From assembly GCA_014190435.1 (NCBI GenBank), contig BJGJ01000011.1:1-48499 (forward strand): DNA of 48,499 nucleotides, written 5' to 3'. Source of the DNA: Methylocystaceae bacterium. Its GTDB lineage: Bacteria; Pseudomonadota; Alphaproteobacteria; Rhizobiales; Beijerinckiaceae. A program made the translations under genes and the position numbers. Positions 1 to 48,499 of this stretch are shown here, in pieces. The stretch's first letter is position 1; every line of letters starts with the position of its first letter. The notes below the pieces were generated by a model. It was given only the letters and a program-made list of their open reading frames with translations. It was not told where the DNA came from and did no database searches.

Positions 1-117
1 GTCACTACTCTTGACGAGATGGAAAGACGAGAAGAGATAGCTCGGATGCTATCTGGGGCTGCAATAACAGATGAAGCCCGCGCTGCTGCTGCTCAGCTTA
101 TAAAAAATTCCAAATGA
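1..117 (+). CDS. recN: DNA repair protein RecN, C-terminal fragment
   Basis: The window opens inside a plus-strand reading frame that ends with TGA at 115-117. The last 38 residues contain the pattern REEIARMLSG followed by ITDEARAAA. In RecN this follows the Walker B/D-loop part of the SMC-like ATPase head, so the call is the extreme C-terminus of the double-strand-break repair ATPase. The 5' part lies outside the window. In many alphaproteobacteria recN is followed by ligA, but no ligA is seen here. Identification rests on a short segment, though the motif is distinctive. Confidence 0.8.
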   Translation, partial: VTTLDEMERREEIARMLSGAAITDEARAAAAQLIKNSK

Positions 118-489
118 GCTATTATTTCTAGCAGAGATTTTCAAGCACGAGCTTGCTAGCAAATGATGGCTCATAAATTATTATTATCGTCAATCATCAA
201 CTTGGTATATTGTGAGTTAGAAAGAGTATTGACGCGCGATTAGCGCAATTGTGCCGAGATTATGTTGAAAAGATCGCGCGTTTCGATATTTCTTGGTCTG
301 GGGATGTTGCAAGCATTCAGGCTAGAGCTTTGGGTTATAATGTTTTGGCGCATTTTTTTTTACAGAGAACCGGGTGCGTATAGAGGCGTCTTAACTTTGG
401 GTCCTCGCTGACTTGTCAAGAAAAATTGAAAATTCAATAATGAGTAATGTAACAGAGGCCCTTAGTAAGAATTAAATTTATTCAAATAA
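118..489. other. Intergenic region between recN and tyrC, with an unstarted ORF remnant
   Basis: No complete gene is visible in these 372 bases. An open frame runs on the plus strand from about 216 to a TAG at 381-383. It would read ...FDISWSGDVASIQARALGYN..., which looks protein-like, but it has no ATG, GTG or TTG start and is closed upstream by TGA at 213-215. It may be the tail of a decayed gene or chance. A short inverted repeat (CAAGC/GCTTG, near 143-156) follows recN but lacks a T-run. The end next to tyrC is AT-rich. Confidence 0.4.
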
Positions 490-1434
490 TTAATTGTTTT
501 TTTTCTGGTTTTGTCGACCGAAATCCGGAGAAGGGGTGTCCTGCCCTTGCTCAATAATCGATTGCCGAATAGTTCGGGTTCGTGAAAAGAATGCGCTTAA
601 GCTATCACCATCTCCATGGCGAATCATCCGCTGCAAGGCGCTTAAATCTTCATTGAATCTACCTAGCATTTCGAGAACGGCTTCGCGATTATTTAGAAAA
701 ATATCACGCCACATAATTGGGTCAGACGCAGCGATACGAGTAAAGTCACGAAAACCTGAGGCAGAAAATTTAATGACTTCTGAGCGCGTTTGTTCTCCAA
801 AATCATCAGCTGTTCCAACGATATTATATGCGATAAGGTGAGGTAAGTGACTTGTTAGTGCAAGAACTTTGTCATGATGCTCTGGGCTCATTGTTTCAAC
901 CCTTGCGCCGATACGCTCCCAGAACAAGGCAAGCTGCCGGATTTTTAAAGAATCGGCGTTTTTCTTTGGCGTTAAAATACACCAACGATTTTGAAAGAGC
1001 GTTGCAAAACCCGAGTCTGGTCCTGAAAATTCAGTTCCTGCAATTGGGTGTGCAGGAATAAAGTGAGCATGCGTCGGTAAATGTGGTGTTACTTGCTGGA
1101 CAACAGCTGCTTTTACCGAGCCAACATCAGAAACGATGGAGCCGTTTTGAAGAAAGGGAGCGATTTCTTGTGCAATACGACCACAGACACCAACTGGCGT
1201 ACAAATAATGATGAGGTCAGCACCTTCTACGGCGTTTCCTATGCTGCTAATTTTTGAATCTGCTAGGTTTAGTGCTTGAACGCGCTCCATGACGGAGGGT
1301 AGAGCGTCATAAATAGAGATTGTTCGCGTAACATTAAACTGCCGGGCTGCTCTTGCAATCGAAGAGCCAATCAGGCCGCATCCTATAAGCGCAAGCTTTT
1401 CAAATATGGGGGGCTGCGTGCTCAAGCTACTCAT
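490..1434 (-). CDS. tyrC: Prephenate/arogenate dehydrogenase (TyrA/TyrC family)
   Basis: NAD(P)-dependent oxidative decarboxylation of prephenate (or arogenate) on the route to tyrosine, in the cytoplasm. The 314-aa product begins with a Rossmann nucleotide-binding loop, GCGLIGSS at residues 18-25. It then has the family segments VGSVKAAVV and HFIPAHPIAGTE (substrate-pocket His region) and an all-alpha C-terminal dimerisation half. Length is normal for the monofunctional alphaproteobacterial enzyme, with no chorismate mutase or ACT domain. The start overlaps the 3' end of hisC by 8 bases, implying translational coupling in a chorismate mutase-hisC-tyrC operon. Whether it prefers prephenate or arogenate cannot be read from the sequence. 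Confidence 0.93.
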   Translation of the reverse strand: MSSLSTQPPIFEKLALIGCGLIGSSIARAARQFNVTRTISIYDALPSVMERVQALNLADSKISSIGNAVEGADLIIICTPVGVCGRIAQEIAPFLQNGSIVSDVGSVKAAVVQQVTPHLPTHAHFIPAHPIAGTEFSGPDSGFATLFQNRWCILTPKKNADSLKIRQLALFWERIGARVETMSPEHHDKVLALTSHLPHLIAYNIVGTADDFGEQTRSEVIKFSASGFRDFTRIAASDPIMWRDIFLNNREAVLEMLGRFNEDLSALQRMIRHGDGDSLSAFFSRTRTIRQSIIEQGQDTPSPDFGRQNQKKNN

Positions 1435-2545
1435 TTTTGAAACTATTTTTTCCTTTTTGCATAAATTCTTTTAATGCGGAGACGACCGCGTGATTGGCTT
1501 CTTGTCCGCCTACAGTCAGGCGAAGAAAATCAGGCATTCCATAGGTGCCGATCGCCCGAAGAATCAGTCCTTTTTTAGTGAGAAACTGATCGGCGTCGAC
1601 TGCAGTTAGGCCGGGCGTAGACGGAAAACGGATGGCGATGAAATTGGCGACACTGGGTAATACTTCAAGGCCAAGCGCTGAAATTTCATTCGTTAACCAA
1701 GGCAACCATCGCGTATTATGCTCGATCGCTTTTTGAATATGTTCTGCATCAGCTAGAGCGGCGATGCCGGCAGCAGATGCGATACTGGAAATATTGAATG
1801 GCGGACGGATGCGATTGAGTGTTTCAATTATCGCGCTCGGGCCATAGCCCCATCCAAGACGTAGACCGGCAAGACCATAGATTTTAGAGAAAGTGCGGGT
1901 CATTACAACATTTGTATATTCATCAACAATATTTATGCCCGCGGAATAGTCTGTTCTTGTAACATATTCCGCATAAGCGGCATCTATTACGAGAATGGTC
2001 TGTTTTGGCAGGGAGGCGGCAAGGCGCCTAACCTCTTCTTCTGGCAAATAGGAGCCAGTTGGGTTATTTGGGTTAGCGAGAAAGACGAGTTTTGTTTTCT
2101 CGTTCACGCAGCTTAGTAGCGAGTCGACATCAGCTGAATAGTTTTTTTCTGGCGCTACAACAGGCCGACCGCCTGCGCTGAGGGTCACGATCTTGTATTC
2201 TAGAAAACCATATTGACTATAAACTCCCTCGTCTTGCGGGCCTATATAGGCAAGCGCAAGTAATTCGAGAACCTCATCCGAGCCTGCCCCGGCAATGATG
2301 CGCGCTGGATCTAAGTTAAACTGCGCGCCAATTGCTTCACGAAGGTTACGCGAGGAGCCTTCAGGATAAAGAGCGGATTCTTCAAGAATATCGCGAGCAG
2401 CTACAATGGCTCGAGGGGAGGGTCCTAATGGCGTTTCATTTGCGGATAACTTAAAGGCGCGCGTTGCGCCGGGTGCTGCGCTTTTTCCGGGGACATAGGC
2501 GTCGATCGATAAAACACCTGGACGCGGAATGGGTAGATTGCTCAT
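1427..2545 (-). CDS. hisC: Histidinol-phosphate aminotransferase family protein
   Basis: PLP-dependent class I/II aminotransferase. In this setting it probably transaminates histidinol phosphate and/or prephenate and other aromatic keto acids. Visible motifs are KLSANETPLGPSP at the N-terminus, GAGSDEVLELL (cofactor phosphate binding), NPNNPTGS, and the Schiff-base lysine in TRTFSKIYGLAGLRLG (about residue 221 from this start). The frame is open to 2608, but I chose the ATG at 2545: it gives the family start MSNLPIPRPGVLSI, has an AGGGAG ribosome site 8-13 bases upstream, and begins 4 bases after the preceding gene stops. The 3' end overlaps tyrC. A placement between chorismate mutase and TyrC favours an aromatic-transaminase role in addition to histidine synthesis. 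Confidence 0.9.
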   Translation of the reverse strand: MSNLPIPRPGVLSIDAYVPGKSAAPGATRAFKLSANETPLGPSPRAIVAARDILEESALYPEGSSRNLREAIGAQFNLDPARIIAGAGSDEVLELLALAYIGPQDEGVYSQYGFLEYKIVTLSAGGRPVVAPEKNYSADVDSLLSCVNEKTKLVFLANPNNPTGSYLPEEEVRRLAASLPKQTILVIDAAYAEYVTRTDYSAGINIVDEYTNVVMTRTFSKIYGLAGLRLGWGYGPSAIIETLNRIRPPFNISSIASAAGIAALADAEHIQKAIEHNTRWLPWLTNEISALGLEVLPSVANFIAIRFPSTPGLTAVDADQFLTKKGLILRAIGTYGMPDFLRLTVGGQEANHAVVSALKEFMQKGKNSFKNE

Positions 2546-2549
2546 CGCC

Positions 2550-3413
2550 TCATCTCCCTGGCGCAAAGACGCCACTTCGCGCATGCGATAATTCATAGCG
2601 CTCAGCATGGCTGCCGATTGAAGAAATAGAGGCGTTCGTCATGGCTTGTGCAAATCGTTTTGTTTCGATGTGGCCTGGAGCTGCGACCATCAGTGATAAT
2701 CCTCCGGCATGCGGTGCGCTGGCGACAATTTCTCCTTCAAGTTCAGATATGATGGCAGGAATGGAATGCGACCACTCTGGCAAATGGATGGCGTACAGTA
2801 GAATATCATGTGAGGCTGCTTCGCTTGCAGCGCATGCAAGGATAAATACAGGCAAACCGGCGGGATGATCCGGTCGCTCGACGAAAGGTAGGCGCGCAAT
2901 GATTTTTGGCGTATCCTCTCCGATGAGGCGCGTCCACCATGCGCCGTCCCCAATAGCGCCGGTGGCCCGTAACACTCCCAGATCACCCTTCGATTTAGCA
3001 ATAGCGTCAATTACAGCATCAGCGCCATGGTGTGCGATATAGGGAACGGTAAAGCCAAAATGAAATCGCGCGCTATCGCGCATCTGGGCATCGCCACCTG
3101 AATCATCTGTGTGGACACAATAATTATTTTGAACATATGTGAAGGTTGAGACAATAACGCGCCAAACCCCTTCCACAGCGTCAACGGGCAGTAGACCCTG
3201 ATGCCGCTCAACGAGCGCGCGCATCATTTGCGCCTCTCTCTCTGGGCGAAAGGCGCATCCGCCTCCCTGAGCCCGTTTTACGGCAATTAGTCGATCAATA
3301 ATCTCGCCGCGCGCGATAAGTAATTTGTGCATTTCGAGATCGATGCGGTCAATCTCGGCGCGTAATTGGGTTAGCGGATCTACAGCAGGGGGTGAGGTAG
3401 GCTGGTCTGGCAT
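2550..3413 (-). CDS. AroQ chorismate mutase with degenerate prephenate-dehydratase-like C-terminal region
   Basis: Isomerises chorismate to prephenate. Residues about 14-100 form the AroQ helical mutase: LRAEIDRIDLEMHKLL, the basic pair in IDRLIAVKRAQG, then FRPEREAQMMRAL. The remaining ~185 residues resemble the layout of prephenate dehydratase, but I see no intact dehydratase TRF signature; GAWWTRLIGED occupies a comparable place. Dehydratase activity is therefore doubtful. Homologues of this length are common upstream of hisC and tyrC in Hyphomicrobiales and are usually annotated simply as chorismate mutase. The frame extends to 3530, but the ATG at 3413 (MPDQPTSPP) gives the usual N-terminus. 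It is the first gene of the operon and divergent from the SHMT paralogue. Confidence 0.85.
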   Translation of the reverse strand: MPDQPTSPPAVDPLTQLRAEIDRIDLEMHKLLIARGEIIDRLIAVKRAQGGGCAFRPEREAQMMRALVERHQGLLPVDAVEGVWRVIVSTFTYVQNNYCVHTDDSGGDAQMRDSARFHFGFTVPYIAHHGADAVIDAIAKSKGDLGVLRATGAIGDGAWWTRLIGEDTPKIIARLPFVERPDHPAGLPVFILACAASEAASHDILLYAIHLPEWSHSIPAIISELEGEIVASAPHAGGLSLMVAAPGHIETKRFAQAMTNASISSIGSHAERYELSHARSGVFAPGR

Positions 3414-3582
3414 GAAGACTGTCTTAGAGCATGTACCCCCAAAGTTAAAAGCCTTTTGAGATGATTTTGTTACCGGTAGGCCGATCGCTTGGCGATGATC
3501 GTTCACCAATATGATTTTAGTCCTTGCCATAAATCATGAATGGGGTTTGCTTAGGTTAGAGTAAGCAATCAGGGAGTGACGC

Positions 3583-4842
3583 GTGAATTGGCGGCAGGGC
3601 GGCTATTTTTCAGCTGGACTAGAGACCGATCCAGAGTTGTTTAGGATGATCGAGGGGGAGCTGAAGCGCCAACAGAATGGCATTGAATTAATTGCCTCTG
3701 AGAATCTTGTTTCTCGATGTGTCCTTGCCGCTCAGGGATCCATAATGACCAATAAGACTGTGGAAGGGACGGTTTTCAAACGCTACTATGGCGGTGCAAT
3801 TTATGCTGATGAAATTGAAGCCTTGGCGATTTCGCGTGCTTGCAAATTATTCAACTGCGGCTTTGCTAATGTGCAGCCGCATTCAGGCACTAATGCTAAT
3901 GCGGGTGTCCTATTGGGATTGCTCAAACTCGGCGCGCCAATCCTTTCAATGAATATTACAGCTGGTGGCCACATTAGTCATGGACATCCTGCAACATTGA
4001 CGGGGCGCGATTACACGGTGACGCATTATGGCGTTAGTCGGCGGACTGAGCGAGTTGACCTTGATGAGGTACGAGATTTGGCTTTGAAGACTCGGCCGCG
4101 TCTTATTATAGCGGGAGGTTCGGCCTATCCAAGAAAGTTAGATTTTTCTCAGTTGCGACAAATTGCAGATGAGATCGGCGCGTATCTCATGGTAGATATG
4201 GCGCATTTTGCAGGACTAGTTGCCGCGCGTCTTTATCCTGACCCTCTCATTTATGCCCATGTTGTGACAACGACCACTTACAAGTCCCTACGCGGTGCGC
4301 GAGGAGGTATGGTCTTATGGAATGACCCTGAGCTTACACAGCAGATTAATCAAGGAATTTTCCCTGGCGTACAAGGGTCGGTAATGTTGCATGCTATAGC
4401 AGGAAAGGCGGCTTGTTTAGGAGAGGCTCTGCGTGAGGAGTTTACTCTTTACAATATTGAAGCACAGCGTAGCGCGGTTTTATTGGCGCAAAAATTATCT
4501 GCTGGTGGAGCCAGAATTGTAACTGGCGGCACGGATACGACGCTGGTTCTGGTTGATCTTACCGCCTTTGACCTGACCGGAGATACCGCAGCTCAAGCGC
4601 TTGAGCTTGCAGGTTTGGCAGTTAATAAAAATCTCATTCCATTTGATCAGCGTAGCCCAGAGCGGCCGTCGGGCTTACGTCTTTCAACTAATGCTGGCGT
4701 AGCGCGTGGATTTGGCGAGAGGGAGTTCGCGACTATCGGAGGATGGATTATACGTATTTTGCATAACCCCAGCGATTTGGGCGAAATTGAAAATATACGT
4801 AATGAAGTATCGGAATTATGCGCTGCTTTTCCGATTTATTGA
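3583..4842 (+). CDS. Serine hydroxymethyltransferase-like PLP enzyme (divergent paralogue)
   Basis: Fold-type I PLP enzyme of the GlyA family, 419 aa, with a GTG start preceded by AGGGAG. Family marks are IELIASENLVSR, KRYYGG, FANVQPHSGTNAN, DMAHFAGLVAA and the PLP lysine in TTTTYKSLRGARGG. Several positions depart from ordinary GlyA. The residue before the PLP lysine is Tyr where GlyA has His. The loop GGHISHGHPATLTG replaces the usual GGHLTHG-SPVN type. GVQGSVMLHAI lacks the usual Pro of GGPLMH. The C-terminal loop RPSGLRLSTNAG is also unlike GlyA's SGIRLGTPA. It may act on another amino acid, for example as a 2-methylserine hydroxymethyltransferase; that is inference. It is divergently transcribed from the chorismate mutase operon. 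Confidence 0.85.
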   Translation: MNWRQGGYFSAGLETDPELFRMIEGELKRQQNGIELIASENLVSRCVLAAQGSIMTNKTVEGTVFKRYYGGAIYADEIEALAISRACKLFNCGFANVQPHSGTNANAGVLLGLLKLGAPILSMNITAGGHISHGHPATLTGRDYTVTHYGVSRRTERVDLDEVRDLALKTRPRLIIAGGSAYPRKLDFSQLRQIADEIGAYLMVDMAHFAGLVAARLYPDPLIYAHVVTTTTYKSLRGARGGMVLWNDPELTQQINQGIFPGVQGSVMLHAIAGKAACLGEALREEFTLYNIEAQRSAVLLAQKLSAGGARIVTGGTDTTLVLVDLTAFDLTGDTAAQALELAGLAVNKNLIPFDQRSPERPSGLRLSTNAGVARGFGEREFATIGGWIIRILHNPSDLGEIENIRNEVSELCAAFPIY

Positions 4843-4863
4843 GGGTTGTTTTTGAAAAGAAAA

Positions 4864-4893
4864 CCCCGGAAGACAACTGTTTGTCTCCCAGGG
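4864..4893 (-). terminator. Rho-independent terminator of glnA (convergent with the SHMT gene)
   Basis: Read on the minus strand, an inverted repeat with arms GGAGACAA and TTGTCTTCC (one bulged base, 3-4 base loop) and an outer CCC/GGG is followed by GGTTTTCTTTTC. This fits an intrinsic terminator behind glnA. The plus-strand side has no comparable T-run. Confidence 0.65.
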
Positions 4894-4938
4894 CTATAGT
4901 ATTCGCGCGTCAAAATTTGTGACGAAATAAGTTGTTCC

Positions 4939-6348
4939 CTAGTAAGAATAATACATATCAAACTCTACTGGATGCGGAGTCATTTCGAATCTCATGACGT
5001 CCTGCATCTTGAGCTCAATATAAGATTCGATGAAGTCTTTGTTGAAGACGCCTCCAGCTGTCAGATAGGCGTGATCAGCTTTTAATGAATCCAATGCCTC
5101 GCGCAGCGAACCACAAACAGTTGGTATGGCTTTCAACTCTTCTGGTGGGAGATCGTAGAGATCCTTGTCTGCTGGCGCGCCTGGGTCAATCTTATTCGCA
5201 ATGCCATCGAGGCCGGCCATGAGCATAGCGGCGAAAGCGAGATAAGGATTTGCCATTGGATCAGGGAAGCGAACCTCGATACGCTTTGCTTTCGGGCTTG
5301 ATCCAAATGGAATGCGGCAGGAGGCTGATCGATTGCGAGAAGAATAGGCTAGGAGGACTGGGGCCTCATACCCTGGAACCAAGCGCTTGTATGAGTTGGT
5401 TGAGGGGTTTGTGAAAGCATTAAGCGACTTGGCGTGCTTGATGATGCCGCCGATGTACCAGAGGCATTCTTGTGAAAGTCCAGCGTATTTGTCTCCAGCG
5501 AAGACGGGTTTGCCTTCTTTCCAGATAGATTGATGCACATGCATGCCTGAGCCGTTATCGCCGAAGACAGGTTTCGGCATGAAAGTAGCTGTCTTGCCGT
5601 AAGAATGCGCAACTTGATGTATGGCGTATTTATAGATTTGGAGATGATCCGCCACTGTTACGAGCGTTTCAAATTTTAAGCCCAGTTCGTGCTGTGCAGA
5701 GGCGACTTCATGGTGATGTTTTTCTACCTTCACGCCCATCGCCGCCATGGCGGCAAGCATTTCGCCTCGCATGTCTTGCGCGGAGTCCACAGGCGGAACT
5801 GGAAAATAGCCGCCCTTCGTACGAACGCGGTGTCCGAGATTACCGCCTTCGTAAGCTGTGTCAGCGTTTGAGGGTAATTCCACGGAATCAAGGGTGAAAC
5901 CAGTATTGTAGGGATCTGCAGAGAAACGAACGTCGTCAAAGACGAAAAACTCAGCTTCTGGTCCGAAAAAGGCCGTATCGCCGATGCCTACCGTTTGGAC
6001 ATGCGCCATAGCTTTTTTAGCAATGCTGCGAGGATCGCGGTTGTAAGGCTGGCCTGTCGTTGGCTCAACGACATCGCAAACGATTACCATCGTTGGCGCA
6101 GCAAAGAAGGGATCCATTGTAGCGGTAGTGAGGTCGGGTAGAAGCGTCATGTCCGACTCATTGATTGCCTTCCAGCCTGCGATGGAAGAGCCGTCGAACA
6201 TAATGCCTTCGTTCAAAGCATCTTCGTCAACGATTGAAACGTCGAAAGTGACATGCTGCCACTTACCGCGGGGATCGGTAAAGCGGAAATCAACATATTT
6301 GATGTCTTCTTCTTTGATTTGTTTAAGAATTGCCTTCGCAGTCGTCAT
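4939..6348 (-). CDS. glnA: Glutamine synthetase type I
   Basis: ATP-dependent synthesis of glutamine from glutamate and ammonium; forms a dodecamer in the cytoplasm. The 469-aa protein has the usual GSI order: beta-grasp N-terminus with [19 protein letters not shown] (metal-binding glutamates), [12 protein letters not shown], the flexible glutamate loop [27 protein letters not shown], and the adenylylation tyrosine in [11 protein letters not shown] (about residue 398). The intact site indicates control by GlnE adenylylation (GSI-beta subtype). It lies 96 bases downstream of glnB on the same strand, the classic alphaproteobacterial glnBA arrangement, and ends in a probable terminator. No internal anomalies are seen. 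Confidence 0.98.
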
Positions 6349-6444
6349 GTTGCTCTTTGCCTCTCTTATGTGGTCTAGCTTAGTGGATGGATCGCTAATA
6401 ATTAGCGAATTGGTATAATGGAAACTTCGGGCGAACCCGATGTA

Positions 6445-6792
<348 letters not shown>

Positions 6793-6862
6793 CTACGCAA
6801 CGCAAAACACTCGAGGCGTCCGCGGAGCGTCCTCCCAGATAATAACGCGCTTTTATCATCTC

Positions 6863-6878
6863 AGCGATTTTGGCGCCA
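6863..6878 (-). promoter_or_regulatory. Candidate sigma-54 (-24/-12) promoter of glnBA
   Basis: On the minus strand the sequence TGGCGCCAAAATCGCT has GG and GC separated by exactly 10 bases, and 9 of the consensus bases of TGGCACG-N4-TTGCW agree. The predicted start of transcription would leave a leader of roughly 70 bases before glnB. Nitrogen-regulated, NtrC-activated sigma-54 promoters ahead of glnBA are known in rhizobia. I did not find a clear NtrC site upstream, so this stays tentative. Confidence 0.4.
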
Positions 6879-6966
6879 TGGCTAAGGTTAAATGGGCTAA
6901 AATCTTATTGCGCGCCCTATGATTAGTAATATTGCCTATTTATTAAGCAATTTGCTTATATATTAA

Positions 6967-7827
6967 TCATTTTTTGCTTTTTTCGACCGGAAGTATTTCT
7001 GTTCCGCCCCACTCTGACCAAGAACCGTCATAGACCTTCGGGATAGTTCTTCCTGTCGCTGCAACTGCCAAAGATAAGATACAGGCGGTCAATCCTGAGC
7101 CGCAGGTGACGATTGCAGGTTTTTCTAAGTCTAGACCTGAGCCTTTGAGGACCGCTTCAAGATTTTCTTTTGGCAAAAGACACCCGAATTCTATTAGCCT
7201 CTGAAATGGGAGATTTAAGGCTCCTGGCATATGCCCTGATCTTAGCCCGGGACGTGGCTCATTGACCTCGCCCCGAAATCTTTCGGTGGACCGAGCGTCA
7301 AGGACTTGGGTCGCCCCACTCTTTAACGCTGACGCAACCTCTTGTGCTTCAGCTACAAGTGTGGCGTCGAAGCTAGCCTCAAATTGCGTAGGACAAGATT
7401 TTACTGGCCCCTTTTCCAGGGGAAGGCCCTCACTTTTCCAGGCTGGCAAGCCGCCCATCAGGATAGAAACCTTGCGCATGCCAAAGACTTGCAGCGTCCA
7501 CCAAAGTCTGGGTGCGGAAAATAGACCAAGGCTGTCATAGATGATCGCATGACATTCATTGCTGAGGCCTATTTTGCTCATTGTATGAGAAAAAAACTTC
7601 GCGCTTGGCAACATATGCGGCAGGTCTGTTTCTTGGTTGGAGATGGCGTCTATGTCAAAGAAAACGGCTCCTGGTATATGCCCGTTCAGATATTCTTCAT
7701 GTGCGTTTCTTCCCGATGAGGGCATATGCCAAGAGGCGTCTAGGACCAAGATTTTGGATGAGTGTCTCATGACCTCGAGCTGTTGCGGTGAAACAAATAA
7801 GCTTTCGGGATTGATGGAATGCGTCAT
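6967..7827 (-). CDS. sseA: 3-mercaptopyruvate sulfurtransferase (two-domain rhodanese)
   Basis: Transfers sulfur from 3-mercaptopyruvate or thiosulfate to thiol acceptors. The 286-aa protein has two rhodanese domains. The N-terminal non-catalytic one contains YLNGHIPGAVFFDID and YDSLGLFSAPRLWW; the C-terminal one has the active loop CGSGLTA with the catalytic Cys at about residue 242. The loop sequence CGSGxT is that of mercaptopyruvate sulfurtransferases rather than thiosulfate sulfurtransferases (CRKGVT). No signal peptide, so cytoplasmic. It is divergent from the YkgJ-type gene, with about 95 bases between starts. Confidence 0.9.
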   Translation of the reverse strand: MTHSINPESLFVSPQQLEVMRHSSKILVLDASWHMPSSGRNAHEEYLNGHIPGAVFFDIDAISNQETDLPHMLPSAKFFSHTMSKIGLSNECHAIIYDSLGLFSAPRLWWTLQVFGMRKVSILMGGLPAWKSEGLPLEKGPVKSCPTQFEASFDATLVAEAQEVASALKSGATQVLDARSTERFRGEVNEPRPGLRSGHMPGALNLPFQRLIEFGCLLPKENLEAVLKGSGLDLEKPAIVTCGSGLTACILSLAVAATGRTIPKVYDGSWSEWGGTEILPVEKSKK

Positions 7828-7922
7828 ATTTTATCTCGATTTAAATCCGAATGCGTCTTGCATCCAACGCCCGCAAGGTGACAATACGCCGATTCGATTC
7901 CCTCTGTCTGCGTTTGGACGCT

Positions 7923-8339
7923 ATGCTTGAAATTCCCGGAAAAGCCTGCGGCAGCTGCTATCTTTGCTGTAAAGTTCTCGAAATAGAAGAGTTCAATAAG
8001 AAAGCTGGCAAATTATGTGACCATTGCGTCCATGAAGGAGGCTGTGGCATTTACACGAAGCGTCCCGAGGTTTGTCGCGATTATCACTGTCGTTGGAAAG
8101 AAGAACGCAGCCTCTCCGCTCAGTTGCGGCCAGATCGTGTCGGCACTTTGCTGATGGACGATCCTGACAGTGATGAATATCACGCAGTCTGTGATCCTGC
8201 GAAGCCATTCATGTGGCGCAATCCTTTAGTTTTCAAGCATCTTGTCGCTGAGGCGAAGTCAGGTCGCACTGTTTTAGCTAAAGCAGGATTGCGCGCTTGG
8301 CGTATTTTTCCTGATGGTCATTGGCAGGAGACCGCTTAG
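7923..8339 (+). CDS. YkgJ/UPF0153-type cysteine-cluster protein
   Basis: 138-aa protein rich in ordered cysteines: CGSCYLCC at residues 9-16, then CDHCVHEGGCGIY and RPEVCRDYHC. This is the Zn/Fe-S cluster family CxxCxxCC (YkgJ, DUF/UPF0153), whose members are thought to bind a metal cluster; the biochemical role is not settled. The frame is open from 7851, but the ATG at 7923 gives the usual start just ahead of the first cysteine block. Two additional conserved-looking stretches, RVGTLLMDDP and CDPAKPFMWRN, occur in the C-terminal half. It stands between the divergent sulfurtransferase and the DUF3108 gene; the sulfur-related neighbour may be coincidental. Confidence 0.75.
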   Translation: MLEIPGKACGSCYLCCKVLEIEEFNKKAGKLCDHCVHEGGCGIYTKRPEVCRDYHCRWKEERSLSAQLRPDRVGTLLMDDPDSDEYHAVCDPAKPFMWRNPLVFKHLVAEAKSGRTVLAKAGLRAWRIFPDGHWQETA

Positions 8340-8401
8340 CGCGACCAATCACCATAATCTGTGTAGTGCATGAGGACTCTTAAAGATGAAATGCAGGAAC
8401 A

Positions 8402-9235
8402 ATGAGTCAGGTGCATAAGGTTCCCAGAAATTTTTTTGCCGTAATAATCGGAAGAGTTCTCTTCTTATGCCTTGGCGTTTGGGGATTTCAGCCTCGAGTG
8501 CATGCAGAAACACTAAAGGCGCATTATGGGATGACCCTAATGGGGCTATCAATCGGCAGCGCTTATGCGAATGGATTTGTAGAGCCGCGCAGCTACCGAA
8601 TTGATATTGGGATGCGCACAACAGGTCTGGCTAATCTGGTCAATAGCGCTAAGGGCGTAGCTTCCGCATCCGGCGGCATGTCTTCGAATGGACCTTCTCC
8701 AGCTAACTACGCCAACACAACTTCTAATAGCGAAGAGACACGCACGATTCGCATGTCTTTATCAAGTAATGCTGTGCGCTCTGTTGAGATCCGTCCTGAG
8801 CCTTGGGATTTACCAGCGCGAGTGCCGTTAGGCGAGAGTGCGCGCAGGCGGATTGTTGATCCCGTTAGCGCTTTAATTATGCCTGTGCCTCCTAGCCAAG
8901 AACTCCTGGGCCCGGCAGCGTGTGAGCGCACCATCTCCGTTTTTGACGGCATTACGCGTTTTGATATTTCTCTATCTTACTCAGGCGCGCAAAATGTCGA
9001 AGCTAAGGGCTACGCTGGCCCCGTCGTTGTCTGCGCTGCACGCTATACGCCAGTTGCAGGCCATCGGCCCGATAGTGCTTCAACGCGCTATATGTCTGAG
9101 AACCAAGACATACATGTCTGGCTTGCGCCTATGCCAGAAACACATGTCCTGCTTCCAATTCATATTGACATTGGCACTGCGGCGGGCGAGCTGGCTATTG
9201 ATGCTGCCGAATTCACGCTCGGACAAAGGCGCTAG
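8402..9235 (+). CDS. DUF3108 domain-containing exported protein
   Basis: 277 aa with an N-terminal hydrophobic segment (about residues 11-30) ending in VHAE, consistent with a Sec signal peptide. The mature part begins HYGMTLMGLSIGSAYANG, the usual start of the DUF3108 beta-barrel-like fold, and carries late segments VVVCAARYTPVAGHRP and VWLAPMPETHVLLP. Family members are periplasmic or outer-membrane-associated and of unknown function; in Hyphomicrobiales they often sit near rpmB. The final stop overlaps the stop of the convergent gene: both use the tetramer CTAG at 9232-9235. Confidence 0.8.
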   Translation: MSQVHKVPRNFFAVIIGRVLFLCLGVWGFQPRVHAETLKAHYGMTLMGLSIGSAYANGFVEPRSYRIDIGMRTTGLANLVNSAKGVASASGGMSSNGPSPANYANTTSNSEETRTIRMSLSSNAVRSVEIRPEPWDLPARVPLGESARRRIVDPVSALIMPVPPSQELLGPAACERTISVFDGITRFDISLSYSGAQNVEAKGYAGPVVVCAARYTPVAGHRPDSASTRYMSENQDIHVWLAPMPETHVLLPIHIDIGTAAGELAIDAAEFTLGQRR

Positions 9236-9633
9236 TTAATCCGAACTTCTTTGGTAATGCGACGGTTGCGTCGATCTGCCTCAAATTCGAGATATCTAAT
9301 TTCGCTGGGTTCTGAGGTTGACTTGAGACAAAAGGAGGGCCTGGGCGTAAAGCCCCCAGCTGGATTTTCAAAGCAATCTGAGAATCTCGTCTCGCATTGA
9401 AACATTGTTTCCGTTTTGGGAGCTGCCCGCGCGGCAATCGCGCGGGCATTATCAATTGCTGCAGAGCACAAGGTCTCCTCTAAGCCCCAAGCCCTACATT
9501 CCGAAAGGGTGGACATGTATTTACCTCCGCCTTGACAGGCAGGTGCGCGCCCTTTTGTCGCGTAAAAAATCGAAAAGCCGCCGGCGGCTAAGATGACGAG
9601 TATTAGGATCATTTTGAAGGGCGAGGCGGTCAT
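9232..9633 (-). CDS. DUF1190/YgiB-like small membrane-anchored protein
   Basis: 133-aa protein with an N-terminal membrane segment (residues 8-24) and a cysteine-containing outer domain. The arrangement LSECRAWGLEETLCSAAIDN, then AAPKTETMFQCETRFSDC, resembles the DUF1190 family (E. coli YgiB/YjfM), in which a Cys-containing motif is followed by PxY-CExxYGxC. No lipobox cysteine is evident, so it is probably anchored by an uncleaved N-terminal helix. It converges on the DUF3108 gene with a 4-base overlap of stop codons. Function unknown; family assignment moderate. Confidence 0.6.
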   Translation of the reverse strand: MTASPFKMILILVILAAGGFSIFYATKGRAPACQGGGKYMSTLSECRAWGLEETLCSAAIDNARAIAARAAPKTETMFQCETRFSDCFENPAGGFTPRPSFCLKSTSEPSEIRYLEFEADRRNRRITKEVRIN

Positions 9634-10055
9634 CAGAGCTCATGGAATGATGTTAAACAAGGGGGTTTAGAGCTAGTCAAATAGCACAGTGGCGACAAAA
9701 GGCGATGGGGCAAGCGGTGTTTAACGATGGTGTGTTTTGTTCGCGATCTTGACAAGGATCAGCCGTTCCAATAGTGCAATGGCCACCGCTTCCCGCCATC
9801 AAGGCGTCTTGCCGCGATGTCGAAAATTGATCAGAAGCGGGGTCGCGTCGGAGCTTTATTTCCGATGTCGCCGGTCTTCAAAAGAAGAAACTGGCGTAAT
9901 GGACTTTAGGGAGACGCCTTTGTGGCGCATCCTATCGGGCCGCTCTTACTGATCTTTAGGACAATGAATGCGGCGGGACTGCTTGCAGGTGTGTTGAATA
10001 GAAGCGTTAGCCTGCGCCAGTGTCGCTCCAAGTAAATGTTAAACAGGAGGAAATC
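9634..10055. other. Long intergenic region upstream of the 37-aa peptide gene
   Basis: 422 bases without a convincing gene. A possible promoter on the plus strand has TTGACA at 9749-9754 and TAGTGC at 9772-9777 (17-base spacer; the -10 is poor). The only open frame (9737-9952) has biased, Arg/Ser-rich composition and no good ribosome site, so I do not call it. The stretch could carry a long leader or a small RNA for the following peptide gene, but no clear structure is evident. Confidence 0.4.
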
Positions 10056-10169
10056 ATGGGTGCTATTCTCGAATTGACCAGCTATGCATCAACGCCAACC
10101 GGTATGATCGCGATCATCGCGATTGGCGCGGCGGCTTATTTTGCTGCTCGTTGGGTATTCAACGACTAA
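10056..10169 (+). CDS. 37-residue single-span membrane peptide
   Basis: An ATG preceded by a perfect AGGAGG (10045-10050, spacing 5) opens a 37-codon frame ending in TAA at 10167-10169. The peptide has a short polar N-terminus with MGAILELTSYASTPTG, one hydrophobic stretch GMIAIIAIGAAAYFAARW (residues 16-33) and the tail VFND. A strong intrinsic terminator follows 28 bases later, so it is a complete monocistronic unit. The strong ribosome site and dedicated terminator argue for a real, well-expressed gene. I do not recognise the family. Similar single-TM peptides are often accessory subunits of respiratory or transport complexes, but nothing here assigns it to one. Confidence 0.7.
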   Translation: MGAILELTSYASTPTGMIAIIAIGAAAYFAARWVFND

Positions 10170-10197
10170 TTTTACGCGCATTCTTTGCACGTTTCTG

Positions 10198-10236
10198 ACC
10201 CGACGCGTCGATGCTAGTCGATCCGTCGGGTTTTTT
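10198..10236 (+). terminator. Strong Rho-independent terminator behind the 37-aa peptide gene
   Basis: Arms ACCCGACG (10198-10205) and CGTCGGGT (10224-10231) pair perfectly and are followed by a run of T residues to 10236. The stem, with additional inner pairing possible, and the T-run make a textbook terminator. Confidence 0.9.
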
Positions 10237-10354
10237 ATATCGGCTTACACATTATTTCTGCAGAACTGGTCTTGCGTCTGATGAGAGCTCGTCTATCGTG
10301 AGTTGGCACCAGCACTTATGGGCAGGGATTTTTTAATGTATAACGCGCGCTTAC

Positions 10355-10407
10355 TACAGCGGCGTTCCAATAATTCGACGTAACTAGTTTAAATACAGCG
10401 GTATTCC
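10355..10407 (+). repeat. Direct repeat of 14 bases upstream of the LuxR-type regulator
   Basis: TACAGCGGCGTTCC at 10355-10368 and TACAGCGGTATTCC at 10394-10407 agree at 12 of 14 positions and start 39 bases apart. The second copy ends 19 bases before the GTG start of the regulator gene. A spacing close to four helical turns on the same face suggests an operator, possibly for autoregulation. The second copy can also fold as a short AATAC/GTATT hairpin. Confidence 0.45.
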
Positions 10408-10426
10408 TTGTTTTTTAGGTAACACG

Positions 10427-11212
10427 GTGGCAACATCTATGGCGACGAGCTCTGCAACCAGGGTAGGAGACGGCAGGCTCGAGGGCGGGGCCGCCCGACA
10501 GCGCCCAGTAACGCCAGAAGCGATTGACGTGGCGATTGCGGATAAAAGTCCGCTTATTCTTGCAGGCCTAGACAAATTGCTCTCGGAAGATCTTCGGTTC
10601 CAGCTTGTGTTGAAGGTAACAGATGGCGAAGAGTTTCTTGAAGCTGCGCGCCAACAAAAATTTGCTTTAGCGGTTATTGGCTGGCAGCTTCCCACTGTTC
10701 ATGCTCGAGATGTTTTGCGCGCCCTCTCTCGACAGGTTTCGGCACCAAAAATTGTCGTCTACAGCGGCACTAATGACCCAGCCGCCCCAGCAGAAACTTT
10801 GCAGCTTGGCGGCGCAGGTTTTGTTTCTAAGCGCGCCCCGCCAGAGCGGTTGCTTGACGTCTTATCCGCAGTAGCGGCGGGCGATATGGTTTTTCCCTTC
10901 GTGGATATTCGTAAAATGCGGAGCGATCCGCTTGAAAATCTCACCTTGCGTGAGCGTAGTCTCCTATCAGCTCTTGGCTCGGGACATACCAATAGTCAGT
11001 TAGCGAAAGATTTTGGCGTTTCGATTAACACAATTAAGTTTCATTTAAGGAATCTTTTTGAAAAATTAGATGTGCGAAACCGCGCGCAAGCAATCGCGCT
11101 ATTTTTAGAAATGAAGCACGGCGCTTGGCCTGGTGGCGCTGCTTCAAGTAGTCGCAATATTGATGGTTCATCAACTATTCGCGGAAGACGTGGACAAGGT
11201 CGAATAGAATAA
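10427..11212 (+). CDS. LuxR/NarL-type regulator with a pseudo-receiver domain
   Basis: 261 aa. Residues about 34-150 have the receiver layout: one acidic residue at the N-terminal pocket (VAIAD, D39), a helix-strand alternation and a conserved Lys (GFVSK, K135). However, the phospho-acceptor position reads LAVIGWQLP, with Gly85 where Asp is expected. The C-terminal LuxR-type helix-turn-helix is intact: LTLRERSLLSALGSGHTN, LAKDFGVSINTIKFHLRN, FEKLDVRNRAQAI (about 172-227). It therefore probably binds DNA but is not switched by aspartyl phosphorylation. The start is GTG at 10427, with an alternative ATG at 10439. No sensor kinase is adjacent. Tail of about 30 residues is low-complexity. Confidence 0.85.
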   Translation: MATSMATSSATRVGDGRLEGGAARQRPVTPEAIDVAIADKSPLILAGLDKLLSEDLRFQLVLKVTDGEEFLEAARQQKFALAVIGWQLPTVHARDVLRALSRQVSAPKIVVYSGTNDPAAPAETLQLGGAGFVSKRAPPERLLDVLSAVAAGDMVFPFVDIRKMRSDPLENLTLRERSLLSALGSGHTNSQLAKDFGVSINTIKFHLRNLFEKLDVRNRAQAIALFLEMKHGAWPGGAASSSRNIDGSSTIRGRRGQGRIE

Positions 11213-11227
11213 CGCTTGGAGTATTGA

Positions 11228-12025
11228 CTAAGGAGACGGAAATAATGCGCTGGTTTTTCCCGTTAACCAGTAAATTAACAGTCCGATCCATTCATGCACA
11301 GCAAATTGTGTGACTCCGATTGTGCGCGTTGCAAATCTTGGCTGGGACAAAATTGATAGTTTTCCCTCAGTTCGATAATCAACAGGATATGCAATTACCG
11401 GGAAGCCTATTTTGCGAAAAACGCCTATTGCTCGCGGCATGTGCATTGCTGAGGTAACAAGAAGCCAGTGTTCATTGGGTTTTGGTTTGATTATTTCATT
11501 TGTGAAAAGGGCGTTCTCAAAAGTATTTCTTGATCGATTTTCAAAAATAATAGCTTTTGTATCAACGCCTAAATTATTCCAAAACTGCTTTACGCCATCT
11601 GCTTCGGTATAGATTGAGCTCTTTAATGCAGCGCTGCCGCCAGTAAATATAATTCGGGCTGATGGATACCGGCTTTTTAGCGTGATCAGCGTAGTCAGTC
11701 TTTCCGCTGCTGAGTCAATTAAAACGGGACGCCCAATTTTCTCACTTAGCTTTTCATCAATAGCTCCTCCAAGAACAATGATGCCATCAGGGGCCGGACT
11801 GTTTTCTGGAGGTAGAAGAAAGCGCGTCTCTAGGGGCATGGCGATGATCCCGCCGATCGGACCAAAAGCCATAAGTAAAAGCATCAGTCCTCCCATCAGA
11901 CTAAGACGCCGTCCAAGATTTGAGAAAGTGGTATAAAGAAGAAGCGCACCGATAAGTACAAGCAATATAGCAAGATTAAGCGGTGCAAACAGAAACTCAA
12001 ATATTTTTGAAGCAGTAAAGAACAT
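11228..12025 (-). CDS. YdcF family (DUF218) membrane-anchored protein
   Basis: 265 aa with two N-terminal hydrophobic segments (about residues 12-32 and 40-60), followed by the DUF218 core. The core contains DGIIVLGGAID, SARIIFTGGSA, ENRSRNTFENALFT and WLLVTSAMHMPRAIGVFRKIG. This is the ElyC/SanA/YdcF group of envelope proteins; relatives affect peptidoglycan or undecaprenyl-phosphate handling, but the exact reaction is unknown. The C-terminus HEWIGLLIYWLTGK is a further hydrophobic stretch typical of the family. It is convergent with the LuxR-type gene (15-base gap) and downstream of the ETF-QO terminator. Confidence 0.85.
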   Translation of the reverse strand: MFFTASKIFEFLFAPLNLAILLVLIGALLLYTTFSNLGRRLSLMGGLMLLLMAFGPIGGIIAMPLETRFLLPPENSPAPDGIIVLGGAIDEKLSEKIGRPVLIDSAAERLTTLITLKSRYPSARIIFTGGSAALKSSIYTEADGVKQFWNNLGVDTKAIIFENRSRNTFENALFTNEIIKPKPNEHWLLVTSAMHMPRAIGVFRKIGFPVIAYPVDYRTEGKLSILSQPRFATRTIGVTQFAVHEWIGLLIYWLTGKTSALFPSP

Positions 12026-12076
12026 TTTGCGCGAATTTCAATTTAGGGATGAAGCGCTTTATGTATGCATTATGGA

Positions 12077-12106
12077 AAGAAAAGCGGGCCTGAAACAGTC
12101 GCCCGC
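12077..12106 (-). terminator. Rho-independent terminator of the ETF-QO gene
   Basis: On the minus strand GCGGGC, an 11-base loop and GCCCGC are followed by TTTTCTTTC. Stem 12084-12106, T-rich tail 12077-12083, directly behind the stop codon of the ETF-QO gene. Confidence 0.85.
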
Positions 12107-12123
12107 TCGTTGTTAATTTTTTG

Positions 12124-13803
12124 TTACATGTTGGGATAATTTGGTCCACCTCCGCCTTCTGGCGGAGTCCAGACGATGTTTTGCTCTGGATCTTTGATGT
12201 CACATGTTTTGCAGTGAACGCAATTTTGAGCATTGATTACAAAGCGAGGATCTATTTGTGCAGCTTCATCGCGATAGACGACTTCATAAACGCCTGCAGG
12301 ACAGTAAAGACGTGCGGGCTCGCCATAAACTGGAAGATTGTTCTTGATTGGTATAGTTGCGTCTGACAATTTTAAGTGAACAGGCTGATCTTCCTCATGG
12401 TTTGTGTTTGAAACGAATACTGAGGATAATTTATCGAAGGCAGGTTTTGTTGAAATTTTTGCGTAGTATAATGGCTTGACCGCGGATAGCGGCTTAGTTG
12501 CCGCGTGGTCAGGTTTTCCATGCGTCAGCGTGCCAAAGAAAGAAAAGCCGAAAAGAGCATTGGTCCACATATCAAGACCAAAAAGCGGCGCACCAGCATA
12601 GGTGCCGAATTTTGACCATAACGGCTTAACGTTCCTTACAGGTTTAAGGTCTCGGCCAATTGGTGAGTCGCGCCAGCTCTCTTCATAGGAGAGAAGCTCA
12701 TCATGCGCGCGCCCTGCGCTGATGGCCTCGATCAGGTGATCAGCAGCAAGAATGCCGGAAAGTATTGCGTTATGAGAACCTTTGATGCGCGGCACATTCA
12801 CAAAGCCAGCTGCGCACCCAATCAAGGCGCCTCCTGGGAAGCATAATTTAGGCACGCTTTGCCAGCCCCCTTCTGTCAGGGCGCGCGCGCCGTAAGACAG
12901 TCTTTCGCCGCCTTCTAAAGAAGGGGCTATTTTTGGGTGCGACTTAAAACGTTGAAACTCGTCAAATGGCGATAATGTCGGGTTAGGATAGTTTAAGTGC
13001 ACAACAAAGCCGATTGAAACAAGATCTTCGTCAAAATGATAGAGGAAAGAACCGCCGCCCGTATCTGCGCTGAGGGGCCAGCCAAAGGAATGCTGAACGA
13101 GCCCAGCCTTATGCTTTTCTTTTGGAATGCGCCAAAGCTCTTTAAAGCCGATACCAAATTTTTGTGGCTCGGAATTTTTAGCCAGATCAAATTTTGCAAT
13201 AATCTCTTTTGACAAAGACCCACGTGCGCCCTCTGCAAACAGGGTATATTTGCCGCGTAATTCCATTCCGCGCGTAAAATTTTCCTTTGGCGCACCAGTG
13301 CGATCCACGCCCATGTCGCCTGTAGCAATGCCTACAACCTCTCCTTGCTCTCCGTAAAGGATTTCTGATCCTGCAAATCCAGGATAGATTTCAACGCCAA
13401 GATTTTCTGCCTCGCTCGCCAGAAAACGTACGACATTGCCGAGAGAGCCGATGAAATTGCCGTGATTATTCATCAGCTTTGGCATAAGAAAATTTGGGAT
13501 CCGCCAGGCTCCTTTTTCTGTTAGCACAAGAAATTGGTCATCAGTAACTTGGGTCTTCAGCGGTGTGTGTGGGTTCTTCCGCCAATCCGGGAGGAGGTCA
13601 TCGAGACCGATGGGGTCGATGACGGCTCCAGAGAGAATATGTGCGCCTGGCTCGGACCCTTTCTCAATAACCACGACTGAAAGTTCTGGCGAATTTTGTT
13701 TAAGCCGGATCGCTGCAGAGAGGCCCGCAGGGCCAGCGCCAACAATAACGACGTCATAATCCATGCCCTCGCGTGCAGGTAGTTCTTCAACAACCTCGGA
13801 CAT
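12124..13803 (-). CDS. Electron-transfer flavoprotein-ubiquinone oxidoreductase
   Basis: Passes electrons from reduced ETF (fatty-acid and amino-acid dehydrogenases) to ubiquinone at the inner membrane. The 559-aa protein has the FAD-binding motif DVVIVGAGPAGLSAA near residues 19-33, the ETF-QO segments HILSGAVIDP, GCAAGFVNVPRIKGSHNA and LKPVRNVKPLW, and a C-terminal ferredoxin-like 4Fe-4S site with Cys 501 (CPAGVYE) and Cys 528, 531 and 534 (CVHCKTC). Length and ending PPEGGGGPNYPNM are standard for the family. No etfAB genes are in the window. Monocistronic with its own terminator. Confidence 0.96.
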   Translation of the reverse strand: MSEVVEELPAREGMDYDVVIVGAGPAGLSAAIRLKQNSPELSVVVIEKGSEPGAHILSGAVIDPIGLDDLLPDWRKNPHTPLKTQVTDDQFLVLTEKGAWRIPNFLMPKLMNNHGNFIGSLGNVVRFLASEAENLGVEIYPGFAGSEILYGEQGEVVGIATGDMGVDRTGAPKENFTRGMELRGKYTLFAEGARGSLSKEIIAKFDLAKNSEPQKFGIGFKELWRIPKEKHKAGLVQHSFGWPLSADTGGGSFLYHFDEDLVSIGFVVHLNYPNPTLSPFDEFQRFKSHPKIAPSLEGGERLSYGARALTEGGWQSVPKLCFPGGALIGCAAGFVNVPRIKGSHNAILSGILAADHLIEAISAGRAHDELLSYEESWRDSPIGRDLKPVRNVKPLWSKFGTYAGAPLFGLDMWTNALFGFSFFGTLTHGKPDHAATKPLSAVKPLYYAKISTKPAFDKLSSVFVSNTNHEEDQPVHLKLSDATIPIKNNLPVYGEPARLYCPAGVYEVVYRDEAAQIDPRFVINAQNCVHCKTCDIKDPEQNIVWTPPEGGGGPNYPNM

Positions 13804-14089
13804 TTTTATTCCCTTCCTGAGCGGCTCACCGCCATCTTAGCCGGTTGCTTTTCTAGCGCCACAAAGTTTTCTAAGGCTAAAGTGTCTGGTGCCAGGTGTC
13901 TTGATCAAAGCAATGGCTGTCCAGCCTTTAAATCTCGCAGAGGCTTTATCGCAGTCATAGCGTCAACGGAAGGGCGGGAGGGTGCCAGTTTTGTCTCAGC
14001 GTATGTCTACGCCAGCGTTTTATCAGTGGATCGCCGTTGACGTCTACCTCAAGCGCCTCAACTATAGCTCAAGAAACCTAGAGGCGAAT

Positions 14090-14290
14090 ATGGCGTCATC
14101 AGATCCCTACAAAGATATCAATACCATTATTAAGATCGCGTTCGTCGTCGCGCTTATTCTTGGATCTTATAATCTTTGGTCTTTTTTTAATAGCAGTCGT
14201 TATCAAGCCTTATGCGGGGCGTCCTTCTGGGAACTCAATCGTCCTGAGTTAGAATCCTGTTTGGACCAGAAAAAAGAATTAGATAAATGA
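14090..14290 (+). CDS. Small single-TM protein of unknown function
   Basis: The frame is open from 13982, but the ATG at 14090 has GAGG five to eight bases upstream and gives a 66-aa protein. It starts MASSDPYKDINTIIKIAF, has one membrane helix (about residues 11-31) and a short outer part with two cysteines (ALCGASFWELN, ESCLDQKKEL). I do not recognise a family. The two cysteines outside the membrane could form a disulfide in the periplasm. The neighbouring downstream gene encodes another exported cysteine-containing protein, and the two may be co-transcribed (27-base gap). Confidence 0.5.
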   Translation: MASSDPYKDINTIIKIAFVVALILGSYNLWSFFNSSRYQALCGASFWELNRPELESCLDQKKELDK

Positions 14291-14317
14291 CTTATCTTTG
14301 AATACTGGGCGTCTCAA

Positions 14318-14752
14318 ATGCCAAGTAGGTTTTTGGTTGCTGTTATATTAAGTGTTTTCTTAAGGCTGACCCTTGCTCTATCTGCAGAAGAAATTCATCT
14401 TGACTGCGCTCGAGCCAATCAAGGTGCCATGGTAGATATTGATACAAGCCGAAACTTTATGCAGTTGATGTGGCGGGATGGCGTTGCGGAAGAGTTTCAC
14501 GAGGGAGAAAGCTATCTCTCAGGTCCAAATAAATATGGACGCAAAGAAAGAGTCGTTTACCGGATGCATGTCGAAGGCGGTAAGATCACCTTTGGCGTAG
14601 AGCGCATTTGCCTAGAGAATATGGATGCAAAGTGCGAGTCCCGTCGCCTCGATAATCAGCTTGATATCACGCTGGGAGAGATGCGTTATAACAACGGAGA
14701 CTCAATTCTGATCATGACTTGCTCTCCCGCACCGCCTGGACGTCGTTTTTAA
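14318..14752 (+). CDS. Exported protein of unknown function
   Basis: 144 aa with a clear Sec signal peptide (hydrophobic residues 5-20, cleavage near ALSAEE). The mature domain has three or four cysteines (LDCARANQG, RICLENMDAKCES, MTCSPAPPG), probably disulfide-bonded in the periplasm, and alternating beta-like segments such as MQLMWRDGVAEEF and MHVEGGKITFGVERI. No family is recognised. Ends 21 bases before the convergent ubiA stop. Confidence 0.6.
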   Translation: MPSRFLVAVILSVFLRLTLALSAEEIHLDCARANQGAMVDIDTSRNFMQLMWRDGVAEEFHEGESYLSGPNKYGRKERVVYRMHVEGGKITFGVERICLENMDAKCESRRLDNQLDITLGEMRYNNGDSILIMTCSPAPPGRRF

Positions 14753-14773
14753 ATTCGGCGACCGAGCTTGTAA

Positions 14774-15718
14774 TTAAAAGCCGTTTATGATGCTTTGAAC
14801 GAAAAATCCTAAGCAAAGCAATAGACCGGCGTCGCGGTTAGAACGAAAGAGAGATAAGGCCTTTTCAGCGGAAATTTTTTCACCAGTTTGATAAGTTTGC
14901 CAAATGAGGTGAAGAGAAAATCCTCCGACCCCAACTAAAGTAAAGAGGCCTGCGCCTGACAGGAGCACAGCAATTGCTGCAAAAATTGATGAGCTGGCGT
15001 AAAGAATGCCGACGGCCATTTTTACATTTTTTCCAAATAATCGGGCCGTTGATTTAACTCCAATAGCAATATCATCCCGGACATCCTGTAGCGCATAGAT
15101 CGTATCGTATCCAATTGTCCAAAGTATGCCAGATAAATAAAGAGATAGGGCTGCTGGAGTGAGTGTGTTTGTTTCCGCTGTCCAGCCAAGCAGAGCGCCT
15201 GACGCAAATGCTGTTCCCAAAATTGCTTGTGGCCAAGAGGTGACTCTTTTCGCGTAAGGATAGATTAGTGCAATGAAAGGCGTAATCATCGCTAGCGCGA
15301 TGGTAAGAGGATTAAAAAACAAAAGAACACCAAGTCCGATAAAGCATTGCAACATCATGAAGATTAATGCCGCTTGCGGCTTGATTGCACTGCAGGCTAG
15401 GGGACGTTTCTTTGTGCGCTCAACTTTTGCGTCGATTTCACGATCAACATAATCATTATACGTTGACCCTGCGCCGCGCATCACGACGGCGCCAATGAAA
15501 AAAAGTAATAAATGAAAATAATTCGGCGTTATGTATTCTGCTGAGCAGGCGAGCAGACTGCCTTCCCAGCACGGCAGTAGTAAGAGCCACCAGCCAATGG
15601 GGCGATCTAACCGCGCGAGTTGAACATAGGGCCGAGCGATCAGTGGCGCGTAGCGCCAGATCGGATGTGCAGTGTGCGCGTCTGGAAGCATTGCCTCATC
15701 TTGCCGACCAGGATCCAT
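14774..15718 (-). CDS. ubiA: 4-hydroxybenzoate polyprenyltransferase
   Basis: Integral membrane prenyltransferase attaching the polyprenyl tail to 4-hydroxybenzoate in ubiquinone synthesis. The 314-aa product has about eight hydrophobic helices and both Mg-pyrophosphate motifs: STYNDYVDREID (88-96) and YALQDVRDDIAIG (about 208-220). The motif KRPLACS after the first aspartate-rich site is typical. The start is 2 bases after the stop of the upstream secreted-protein gene, so the two form an operon. Fits the presence of ETF-QO and other ubiquinone-linked respiration. Length normal. Confidence 0.95.
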   Translation of the reverse strand: MDPGRQDEAMLPDAHTAHPIWRYAPLIARPYVQLARLDRPIGWWLLLLPCWEGSLLACSAEYITPNYFHLLLFFIGAVVMRGAGSTYNDYVDREIDAKVERTKKRPLACSAIKPQAALIFMMLQCFIGLGVLLFFNPLTIALAMITPFIALIYPYAKRVTSWPQAILGTAFASGALLGWTAETNTLTPAALSLYLSGILWTIGYDTIYALQDVRDDIAIGVKSTARLFGKNVKMAVGILYASSSIFAAIAVLLSGAGLFTLVGVGGFSLHLIWQTYQTGEKISAEKALSLFRSNRDAGLLLCLGFFVQSIINGF

Positions 15719-15720
15719 GC

Positions 15721-16191
15721 TTACAACGGGCCTGATGGCAAGCGTGGGGGCGCGCCCATACCTCCGCCTGCGGCTCCCTCTTCTTGCATTTTCTTCATTT
15801 TCGCAGCGACATCACATGCTTGTTTTGCAAAGCCCTGTGATTTTGTGCGCGCGTCTTTGAAACCTTCGACGACATTATCTGGAATGTTGCACCATTCTTT
15901 GTTTTTCGTCATATAATTCAGCATCTCTGTCTCAACGCCGCCAAGCGCTTTTGCTACGGGACAAGCAGCCATAGGATCCATCTTGCCTTTTCCAGCCTTG
16001 CCCAGGGCATTAAGCTTTTCAATTGCCGCCATGCGCTTTTGCGTGAGTTTTTGAAAGTCCTCAGCACAGGCTTGTTGTTGTTGCGACTGTTGCGCCCAAG
16101 CGCCATGAGCGACCAATATTGGAGCTATGACAGCCAAGCTATAAAGCAGGCGCGATAAGGGAGGGCCACCAAGGTTCATGCCAAATTCCAT
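15721..16191 (-). CDS. Exported helical protein of unknown function
   Basis: 156 aa with a signal peptide (hydrophobic residues 14-30, cleavage near GAWAQQ). The mature part is helical and has three or four cysteines: QQQACAEDFQKL, PMAACPVAKAL, NKEWCNIPD and AKQACDVAAKM, consistent with two disulfides. The C-terminus is Gly/Pro rich. Proteins of this kind occur near ubiA in other Hyphomicrobiales as far as I recall, without known function. It lies directly upstream of ubiA (2-base gap) and divergent from rsmE. An alternative start is the ATG at 16179. Confidence 0.65.
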   Translation of the reverse strand: MEFGMNLGGPPLSRLLYSLAVIAPILVAHGAWAQQSQQQQACAEDFQKLTQKRMAAIEKLNALGKAGKGKMDPMAACPVAKALGGVETEMLNYMTKNKEWCNIPDNVVEGFKDARTKSQGFAKQACDVAAKMKKMQEEGAAGGGMGAPPRLPSGPL

Positions 16192-16325
16192 CTGATTAAT
16201 AAAATCTGCGCCATTGATGATGCTTGCTGGTTAAGAGATCGTCTGGCAGTTTGTTCGCAACAAAACGGCTGCTTCATGGCGAGAGGGGTTCTTGACGGGT
16301 ATATTAGCTAAGATGAGAGAAAATT

Positions 16326-17075
16326 TTGTTAGAATATGATCATCGGGCGCAGCGCCTTTTTGTCCCTGCCAGATTGGAAGCTGGCCAAGTAGTCGCAGTT
16401 CCTGCCGAATCGCTTAATTATCTACTTAATGTGCTTCGTCTACGAACAGGCGCAGGGGTTCATATCTTCAACGGACTAGATGGCGAATTTCGCGCCGTCT
16501 TGCGGCTTGAGGGTAAACGTTCTGCGCATTTTGAAGTCCAGACGCAGTTGCGTGAGCAGTCACAACGACCAAACCTTGATTACTGTTTTGCGCCGCTTAA
16601 ACAGGCTCGTCTGGACTATATGGTCCAAAAAGCCACAGAAATGGGCGTAGGATGTTTACGTCCGATAATTACCAGTTACACCCAGATCCGGAAAGTGAAC
16701 ATGGATCGTTTGCGGGCCAACGTTATTGAGGCGGCAGAACAGTGTGGGGTGTTGGCGGTGCCAGAACTTTTCTCGCCTGTTTCTTTGCCTGTATTTTTGG
16801 AGGCTTCACCGCCGCAGATGCTGTTCGTTTTTTGCGATGAGAAGGCTCAGACAGGCAATCCATTTAAGAGCTTATCAGGTCATATTGCCGCCAGCGTGAG
16901 CCTTATTATTGGACCAGAGGGCGGCTTTGATGACCATGAAAGGCAGCTGATCCTCAGCTATCCCAATGTCGTTTGTCTCTCTTTGGGGCCGCGCATTTTG
17001 CGCGCTGATACAGCTGCAGTTGCTGCGTTGACAATTGTTCAGGCAGCTTTGGGAGACTGGGGCAACGCCAGCTAA
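16326..17075 (+). CDS. rsmE: 16S rRNA (uracil-1498-N3)-methyltransferase
   Basis: SAM-dependent SPOUT methyltransferase acting on helix 44 of 16S rRNA. The 249-aa protein has an N-terminal PUA-like domain (AQRLFVPARLEAG, HIFNGLDGEF) and the knotted SPOUT domain with YMVQKATEMGVGCLRPI, SLIIGPEGGFDDHE (about 192-206) and LSLGPRILRADTAAVAAL. The only start available in frame is TTG at 16326, with GAGAG six bases upstream, because an in-frame TGA lies at 16314. An ATG at 16313 in another frame reads MREN and then stops, so either TTG is used or there is a small frameshift near the start. The catalytic core is intact. Confidence 0.92.
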   Translation: MLEYDHRAQRLFVPARLEAGQVVAVPAESLNYLLNVLRLRTGAGVHIFNGLDGEFRAVLRLEGKRSAHFEVQTQLREQSQRPNLDYCFAPLKQARLDYMVQKATEMGVGCLRPIITSYTQIRKVNMDRLRANVIEAAEQCGVLAVPELFSPVSLPVFLEASPPQMLFVFCDEKAQTGNPFKSLSGHIAASVSLIIGPEGGFDDHERQLILSYPNVVCLSLGPRILRADTAAVAALTIVQAALGDWGNAS

Positions 17076-17327
17076 ATCTGGCCAGGAGAACTAAAATTAA
17101 GATTTTGACAAGCTTTATTGCCGTCTTTGCCTAGCGCGGGGTAAAAGCGACACGATCCTGCCATGATGTTTGTTTTTAGTGTGGGTAGATAAAGGAAGCG
17201 GCGGCCTATTCGCCCTGACGCAATATCTCGTCAGTAGTCGCTTCGAAGGATAGACAGCCCTATGAGAGGGAAGCAGGCTTGGCCCATAGGCCAGATCAGT
17301 ATCTCAAAAGGCGCGGAGACGACGTAA

Positions 17328-17660
17328 ATGCAGACACCAAAACCCCATGGCTTCTTTACTACCGCTCGGGAAGCAGCATGTGTGTTCGGACTGATTGCCA
17401 TTGCGGCCGTCTCAACACCCGCCCAGGCTGAAAATGCATCCAATTGTGCGCGTTATGGCGCAGATTATGTCGCTGTATCAGGATCCAGCAATTGCGTTCG
17501 CGTTGGCGGACATGTCCGGGTTAATAATTTACCCCGGAGTTCTGGTGCGCCTTTAGCCTATGCTCCAGATCAAAAGGGACTGTATCAAACGGCTGCTGCG
17601 GGCTCACAGCTCCAATTGCTTTCCCCCTTTGCGTTGCTGAATGAAATTCTACCCCGCTAA
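17328..17660 (+). CDS. Small exported protein resembling the N-terminus of rhizobial porins
   Basis: 110 aa with GGAG nine bases before the ATG. A signal peptide (about 15-35, cleavage near AQAEN) is followed by NCARYGADYVAVSGSSNCVR and VGGHVRVN. This resembles the start of Porin_2 proteins of Hyphomicrobiales, where a Cys-Pro-x-Tyr-Gly, Gly-x-x-x-Cys-Ile-x-Ile-Gly-Gly block precedes the first barrel strand. Here the protein ends after about 75 mature residues with a hydrophobic Leu/Pro tail and no barrel. It could be a genuine small protein or a truncated porin. Convergent with gshA (14-base gap). Confidence 0.55.
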   Translation: MQTPKPHGFFTTAREAACVFGLIAIAAVSTPAQAENASNCARYGADYVAVSGSSNCVRVGGHVRVNNLPRSSGAPLAYAPDQKGLYQTAAAGSQLQLLSPFALLNEILPR

Positions 17661-17674
17661 CGGCGTTTTTCAGC

Positions 17675-19063
17675 TTAGATTGGTAAGACGCAATCAACAA
17701 AAGCAGGGTCAATAGAGCCGCGCCAAGGACCGCCAAAGTCCTCGAGTCTCCTTTGAGCTAAAGTTTTTCCATCTTCGATAATTTCTTCAATGGGCGCGAG
17801 ATAAACGCGTTCATCACGACCCTCTTTGTCGAACTTCGCTCGGCGCTTGAGGCCATTGTTCGCTATGACGAGAAGATCCCGGGCGATATCTCTAATCTTG
17901 CGTTGATCGATCTCGGCTTCTAGCGCTTGAATTGACGCATCTTGCCGAAGCCTCTCAAGCATTTCAGCCGACCAGGTTTTGGTGAGCTGGCGCGCCTCAT
18001 CAAGCGCCAGACGATCATAATAAAGGCCTGCAAAAATTGCCGGCAACGCTGTCATGTGGCTTCGTGGTCCGCCATCAGCGCCGCGCATTTCAAGGTATGT
18101 TTTTAAGCGGACTTCAGGAAAAATCGTTGATAGATGATTTGCCCAGTCAGAGAGGGTCGCTTGAACGCCGGGCAATTGCGTTAAATGACCAGCGAGCAAA
18201 TCTTTGAAATTAGAACCGGCAACATCATGATAAATATCGCCGCGTTTAACAAAATACATCGGCACATCGAGTGCATAATCGACATATTGCTCAAATCCGA
18301 AGCCTGGCTCAAAAGCAAAGGGCAGCATTCCAGTTCGATCTTTATCGGTATCGCGCCAGATCCAAGAACGTTGAGACAAGCGGCCAGTTGGAATGCCGTC
18401 AAGAAATGGGGAATTAGCAAATAAGGCAGTAATAATCGGCTGAAGGGCAAGACCAACACGCAGTTTTTCAACCATATCCGCTTCTGATATAAAATCGAGA
18501 TTAACCTGAATAGTGGCCGTGCGAAACATCATATCAAGGCCAAGCGCGCCAACTTTCGGCATATATCGCGACATGATTCCATAACGCTGCTTGGGCATGA
18601 CCGGGGTTTCTGCGCGGCTCCATTTGGGGCTTGCGCCAAGGTCAAGAAACTTTATGTCCAAGGGGTTCGCCACAGCTGCAAGGGCGCTGAAGTGGACATT
18701 GAGTTCTTCTGATGTGGCGTGAACATCGAGCAAGGGCGCGCCAGAAAGTTCAAATTGCCCGCCCGGTTCAAGTGAAAGCGCGCCGCCGCCCTTTGGGTCC
18801 GCGAGGCCGATCAGGAAATCCCGATCGAGGATTGGCTCCCAGCCAAGCGCCGCTTGCATGCCCTCGAGTAATTGCTGAATACCGCCGCGCTCATTGTTTT
18901 TTTGATAGGGCACAGGCGTATGCGTGGTGCCATAAAACGGAATTTTTTCGTGCTCTGTGCCCAGATGGAGTTGCGCCGCTTCACTTTTACAACCCGCTTC
19001 AAACCATGAAATGAGCGCTGCACGGGAAGTTATGGGTGTTGTGTCGGAGACGTCGCGAGCCAT
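17675..19063 (-). CDS. gshA: Glutamate-cysteine ligase (GCS2 type)
   Basis: First, ATP-dependent step of glutathione synthesis: gamma-glutamylcysteine from glutamate and cysteine. The 462-aa protein belongs to the plant/alphaproteobacterial type (class 3). Marks are LGTEHEKIPFY, SLEPGGQFELSG, SRYMPKVGALGLDMMFRTAT, QVNLDF, NSPFLDG, MYFVKRGDIYHD and LKTYLEMRGADGG. Cytoplasmic; length normal. It is followed on the same strand, upstream, by a 226-base spacer and the TPR lipoprotein gene, also on the minus strand. Confidence 0.95.
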   Translation of the reverse strand: MARDVSDTTPITSRAALISWFEAGCKSEAAQLHLGTEHEKIPFYGTTHTPVPYQKNNERGGIQQLLEGMQAALGWEPILDRDFLIGLADPKGGGALSLEPGGQFELSGAPLLDVHATSEELNVHFSALAAVANPLDIKFLDLGASPKWSRAETPVMPKQRYGIMSRYMPKVGALGLDMMFRTATIQVNLDFISEADMVEKLRVGLALQPIITALFANSPFLDGIPTGRLSQRSWIWRDTDKDRTGMLPFAFEPGFGFEQYVDYALDVPMYFVKRGDIYHDVAGSNFKDLLAGHLTQLPGVQATLSDWANHLSTIFPEVRLKTYLEMRGADGGPRSHMTALPAIFAGLYYDRLALDEARQLTKTWSAEMLERLRQDASIQALEAEIDQRKIRDIARDLLVIANNGLKRRAKFDKEGRDERVYLAPIEEIIEDGKTLAQRRLEDFGGPWRGSIDPAFVDCVLPI

Positions 19064-19289
19064 GAAGAAACGAGTTCCCCTAGAGGTATATGCATTAACT
19101 CAATCTGCTTTGCGAAACAGCGACTACCGCAAGGCGAAGAAAGTGTGAAAGCAAGCTTATTATTTCAAGACGAAAGCTAAGAGCCGCGGCCAACCGACGA
19201 CCGATGACGAACCGCCTTGGTCCATGGGTATCGAACGCATGGATTGCCGCAAAACTGGGCAAGGCGCAAGGGGAAGCGGCAGGCGTTAC

Positions 19290-20162
19290 TTAGCCGTGCG
19301 CGCCAACACGAGGGGGGATCTGTTGACTCGAGTCGAGTTGTGTCGCGCGTTGGTAGCATTCTTGAGATTTTTGCTTATTTCCAGTTTTTTCATAGGCTAG
19401 CCCAAGCCAAGCCCAAGCTTGGGCGCTTTTATTATTGACGTTTAAGGCGGCATTAAAATCTTCGATAGCTTTGTCATACTTTCCGATCGCTACAAGACTC
19501 TCCCCGCGCGCCTGGTAGGGAGCAAAGACAAAGGGGTCTCGGTCAATTGCGTTATCGAAGTCAGTGACAGCTCGAGTGTAGTCGTTACGTTTTTGATAGA
19601 TGAGCCCGCGGGAATGAAAAGCTTGAGCGCTTTCTGGATTAATCCGGATGGCCGTATCGAGATCAGATAAGGCCTGATCAAGATTGCCTTGCGCTCGCAA
19701 AAGATTCGCGCGACCGACATAAGCGGGTGCATGATTAGGATTAGCGGCAATAGCCCGATCGAAATCAGCGCGCGCCGCATCATTATGGCCCATCTGTCGC
19801 TCAGCAAGGGCGCGATTGGTATAGGCGGCAGCGCTGTTTGGATCGAGTTTTGCGGCTTCTGTAAAATCAGCGATCGCTTCAGAAAATCGACCAACGCGGG
19901 CGTAGGCAGCGCCGCGTGTATTATAGGCTTCAGCGCTGGAGGGATTGCGTTTTATGACTTCGGTAAGGGAGTCAATATTCGTCGCCGCTGCTTTAGGATC
20001 TGTGTCAGAAATTTCAGCGATTCCCCGCCCAGGCGGCCGTATGCCCATGGCTGTCTCGCAGCCCGCAAGGGCAAGTGCAGCAATTAGTGACGCTGCCAAG
20101 GAGATAGCAGAGTTTTTATAGAAACGCGGGCGAGCTGGCGTCGCCGCATGGTCTAGACCCAT
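19290..20162 (-). CDS. TPR-repeat lipoprotein
   Basis: 290 aa. The N-terminus has a hydrophobic segment ending in the lipobox LALAGCET (Cys about residue 34), so it should be lipidated and face the periplasm. Residues about 60-280 contain at least six tetratricopeptide repeats, e.g. AEAYNTRGAAYARVGRFSEA, AAYTNRALAERQMGHNDAA, APAYVGRANLLRAQGNLDQA and AQAFHSRGLIYQKRNDYTRA. It is a protein-protein interaction scaffold of the outer envelope, comparable in layout with NlpI, though orthology is not claimed. Located between gshA and rpsU on the same strand. Confidence 0.85.
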   Translation of the reverse strand: MGLDHAATPARPRFYKNSAISLAASLIAALALAGCETAMGIRPPGRGIAEISDTDPKAAATNIDSLTEVIKRNPSSAEAYNTRGAAYARVGRFSEAIADFTEAAKLDPNSAAAYTNRALAERQMGHNDAARADFDRAIAANPNHAPAYVGRANLLRAQGNLDQALSDLDTAIRINPESAQAFHSRGLIYQKRNDYTRAVTDFDNAIDRDPFVFAPYQARGESLVAIGKYDKAIEDFNAALNVNNKSAQAWAWLGLAYEKTGNKQKSQECYQRATQLDSSQQIPPRVGAHG

Positions 20163-20279
20163 GCCGTCAGATCCTCTTGAGCAGATTTCGGGAATCGCCC
20201 CCGTAGCGGTCAGAATGTTTGCCGCGTCAACATTAATAAAATATGCTCTATAAGAGGAAATTCTAGAGGTTAGACAATT

Positions 20280-20513
20280 TTAGCGCGCAATAATCTTCGT
20301 CTTAATTGGCAGCAAGCCTTCGCGCTGCAATTTTTTGCGGGCGAGCTTGCGGGCGCGACGGACTGCTTCCGCTTTCTCACGCGCGCGCTTCTCAGAGGGT
20401 TTCTCGTAATGTCCGCGCAGCTTCATTTCACGAAAAATGCCTTCACGCTGCATCTTCTTTTTGAGAGCCTTCAGAGCCTGATCGACATTATTGTCACGAA
20501 CGAGAACTTGCAC
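20280..20513 (-). CDS. rpsU: 30S ribosomal protein S21
   Basis: 77-aa, very basic protein beginning (V/M)[16 protein letters not shown] and continuing [14 protein letters not shown] and [20 protein letters not shown], the standard S21 sequence. The frame is open to 20588, but the GTG at 20513 gives the conserved N-terminus and has AGGA nine bases upstream, so the 25 extra residues are not real. S21 binds the 30S platform near the anti-Shine-Dalgarno region. The C-terminal extension (about 10 residues) is common in Hyphomicrobiales. Confidence 0.95.
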
Positions 20514-20741
20514 GAAAAACAATCCTGTAGTTAAGGGGGCGGACAAAGAAGCCCTGGAAAAGGTCATCCCTAAAATTAGGGACGACAATACAGACGCCTG
20601 CGGAGCGCCTGAGCCGTGCGCTGCAATAACAGAGAGATGTCGCTCTGTCCACGGCTGATTTGTCGCTTTTTGAGGCCTTAGAGAGAAGTTTTATCTTACT
20701 GTGGTAGGGGACTTTAGCGAAGCGCCTTGTTATTAACGCTC

Positions 20742-20754
20742 GTTACAATATAAC
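20742..20754 (+). promoter_or_regulatory. Zur-like operator of the zinc-uptake operon
   Basis: GTTACAATATAAC is a dyad with GTTA/TAAC arms; read on the minus strand and extended it is AATGTTATATTGTAAC, close to the alphaproteobacterial Zur pattern (GTTATAnnnTATAAC type). It lies 6 bases before the first ORF of the znu operon and ahead of the divergent rpsU. The match comes from memory of the consensus and from the zinc-related genes that follow. Confidence 0.55.
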
Positions 20755-20760
20755 ATTTTC

Positions 20761-20943
20761 ATGGGGAAACAAAACTTCTCAGAAGTTCAGCGCATGCGTC
20801 ATTTCAGTGAGGATGGGATCTCTACGAGGGTTCCAAAGGAAAATACGCCGACGGTGTTGTGCCGTTCGAGCGCCAGTAGGATGCTTATATTAGCTTTCGT
20901 GATCGGCAGCTTATGGGCCGGTTTCTATTGGGCGCTGACTTGA
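20761..20943 (+). CDS. 60-aa ORF with a C-terminal membrane helix, first in the znu operon
   Basis: ATG at 20761, only 6 bases after the Zur-like dyad; there is no ribosome site, so it would be translated from a leaderless or nearly leaderless message. The product has a polar N-terminal half (MGKQNFSEVQRMRHFSEDG) and one hydrophobic helix, MLILAFVIGSLWAGFYWAL, at the end. Its TGA overlaps an in-frame TTG codon of znuC (TTGA at 20940-20943), consistent with coupling. No family is recognised. It could also be a chance ORF in an untranslated leader. Confidence 0.4.
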   Translation: MGKQNFSEVQRMRHFSEDGISTRVPKENTPTVLCRSSASRMLILAFVIGSLWAGFYWALT

Positions 20944-21716
20944 TTCATCAAAACAAAAATGGTCGCGGTATCGAGCTGGTCAATCTTACGCTTGGGTATG
21001 ATCGGCGACCAGCAGTTCATCATCTGAGTGGAAAAATCGCGCCTGGCGTAGCGCTGGCGGTATGTGGCCCAAATGGCGCTGGAAAATCCACTTTGTTGAA
21101 AGCGCTGGCTGGGCTGTTGACGCCGATAGGCGGGCGTATTGATCATGACTATCCAGACCCTCGCGCCATTGCATATTTGCCGCAGATGATCGACATTGAT
21201 CGCAGCTTCCCAATAAATGTGAAAGATTTCATCGCTATGGGCGCTTTGCGCCGCATTGGTCTTTTTGGCGGACTAGCTGCCAAAGAATGTGATGGCGTTG
21301 AACAGGCGGTTCAGCGCGTAGGTCTTTCAGGTCTAGAGCATAGACCGATCGCGACCCTCTCGGGTGGCCAGATGCAGCGTGTTTTGTTTGCGCGCCTGAT
21401 AATGCAGAATGAGCCTGTTATTTTACTTGACGAGCCCTTTGGAGCGATTGATGAGGCGACAACAAAACATTTGCTGAATCTAATCGTTCATTGGTGCGCC
21501 GAGGGTCGTATAGTCATTACAGTATTACATGACTTAGAGCTTGCGCGACGCGTCTTTGCGCAGACATTGCTGCTTGCCCGACAATGTATCGCCTGGGGGC
21601 CAACGCAAGAAGTTTTGACTGAGGAAAATCTGCAAAAAGCGCGCGCAATGTCAGCAGCCTATGATGCGGAAGCGCGAGAATGTTTATTAGATGAAGCGAT
21701 CATTCATGATCACTGA
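20913..21716 (+). CDS. znuC: ABC transporter ATP-binding protein, zinc/manganese type
   Basis: 267-aa ATPase of the metal-type (cluster A-I/ZnuC-MntB) ABC importers. Walker A CGPNGAGKST (about 51-60), Q-loop YLPQMIDIDRSFP, signature LSGGQMQRVLFARL, Walker B VILLDEPFGAIDE, and switch His in ITVLHDLELA. Start: ATG at 20913 overlaps the 60-aa ORF; TTG at 20940 is an alternative whose first bases overlap that ORF's stop. Together with the permease, binding protein and COG0523 GTPase downstream it forms one operon. Zinc specificity is inferred from the Zur-like operator and the GTPase. Confidence 0.9.
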   Translation: MGRFLLGADLIHQNKNGRGIELVNLTLGYDRRPAVHHLSGKIAPGVALAVCGPNGAGKSTLLKALAGLLTPIGGRIDHDYPDPRAIAYLPQMIDIDRSFPINVKDFIAMGALRRIGLFGGLAAKECDGVEQAVQRVGLSGLEHRPIATLSGGQMQRVLFARLIMQNEPVILLDEPFGAIDEATTKHLLNLIVHWCAEGRIVITVLHDLELARRVFAQTLLLARQCIAWGPTQEVLTEENLQKARAMSAAYDAEARECLLDEAIIHDH

Positions 21717-22575
21717 TATCTTTATTTCGCCCTTCATAGAATATGAATTTATGCGTCGAGCGCTCGTAGGCTCTGTTTCGCTTGCGATGTCGGGAGCGCC
21801 TTTAGGTGTTTTTTTGATTTTACGTCGCATGTCATTGGCGGGGGATGCACTTTCCCATGCTATTTTACCTGGGGCGGCTGTTGGTTATCTCATTGCTGGA
21901 TTATCCTTGCCGGCAATGACGCTTGGCGGACTCATCGCAGGTCTTATAATCGCATTCGTAACCGGTTTAGCAGCTCGTTTTACAACCTTGCGCGAAGATG
22001 CCTCGCTTGCTGCTTTCTATCTTGTTTCCCTATCTCTGGGCGTCACGCTCGTGTCGATACGCGGTTCGAATGTTGATTTACTGCATATTTTATTTGGTTC
22101 TGTAGTTGGTCTTGATAGTCCGGCGCTTTTTATGCTTGTGAGCGTCAGCACTTTTTCGCTCCTCTGCTTAGCGCTTTTCTATCGAGCTTTTGTGATTGAT
22201 ACGTTGGATCCTATTTTTCTTCGTCAGACCATCAAAATCAGTGAAGTTGTCCCATTTTTATTTCTTGCGCTTGTTGTGCTTAATCTTGTTGCAGGATTTC
22301 ATGCTTTAGGCACGTTAATGGCGGTTGGCTTAATCATGCTGCCAGCAGCGGCAGCGCGGTTGTGGAGCTTTCAGCTTGTGGTTGCTTTGCCGCTAGCTGC
22401 AGGCTTTGGCGTTTTTAGCGCCTACACTGGCCTCGTATTTTCAAATGAAACTGGCGCGCCAACGGGACCAGCAATCATTCTCGTTGCTGGAATTTGCTAT
22501 ATTGCCTCGCTTTTCTTTGGTCGCGCTGGCGGTATTTTACGATTACGGCGGCCTAGCAGCCATCTAGAAGGATAA
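21706..22575 (+). CDS. znuB: ABC transporter permease, zinc/manganese type
   Basis: 289-aa ABC-3 family permease with about eight to nine hydrophobic helices. Diagnostic stretches are ILRRMSLAGDALSHAILPGAAVGYL near the N-terminus and FHALGTLMAVGLIMLPAAAARL towards the C-terminus. The frame is open from 21691, but the ATG at 21706 (MITDIFISPF) overlaps the znuC stop and is the more likely start. Translationally coupled with znuC. Forms the membrane channel of the importer. The gene ends 3 bases before the binding-protein gene. Confidence 0.9.
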   Translation: MITDIFISPFIEYEFMRRALVGSVSLAMSGAPLGVFLILRRMSLAGDALSHAILPGAAVGYLIAGLSLPAMTLGGLIAGLIIAFVTGLAARFTTLREDASLAAFYLVSLSLGVTLVSIRGSNVDLLHILFGSVVGLDSPALFMLVSVSTFSLLCLALFYRAFVIDTLDPIFLRQTIKISEVVPFLFLALVVLNLVAGFHALGTLMAVGLIMLPAAAARLWSFQLVVALPLAAGFGVFSAYTGLVFSNETGAPTGPAIILVAGICYIASLFFGRAGGILRLRRPSSHLEG

Positions 22576-22578
22576 ATT

Positions 22579-23472
22579 ATGCTCTTCCGGCTCACCTTTT
22601 TTTGTGTTTATTTTTCATGTTTCATTATCGTAGCGTCCCTAACTTCTCCAACGCATGCAGAGATAAAAAAAATCTCTGTAGTAGCGAGTTTTTCCATAAT
22701 CGGCGATTTAGTCCAGCAGGTGGGCAGGGATCATGTTAGCGTGACGACGATTGTTGGCCCCGAAGAAGATGCCCACGTCTATCAACCTAGCCCTGCAGAC
22801 GTCCGAAAAATTACCCAAGCAGAAATAATTTTTATAAATGGATTGGGTTTTGAGGGATGGTTATCGCGATTGATTAACGCAACAAAAAGTAAAGGGGCTG
22901 TCATAGACTTAAGCAGTGAGATTAAGGCGCGACAGAGTCAGGGGGAAATTGATCCCCACGTCTGGCAGGACGTCAATAATGTGAAAATTTACATACAAGA
23001 AATTTGTCAGGCGCTGATAGCAATCGACCCGAATAACGGTGCGGATTATCAAAAAAATAGCCAATTATATATTGATAAACTTTCGAAATTAGATGATGAA
23101 ATTGTTAAATCTTTGACGAATATCCCTCTAGATGATCGTCGGGTTGTTTCTACGCACGATGCTTTTGGATATTTTTCAGCTCGCTATGGCATCACTTTTT
23201 TAGCCCCTCAGGGCGTTTCAACTGAGGCTGAAGCGAGTGCAAGAGACATTGCGCGGATCATTGATGCAGCGAAGGCCAAAAAAGTTAAGGCCGTATTTTT
23301 AGAAAATGTCTCTGATCCCAGACTGGCAAAGAGTATTTCTGCCGAGACCAGTGCTCGTCTTGGCGGTACGCTTTATTCTGATAGTCTGACAGGTGCAAAA
23401 GGAGACGGCGCGACCTATATCGAAATGATGCGCCACAATGTCAAAGAAATAGTCAGGGCCTTGAATCCATGA
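22579..23472 (+). CDS. znuA: Metal-binding periplasmic protein of the ZnuA/TroA family
   Basis: 297 aa. Signal peptide (hydrophobic 3-22, cleavage near THAEI), then the cluster A-I fold. Metal ligands are expected at the His of EEDAHVYQPSP, the His of DPHVWQD, the His of VSTHDAFGYF, and an acidic residue near LYSDSL. The long His-rich loop of classical ZnuA is absent, so affinity or specificity may differ (MntC/AztC-like). The operator upstream and the COG0523 GTPase downstream still point to zinc. The start is an ATG 3 bases after znuB. Confidence 0.85.
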   Translation: MLFRLTFFCVYFSCFIIVASLTSPTHAEIKKISVVASFSIIGDLVQQVGRDHVSVTTIVGPEEDAHVYQPSPADVRKITQAEIIFINGLGFEGWLSRLINATKSKGAVIDLSSEIKARQSQGEIDPHVWQDVNNVKIYIQEICQALIAIDPNNGADYQKNSQLYIDKLSKLDDEIVKSLTNIPLDDRRVVSTHDAFGYFSARYGITFLAPQGVSTEAEASARDIARIIDAAKAKKVKAVFLENVSDPRLAKSISAETSARLGGTLYSDSLTGAKGDGATYIEMMRHNVKEIVRALNP

Positions 23473-23515
23473 CTTACAATAAGCTTAGACTTGAGAAAAA
23501 AAATAGGAGTAAGTC

Positions 23516-24616
23516 TTGAGCAATAAAATTCCTGTCACGGTAATTACGGGCTATTTAGGCGCAGGAAAAACGACTTTACTCAATCGTATTCTAAGCGAGC
23601 CACATGGCCGTCGTTACGCCGTCATTGTAAATGAGTTTGGCGAAATTGGCATTGATAATGATTTAGTCGTTGGCACAGATGAAGAAATCTTCGAAATGAA
23701 CAATGGGTGTATCTGCTGTACTGTGCGCGGAGATTTGATCAGAATTATTGAAGGCTTGATGCGGCGGCGAGGTAAGTTTGACGCAATTATTGTTGAAACA
23801 ACTGGCCTTGCAGATCCAGCTCCAGTCGCCCAAACTTTCTTCGTTGATGCAGATGTAAAAGACGCCGCGCGATTGGATGCTGTTGTAACGCTCGCTGATG
23901 CTAAATTTCTTAGCGAAAGATTGAAGGATGCGCCTGAAGCAAAGTCACAAATCGCCTTCGCTGATGTAATTATTTTAAATAAAGTTGATCTTGTGACGAG
24001 CACTGAATTGAGTGAAGTAGAGGCGCGTATACGAGGCATAAATCCTTATGCAACTTTGCATCGATCGGTAAAAGCGGACATTCCCCTCAAGGTTCTATTA
24101 GATCAAAATGCATTTGATCTTGAGCGTATTTTGAAAATAGAGCCCCGCTTTCTTGCGCAGGATGATTTAGTTTTGGATCAGCGTGGTCATGCGCATCAAG
24201 AAGATGGCCATCAGTGCGGAGAAGGGTGTGATCATGACCACGATCATTCTGAGCCGGCGCATCAACATCATGCTCATAGGCATCATCATCTGGAGGCAAT
24301 TCATGATACGGAGATCCAATCGGTCTCCGTTCGCTATGAAGGCGAGGTAAATCCTGAGCGCTTTGTTCCCTGGTTGAATGATTTTGTTCAGCGAGAGGGC
24401 GCGGATATTTTGCGCTGCAAGGGTATCGTGGCTTTAAAGGATGAGCCGAGACGGTTTGTTTTTCAGGGCGTCCATATGATCTTAGATGGCGATTTGCAGC
24501 GAGAGTGGCGGGAGGATGAAAAGCGCGAGACGCGGCTTGTATTCATTGGACGTAATTTGAAAGAAGCAGACATTCGGAAAGGTTTTGCTTCAACTCATGA
24601 CGGTTCAGTTCAGTAG
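23516..24616 (+). CDS. COG0523 GTPase (CobW/ZNG1-type zinc metallochaperone)
   Basis: 366-aa G3E-family GTPase. Walker [13 protein letters not shown] (11-22), the metal-binding CxCC of [13 protein letters not shown] (Cys 65, 67, 68), [11 protein letters not shown], and the base-recognition NKVD. A linker (about 222-266) is very rich in His, Asp and Glu with a CGEGC, followed by the C-terminal CobW_C domain ([17 protein letters not shown]). The start is TTG at 23516 with AGGAG seven bases upstream. Next to znuCBA, the likely job is delivery of zinc to enzymes under zinc limitation; a cobalamin role is less likely. Last gene of the operon before the IS element. Confidence 0.9.
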
Positions 24617-24642
24617 TTATTTCTAGCAGATTTTTTTAAATA

Positions 24643-25783
24643 TACCCTGTTCACTTGATAACCCGAAAATCATCGCGTGAGATGATGCGGAAGTTATCCG
24701 TGATCGAATCGCGGAAGTTTTCCCAGAGTATCGGAATCTTTTCTCTTAGAAACATGATTAGCGCTTCTGCAAATAGTTTACCCATCTCATAGCATTTATT
24801 GTGCGTGATGTGCTTGTGCATAACGCCCCACAACCGCTCGATTGGATTCAAATGAGGACAGTATGGCGGGATAAAATGTAACTTGATCCGACGCCCCGGC
24901 TGATCCATCCATTCACCTACCAGCCTGGCGTGATGGTACCGAGCATTATCTAGAAACACATGTATTTTTTGCTTACACGGATAATGGTCTTCAATTGAAG
25001 CTAAGAGTTTTATTGTTGACTGGGCATCAACGCTTTCAGTTTCAATAATCCCAGTTTGACCAGTTTCAAGATTAATAGCACCATGAATGTTAATGCGTTG
25101 ACGACCGCTTGTTTGTTCGATCGCAAGGGTCTCATCCTTAGAAGCCCAACAACCGGTAGGACGCGTCGCGTAAGTTGGGTGAACTGCGTCAACAAAGAGA
25201 ACGCTTTCAACCTCTGTCAAGGAGTTCAGAAGTTCTTCATATTCATCAATAAAGGCTTGTTGCTTCTTAATATCAAGATTGCGCGGAATGATTTTAGGTT
25301 TTTGATATTCCAATCCTAAACGGTGTAGCAGAGCGATCAGGCCTGATCGGCTCTCGTAAGCAACGCCAAATTCCTGTAAGATATAGCTGCCTATTTAGCG
25401 CGTTGTGCGGGGACTTTCCGATAGAACCCAAGCCCTGAGCTTTTCTTGCTGTTCCACATTGATCTGGCAAGAAAGGCCTGGCGGTCCGTGCCATGCTAGG
25501 CCGAGTATGCCGTCCTTTTGATACAATCGATACCAGCCACGAATTGTATCATCGTCAAGAAACAAGGCTTTGGCGACCTGCTCGCAGCTCCAGCCTTCAT
25601 CTAGCAGTAACAAGGCGTTGGCGCGTCGTCCCAGTCGGTGCGCAGATGAACCATCTCGCGCCAAATCAATCAAATCGGCCCTATCTTCAGGGCTAAGAAA
25701 ACCACCACGAATCATACAGCCAAGTCGAATCCCAAAAACACTTCAGCGCAACTGTTTTTTCGGGTTTTCAATGAGTCACGGTA
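24643..25783 (-). mobile_element. IS630-family insertion sequence with terminal inverted repeats and TA target duplication
   Basis: Ends: left TACCCTGTTCACTTGATAAC (from 24643) and right, reversed, TACCGTGACTCATTGAAAAC (from 25783). They share the TACC-TG start and continue to a common AACCCGAAAA, giving inverted repeats of about 27 bases with several mismatches. The element is about 1.14 kb and flanked by TA at 24641-24642 and 25784-25785, the IS630/Tc1-mariner target. It carries one transposase gene, broken by a nonsense codon. It lies between the znu operon and the cysQ-like gene, in an intergenic site, so no gene is interrupted. Confidence 0.85.
24651..25715 (-). pseudogene. IS630 transposase interrupted by a single in-frame stop
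   Basis: Read through, 354 residues. The N-terminal helix-turn-helix part (RANALLLLDEGWSCEQVAKA, DDTIRGWYRLYQ) runs to SPRTTR, then TAA at 25397-25395, then in the same frame IGSYILQEFGVAYESRSG and the DDE domain: FVDAVHPTYATRP (first Asp), HVFLDNARYHHA (second Asp) and NPIERLWGVMHKH (Glu). The frame is not shifted; 28 codons separate the stop from the next ATG. In relatives I recall a Glu codon here (GAA to TAA would be one change). All catalytic residues are preserved, so inactivation is recent or the stop is bypassed. Confidence 0.88.
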
Positions 25784-25928
25784 TATCATGTTGCAGAATG
25801 ACGATCTTTATATAAATCTATGCGCACGCTAGGTAAGTAACTGATTAAATTTTTGTTAAGGCGCGCTTGCTCCTGTCTTGGCTGGCGACGACTTGCTCGG
25901 ATAAGCTCTCTGGCCTAGTGAATTTGCG

Positions 25929-26771
25929 ATGCGCCTCGATCCTCTAGATGTCCCTGATATACTACCTCGCCTTGAAAGGGCGGCTCGCAGCGCTGGCGAT
26001 ATAGCGCTTGGTTTTTTTAATCTAGGAGAGCGCACAAGTGCTGAGGTTTCCTATAAGAATGGCGGCTCGCCGGTTACTGAGGCGGATTTACTGATTGATC
26101 GCTTTCTTATTCAAGAAATGCAACGATTGAGGCCAGAGGCGGCTTGGTTATCCGAGGAAAGCACAGACAGCGATGCGCGTTTAACCAATGATCAGCTGAT
26201 CATCGTTGATCCAATCGATGGCACGACGGGTTTCGCACGTGGAGATTCTCGCTGGGCAATTTCAATTGCTTATGTCGTCGCCGGTCAACCCCTAGCAGGC
26301 GTCATCCATGCACCAGCCTTGGATGAAACCTTTACTGCAGCAGCGGGGCAGGGCGCATTTTTAAATGGCCGTCAGCTTGTCGCTTCTAGGCGAAATACGC
26401 TAGCAGGCGCAGCAATTGTCGCGCCAAAATCTATGCAGCCTGCGCTTCAAAAAACAGCACATAATTTTGTCCTAGCGCCGAGAGCGCCGTCGCTAGCTTT
26501 ACGCCTTGCTGATGTTGCTGCAGGACGGCATGATATGGTAATCGCCGCGCCAAATTCTCGAGACTGGGACATTGCGGCTGCTGATATTATTCTTAGAGAA
26601 GCTGGCGCCTACTTGAGTGAGTTAGATGAGGCTCCCTTGGTATATAACCGTCCCCTAGTTACGCGTGGCATACTCATTGCGGCGACACTGCCATTATTAA
26701 ACGAAACGCGCGCCTTGGCTCTAGCGACTTTAGAAGGAGATCTTCCCTATGACTCAGCCGTTAGCAAATAA
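25929..26771 (+). CDS. Inositol-monophosphatase family phosphatase (3'(2'),5'-bisphosphate nucleotidase, CysQ-like)
   Basis: 280 aa with the metal-dependent sugar-phosphatase motifs: SEES (75-78), DPIDGTTGFARGD (94-106) and SRDWDIAAADIILREAGA (about 212-228). Members in this place next to DUF4170 in Hyphomicrobiales are usually called 3'(2'),5'-bisphosphate nucleotidases, removing the PAP by-product of sulfate assimilation; inositol-1-phosphatase or histidinol phosphatase activity cannot be excluded. Cytoplasmic. Its 3' end overlaps the DUF4170 gene by 23 bases. First gene of a run leading to waaA and lpxK. Confidence 0.85.
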   Translation: MRLDPLDVPDILPRLERAARSAGDIALGFFNLGERTSAEVSYKNGGSPVTEADLLIDRFLIQEMQRLRPEAAWLSEESTDSDARLTNDQLIIVDPIDGTTGFARGDSRWAISIAYVVAGQPLAGVIHAPALDETFTAAAGQGAFLNGRQLVASRRNTLAGAAIVAPKSMQPALQKTAHNFVLAPRAPSLALRLADVAAGRHDMVIAAPNSRDWDIAAADIILREAGAYLSELDEAPLVYNRPLVTRGILIAATLPLLNETRALALATLEGDLPYDSAVSK

Positions 26772-27003
26772 GAAACACCATGCTCAGTCCCTTAATCTGG
26801 TTTTTGGCGGCGAGCTTGTCTCCTTAAACGGCGTTACGTTTAGGGATCCGTCAAAGCTAGATATCGTTGGCATATTTCCAGACAATGACAGCGCTTTTGC
26901 CGCATGGAAAGCTAAGGCTCACTCAACAGTCGATAACGCCCACATGCGCTATTTTGTTGTACATTTACATAAACTTCTCGATCCTGATCATGACGTGCTA
27001 TAA
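26749..27003 (+). CDS. DUF4170 domain-containing protein
   Basis: 84 aa, soluble. The pattern LNLVFGGELVSLNGVTFRDP, LDIVGIFPDNDSAFAAWKAKA and MRYFVVHLHKLLDP is that of DUF4170, a small alphaproteobacterial family of unknown function found between the CysQ-like gene and lipid A genes. It overlaps the preceding gene by 23 bases. In related genomes a DUF374 acyltransferase gene often follows; it is absent here, and waaA comes next. Confidence 0.85.
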   Translation: MTQPLANKKHHAQSLNLVFGGELVSLNGVTFRDPSKLDIVGIFPDNDSAFAAWKAKAHSTVDNAHMRYFVVHLHKLLDPDHDVL

Positions 27004-27076
27004 ATATCTTTTCAAATTTAAACTCTTTTGCGAATATTAGAAGTGTAGCAGATATTCATTATCGCCTGGCCTCGTT

Positions 27077-27082
27077 GAGGAG
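27077..27082 (+). promoter_or_regulatory. Ribosome-binding site that points to an ATT start for waaA
   Basis: GAGGAG at 27077-27082 is the best Shine-Dalgarno match ahead of waaA. It stands 8 bases before ATT at 27091, which is in frame with waaA and begins the expected N-terminal hydrophobic segment. The nearest ATG (27124) lies 41 bases away and would remove that segment. The only TTG, at 27083, is in another frame and closes after two codons. Confidence 0.5.
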
Positions 27083-27090
27083 TTGCGTTA

Positions 27091-28362
27091 ATTTTAATAT
27101 TTTATCAATTAGCGACGCAAATTATGGGGCGATGCGCGCCTAATTATCTTAATTGGCGCGTTAGAATTGGCAAAGAGGATCCGGTTAGATTTATAGAACG
27201 TCTGGGGCAAGCGGGATTGAAGCGGCCTCCAGGTAGGTTAGTTTGGCTCCATGGCGCTAGTCTTGGCGAAAGTCTTTCCCTGCTGCCTTTAGTTGAGCGT
27301 TTAGTTCAAATGAATTTTTATGTATTGGTGACAACGGGCACGTATAGTTCTGCTCAAGTCATTTCTGCCAGATTGCCCCTTGGGGCTTTTCATCAGTACG
27401 GCCCTCTAGATGCGCCGCAAGTTATCTATTCTTTTTTAAATTATTGGCGCCCAGATCTTGCGTTGTTTTCAGAATCTGAGTTGTGGCCTAATATGATTAT
27501 TGGGCTGCAGATGCGTCAGATACCCTTGATATTAGTAAATGCGCGAATTTCAAATAAATCTTTTTCTCGATGGAGGGTTGCCTCTCCTATCGCACAACAA
27601 ATATTCAGCAGCATAAATCTTTGCCTGGCGCAGGATTATACAAATGCCGCTCGATTTTTGAGTCTAGGGACGAAAGATGTGAGAATAACTGGAAATCTCA
27701 AATTTGATGTGGCTACTCCATTAATCGATATGGCTGAGCTTTCATCGCTCAACCAGGTGATAGCCGCTAGACCGGTTTGGGCGGCGGTATCGACGCATCT
27801 AAGTGAGGAAGAAATTATTATTGATGCGCATTTAGCCATTAAGCAACAAAGACCTGGGCTTATGACCTTTATTATTCCTCGGCATCCTGATCGGGGACGA
27901 GACATCGCACGCATCGCGCAATTAAGAGGATTAACTGTCGCCTTGCGGTCGTTGGGGGTATTCCCATCAAAGGGAATTGATATCTATATTTCTGACACGG
28001 TAGGCGAAACAGCAATGATTTTTCGAAGTATTGGGCTTGTATTCATGGGAAAGTCAATGATTGCTGGCGGGGGACAGAATCCGATAGAGCCAGCAAAATT
28101 TGGATGCGCTATCATCCATGGGCCGCATGTTGAAAACTTTAAACAAGTCTATGATCTTCTAGGGTATGCGGGGGCCGCTACACGTGTCGAAAATGGAGTT
28201 GCATTAACACAAGCAGTTTCATCATTCTTAAGCCATCCATCTGAAATGCGACGAAAAGGTCGTGCCGCAAAGGAGGCCGTCGAAAAATTCACTGGTGCGT
28301 CTCGTAAGACCATCGAGGCTCTGGGACCATATTTGAATGGTGAGCGTGGTGACGCGTGTTAA
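27091..28362 (+). CDS. waaA: 3-deoxy-D-manno-octulosonic acid transferase (Kdo transferase)
   Basis: Adds Kdo residues to lipid IVA at the inner membrane. Motifs: LVWLHGASLGESLSLLPL with the catalytic Glu, LFSESELWPNMI, LVNARISNKSFSRW, ISDTVGETAMIF and the C-terminal KSMIAGGGQNPIEPA. From the first ATG (27124) the protein has 412 aa and lacks the usual membrane anchor. In frame upstream, codons from ATT 27091 give LIFYQLATQI then APNYLNWRVRIGKEDP, which matches the N-terminal pattern (YRLAT...WRxRRGKEDP) of alphaproteobacterial WaaA. With GAGGAG 8 bases ahead, I take ATT as the start (423 aa). Overlaps lpxK. Confidence 0.9.
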   Translation: MLIFYQLATQIMGRCAPNYLNWRVRIGKEDPVRFIERLGQAGLKRPPGRLVWLHGASLGESLSLLPLVERLVQMNFYVLVTTGTYSSAQVISARLPLGAFHQYGPLDAPQVIYSFLNYWRPDLALFSESELWPNMIIGLQMRQIPLILVNARISNKSFSRWRVASPIAQQIFSSINLCLAQDYTNAARFLSLGTKDVRITGNLKFDVATPLIDMAELSSLNQVIAARPVWAAVSTHLSEEEIIIDAHLAIKQQRPGLMTFIIPRHPDRGRDIARIAQLRGLTVALRSLGVFPSKGIDIYISDTVGETAMIFRSIGLVFMGKSMIAGGGQNPIEPAKFGCAIIHGPHVENFKQVYDLLGYAGAATRVENGVALTQAVSSFLSHPSEMRRKGRAAKEAVEKFTGASRKTIEALGPYLNGERGDAC

Positions 28363-29357
28363 TTAATGCGCCAGATTTTTGGCGCGAGAATGGGTTTACT
28401 GCGCGTTTGTTGGCTCCATTGGGAGCATTATACGGCGTTTTTGCTGACCGGCGTATGACCCGCTCGGGAGTGAGGGCTCCGTTGCCAACTTTAGCAATTG
28501 GAGGCCTGACTTGCGGAGGAGATGGGAAGACCCCTCTCGCAATTCTAATTACGAAACTACTAATAGAAATGGGTGAGCGTCCTGCATTTCTCACGCGAGG
28601 CTATGGTCGTAGTAATTTGACGGTGCCGCCGTTGTTTGTTGATCGAAACAGACATAATGCCCATCAAGTAGGCGATGAAAGCTTATTATTAGCGCGAGAG
28701 GCGATGACAGTTGTCAGTTCAGATCGGATTGCAGCAGCTCAGTTAGCTCTGAGAGCAGGAGCTAGCGTTCTTGTTATGGATGATGGGTTTCAAAGTAGGG
28801 AGCTTGAGCCTGATTTAAGCTTATTGGCTGTAGACCCAATATATGGCGTGGGAAATGGTCTTTGTTTGCCTGCAGGACCTCTGCGGGCTCCGCTGGCAAG
28901 TCAGCTTGCTCATGCAGAAATTTGTATCATTATCAACCCGGGTCGACGCAAGCGCGAGCAACCCTTTTTATATGGAGAAAAAATCTTTCAAGCCCATGTG
29001 GAGGTCACCAAGTTAGATTGCTTAAAACTCAGAGGAAGGCGGATTATCGCTTTTGCAGGACTTGCGCGTCCGGAGAAATTTTTTTCTACATTAAGACAAA
29101 TTGGAGCGGATTGTATTGTAGCACGAGCGTTTTCAGATCATCATTTTTATACGGATAAAGAGCTCGCAGCCCTACGCATCCTTGCAGAACGTCACGATGC
29201 GCTTTTGGTGACAACAGAAAAAGACGCAATGCGCCTAGAAAAATTTGCGATTGACTGTGGTATTTTGCCAATCAGCCTTTTATTAGAAAATCAACAGGAG
29301 TTCGTGTGTATTTTAGCAGATTCTCTGGAGCGCGCCCGTTTTATAAGGCGTTTTTAA
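28356..29357 (+). CDS. lpxK: Tetraacyldisaccharide 4'-kinase
   Basis: Phosphorylates the 4' position of the lipid A disaccharide precursor. The 333-aa product has the unusual membrane-kinase P-loop GGLTCGGDGKTPLAI (about 49-63), RGYGRSN, VGDESLLLA, VLVMDDGFQSRELEPDLSLLAVD and CLPAGPLRAPL. GTG start at 28356 overlaps the waaA stop by 7 bases, so the genes are coupled. The P-loop reads GGDGKTP where GGxGKTP is usual; unremarkable. Ends overlapping (17 bases) the convergent DUF2093 gene. Confidence 0.95.
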   Translation: MLINAPDFWRENGFTARLLAPLGALYGVFADRRMTRSGVRAPLPTLAIGGLTCGGDGKTPLAILITKLLIEMGERPAFLTRGYGRSNLTVPPLFVDRNRHNAHQVGDESLLLAREAMTVVSSDRIAAAQLALRAGASVLVMDDGFQSRELEPDLSLLAVDPIYGVGNGLCLPAGPLRAPLASQLAHAEICIIINPGRRKREQPFLYGEKIFQAHVEVTKLDCLKLRGRRIIAFAGLARPEKFFSTLRQIGADCIVARAFSDHHFYTDKELAALRILAERHDALLVTTEKDAMRLEKFAIDCGILPISLLLENQQEFVCILADSLERARFIRRF

Positions 29358-29562
29358 CGCAAAGTCGGCGTAGCTTCGCGTCGGGGCTGCTGTAGGCTTC
29401 TTGTAGATCTACATTCCAGTAGTGCAAATCTTCTAAAAGTATTGTCTGGCCTGTCACCGCACAGCGCACATAGGCCCCAGCTTTTCGCACGCGAAACTCG
29501 CCATCAAGAAATTCCAGTTCGGCCTCTTCTGCGGCTTGGGTATGTCCATCGATGCGGTTCAT
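29341..29562 (-). CDS. DUF2093 domain-containing protein
   Basis: 73 aa. The segments EAELEFLDGEFRVRKAGAYV, CAVTGQTILLEDLHYW and NVDLQEAYSSPDAKLR identify DUF2093, a small family in Hyphomicrobiales commonly encoded beside lpxK. Function unknown; two cysteines could bind metal. It is convergent with lpxK and their 3' ends overlap by 17 bases. Confidence 0.88.
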   Translation of the reverse strand: MNRIDGHTQAAEEAELEFLDGEFRVRKAGAYVRCAVTGQTILLEDLHYWNVDLQEAYSSPDAKLRRLCVKNAL

Positions 29563-29909
29563 AGCGCGCTCAGTTGCTCTCTCAGGTAAGCTGTTAGGAA
29601 ATTTTTCCTAGTTGGTTATAAAAATCGGTCTATTTTTTGCGATGGTTGGAGTGAATTCATTTATTTACATATTATTGATGTAAAACGATAGCCTGCATTT
29701 CTTATCAATGAAAGGGTATTTTTGAGCAAGCATAAACTTTGTGAATTTTGGACCCCGAACCTTGCTGGTTTTTTTAAAAGGCACTAAGCGATAAAAAATC
29801 TACTTGTTCACAATAGGCTTCCTGCCTATTTTCTGTCTGATGCGCGCGTATGATTCGTAGAGTCAGCTTTTGCGAAGGCTGAAGACTTCGCCGCCGTGGG
29901 GATCAGAAA
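29563..29909. other. AT-rich intergenic region before the DGQHR gene
   Basis: 347 bases with no gene seen. On the plus strand, AATAGGC (29812-29818), a 5-base loop and GCCTATT (29824-29830) followed by TTCT form a small terminator-like hairpin. There is no gene ending ahead of it on that strand, so it might close a short RNA transcribed from the AT-rich part (about 29630-29760), or attenuate transcription into the DGQHR gene. Purely structural evidence. Confidence 0.35.
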
Positions 29910-30989
29910 ATGGATCGAGATACGCAGGTTGATCTCACTGGAGATCGATCTATTTCTATTGGTAGCGCAGCGGCTTTTTCCAGTGTTTCAGAGATATCTG
30001 CAGGCCGACATGACCTTATTCAGCAAGCGGCGTTAGTCGTTGAGCAAGGGCGGCATCGTTTTTATACACTCGTTCTTCCTAGCTCGATTTTAGCTGCCAG
30101 CTGTGTGGTGGAAACCCGCAATGATAATCCGGAAAATGGTTTTCAGAGATTACTAGATGCTCGGCGCGCTAAATCAATTGCGCGTTACATTGATGCGGGA
30201 TTTGGTACGGTGCCTGGAGCAATTGTGCTTTCTGCTCAAGCCTGCGCTAGTCTGCGTTATGATTTGGAAAAGGGTGTAGTTGAGTTTCAGCCAGAGCCCA
30301 GAGCATTTCTAATTATTGATGGCCAGCATCGGGTGTATGGCTTTAAGCTTGCAAAAAAATCTGTCAGCACCCCGGTCATAATTTATGACAAGTTATCCCG
30401 CGCGCAGGAATGCCACCTTTTTATGGATATAAATACCAAGCAAAAGCCTGTTCCAAACGAGTTATTGCTTGATATTCGTCGACTATCCGAGGTTGAAACA
30501 AAGACTGACGCACTTTTTCATAGCGTATTCGATCTTTTTAACACTCGAGAAGATAGCGCCTTGGTTGGCATGCTCAGTCCCGCAGAGAAGCGTAAAGGGT
30601 TGTTGTCGCGTGTAACCTTTAATGCTGCAATGCGCTCGATTAAGAAAGCATTTGATGGCGCTTCAGCGGAAGATGTCTATCAGGTCTTTAATGCATATCT
30701 AACGGGTTGTCGTCATGGCTTGGGGCTCCACGGGCTAGACGCAAATATTGTACATCCTGCGCTATTTAAGGCCTTAGCGTTGCTTTTTATTAATGTTGCA
30801 GAGCGTGTTGCTGATCGTCATGGTGCGCAATACACTGTCGCCAATTTTGAAGAAGTCCTCATCCCTTTCTTTCGGCGGTTAAAGAAATCTGACCTACCGC
30901 GAGTAGGACTAGGACCAGCTGGGCTTTATGATTATTTTAATAAAGCTCTGAGTGCTGGATTTTTAATCAAACAATGGATTTTTGCTTGA
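29910..30989 (+). CDS. Orphan DGQHR-domain (DndB-like) protein
   Basis: 359 aa. The defining motif FLIIDGQHRVYGF lies at about 133-145. Before it are RFYTLVLPSSILAASC (about 50-65) and RRAKSIARYIDAG, and after it HLFMDINTKQKPVP (about 171-184) and LLSRVTFNAAM. This is the DGQHR superfamily, best known from DndB, the repressor and accessory protein of DNA phosphorothioation, and from related defence-island proteins resembling ParB/nuclease-like folds. No dndCDE, dptFGH or methylase genes are in the window, so it is an orphan. Base use resembles the neighbours. Flanked by long intergenic regions on both sides, indicating its own transcription unit. Confidence 0.8.
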   Translation: MDRDTQVDLTGDRSISIGSAAAFSSVSEISAGRHDLIQQAALVVEQGRHRFYTLVLPSSILAASCVVETRNDNPENGFQRLLDARRAKSIARYIDAGFGTVPGAIVLSAQACASLRYDLEKGVVEFQPEPRAFLIIDGQHRVYGFKLAKKSVSTPVIIYDKLSRAQECHLFMDINTKQKPVPNELLLDIRRLSEVETKTDALFHSVFDLFNTREDSALVGMLSPAEKRKGLLSRVTFNAAMRSIKKAFDGASAEDVYQVFNAYLTGCRHGLGLHGLDANIVHPALFKALALLFINVAERVADRHGAQYTVANFEEVLIPFFRRLKKSDLPRVGLGPAGLYDYFNKALSAGFLIKQWIFA

Positions 30990-31212
30990 ATCTCATACTT
31001 ATTTCTGGTCTTGGATCAGCGATCAGCTTTAAAGGAAGCGGAACTTAGCATCGCTAGCTATGTTGGGCGCCGGTAGGCGTGGTATATTAAGCAGACAGCG
31101 TCCTAGGCCTAGAGTGGATTAATTGATTGCCAGGTCTGGAATTAAGAACGATCGGCCTCGTCGCAATATACGGATTATGAAGGCTTTAGTCTAAGATTAA
31201 GAAGAAAGTAGA

Positions 31213-32124
31213 TTGCTCGTGATTGATAAGCTGCGCCATGAAAACTTTAAGGCCAGATCTTCTTCTGCGTGGGCGGGCCTCGTTTCGAGCTGCCTATTTG
31301 TGGTGATATTGCTTTTTGGTAGTTTTTCGTTCGCGGTGCCTCAGGCGTATGGAGCTCTCGGATCGCAAGCTCCTTCCTTTTGGGATCCAAACCGCACTGT
31401 AGAAAAGCCTGATCTTTCTACTGTACGTCAAATCCGATTTCTTACCGAAGATGATTTTCCACCTTTCAATTTTCAGCTACCTGATGGTCAGCTTGCAGGT
31501 TTCAACGTTGATCTCGCCCGCGCGATCTGCGCTGAATTAGATGTTCCCTGTACAATCCAGCGTAGAAACTGGGATTTACTAACTTCCTCGTTAAATGATA
31601 ATAGTGGTGATGCTGTAATTGCATCGATTGCGATCAATACTGAAACGCGTCAGCAAGTGGATTTTACATCGCCCTACTTTCTCACGCCAGGGCGTTTCGT
31701 TTTTCGTCGGGACTCAACTTTAAAAGATATTAGTCCAAAAGCCTTAGGCGACCGTCCCGTAGCTGTTGTCGGGGGATCTCGCTACGAGGCCTTTCTTACA
31801 GCCTTTTACCCAAAGCTTGTTCGAGTGAATTTTGAAACGCCGGCCCTTACGCGTAACGCCTTGCAGACGGGCCGGGTTCAGGCGGTGTTTGGAGATGCGG
31901 TGACATTATCCTATTGGTTGAATGGGCAGGAGGCTGCAAATTGCTGCGAATTTAGAGGAGGACCCTATACAGATCCGCGCTTCTTTGGAGACGGCGTCGG
32001 CATCGCAGTGAAAAAGGGTAATGGCGCTCTTAGGCGCGTGCTGGACTATGCGCTTGCCCGGCTCGCGCGACGCGGGGTATTTTCAGAGCTTTATTTTAAA
32101 TATTTCCCTATTGGACCTTTTTAG
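31213..32124 (+). CDS. Orphan family-3 solute-binding protein
   Basis: 303 aa with a signal peptide or anchor (hydrophobic about 21-42, AVPQAYGAL). The SBP_bac_3 fold is seen in IRFLTEDDFPPFNFQLPDGQ, GFNVDLARAICAELDV, DAVIASIAINTETRQQVDFT, SPYFLTPGRFVFR and GDGVGIAVKKGNGALRRV, the pattern of polar amino-acid binding proteins. There are no permease or ATPase genes nearby, so it may feed a remote importer or serve as a sensor component. The start is TTG at 31213; GTG at 31219 is an alternative. Encoded just upstream of the GPR-like gene. Confidence 0.85.
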   Translation: MLVIDKLRHENFKARSSSAWAGLVSSCLFVVILLFGSFSFAVPQAYGALGSQAPSFWDPNRTVEKPDLSTVRQIRFLTEDDFPPFNFQLPDGQLAGFNVDLARAICAELDVPCTIQRRNWDLLTSSLNDNSGDAVIASIAINTETRQQVDFTSPYFLTPGRFVFRRDSTLKDISPKALGDRPVAVVGGSRYEAFLTAFYPKLVRVNFETPALTRNALQTGRVQAVFGDAVTLSYWLNGQEAANCCEFRGGPYTDPRFFGDGVGIAVKKGNGALRRVLDYALARLARRGVFSELYFKYFPIGPF

Positions 32125-32505
32125 ACAGCTATTCGATGACCTTTCAATTTTCACCAGGCTGATTGTACTAGGCTTTGTTGGCATAGATGCTTCTTAGTAC
32201 AAATAATGATCATAACATATTGAAATATATAATCCTTATCTTGAAAAGATCTGCCGGATCACCTGGGTATCATGACTCTTGTCCGACGGGTGGCGGAGTT
32301 AACAGCCGGGCGCGTTAACGAAGTTTTCGAATACGCTAGTGCCGCATATTTCAATTACATGCTGCTGGAGGTAATCTTTGGTTAATCGTATTTGTAGTCA
32401 GTTTTTGATTGGCTGCAGAGTGTGAGAGTTGGGCTAACGGAAAGATTTATCTTTTTGGCCAGTCCATGAGCGGAGCGGCGCGTATATCCGCCCGGAGTAT
32501 GAGTG
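32125..32505. other. Intergenic region upstream of the GPR-like gene
   Basis: 381 bases without a gene. Two copies of GTTAAC (32298-32303 and 32314-32319) flank a GC-rich 10-base core, giving a dyad-like arrangement. GTTAAC resembles half of the CtrA site TTAA-N7-TTAAC, but the spacing does not fit. The region presumably holds the promoter of the large downstream gene. Confidence 0.4.
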
Positions 32506-35500
32506 ATGTCGAATTCGGGTAAAATTCAGGATGCAGCATCCGCTGCCTTAACCGCAGTCGAAGCGGCGTTGGATGTAAAGACCGCTAGCTCAGAAGAGAG
32601 TGATTTAAGAGAACGCGCTGGGCATTCAGATAATAGTTTTGGTAACAATTCTTCAGATTATGCGGCAAGCGGAAGCTCATCCTTGCCGCCAGTGAACACG
32701 CCGGAGCTAACTCCCGCAAATGATGATCGTCGTAGCGTCGGCGCTTTACGCCAGGCGCTGAATATTACCCCCAATCATTCCATTATGGCTTTGACGATAG
32801 CTTCCATGGCATTTTGGGCAATTTGCTGGACCTTCTACATCTATTTTAACAAAAGTGACATTGTTGATCCTAGCGGCGCGCTTCTCTCTCCAAAGCTTGT
32901 ACTTGCGCTTGGTGCCCTAATTGGGCCGATCGCTTTTTTATTTATTACAGGATTAATGGCGCGGAGGGCGCACGAAATGCGACTGATTGCGAATTCAATG
33001 ACAGAAGTCGCGATCAGATTAATTGAGCCTGAAACAATTGCTACTGAGCAAGTTGTCTCTCTCTCACAGGCTATTCGTCGCGAAGCAGCTTCAATGGGAG
33101 ATGGCATTGAACGAGCTTTGACGCGCGCGGGTGAGCTTGAAGTGATCGTCCGTACTGAAGTCACAAATCTTGAACGATCATACACAGAAAATGAGCGGCG
33201 TATTCGGTTATTAATTGATGAACTAACGCGTGAGCGCGAAGCGATTATTGTAAATGCTGATAATGCGCGAACCGCACTATTTGGCGCACGAGATGCACTC
33301 TCACAAGAATTAGCAGCAAGTTCGATCCACCTAGCCGAAGCAGTTAGCGCTGCAGGAGAGCGTGTGACCTCTTCGCTGGGCCTAAAGAGCGACGAAATTC
33401 GTCTTGCTCTGGAAAAAGCAAGTGATGAATTCGAGTCATCTCTAGATGCGCATGGTCGGGTTGTATCGAATGTATTGTCTGAGGCCGGGAGTGACGTTGT
33501 TGCGCGCATGAATGACTCTTCGGATGTTCTTAGTCTGCGTTTTTCCCAGGGTGTAGACGATGCGGCGCGTAAACTTTATGAAAATGGTGAGGCCTTGACA
33601 GAGGTGTTTGTTGCGCAAGGAGAAGCTATTGTTCAGCGTTTTGAGGGTCTGGGATCAAGCCTTACGGATTCATTAACTCAGCAAGGCGAGAGCCTGACTT
33701 TACAGTTAGCTCAGGCGCATGATGTTATCCATGAGACAATTGCAATTCGTGGCGGTGAGCTTGAGCAGTCACTTGCCCAAACGTCTAATCGCTTATTGAC
33801 AGGCGTGGGCGCTCAAATAGATGAGGCGCAGGAATTATTTGAAAAATCTGAGGCTCGCCTCCTTAATTTGATGGAGCAATCACAGGAACAAGCAAAAGTT
33901 AGCTTTGAGCAGCGTAGTCAGTTATTGGGGCAAACATTAACTGAAAGCCTAACTTTAAGCGCTGCAGCTCTTGTTGAACAGGTCGATTCTGTAAAAGAGC
34001 GATTTTTTTCTGTTGCGAGTGAAGCCGTTTCAGCAATAGGCGTTCACGGCGATCAGATGAGTGAAGCAATAGTTGGTAGCTTGCAGCAATTCGAGGATGT
34101 AGCGTTAAGGCGTGGCGATGAAATCGCCAATCGCATTGCGGAGCGTGGTGAATATCTAGAGCAAAGTCTAGCGGAGAAAATAAATGCCTTTGAAGAAGTT
34201 GTTTCTCGCAACAGCCACGAGACAGTGACGCGCTTAGCTGAGCAAAGCGATCGTGTCACCGTTGTTATGAGTGAAGGTCTTAGTGCATTTGAAGCGGCTG
34301 TTTCCGATCAGAGTGAAGAAACCTCAAGCCGCATTCAGGCATGTAGTGACCAAGCATATGCGTCCCTTTCTGGGCGCTTGATAGCTTTTGAAGATGCTGT
34401 TCGGCGGTATCATGAGGAATCGCTATCTTATACCGATCAAACAACAAAAAATCTGAATGAAGAAATTAAAAGCTATGTTGATGCGATTCGTCATCACAGC
34501 CAGCTGGCGTCAGAAAAACTAATTGACCATAGTCGCGATGTTGAAGGCGCATTAGGCTCAGGTTTGGCAGCTTTCGAAGAAAAAATTATTGAAAAGACAG
34601 AACAGGTCGGGCTGCATTTACTAAATCATTCTACGATAGCACAGGAAGAGTTAATGACGCATCTCAATGTTTTTGAAGGTGCAGTCAACCATCACAGTGA
34701 ACAGGTCAATTCTGCGGTATCCGAGCATGTTAGACGAGTGGAGAGTCTTCTTTCCGAGCGTATGCAAATGTTAGAAAATGCGGGATCAATGGTTGCGCAA
34801 GCCATGGAGGGGACTAGAGATAAGGCGCTTAAGGAATTTGAGGCTCATGGCGAGGCCTTGCGCGAGAATATTCGCCAGACAGTTGTTTCTGCAAGTCAGG
34901 CGTTGTCAGAGAATTCAGCTGCAGTACAAGAACAATTCGCTGCAACAGCTAGTGATGCTGTTTTGGCGCTTGCTACACAAGGGGAGCGATTAAACGAGGT
35001 CCTGGGGGATAGGCTAAATAATTTAGACTCTTCTGTGTTTTCTCAAGGAAAAGAAGTTGTTGAATCCTTAGTTGATCACGGGGCAAAAATTACAACTATA
35101 TTGAGTGGTCAGTTGAACCAATTAGAGCAAACGTTTGTACGAGATGGCGAAGCGTTAGTTGAGCGCGTTGCTGAACAGACGACATATTTTACAGATAATA
35201 TTCATGAGAGGCTAAATAAGCTTGAATCTGTCATTAGCGGTGATGGGAGCGCTTTGATAGAGCGACTATCAGAACGCATACAAGAAGCCGATGTAAGATT
35301 GAATGAGCAGTCTCAAAAATTTATAGACAGAGTGGATACAAGCTTGTCGGATATCAAGCATACAGTTTCGCAAGGCGGAGAGACGCTTGTTAACGAACTG
35401 GCTGTCCAGGTAGACAATTTTAATAATCGCATTGGTGATAATTCTAGGCATTTTTCACAAGAGATAGGCGCGCGTCTGGAAGCTCTCGATGAGGCGGTCA

Positions 35501-37776
35501 GTATGCGAGGAAGCGATATCATGCACGCGGTAGAGGCGCGCTTAGATCAAATTGACATCCTATTGAATGAAAAGGGTGGCGCGCTTGTTGAAAAATTAGA
35601 TGATCGAACCAAAGATCTTGCTGTTACTCTATCTCAGAAAATTGATAGTTTTGAAGCCTCAGGCGTTGATCGTGTTAGTGAAACAGTCGAGCGACTCGAA
35701 CAATTAGCTAAACAGCTGAGTGAGGGGCTAGGGTCTGGTGGCCGTCGTCTTGAAGAGAGTCTTGTAAAACACGCTATTGAAATAGCTAGAATTATGGGAA
35801 CTGGCGGTCGAGATGTTGTTGCGTCGTTAAACGAGAAACTAAAGGAACTAGAGGACACGCTCTCCGTAAGTGCTGACACATTTGCAGAGCATCTCGATAG
35901 TAAGGCTTTTAGGATAGACGCAGCTCTTGATGGTCATGCAACTGCATTTGAGGAAAGTATAGAGCGGCTAGAAAAAAATGTTGTCGATCGCTTAGGCGTG
36001 GTTTCACTAGAAATTGATGAGAAAGGTAGTAGAATCGCCGAGGCTATAGATGCTCGGCTTCAAGATATTAATCAAATTCTATCGGAAGCAAGAAATGAGC
36101 TTGATACAACATTACGTGGTCATGCTGGTGAACTCGGCCATAATTTAGTTGATCGAATTTCTCAAATAAGCGAAGAGCTGAGTGTCCGGCTTAGTCAGAT
36201 GGAACACATGCTACACGAACGTGGTGGTAGTGTAACGAGAGAGCTTGAGGCCGCAGGAAATCTCGCTGCACAAACAATCGAGAGCCGTGGCGCATTAATC
36301 ATCCGAGAAATTGCGCAAAAGCGCGATGAACTTACGCACGCTCTACAAGAGTCACATGCGTCTTTGAATCTAGCATTAGATGAAGGAGCGCATGACTCTA
36401 TAAAATCGCTGATCGCGATGAATGAGAAAATTCGTCAAGAAATGCCAAATGTTCTCGAGAAACTGGGCGTTACGAACGCCTCGCTTCATGAGATCATGGA
36501 TCAAACAGGGGGTGGTCTTATACATCTTGAGCGCGAATTAAGTGAGCGTGTTTATGAGTTTCAGCAAGCTTTGACTGAAGTGTCTGGACAGGTCAGAGAA
36601 TTGAGCTCCATTTCTGGCGAGACAATGCAGGATGCGCATAAAATTGTAGCCGCTCTAGAGGAGCGTCAGGTCAGCTTAAGTCAAAGTGCTCAGAAATTGA
36701 CTGAAAGCCAACGCGCGCTTGATCTCACTTTTGATCAACGAAAAAGTTCTTTGGATCAACTTGTCCTCGTGCTTGATGCGAAGCGCTCTGAGTTCGAGCG
36801 CTCTATGGAAGGATTTGTTGACTCAATGGTACGTTCTGTTCACGCAGTTGAGTCTCGGGCTCAGGATATTGGTGGAGTGATCTCTGTAACAACTGACCAG
36901 GCTGCTCAGTTGATTGAAGAACGTTTCGCGCATGTAAGAGCGGCTGCTGAGAATGAGCGGGCGCAGACAGCTCAATCGCTTCGCGTTGCTTTTTCTGAAG
37001 CCACAGACGAAATTAATCTGATGTTTGCTGAAACTCAGAAAAAATTCCAGATCGCGACTGGCGAAATACGAGGATTAGCCAAAGAAATTCATCAAGAGCT
37101 AGAGGCGACCCGGGAGGAGCTTCGCAGAGGCGCTAGTGAATTACCTCGAGAGGCGGCAGAACAGTCTGCGGCTTTCCGCCGCGTCGTTACTGATCAAGTT
37201 AAATCTCTCGCTGATTTAACAGATATGATGGCTCGGACAGGACGGAGTATTGAAACTGCAGATATGCCGTCTCGTCGGTCGTCAGAACCCACTCGAGTTG
37301 ATGCATCTAGAGCGCGTATGACCCCGCCTCCGATACCGCAACGTGCTAAATCTGAACCGCAGGGTGGTTGGCTGAGTGATCTGCTAGAGCGCGCCTCTCG
37401 TGATGAGAGCGTGGCACCTGCTCCGATAAATAACGGCGGAGCTCTTGAGCGGCTTACGTTAGATATAGCGCGACTTATCGATGATCTAGCCGTTTCTGAA
37501 GCTTGGAGGCGATATCAAAGAGGAGAAAAGGGTGGGCTGTTTAGTCGCCGGCTCTACACGCAACAGGGTCGTCAAACTTTTGAGGAGATTTCACGCCGTT
37601 ATCGCGTAGATCCAAATTTTAGGACGGCAATGGATCAATATATTCGTAATTTTGAAGAAAGAGTTGTTGAAACGACCCGTAACGATCGTGATGGTAGTAG
37701 AACCCTGGCACTTCTGACGGCTGACGCAGGCAAGGTTTATACAATGCTGGGCCACGCTGCAGGACGGTTTGATTAA
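32506..37776 (+). CDS. Very large membrane-anchored coiled-coil protein, Growth Pole Ring (GPR)/TipN type
   Basis: 1756 aa. A disordered Ser/Asn/Pro-rich N-terminus (to about 88), two membrane helices (about 93-114 and 130-151), then some 1450 residues of continuous amphipathic helix built from degenerate ~40-residue units with phrases like ALVERVAEQ, LNKLESV, ERLSERIQEA and SLNEKLKELED. A compact conserved end follows: LDIARLIDDLAVSEAWRRYQ, RRLYTQQGRQTFEEI, MDQYIRNFEERV (last ~110 residues). Architecture and size match GPR of Agrobacterium (Atu1348), needed for polar growth and related to Caulobacter TipN. I take the ATG at 32506 with GGAG ahead. Expected to form a scaffold at the growing pole. 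Confidence 0.8.
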   Translation: MSNSGKIQDAASAALTAVEAALDVKTASSEESDLRERAGHSDNSFGNNSSDYAASGSSSLPPVNTPELTPANDDRRSVGALRQALNITPNHSIMALTIASMAFWAICWTFYIYFNKSDIVDPSGALLSPKLVLALGALIGPIAFLFITGLMARRAHEMRLIANSMTEVAIRLIEPETIATEQVVSLSQAIRREAASMGDGIERALTRAGELEVIVRTEVTNLERSYTENERRIRLLIDELTREREAIIVNADNARTALFGARDALSQELAASSIHLAEAVSAAGERVTSSLGLKSDEIRLALEKASDEFESSLDAHGRVVSNVLSEAGSDVVARMNDSSDVLSLRFSQGVDDAARKLYENGEALTEVFVAQGEAIVQRFEGLGSSLTDSLTQQGESLTLQLAQAHDVIHETIAIRGGELEQSLAQTSNRLLTGVGAQIDEAQELFEKSEARLLNLMEQSQEQAKVSFEQRSQLLGQTLTESLTLSAAALVEQVDSVKERFFSVASEAVSAIGVHGDQMSEAIVGSLQQFEDVALRRGDEIANRIAERGEYLEQSLAEKINAFEEVVSRNSHETVTRLAEQSDRVTVVMSEGLSAFEAAVSDQSEETSSRIQACSDQAYASLSGRLIAFEDAVRRYHEESLSYTDQTTKNLNEEIKSYVDAIRHHSQLASEKLIDHSRDVEGALGSGLAAFEEKIIEKTEQVGLHLLNHSTIAQEELMTHLNVFEGAVNHHSEQVNSAVSEHVRRVESLLSERMQMLENAGSMVAQAMEGTRDKALKEFEAHGEALRENIRQTVVSASQALSENSAAVQEQFAATASDAVLALATQGERLNEVLGDRLNNLDSSVFSQGKEVVESLVDHGAKITTILSGQLNQLEQTFVRDGEALVERVAEQTTYFTDNIHERLNKLESVISGDGSALIERLSERIQEADVRLNEQSQKFIDRVDTSLSDIKHTVSQGGETLVNELAVQVDNFNNRIGDNSRHFSQEIGARLEALDEAVSMRGSDIMHAVEARLDQIDILLNEKGGALVEKLDDRTKDLAVTLSQKIDSFEASGVDRVSETVERLEQLAKQLSEGLGSGGRRLEESLVKHAIEIARIMGTGGRDVVASLNEKLKELEDTLSVSADTFAEHLDSKAFRIDAALDGHATAFEESIERLEKNVVDRLGVVSLEIDEKGSRIAEAIDARLQDINQILSEARNELDTTLRGHAGELGHNLVDRISQISEELSVRLSQMEHMLHERGGSVTRELEAAGNLAAQTIESRGALIIREIAQKRDELTHALQESHASLNLALDEGAHDSIKSLIAMNEKIRQEMPNVLEKLGVTNASLHEIMDQTGGGLIHLERELSERVYEFQQALTEVSGQVRELSSISGETMQDAHKIVAALEERQVSLSQSAQKLTESQRALDLTFDQRKSSLDQLVLVLDAKRSEFERSMEGFVDSMVRSVHAVESRAQDIGGVISVTTDQAAQLIEERFAHVRAAAENERAQTAQSLRVAFSEATDEINLMFAETQKKFQIATGEIRGLAKEIHQELEATREELRRGASELPREAAEQSAAFRRVVTDQVKSLADLTDMMARTGRSIETADMPSRRSSEPTRVDASRARMTPPPIPQRAKSEPQGGWLSDLLERASRDESVAPAPINNGGALERLTLDIARLIDDLAVSEAWRRYQRGEKGGLFSRRLYTQQGRQTFEEISRRYRVDPNFRTAMDQYIRNFEERVVETTRNDRDGSRTLALLTADAGKVYTMLGHAAGRFD

Positions 37777-37888
37777 TAATGAGTCCTCTTAAGTCTGGCA
37801 TAGGTTCCTAGAAATGAACGGATCTTTCATTAATGTGTTTAGTCAATTTTTTAAAAAATAAGGTGCGATTTAGTAAAAATTGTTGAGC

Positions 37889-38857
37889 TTATTGCGGTTG
37901 TTCTTGAGTATTCTCTTGTTCTTTGGCTTCTATTTCGACGTCAGTATCCTTTGTTGACCTCACTTTGAAAGTGTTTTGATAGGTCTTGCCTTCATGCCGA
38001 GCGATGGCGACATAATCTCCTTCCGCTAGAACTAAGGAGGGAAATGCGCCGATGAGCTCTCTAATAACATCGCCGCCAGGAGTGAGAATAGAAAAGCTAG
38101 TATTCGCCAGTGCCTCGCCGCCAGGCGCTTTAACCAGTTTAAGCGTGATAGTCGCCGCGCGGTGTCTCAGTGTTGCTTCAATGATTTTCCCCAAAGGTAC
38201 TTTCAGATCTGCTGTAACAACAGAGTTTGTCGCATTATTTCCGCCCTGAGCTCCTTGAGAAGTATCTAGAAGCGTTGATACAATGTGATAAGAGCCCTCA
38301 GGCAAACAAATGACTTCTTCAGCTCGTGCATTCGCAAGAATCAATTTTGCTTCAGAGTTGCCTCTGTCGGGTACGTAGACTGAAATAGACAATCTTTGCG
38401 CAGGGATTTTACTTTCGCCTAGCATATCAACAAGTTTTAATCCACCTGCATTCAGCGGCAATCTCTCTGAGTGATTATGGCCTTCAATGACAAGACGCCG
38501 TGTAGCTCCAGCTAATCCGTATGCCGCATGTACGACATAGGTGCCGTCTACCAAATGTATGGTTGGTGAATCTTCGTCGGATTGTGCGATAAGTTTGTGC
38601 GATCCGTCTGGCTGGGTAATTTCTTCAAAAACCCGCCACGTGACGCCAGATCGAATATGTTGAATGTCATTAGGGCTAAGCGTCGCAGCTAGTCTTACAG
38701 CCCAGGTTTGTTCTTCGTTAGTTGGGGCAGTTGTTGTTCCTGCTCCATGACGCGTTGGCGTAGGTGGGACCGCCTGCGCGGCAGACGCGAAGGAAATCAA
38801 GAGAAGTGTAAGGCCAGTCAGCGATTTAATTAATTTGAGCATGCTCATAACATTCAT
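37889..38857 (-). CDS. Exported beta-rich protein next to the GPR-like gene
   Basis: 322 aa with a signal peptide (hydrophobic 13-28, cleavage near AQAVPP). The mature protein reads as repeated beta-sandwich-like units: VTWRVFEEIT, LVDGTYVVHAAYGLAGATRRLVI, CLPEGSYHIVSTL, LKLVKAPGGEALANTSFSI and LAEGDYVAIARHEGKTYQ. Each has a (E/D)G(T/S/D)Y turn typical of carboxypeptidase-regulatory-like or prealbumin-like folds. No enzyme motif. A Gln/Glu-rich C-terminal tail. It is convergent with the GPR-like gene; similar proteins seem to keep that position in relatives (from memory). Possible start alternatives are the ATG codons at 38848 and 38842. Confidence 0.65.
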   Translation of the reverse strand: MNVMSMLKLIKSLTGLTLLLISFASAAQAVPPTPTRHGAGTTTAPTNEEQTWAVRLAATLSPNDIQHIRSGVTWRVFEEITQPDGSHKLIAQSDEDSPTIHLVDGTYVVHAAYGLAGATRRLVIEGHNHSERLPLNAGGLKLVDMLGESKIPAQRLSISVYVPDRGNSEAKLILANARAEEVICLPEGSYHIVSTLLDTSQGAQGGNNATNSVVTADLKVPLGKIIEATLRHRAATITLKLVKAPGGEALANTSFSILTPGGDVIRELIGAFPSLVLAEGDYVAIARHEGKTYQNTFKVRSTKDTDVEIEAKEQENTQEQPQ

Positions 38858-38887
38858 TGTAAGCCGCGGATCATGGCGTTTTGTCGA

Positions 38888-39610
38888 TCAAAGAGTGTCA
38901 AAGATTACTTTTATTGCATCAATATCATTCATTTTACTCGTTATTATCCCCTTATACCCCTCTTGTCGCGCCCGTAGGTAGTGAGCTGGGGTAGTTTGTT
39001 CATTTTGCTGAAATGCAAGGAGTGCCGGCTTATTGGCCGCAGCAGCCGCAAAGATTACTAAGGCGCGAGCAATGGCGATGTTTTCTCGATTCTCACAGCC
39101 TCGGCAGCCCATCGTGTTGGATAGAATGCCTTCATCGAAAGCAATGGCAATAAGCCGTGATGGTGCTGATGTATATTCAGCTAGGGTAAAAATTGACTCG
39201 GGAGTCACTGAAGCTTGAGCGATGATCCAAGTATCGTTTTCGATTAAGCCGCATTGAGCTTCTGCAACAGCAAGGATAGCGTCAAGTTGTTGTAGGGTAC
39301 TGCCCCTAGTGCAATTTTCCAGAAAAATTCCTGTAATCCCTAGTTCAAGAAAATAAGCGAGATACTTTTCTTTTAATGCATCAGCATTTATGTGGCAGCT
39401 GAGAAAAATATTGGATTCTTCCCGTTGTTGACGCAAGCTAACGCAGGCATGAATGAGAGCTGAATAATCAGAATATCTCGCTATCTGATCTGAATCTGTT
39501 CGGAGTATAAAATTATTAACGTCTTTTTTTGGAAGGCTTAAGATATCATTAATATCCTCTGGTTCTAACAGTAATGCTGATTTTAGAGATTGGACGAAAT
39601 GGCTCATCAT
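38888..39610 (-). CDS. HpcH/HpaI (CitE-like) fold protein with degenerate active site
   Basis: 240 aa. The C-terminal two thirds follow the TIM-barrel order of HpcH/HpaI aldolases and citrate lyase beta subunits: YFLELGITGIFLENCTRGSTLQ (where PKVES is usual), DTWIIAQASVTPESIFTLAEY (where IETAxG is usual), IAIAFDEGILSNTMG (where FGxxDLxxxLG is usual) and LRARQEGYKGIITS. The catalytic Arg and Mg-binding acids I would expect are not evident, so it may be a non-enzymatic homologue. No recognised partner nearby. The assignment is by pattern and could be wrong. Confidence 0.45.
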   Translation of the reverse strand: MMSHFVQSLKSALLLEPEDINDILSLPKKDVNNFILRTDSDQIARYSDYSALIHACVSLRQQREESNIFLSCHINADALKEKYLAYFLELGITGIFLENCTRGSTLQQLDAILAVAEAQCGLIENDTWIIAQASVTPESIFTLAEYTSAPSRLIAIAFDEGILSNTMGCRGCENRENIAIARALVIFAAAAANKPALLAFQQNEQTTPAHYLRARQEGYKGIITSKMNDIDAIKVIFDTL

Positions 39611-39752
39611 TCTTGTGCTTTACATATTTACGTTAAATATTTTTCTGGACAGGAGGTAAAATTCTCTGCGGTGATTAGAGTAGAACTAATTTTTGCTGAT
39701 ATATGTTTATGCCTTAGGGTCAATTTCATAAGGTATTTTATGCTGTTAGGTT

Positions 39753-40544
39753 CTAATATAAGAATTGTTCACGCAAAATACGCTCTTCAAGGGAATGGCC
39801 TGAATCATGCAGTAATATAAGATGTGCTTTATGATCCATTTCGATATCAACATAAGAAAGATCTCGAAATTCGTCATGGTCGGCCACTACTGAAACTGGA
39901 CGTTTCGCCGCTTCTAGCACTTCAATGCGTACTTTTGCTGCGTCAGGAAGAAGTGCGCCACGCCAGCGCCTTGGTCGGAAGGCTGAGATAGGGGTTAATG
40001 CTAATAGTGGAGCATCTAGCGGTAATATCGGGCCATTAGCAGAAAGATTATAGGCAGTAGATCCTGCGGGCGTGGCGACGAGTACGCCATCCGTTACAAG
40101 CTCTGGCAGGCGCTCCTGGCTATTTACGAGAATACGAAGTTTAGCAATTTGAGAGGTTTGTCTTAAGAGCGACACTTCATTAATTGCATGTGCAGAAAAC
40201 TGATCATTGCGCACATTGACGGCTTTTATCAGAAGGGGATGTATGATTGACGCCTTTGCGTCGCTAATACGTTTGCGAAGGTTGGCTTCGCGGTATTGGT
40301 TCATTAAAAAGCCTACGGAGCCCCTATTCATGCCATAAATAGGCTTGCCGGTTCCCATATAACGATGCAGTGTGCGAAGCATCAGACCATCACCGCCAAG
40401 CGTGACGATGCAGTCTGATTCCTCGGGTGGAGCCTCCCCGTATTTTTCAGCTAATCTTTGGCGCGCATCGTCTGCTTCCGGCGTTCCGGAAGATATGAAG
40501 GCAAGTTTTTTAGCAGCATTAGAAAAGTCGCCTGCGCCGACCAT
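39753..40544 (-). CDS. nadK: NAD kinase
   Basis: Makes NADP from NAD with ATP. Motifs: TLGGDGLMLRTLH (GGDG at 50-53 from this start), MNRGSVGFLMN, AINEVSLLR (NE/D motif), LVTDGVLVATPAGSTAYNLSANGPI and VADHDEF near the C-terminus. The frame is open to 40712, overlapping the upstream gene. I chose the ATG at 40544 because it gives the family length (263 aa) and N-terminus (KKLAFISSG) and has GAGGA nine bases ahead; 40601 and 40640 are alternatives. Downstream of the ROK kinase, same strand. Confidence 0.92.
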   Translation of the reverse strand: MVGAGDFSNAAKKLAFISSGTPEADDARQRLAEKYGEAPPEESDCIVTLGGDGLMLRTLHRYMGTGKPIYGMNRGSVGFLMNQYREANLRKRISDAKASIIHPLLIKAVNVRNDQFSAHAINEVSLLRQTSQIAKLRILVNSQERLPELVTDGVLVATPAGSTAYNLSANGPILPLDAPLLALTPISAFRPRRWRGALLPDAAKVRIEVLEAAKRPVSVVADHDEFRDLSYVDIEMDHKAHLILLHDSGHSLEERILREQFLY

Positions 40545-40644
40545 GGTACCAAATCCTCTACTGGTAAATATAGCAAGAGGCGCGCCTTTGGGATACTCCA
40601 TCCTTGCGTTATTTAAGACTTCTCTTTGATAAACTTTCATAGAA

Positions 40645-41577
40645 CTATGTTCGGAAGGGTTCTGGGCCGGCTCCCAGCCATGCGGCGCCGCGGACACCGC
40701 TAGAATCGCCATGTTGGTTTTTTAGTATTTTTGTCTCTAGTCGATCAGTAGTAAATGCATGCGCTGCTACTTTGTCATTCAGTCCAAAATAAATTTCATT
40801 AATATTGGATAACCCGCCTCCCAGAACAATAATGTCAGGATCGTAAATATTTATCAGCATAGCCAGTGCGCGCGCTAGTCGGTCCTGATATCTCGCTAGA
40901 GTCTGCAAAGCAGGGCCATCGCCTTGCCGGCTCAAAGCCATAATTTCTTTTGCAGTTTTTTCTTCGCCTGTATGCGATTTAAAATCATCTGCAAGAGCTC
41001 CGCCACAGAGAAATGTTTCAATACAGCCTTGATGACCGCAAAAACATTTTTTGCCCGGATATTCTGTTTCGCGCATCCAAGGCAGAGGCGTATGTCCCCA
41101 TTCTCCAGCGATATGGTTGCAGCCTGAAATAATCTTTCCGTCTATGACCATTCCTCCTCCCACGCCAGTGCCGAGGATGACGCCGAAAATACTGTTTCCG
41201 CCTTTGCCTGCGCCATCTATCGCCTCAGAAAGAGCAAAACAATTGGCGTCATTTTCGACTTTTACGGGACGCTGGAGAGTTTTTGTTAAGTCTTCTAGTA
41301 AAGCTTTTCCATTTACGACGGCAGTGTTTGATCCACGAATAAGTCCAGTGTGTTTTGATAAAGATCCTGGACCGCACAAGCCTACAGTGCCCCGTTGATT
41401 TAGTTCGAGTTCAAGATCATGCACCAATGCGCCGATTGACCTTGTAATTGCGGCATAATCATCTCTTGGCGTTGCAACACGCCTTCTAGCGCAGATTGCG
41501 CCACTTACATCAAGCGCAGCGGCCTCAATCTTTGTTCCGCCGAGATCTATGCCGATACGAATTGATTCTTGGCTCAT
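40645..41577 (-). CDS. ROK-family sugar kinase (fructokinase/N-acetylglucosamine kinase type)
   Basis: 310 aa. ATP-binding IGIDLGGTKIEAA (8-20), the catalytic Asp in VENDANCFAL (D110), GTGVGGGMVIDG, and the ROK zinc site: GHTPLP with His162 and CFCGHQGC with Cys178, 180 and 185. C-terminal DPDIIVLGGGLSN is the second phosphate motif. Related proteins phosphorylate fructose, mannose or N-acetylglucosamine; the substrate cannot be decided. Its ATG overlaps the stop of the pentapeptide-repeat gene (TCAT, i.e. ATGA), so the two are coupled. nadK follows. Confidence 0.9.
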   Translation of the reverse strand: MSQESIRIGIDLGGTKIEAAALDVSGAICARRRVATPRDDYAAITRSIGALVHDLELELNQRGTVGLCGPGSLSKHTGLIRGSNTAVVNGKALLEDLTKTLQRPVKVENDANCFALSEAIDGAGKGGNSIFGVILGTGVGGGMVIDGKIISGCNHIAGEWGHTPLPWMRETEYPGKKCFCGHQGCIETFLCGGALADDFKSHTGEEKTAKEIMALSRQGDGPALQTLARYQDRLARALAMLINIYDPDIIVLGGGLSNINEIYFGLNDKVAAHAFTTDRLETKILKNQHGDSSGVRGAAWLGAGPEPFRT

Positions 41578-42389
41578 TTTCTTTGAACCCGGTCAAGATG
41601 AAGCGCGTTTTGCAGTGCGCTAAAGCTATCTGGGTCAATCAACGCCGAGTCAAGATCAAGGTTGGTAACTCTTGAGTCTTTCCAGACCGCTCCTGAAAAA
41701 TCCGCGCCTGATGCGTTTGCGTCGCTGAGATTAGCTTCTGTGAAATTTACATGCGCTGCATGTGCAAAACGTAAGTCCACGCTCATGAGGTTAGCCTTTT
41801 TAAAACTGGCGCCCTCAAGCCGTGTTGAGTGTAAAATAGCGCGCATTAATCCCATAGATTGATTTTTCATATCAGCGGATAGATCTGCTTCATTAAATAT
41901 AGTTTCGCGGAGGCTTGCTCCAGTTAAATCCGCTGTTAATCTTATGCTGCTAAAGTTAGCTTTATCAGCTCTAATACGCTGCATTTGCGTAGCGAATGCA
42001 TGAGCGCCTTTAAGAGAGGCGTTGGTTAGGTTGGCTTCAATCAGCCAAGCTTGATCAAGATTAGCTCCCTCTAGATTGGCGTTCTTGAGGTCTGTTTTAT
42101 TCAAGCGCGCTGCATAAAAATTACCTCCAGAAAGGTTTAGGCCAGAGAGATCTAGACCGTTGAGACTTTTCCTTGAAAAATCCAGCGGTACACCAGTTGA
42201 ATGATCGATTATCGCCTTTTCTATGTCGGCGCGCGTTATTTCTGCTTGCGAATAGGCAGGTTGTTCAAGATCGACGCCATGCAACATATCTTGTCCGAAT
42301 GTGGGATAAGATAACATCATGCTTGCTAAGACGAGCATGACGGGGAAGAAAAACATAAATTTTTTATATTTTTGAAGGTTCTTAAACAT
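41574..42389 (-). CDS. Exported pentapeptide-repeat protein
   Basis: 271 aa with an N-terminal hydrophobic segment (about 11-30, MFFFPVMLVLASMM...) acting as signal peptide. Residues about 70-245 are pentapeptide repeats A(D/N)LxX, e.g. LNGLDLSGLNLSGGNFYAA, KTDLKNANLEGANLDQAWL, ANLTNASLKGA and ANLSDANASGADFSGA, which build a right-handed quadrilateral beta helix. It should be periplasmic or surface-exposed, unlike the cytosolic gyrase-protecting type. Stop overlaps the start of the ROK kinase, so the gene is the first of pentapeptide-ROK-nadK. Function unknown. Confidence 0.8.
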   Translation of the reverse strand: MFKNLQKYKKFMFFFPVMLVLASMMLSYPTFGQDMLHGVDLEQPAYSQAEITRADIEKAIIDHSTGVPLDFSRKSLNGLDLSGLNLSGGNFYAARLNKTDLKNANLEGANLDQAWLIEANLTNASLKGAHAFATQMQRIRADKANFSSIRLTADLTGASLRETIFNEADLSADMKNQSMGLMRAILHSTRLEGASFKKANLMSVDLRFAHAAHVNFTEANLSDANASGADFSGAVWKDSRVTNLDLDSALIDPDSFSALQNALHLDRVQRK

Positions 42390-42494
42390 TAGCGCGCCTT
42401 TTCATAATAATGAGGATATTGCGGCTTCTGCGTTGACTAACCGGAACAGCGCGCTAATTCTCAAACTTGCTCCGAGCAATATAGAAATATAGTT

Positions 42495-42512
42495 TTGTTC
42501 AGAGCGGAACAA
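42495..42512. repeat. Inverted repeat upstream of the pentapeptide-repeat gene
   Basis: TTGTTC at 42495-42500 and GAACAA at 42507-42512 around AGAGCG form a perfect 6-base dyad about 110 bases before the start of the minus-strand pentapeptide-repeat gene. It could be a repressor site. The spacing does not match the alphaproteobacterial LexA direct repeat GTTC-N7-GTTC. Confidence 0.35.
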
Positions 42513-42583
42513 GTTCTTTTCTTAACAAGGAAAGATGTAGTTTTTAGATCAAAATATGTATGTAACGAAATTAGTGCGAGAAA

Positions 42584-43042
42584 TTAAAAATTGTTTTTTA
42601 AAGCCTCTAAAAAAGTTGATAGACCTTTGCGAGCGAGCGCATCTGCGCGTTCGTTCATTTCATGTCCAGAGTGTCCCTTGATCCAATGCCATTCAACTTG
42701 ATGAAGAGCCTTTGCGGCATCAAGACGTTGCCATAGCTCAATATTCTTAACCGGTTTCCGGTCTGCAGTTCGCCAGCCACGGGCCTTCCAACCTGTTATC
42801 CAGCTTGTTATCCCCCCCCGAACATATTGAGAGTCGGTATAAAGATTTATGTCGCAGGGCCGCGTCAGCGTCTCAAGAGCCATGATTGCAGCTGTAAGCT
42901 CCATTCGATTGTTGGTTGTTTGCGCCTCACCGCCGCTTAATTCTTTCTCATGAGTTCCAAATCGCAGTATCGCTCCCCACCCCCCTGGGCCGGGATTTCC
43001 TGAGCAAGCGCCGTCCGTCCAAATTGAAACTTTCTCTGTCAC
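42584..43042 (-). CDS. rnhA: Ribonuclease HI
   Basis: Degrades RNA in RNA-DNA hybrids. The 152-aa protein has all four acidic residues of the active site: [16 protein letters not shown] (D9/10), NRMELTAAI (Glu), LYTDSQYV (Asp), and [10 protein letters not shown] (Asp), plus the basic-protrusion region [16 protein letters not shown]. Its start overlaps the thrB stop by 4 bases. The order ispH-thrB-rnhA on one strand is a common alphaproteobacterial arrangement. Confidence 0.97.
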
Positions 43043-44004
43043 GAATTTAGACCATAATCTTTAAAGCCCGTCATTGTCTGATGAAAGCGAAGTTTGACAA
43101 GATATTCTCGTGGGTCCTTGGGACGCACTAAGGCTCCTTTTGGCACATTGAGCCAATCAACAAATCGCGTCAAAAGAAAGCGCATAGCAGCGCCTCGTAC
43201 GAGCCAAGGAAATGCTTGAATCTCATTTTCAGTTAGTTTGCGAACACTTTGGTAGGCATTAATCATCGCAACACAGCTTGCAGGTTGAAAGCGCTGGTTA
43301 CTATCGAAGCACCAAGCATTCAAGCAAATTGCAAGATCATAGGCTAAAGCATCGAAACATGCGAAGTAAAAATCAATAAATCCTGAAATATGATTTTCAA
43401 GAAAAAAAACATTATCGGGAAATAGATCTGCATGTATAACCCCAAGAGGGAGATTTTCTGGCCAATTTTGCTCTAACAAATGAAGTTCTTTTTCGACAAA
43501 TTCGCGCAGCTCTTCTGAAATTTCTGAAGCGCGCTCAGCGTAAGGAGAAAACAAAGGACGCCATGCGTTAATTGACAGTGTATTTGTACGTTTCATCTTA
43601 AAGCCAGCGCCAGCAAGATGGAGCCTTGCGAGCGCTTCTCCCAATGCAGCGCAATGCTTGGATTCTGGATGATGGATTGCATAACCATCAAGGAATGTGA
43701 CGATTGCGGCAGGACGCTCCGCTAAACGTCCAAGCGTTTCTCCGGCTTTGTTTTTTACAGGTTGAGGGCAGGATAAGCCACTCGCTGCAAGGTGTTCCAT
43801 TAATGAGAGAAAAAAAGGAAGTTCTCGCTCCTCTACACGTTTTTCATAGAGCGTGAGAATAAAGCTCCCGCTTTCTGTGTGCAGAAAATAGTTTGAGTTC
43901 TCGACGCCTTCAGCAATGCCTTTGCAGGAAAGCAATTTGCCGATTCTATAAGAGGCGAGAAAATTGATTAGATCCGAATCGTCAACTTCAGTATAAACCG
44001 CCAT
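43039..44004 (-). CDS. thrB: Homoserine kinase (APH-fold type)
   Basis: ATP-dependent phosphorylation of homoserine in threonine synthesis, cytoplasmic. 321 aa of the aminoglycoside-phosphotransferase fold: [15 protein letters not shown] (nucleotide loop), [10 protein letters not shown] (Lys), [13 protein letters not shown] (catalytic loop) and [12 protein letters not shown] (Mg-binding Asp). This is the ThrB type of alpha- and some gammaproteobacteria, not the GHMP type. Coupled to rnhA (ATGA-like 4-base overlap) and 20 bases downstream of ispH. Confidence 0.95.
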
Positions 44005-44024
44005 GGATAAGTCCGGATCCGCGG

Positions 44025-44993
44025 TTAGGCCAGCGCGCGTAGCTCTTTTGGAAGAGGAAAAGATACGCTTTCATTGGCGGTGGAAACCATTTCTACTGTG
44101 ATGTCATATCTCTCAGCAAACGCGTCCATGATTTCCTCAACGAGGACTTCTGGCGCGGAGGCGCCGGCAGTAATGCCAAGGGAGGTGATCGAGCCAAAAA
44201 TTGACCAGTCAATTTCACCGCGTCCTTGAACTAATTGGGCAGGGGCACCAGCGCGTTCAGCCACTTCACGTAATCTCTGAGAGTTAGAAGAATTTGGCGA
44301 GCCGACGACAATTACTGCATCAACATGCGGGGCGACTTCTTTAACTGCAGCTTGACGATTTGTCGTTGCATAACAAATGTCCTCTTTATGTGGCCCTACA
44401 ATAAGCGGGAAACGACGGGTTAATGCGCTCACTATTTCCCTAGAGTCGTCAAGAGAAAGCGTAGTCTGAGTCACATAGGCCAAGTTACTTTCATCTTCGA
44501 GTTTTAATTTTTCAATATCCTCAAGGGACTCAACGAGTATTACTACCCCCTCTGGTAATTGGCCCATTGTGCCAACAACTTCTGGGTGTCCTGAATGGCC
44601 TACGAGCAGAATTCGTCGACCGCGACGCCAATGTATTTCCGCTTCTCTATGCACTTTGGTGACGAGCGGACAGGTCGCATCAATCGCCAGCAAATTCCGT
44701 GCGCTTGCTTGGGCTGAAACAGATTTTGCGACGCCATGGGCAGAAAAAATGACTGGGGCGGTTGTCTCTGGAATTTCTTCGAGTTCTTCGACAAAAATAG
44801 CCCCTTTGCCTTTCAATGACTCTACAACATACCGATTGTGCACAATTTCATGGCGCACATAGACAGGAGGGCCATATTTTGCCAGAGCGCGCTCTACTGC
44901 ATCAATGGCGCGCACAACGCCGGCGCAGAAGCCGCGAGGCGAGCATAATAAAATTTTTAGCGGCGGGAGGGCGCGACGAGTTTGAAGATCCAT
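44025..44993 (-). CDS. ispH: 4-hydroxy-3-methylbut-2-enyl diphosphate reductase
   Basis: Last step of the MEP isoprenoid pathway, a 4Fe-4S enzyme. The three cluster cysteines are in [15 protein letters not shown] (the Cys of FCAG), [12 protein letters not shown] and [11 protein letters not shown]. Further marks are [10 protein letters not shown], the substrate Glu/Thr region AYVTQTTLS and [10 protein letters not shown]. The frame extends to a TTG at 45089, adding 32 Ser/Ala-rich residues. I prefer the ATG at 44993 ([14 protein letters not shown]), closer to the usual N-terminus, though neither start has a strong ribosome site. First gene of ispH-thrB-rnhA. Confidence 0.94.
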
Positions 44994-45248
44994 CTTTACG
45001 CTTTCGGCAAGAGCAGCCTCCGCAGAGCTAAAGGCTGAGCTGGGCTGGGTACTTTCGCAACTGATGTCGCGCGGCTGCAGCTCTGTCAAGTTGCTCAGGG
45101 GGGCTAGCGGACTCGGCGTTTGGATTTAGTTCATTTAGTCTCTTCTAAACGCCGAGAGTCCCAAGGCCTCAAGCATTGAAATGGTCAGTTGATTCGTCGA
45201 GCCGCCCACTACGTATTTTGGCAAGTGAATTTTGTAAGGGGGATAAAA

Positions 45249-46169
45249 ATGGCAGATATCAATATGCTTCTTTCAACGGCTCAAGAGGGCCGGTTGGCTT
45301 CAAATCTTGCACAGCGGTTTAACCTAAGTGAGGAAGAGATTAATAAATCTATTCAAGCTCTTGGATTAGCGCTTGCCTATGGGATGGACCGCGCAGTTGA
45401 GCAGCCCCAGCATTTTGAAAAATTGGTTCAATGCCTCTGTGTCTCTTCCAATTGTTGCGCCCATGATCACAGCGAAGCCGCATATAGCGCTGATTCACTA
45501 GCCCGGGGACAAACGGCCATTCTCAGTCTTTTTGGCTCCGAGGCGCAAACAAATGAAATTTTGCAAGTGACTTCTCGGCAGAGCGGCGTGTCAACGCAGA
45601 TTCTTCGTCAGTTATTGCCAATTATTGCTTCAGTTTTATTCAGTGGGCTTTCTAAGTCGTTAAATGAGCAGGGACTTGGCGGGTTGCTGTCCAAACTCAT
45701 CAACTCTGGGACGCTCGGTGGGCTCCTTGAGCAATTGGCTGGAGGACAGCTCTCGCGAGGAAGCAACTCAAACAAAGACCTGGATGATCTCCTTGGACAG
45801 GTGCTGGGCGGGAACGCGCACTCTCAGGGGTCTCCGCCAATTTCGCCACCTCGGACTGAAAAGCCCCAAGGCGATGCGCCGCTTGGCGGCCTCCTTGGTG
45901 GTCTGTTGAACTCTATCTTGGGGAAGAAGCGGTCAACTCCCGGCAATTTTAATCGCGACATCGAGACGAGCCGTACGGGCCCTATCGATCCTTTGGGCAG
46001 GGACGGGGGAAAGCCCACTTCAGAAATAGGGAGAGAGTTTGATCAGGCGCAATTGGAGCAAGCGCTTGAGAAAGTCAAGCAATCACTCCAAATTGACGGC
46101 GCCAGTCCGCAGAATAGGGAGAGCACGACGGATCTAGATAAGCTGTTGGGTCAGCTATTTGGTCGCTAA
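45249..46169 (+). CDS. DUF937-domain protein with an N-proximal Cys/His cluster
   Basis: 306 aa. Starts at the ATG 45249 with AAGGGGGA six bases ahead (the frame is open from 45189). The middle (about 95-190) is DUF937-like: TAILSLFGSEAQ, VTSRQSGVSTQILRQLLPIIASVLFSGL and GGLLSKLINSGTLGGLLEQL. The C-terminal half is Gly/Asn/Pro-rich, low in structure, with two DLDKLLGQ/LDDLLGQ-type motifs. Residues 62-74 hold CLCVSSNCCAHDH, a dense Cys/His group that may bind metal and is not part of DUF937 as I know it. Function unknown. Confidence 0.8.
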   Translation: MADINMLLSTAQEGRLASNLAQRFNLSEEEINKSIQALGLALAYGMDRAVEQPQHFEKLVQCLCVSSNCCAHDHSEAAYSADSLARGQTAILSLFGSEAQTNEILQVTSRQSGVSTQILRQLLPIIASVLFSGLSKSLNEQGLGGLLSKLINSGTLGGLLEQLAGGQLSRGSNSNKDLDDLLGQVLGGNAHSQGSPPISPPRTEKPQGDAPLGGLLGGLLNSILGKKRSTPGNFNRDIETSRTGPIDPLGRDGGKPTSEIGREFDQAQLEQALEKVKQSLQIDGASPQNRESTTDLDKLLGQLFGR

Positions 46170-46201
46170 ACGCGCAAAGCTCGCACAAACGCTACGCAAA
46201 G

Positions 46202-46238
46202 TACAAAAGCATTAATTTGAAAGGCTGACGCTTTTGTA
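46202..46238. repeat. 9-bp inverted repeat between the DUF937 and TerC genes
   Basis: TACAAAAGC (46202-46210) and GCTTTTGTA (46230-46238) are perfect reverse complements with a 19-base loop. The position between two convergent stop codons suggests a shared, bidirectional terminator, although no long T-run follows. A 14-base palindrome GCTAAGGCCTTAGC lies 27 bases further on (46265-46278), overlapping the TerC stop. Confidence 0.45.
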
Positions 46239-46273
46239 TAACGCTCCATGAGCAACGGATTTATGCTAAGGCC

Positions 46274-46978
46274 TTAGCTACTGCTACGCTTGCTGCGTAG
46301 AAGTTTTACAACAAAAGCGCTAATCACTACTCCGCTAGCGCCAATCACTGACAAAGAGCGTTCGAGCGCTTGATGATCTATATAATTAGTCAGGTAATTG
46401 CTCACAATTAAATCGCTAGCCATCATTTCCCCGCTAACCCAGCCCAGCAAAGCTGCCCCCGCCCAAACCAACAAAGGAAAGCGTTCGAGAGTTTTCAACA
46501 AAAAACCTGCGCCAAACATCACGATCGGCACAGATAATACTAACCCAAAAATAATTAAGTGTGCTGAACCGCGCGCAGCGCCAGCAATGGCAATAACATT
46601 ATCTAGCGACATGACTGCATCGGCCATGATGATAGACATGACGGCCCCCCATAAATTGGGCTTGGCTTTGACGTCTGAGGGTTCGGTCTCGTCAATTAAT
46701 AGTTTAATGGCGACAAGAAGTAAGAGGAGTGAGCCGGCAGCCTTCAATAACGGTACGCCCAAGAGCTCAACGACGATAAGGGTAAAAATAACGCGTAAAA
46801 TCACTCCACCGAGCGCGCCAAGGAACACTCCCCAGCGGCGCTGGTGTTGAGGCAGCTGTCGGCATGCGAGCGCTATTAGGATCGCATTATCGCCCGAGAG
46901 CAAAATATTGATCCAAATAATCTCAAAAATTTCCCAGCCTATGGCCGGGTCCTCATATATCATTTCTATTCCATTCAA
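46274..46978 (-). CDS. TerC-family (YjbE-like) membrane protein
   Basis: 234 aa with about seven hydrophobic helices. Diagnostic are IIWINILLSGDNAILIALA near the N-terminus and IIMADAVMSLDNVIAIAGAARG in the middle; both carry the (G/L)DN motif of TerC proteins. They are proposed metal exporters, several acting on manganese. No yybP-ykoY-type manganese riboswitch is recognisable upstream. The frame starts at 46978; ATG 46963 (MIYEDP) is an alternative. Convergent with the DUF937 gene. Confidence 0.88.
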   Translation of the reverse strand: MNGIEMIYEDPAIGWEIFEIIWINILLSGDNAILIALACRQLPQHQRRWGVFLGALGGVILRVIFTLIVVELLGVPLLKAAGSLLLLLVAIKLLIDETEPSDVKAKPNLWGAVMSIIMADAVMSLDNVIAIAGAARGSAHLIIFGLVLSVPIVMFGAGFLLKTLERFPLLVWAGAALLGWVSGEMMASDLIVSNYLTNYIDHQALERSLSVIGASGVVISAFVVKLLRSKRSSS

Positions 46979-47125
46979 GGCGCTCAGGATAAATTACGAT
47001 ATTTATCTTGTTCGTTAAATTAATAATGCGCGTGAAAAAAGGCCAATGACGAAAATATTTTGTAAAAAGGAGTGGTTAAGAGCCTAGTTTGTCTTGGGAA
47101 TAGAATGTTGCCTAGCGAGGGAGAG

Positions 47126-47174
47126 TCTTTTTGGCTTTTTCCAGCCGCAAAGGCTTAAATCTTTTTGGCTTTTT
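47126..47174. repeat. 15-base direct repeat in the TerC-kdsA spacer
   Basis: TCTTTTTGGCTTTTT occurs identically at 47126-47140 and 47160-47174, 34 bases apart. A third, partial copy (CTTTTGGCT) follows near 47194. On the minus strand, the strand of both flanking genes, these read as A-rich AAAAAGCCAAAAAGA tracts. AT-rich repeats may be an UP-element-like or regulatory feature of the TerC promoter, or a simple duplication. Confidence 0.5.
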
Positions 47175-47234
47175 TAGCGAAATTTGACCGAAGCTTTTGG
47201 CTGTTGTCCAAAAACAAGCAGGCAAGAGAATATT

Positions 47235-48116
47235 TTAAAAAGAGGTAACATCGCTGGGTGTTTTGTATAGTAATGCTTTCACGAGTGAGTCTTTTATCAG
47301 ACGGTCAAGAGATATTAATTGTTTGATCAATTGTGCGAGATTGTTGAGAGGGAATTGTGTAGCGCTGTCTGACAAAGCGTTTTTTGGGTTGGGGTGCGTC
47401 TCAATAAAAATGCCAGCAATTCCAACAGCAACTGCTGCTCGGGCTAGTATTGGCGTAAAACGCCGATCGCCACCGGAGCTAGAGCCAAGGGCTGTAGGGT
47501 ATTGTGAAGCGTGAGAGGCGTCAAAAATAACTGGCGCGTTTGTTTCTTTCAAAATTGAAAGAGAACGCATGTCCACAACAAGATTGTTATACCCAAAACT
47601 TGTTCCGCGTTCAGTAATGATTACTCCTCGAAATTTTTGGGTATGTGTTTTCTCTATAGCGTGAAGCATGTCTTCTGGCGCCATGAAGGGGCCTTTTTTG
47701 ATATTGACAGGCAGGCCAGTATTTGCTGCGGCGATAAGGAGATCTGTTTGCCTACTGAGTAAGGCTGGAATTTGTATAAGATCTATGTAAGGAGCGACCT
47801 TTGCGCATTGTGCGCATTCATGGACATCCGTTGTGATGGGCAGGCTCGTAAATTTCTTGATTTCCTCAAAAATGGTCAGGGCCGCCTCAAGTCCTATGCC
47901 TCGCGGGCTCTGACTGCTTGTACGATTAGCTTTATCAAATGACGCTTTAAAAATTATTTTAACTCCTAGTTGATCGCTAATTTGGGCTAATTCTTGCGCA
48001 ATCTCAATCGCCATGCCTTGGTTTTCTAGAACGCAGGGGCCAGCAATGATCGTTAGGGCGTGATCATTGCAAATTGTCGCACTTCTTGGGCCTTGTCCAA
48101 CGATAACTACCGTCAC
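47235..48116 (-). CDS. kdsA: 3-deoxy-8-phosphooctulonate synthase (Kdo-8-phosphate synthase)
   Basis: Condenses phosphoenolpyruvate with arabinose-5-phosphate to Kdo-8-phosphate, feeding the waaA reaction. The 293-aa TIM barrel shows LTIIAGPCVLEN, FKASFDKANRTS, GLEAALTIFEEIK, PITTDVHE, LIQIPALLSRQTDLL, NIKKGPFMAPEDM, TERGTSFGYNNLVVDMRS, VIFDASHASQYP and FIETHPNPKNALSD. The Asn of KANRTS (rather than a metal-binding Cys at the barrel start) suggests the metal-independent class. GTG start at 48116. Length is normal. The long upstream region has no gene seen. Confidence 0.95.
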   Translation of the reverse strand: MTVVIVGQGPRSATICNDHALTIIAGPCVLENQGMAIEIAQELAQISDQLGVKIIFKASFDKANRTSSQSPRGIGLEAALTIFEEIKKFTSLPITTDVHECAQCAKVAPYIDLIQIPALLSRQTDLLIAAANTGLPVNIKKGPFMAPEDMLHAIEKTHTQKFRGVIITERGTSFGYNNLVVDMRSLSILKETNAPVIFDASHASQYPTALGSSSGGDRRFTPILARAAVAVGIAGIFIETHPNPKNALSDSATQFPLNNLAQLIKQLISLDRLIKDSLVKALLYKTPSDVTSF

Positions 48117-48499
48117 GATCTGTCTCTCATAGCTTAATCAATTATGTAAGATTCTTGCATAAAGCAGGAAGTGGAAGGTTTTCAGATCATAGATGATACA
48201 TGCGCGACTCATTGCTGAGCTAAGATAGATGAGAATAGGAGGTGACGCGAGGACGTATTCCTTTAAAGGCAGCGAGAGAAATAATATTTAAAAGAGTCAA
48301 GGGTTAAATAAACAACAGGCAAGGCGTAAGGAGCAATAATTTTTATGCTTTTCCGCCAAGAACTAGGATTATTATAATTTAAGCGACCTGTTAAATCGTT
48401 TCTTATTCCTGATAAGCTGGTTTTCTTGTCAATACTTTTGACGCCGCTTTTGGTGTATAGTCTTTAAAAAACTCTGCCAGAACATAACAATAAATTGCT
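48117..48499. other. AT-rich intergenic region at the window end
   Basis: 383 bases in which I see no gene. AAGGAG (48330-48335) is followed by an ATG at 48345 that opens only 10 codons before TAA. Promoter-like pieces (TTGACG near 48437-48442, TATAGT near 48455) are spaced too closely to make a standard promoter. The region probably contains the kdsA promoter on the minus strand and the 5' region of a gene beyond the window. Confidence 0.4.

Follow-up and report, generated by a model that had tools for sequence, protein, structure and literature searches.

Membrane enzymes can be stabilised by single-pass small peptides of the CydX, CcoQ and KdpF type, which are usually encoded in the operon of the enzyme itself. 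For the copper membrane monooxygenases, Tucci and Rosenzweig are said to have studied both pMMO and AMO within native membranes, and PDB entry 9cl5, which we take to be pMMO in native membranes, includes a short chain (Da) named 'particulate methane monooxygenase supernumerary helix'. The pMMO structure 4PHZ also shows an unidentified helix, according to the legend of Fig. 1 in the accessible part of PMC8098663, and we assume that this helix and that of 9cl5 are the same; no extra pMMO helix is named in the accessible parts of PMC9445010 and PMC7584546. The CuA-like copper protein PmoD (PDB 6cpd), which belongs to pmo operons, combines a copper domain in the periplasm with a signal peptide and a helix at its C terminus (PMC6189053, accessible part). 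According to the same portion of that paper, pMMO is more active in whole cells than after isolation, and missing protein components are suspected.

The gene described here, from a Methylocystaceae bacterium, encodes a 37-residue membrane peptide and lies in a window of 48,499 nucleotides, the whole stretch of DNA that was analysed. It bears comparison with each of these systems. Like CydX, CcoQ and KdpF the product is a small single-pass peptide, whereas its gene is outside the enzyme operon. PmoD shares with the peptide a tie to pMMO, and the two genes are neighbours in one genome, but the peptide has membrane-type helices only. A further parallel, drawn without a claim of homology, is with AmoX, AmoY and AmoZ, the additional small subunits of the archaeal ammonia monooxygenase, which add membrane helices to a copper membrane monooxygenase, as is proposed for the peptide; in the accessible text of PMC10030591 they are backed by native-complex proteomics and linkage to amo. 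Table 1 gives the positions of the features discussed.

Table 1. Features of the peptide locus and of related loci. Positions without a prefix are those of the window.
Feature	Position	Strand	Basis or remark
DUF3108 neighbour	8402-9235	+	Pfam; homologues in L202 and L220
DUF1190-like neighbour, divergent	9232-9633	-	Pfam, just over cut-off; homologues in L202 and L220
Shine-Dalgarno sequence AGGAGG	10045-10050	+	ends 5 bases before the start codon
Spacer AAATC	10051-10055	+	between AGGAGG and ATG
37-residue single-pass membrane peptide gene, stop included	10056-10169	+	ORF read; homologues; pN/pS; structure model
Intrinsic-terminator-like hairpin and T run	10197-10237	+	folding, z -4.3
LuxR/NarL-type regulator with aspartate-less receiver	10427-11212	+	Pfam Response_reg and GerE; GTG start from the ORF list, provisional
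Paralogue of mercury-operon type	L039-L042 (about 5230-6100), L210:6096-6209, L218:5001-5114		Methylocystis genomes and plasmids
23-codon supernumerary-helix gene	L275:11598-11666, G010:C6	-	identity to 9cl5 chain Da

In the window sequence the start ATG occupies 10056-10058 and 37 codons precede the TAA at 10167-10169; the product, MGAILELTSYASTPTGMIAIIAIGAAAYFAARWVFND, has a single hydrophobic stretch. Folding of the 76 bases 3' of the stop gave -29.6 kcal/mol, against a mean of -17.3 for shuffled sequences, with the hairpin at about 10197-10232 and the T run after it. This terminator was not among the results of a simple terminator scan. The same scan returned no promoter-like site in 9000-11500, and the window gave no match to Rfam or in a tRNA scan. 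The earlier note on this DNA had read the segment as a complete small membrane-peptide unit, which it took to be highly expressed, and the structural part of that reading is confirmed by the AGGAGG, the 5-base spacer, the 37 codons with one membrane helix, the TAA and the strong hairpin with its T run; the 422-base gap that it placed ahead of the gene (9634-10055) was also correct.

The 37-codon unit is a conserved protein-coding gene. It is found in 36 of 37 same-genus genomes, the sole miss being G029, which is 64% complete. We collected 86 loci with a full-length match, corresponding to 52 distinct coding sequences, with some contigs counted from two collections. Of these loci, 85 begin with ATG and 84 have the stop directly after residue 37, while AGGAGG lies at most 16 bases from the start in 81. 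Homologues thus keep start, helix and stop, the absence of which the earlier note had named as grounds for dropping the gene, and the Ka/Ks-type comparison that it suggested points the same way: over 44 coding sequences of at least 80% identity, pooled pN was 0.060 and pS 0.494, giving a pN/pS of 0.12 from pairwise counts that are not tree-corrected. The leader 5' of the Shine-Dalgarno sequence is highly divergent, and inspection by eye of the aligned upstream regions of homologues found the Shine-Dalgarno region alone to be kept throughout, with no convincing promoter. Since 32 of 57 distinct regions downstream of homologues satisfy a strict hairpin-plus-T4 rule, the terminator is common, if not universal under that rule. 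Searches of Pfam and NCBIfam matched the peptide to PGF-CTERM alone, below cut-off; the PDB chains of known residues gave no significant match for the peptide or its profile; and a topic search of the literature, made without the peptide sequence, yielded no paper that we recognised as concerning this peptide.

An AlphaFold2 model built on a 14-row alignment (mean pLDDT 93) has helices at residues 3-11 and 14-36, with the break at Thr13-Pro14, a pair invariant in 14 of 14 aligned rows. In our interpretation of this model, the N-terminal helix would lie on one face of the membrane, Thr13-Pro14 would break the chain between the two helices, and helix 14-36 would span the membrane, placing Arg32-Trp33 at the cytoplasmic face.

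Loci reached by way of the neighbouring regulator show the named carriers to be Methylocystis, Methylosinus and Methylocapsa, together with MAGs under wider names. To relate the peptide to methane oxidation, a profile search for it was combined with PF02461 for PmoA and PF02964 for soluble MMO in 298 genomes of the family, from 43 genera; three samples of this size were judged by their handles and tallies to be one set, in which most of the negatives are not named individually. The peptide was found in 45 genomes and PmoA in 40, within the same three genera. The peptide is present in each of the 40 PmoA genomes, as against 5 of the 258 PmoA-negative genomes, and 253 have neither (Fisher 2e-44, not corrected for shared ancestry). 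The soluble-MMO gamma-chain family PF02964 was matched in 21 genomes, 14 of which also have PmoA and the peptide; the other seven (G071, G101, G136, G174, G181, G201 and G215), among which G181 has a much weaker match than the others, have neither. Within genus g64, the peptide is present in 10 of 10 PmoA genomes and in none of four soluble-MMO-only genomes. Thus, within the family, the peptide tracks pMMO and not soluble MMO or genus as such.

The five peptide-carrying, PmoA-negative genomes are G000, G003, G008, G017 and G023. None gave a match to PmoB, and a PmoC-family gene, whole or as a fragment, was found in four. One of these is G000, the genome of the window itself, with a PmoC-family fragment at a contig edge (G000:C125:2-232, L179), and its pmo operon was probably present and lost in assembly. 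G008, rated 98% complete, has the peptide with no match to PmoA, PmoB or PmoC. In a genus set of 39 genomes, 31 have PmoA, and one of these, the incomplete G029, has PmoA without the peptide. Across a phylum sample of 398 genomes, strong peptide matches were confined to G000 and G010; matches in 12 genomes outside the family were put down to chance, the best E being 5e-4 and most lying inside long reading frames. PF02461 was above cut-off in that sample in G010 and G432 only. We rejected G432 as a pMMO genome lacking the peptide, and it counts neither way for the link, because ammonia monooxygenase is the closest match of its PF02461 gene. As strong matches are confined to three genera of one family, few independent events lie behind the link. 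The apparent tie of the peptide to pMMO is a result of the present analysis, drawn from gene content within one family.

The next gene downstream encodes a regulator with a receiver and a LuxR-type helix-turn-helix domain in which the phospho-acceptor aspartate is absent. Its description in the earlier note as a LuxR-type regulator with a pseudo-receiver was borne out, the aspartate being replaced by glycine. Glycine occupies this position in 59 of 70 aligned regulator rows, including every row from Methylocystis, Methylosinus and the Methylocapsa type; aspartate is present in four distant rows, and seven do not cover the position. Conservation of the order of the two genes, another check proposed at the outset, was found in 29 of the 30 best peptide loci, the one miss being at a contig edge, while copies elsewhere have other settings. 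On the other side, L202 and L220 also hold the peptide alongside homologues of the DUF1190-like and DUF3108 neighbours. In 58 hand-chosen genomes, the regulator (E 1e-30) was found in 25 of 26 with PmoA, the miss being G029, and in 0 of 32 without. It is therefore a candidate pMMO regulator on the strength of this pattern; a topic search of the literature brought up no paper that we recognised on a LuxR-type pMMO regulator in these methanotroph genera.

The arrangement is different in G007 (L036, G007:C1:1-9000), where the peptide gene lies about 220 bases from a PmoD-family open frame (matching PDB 6cpd at E 5e-13), followed by a multicopper oxidase, and the LuxR-type gene is far away at 3.64 Mb.

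Other copies of the peptide gene occur on Methylocystis plasmids, with transposases among their neighbours; at the five plasmid positions found, no gene is annotated in a gene table that describes itself as incomplete. The copy on the Methylocystis parvus OBBP plasmid (L033:8001-8111, minus strand; L216:8001-8111) has a TTG start in place of ATG, and a decayed copy, L209:413-610 (G227:C154), departs from the family in its C-terminal part. A diverged paralogue, with MCDG at its N terminus, occupies the interval between merR and merT-merP-merA in each of the six Methylocystis loci that were checked, and no gene is annotated there on the Methylocystis rosea plasmid. Weak peptide matches of 36-45% identity had been taken for chance, a view overturned for four of the five examined (L039-L042), which are such mercury-operon paralogues; L043 is not. 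MerT (E 1e-20) is present in 3,800 plasmid records, and a detectable peptide of the mercury-operon type in two, both from Methylocystis rosea. Mercury resistance therefore does not need the peptide.

The structural candidate that we compared with the peptide is the helix of 9cl5. We searched 2.0 Mb of G010, whose PmoA has 4phz and 9cl5 chains among its best matches, for small frames that combine a ribosome site with a membrane stretch, and checked part of them against the PDB. One 23-codon frame was identical to chain Da at 23 of 23 residues, and on this account G010 is in all likelihood strain Rockwell or a near twin of it. Like the peptide, the 9cl5 helix comes from a Methylocystis-type organism and is a single hydrophobic helix, and both are encoded by stand-alone micro-genes with their own ribosome site and a downstream hairpin, unlinked to pmoCAB; the helix gene has its hairpin and T run 145 bases past the stop, and about 175 kb separate it from the closest PmoA gene that was found in G010. 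They differ in length (23 versus 37 residues), and the helix has been modelled with pMMO whereas the peptide has not. Nor is their similarity convincing. The best local score against the helix, 37 for the peptide copy of G010 (shuffle p 0.0025), compares with 36 for an unrelated ORF from G010 (p 0.012), and we did not accept homology; the window's copy scores 30 (p 0.022) and Methylocapsa-type homologues 15-23. In the G010 stretches L221-L320 we also observed three closely similar 55-residue proteins, starting MADKEFE or MASKELE and apparently with two membrane helices.

It is thus very improbable that the peptide accounts for the unidentified transmembrane helix in the Methylocystis and Methylosinus pMMO structures. 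The organisms and the size are right, the pMMO linkage is strict and the 4PHZ legend does leave such a helix to be named, but chain Da is encoded by a different gene of G010, which refutes identity with the 9cl5 helix; the 37-residue peptide finds no match in the PDB, and its similarity score is barely above that of the unrelated ORF. The link between the peptide and the 9cl5 helix is therefore one of analogy, since the modelled helix has a gene of much the same make-up.

The best-supported reading appears to be that of an accessory micro-protein of pMMO or its membrane, unrelated to the 9cl5 helix. More specifically, we put at about even odds (a probability of roughly 0.5) that the peptide is a single-pass inner-membrane accessory factor of pMMO, serving assembly, copper loading or membrane stabilisation. 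It could dock beside PmoA and PmoC or beside PmoD copper-handling proteins, and the adjacent regulator may govern expression of the peptide along with the pMMO programme. This is favoured by the distribution of the peptide between PmoA-positive and PmoA-negative genomes, by its absence from the seven soluble-MMO-type genomes without PmoA, by the adjoining PmoD-family gene in G007 and by the precedent of the 9cl5 helix as a stand-alone pMMO micro-gene. Against it stand the lack of a PDB chain match although 9cl5 is presumably pMMO in native membranes, the position of the gene outside the pmo operon, its persistence in five PmoA-negative genomes and its absence from G029, the mercury-operon paralogue, which it leaves unexplained, and the confounding of pMMO with intracytoplasmic membranes. 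A wider proposal, which we hold tentatively and regard as rather doubtful, would make the locus a dedicated alphaproteobacterial pMMO module, comprising a second micro-subunit or assembly peptide and a regulator of the pMMO or membrane programme, with the paralogue recruited to mercury operons, where it would keep pMMO membranes working under mercury.

Since pMMO and intracytoplasmic membranes occur together in these methanotrophs, the same distribution would be expected if the peptide shaped or stabilised the membranes that house pMMO without binding the enzyme. The modelled short helix, break and membrane helix would suit an L shape, with the N-terminal helix wedged in one leaflet. We are aware of no single short peptide of such a type that has been shown to bend membranes, and the PmoD-family neighbour and the mercury-operon paralogue suggest a role that is more specific or linked to metals; we consider membrane shaping unlikely. 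The conserved gene order and the pMMO pattern common to both genes would fit a membrane partner, such as an anchor or sensor, of the aspartate-less regulator, but a strong terminator separates the two genes, they are far apart in G007, extra peptide copies lie elsewhere on plasmids and in mercury operons, and distant regulator homologues in other bacteria (L078-L080, L083 and L085) have no detectable peptide alongside; a partnership of this kind seems to us quite improbable. We would give about as little credit to a small helper of metal transport across the membrane, for copper or mercury. The paralogue with its N-terminal Cys in six mercury operons, and the G007 copy, with PmoD and a multicopper oxidase next to it, speak for such a helper; the scarcity of the peptide among plasmid records with MerT, and a window copy that contains no Cys and no His, speak against it.

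On the reading as a pMMO accessory factor, the finding bears on the activity that pMMO loses on isolation. The peptide gene, which tracks pMMO in three genera and is missing from relatives that have soluble MMO alone, would be a concrete candidate for a missing pMMO helper, and at 37 codons it is small enough to escape routine gene finding. The co-inherited regulator is an equally concrete candidate for the control of pMMO.
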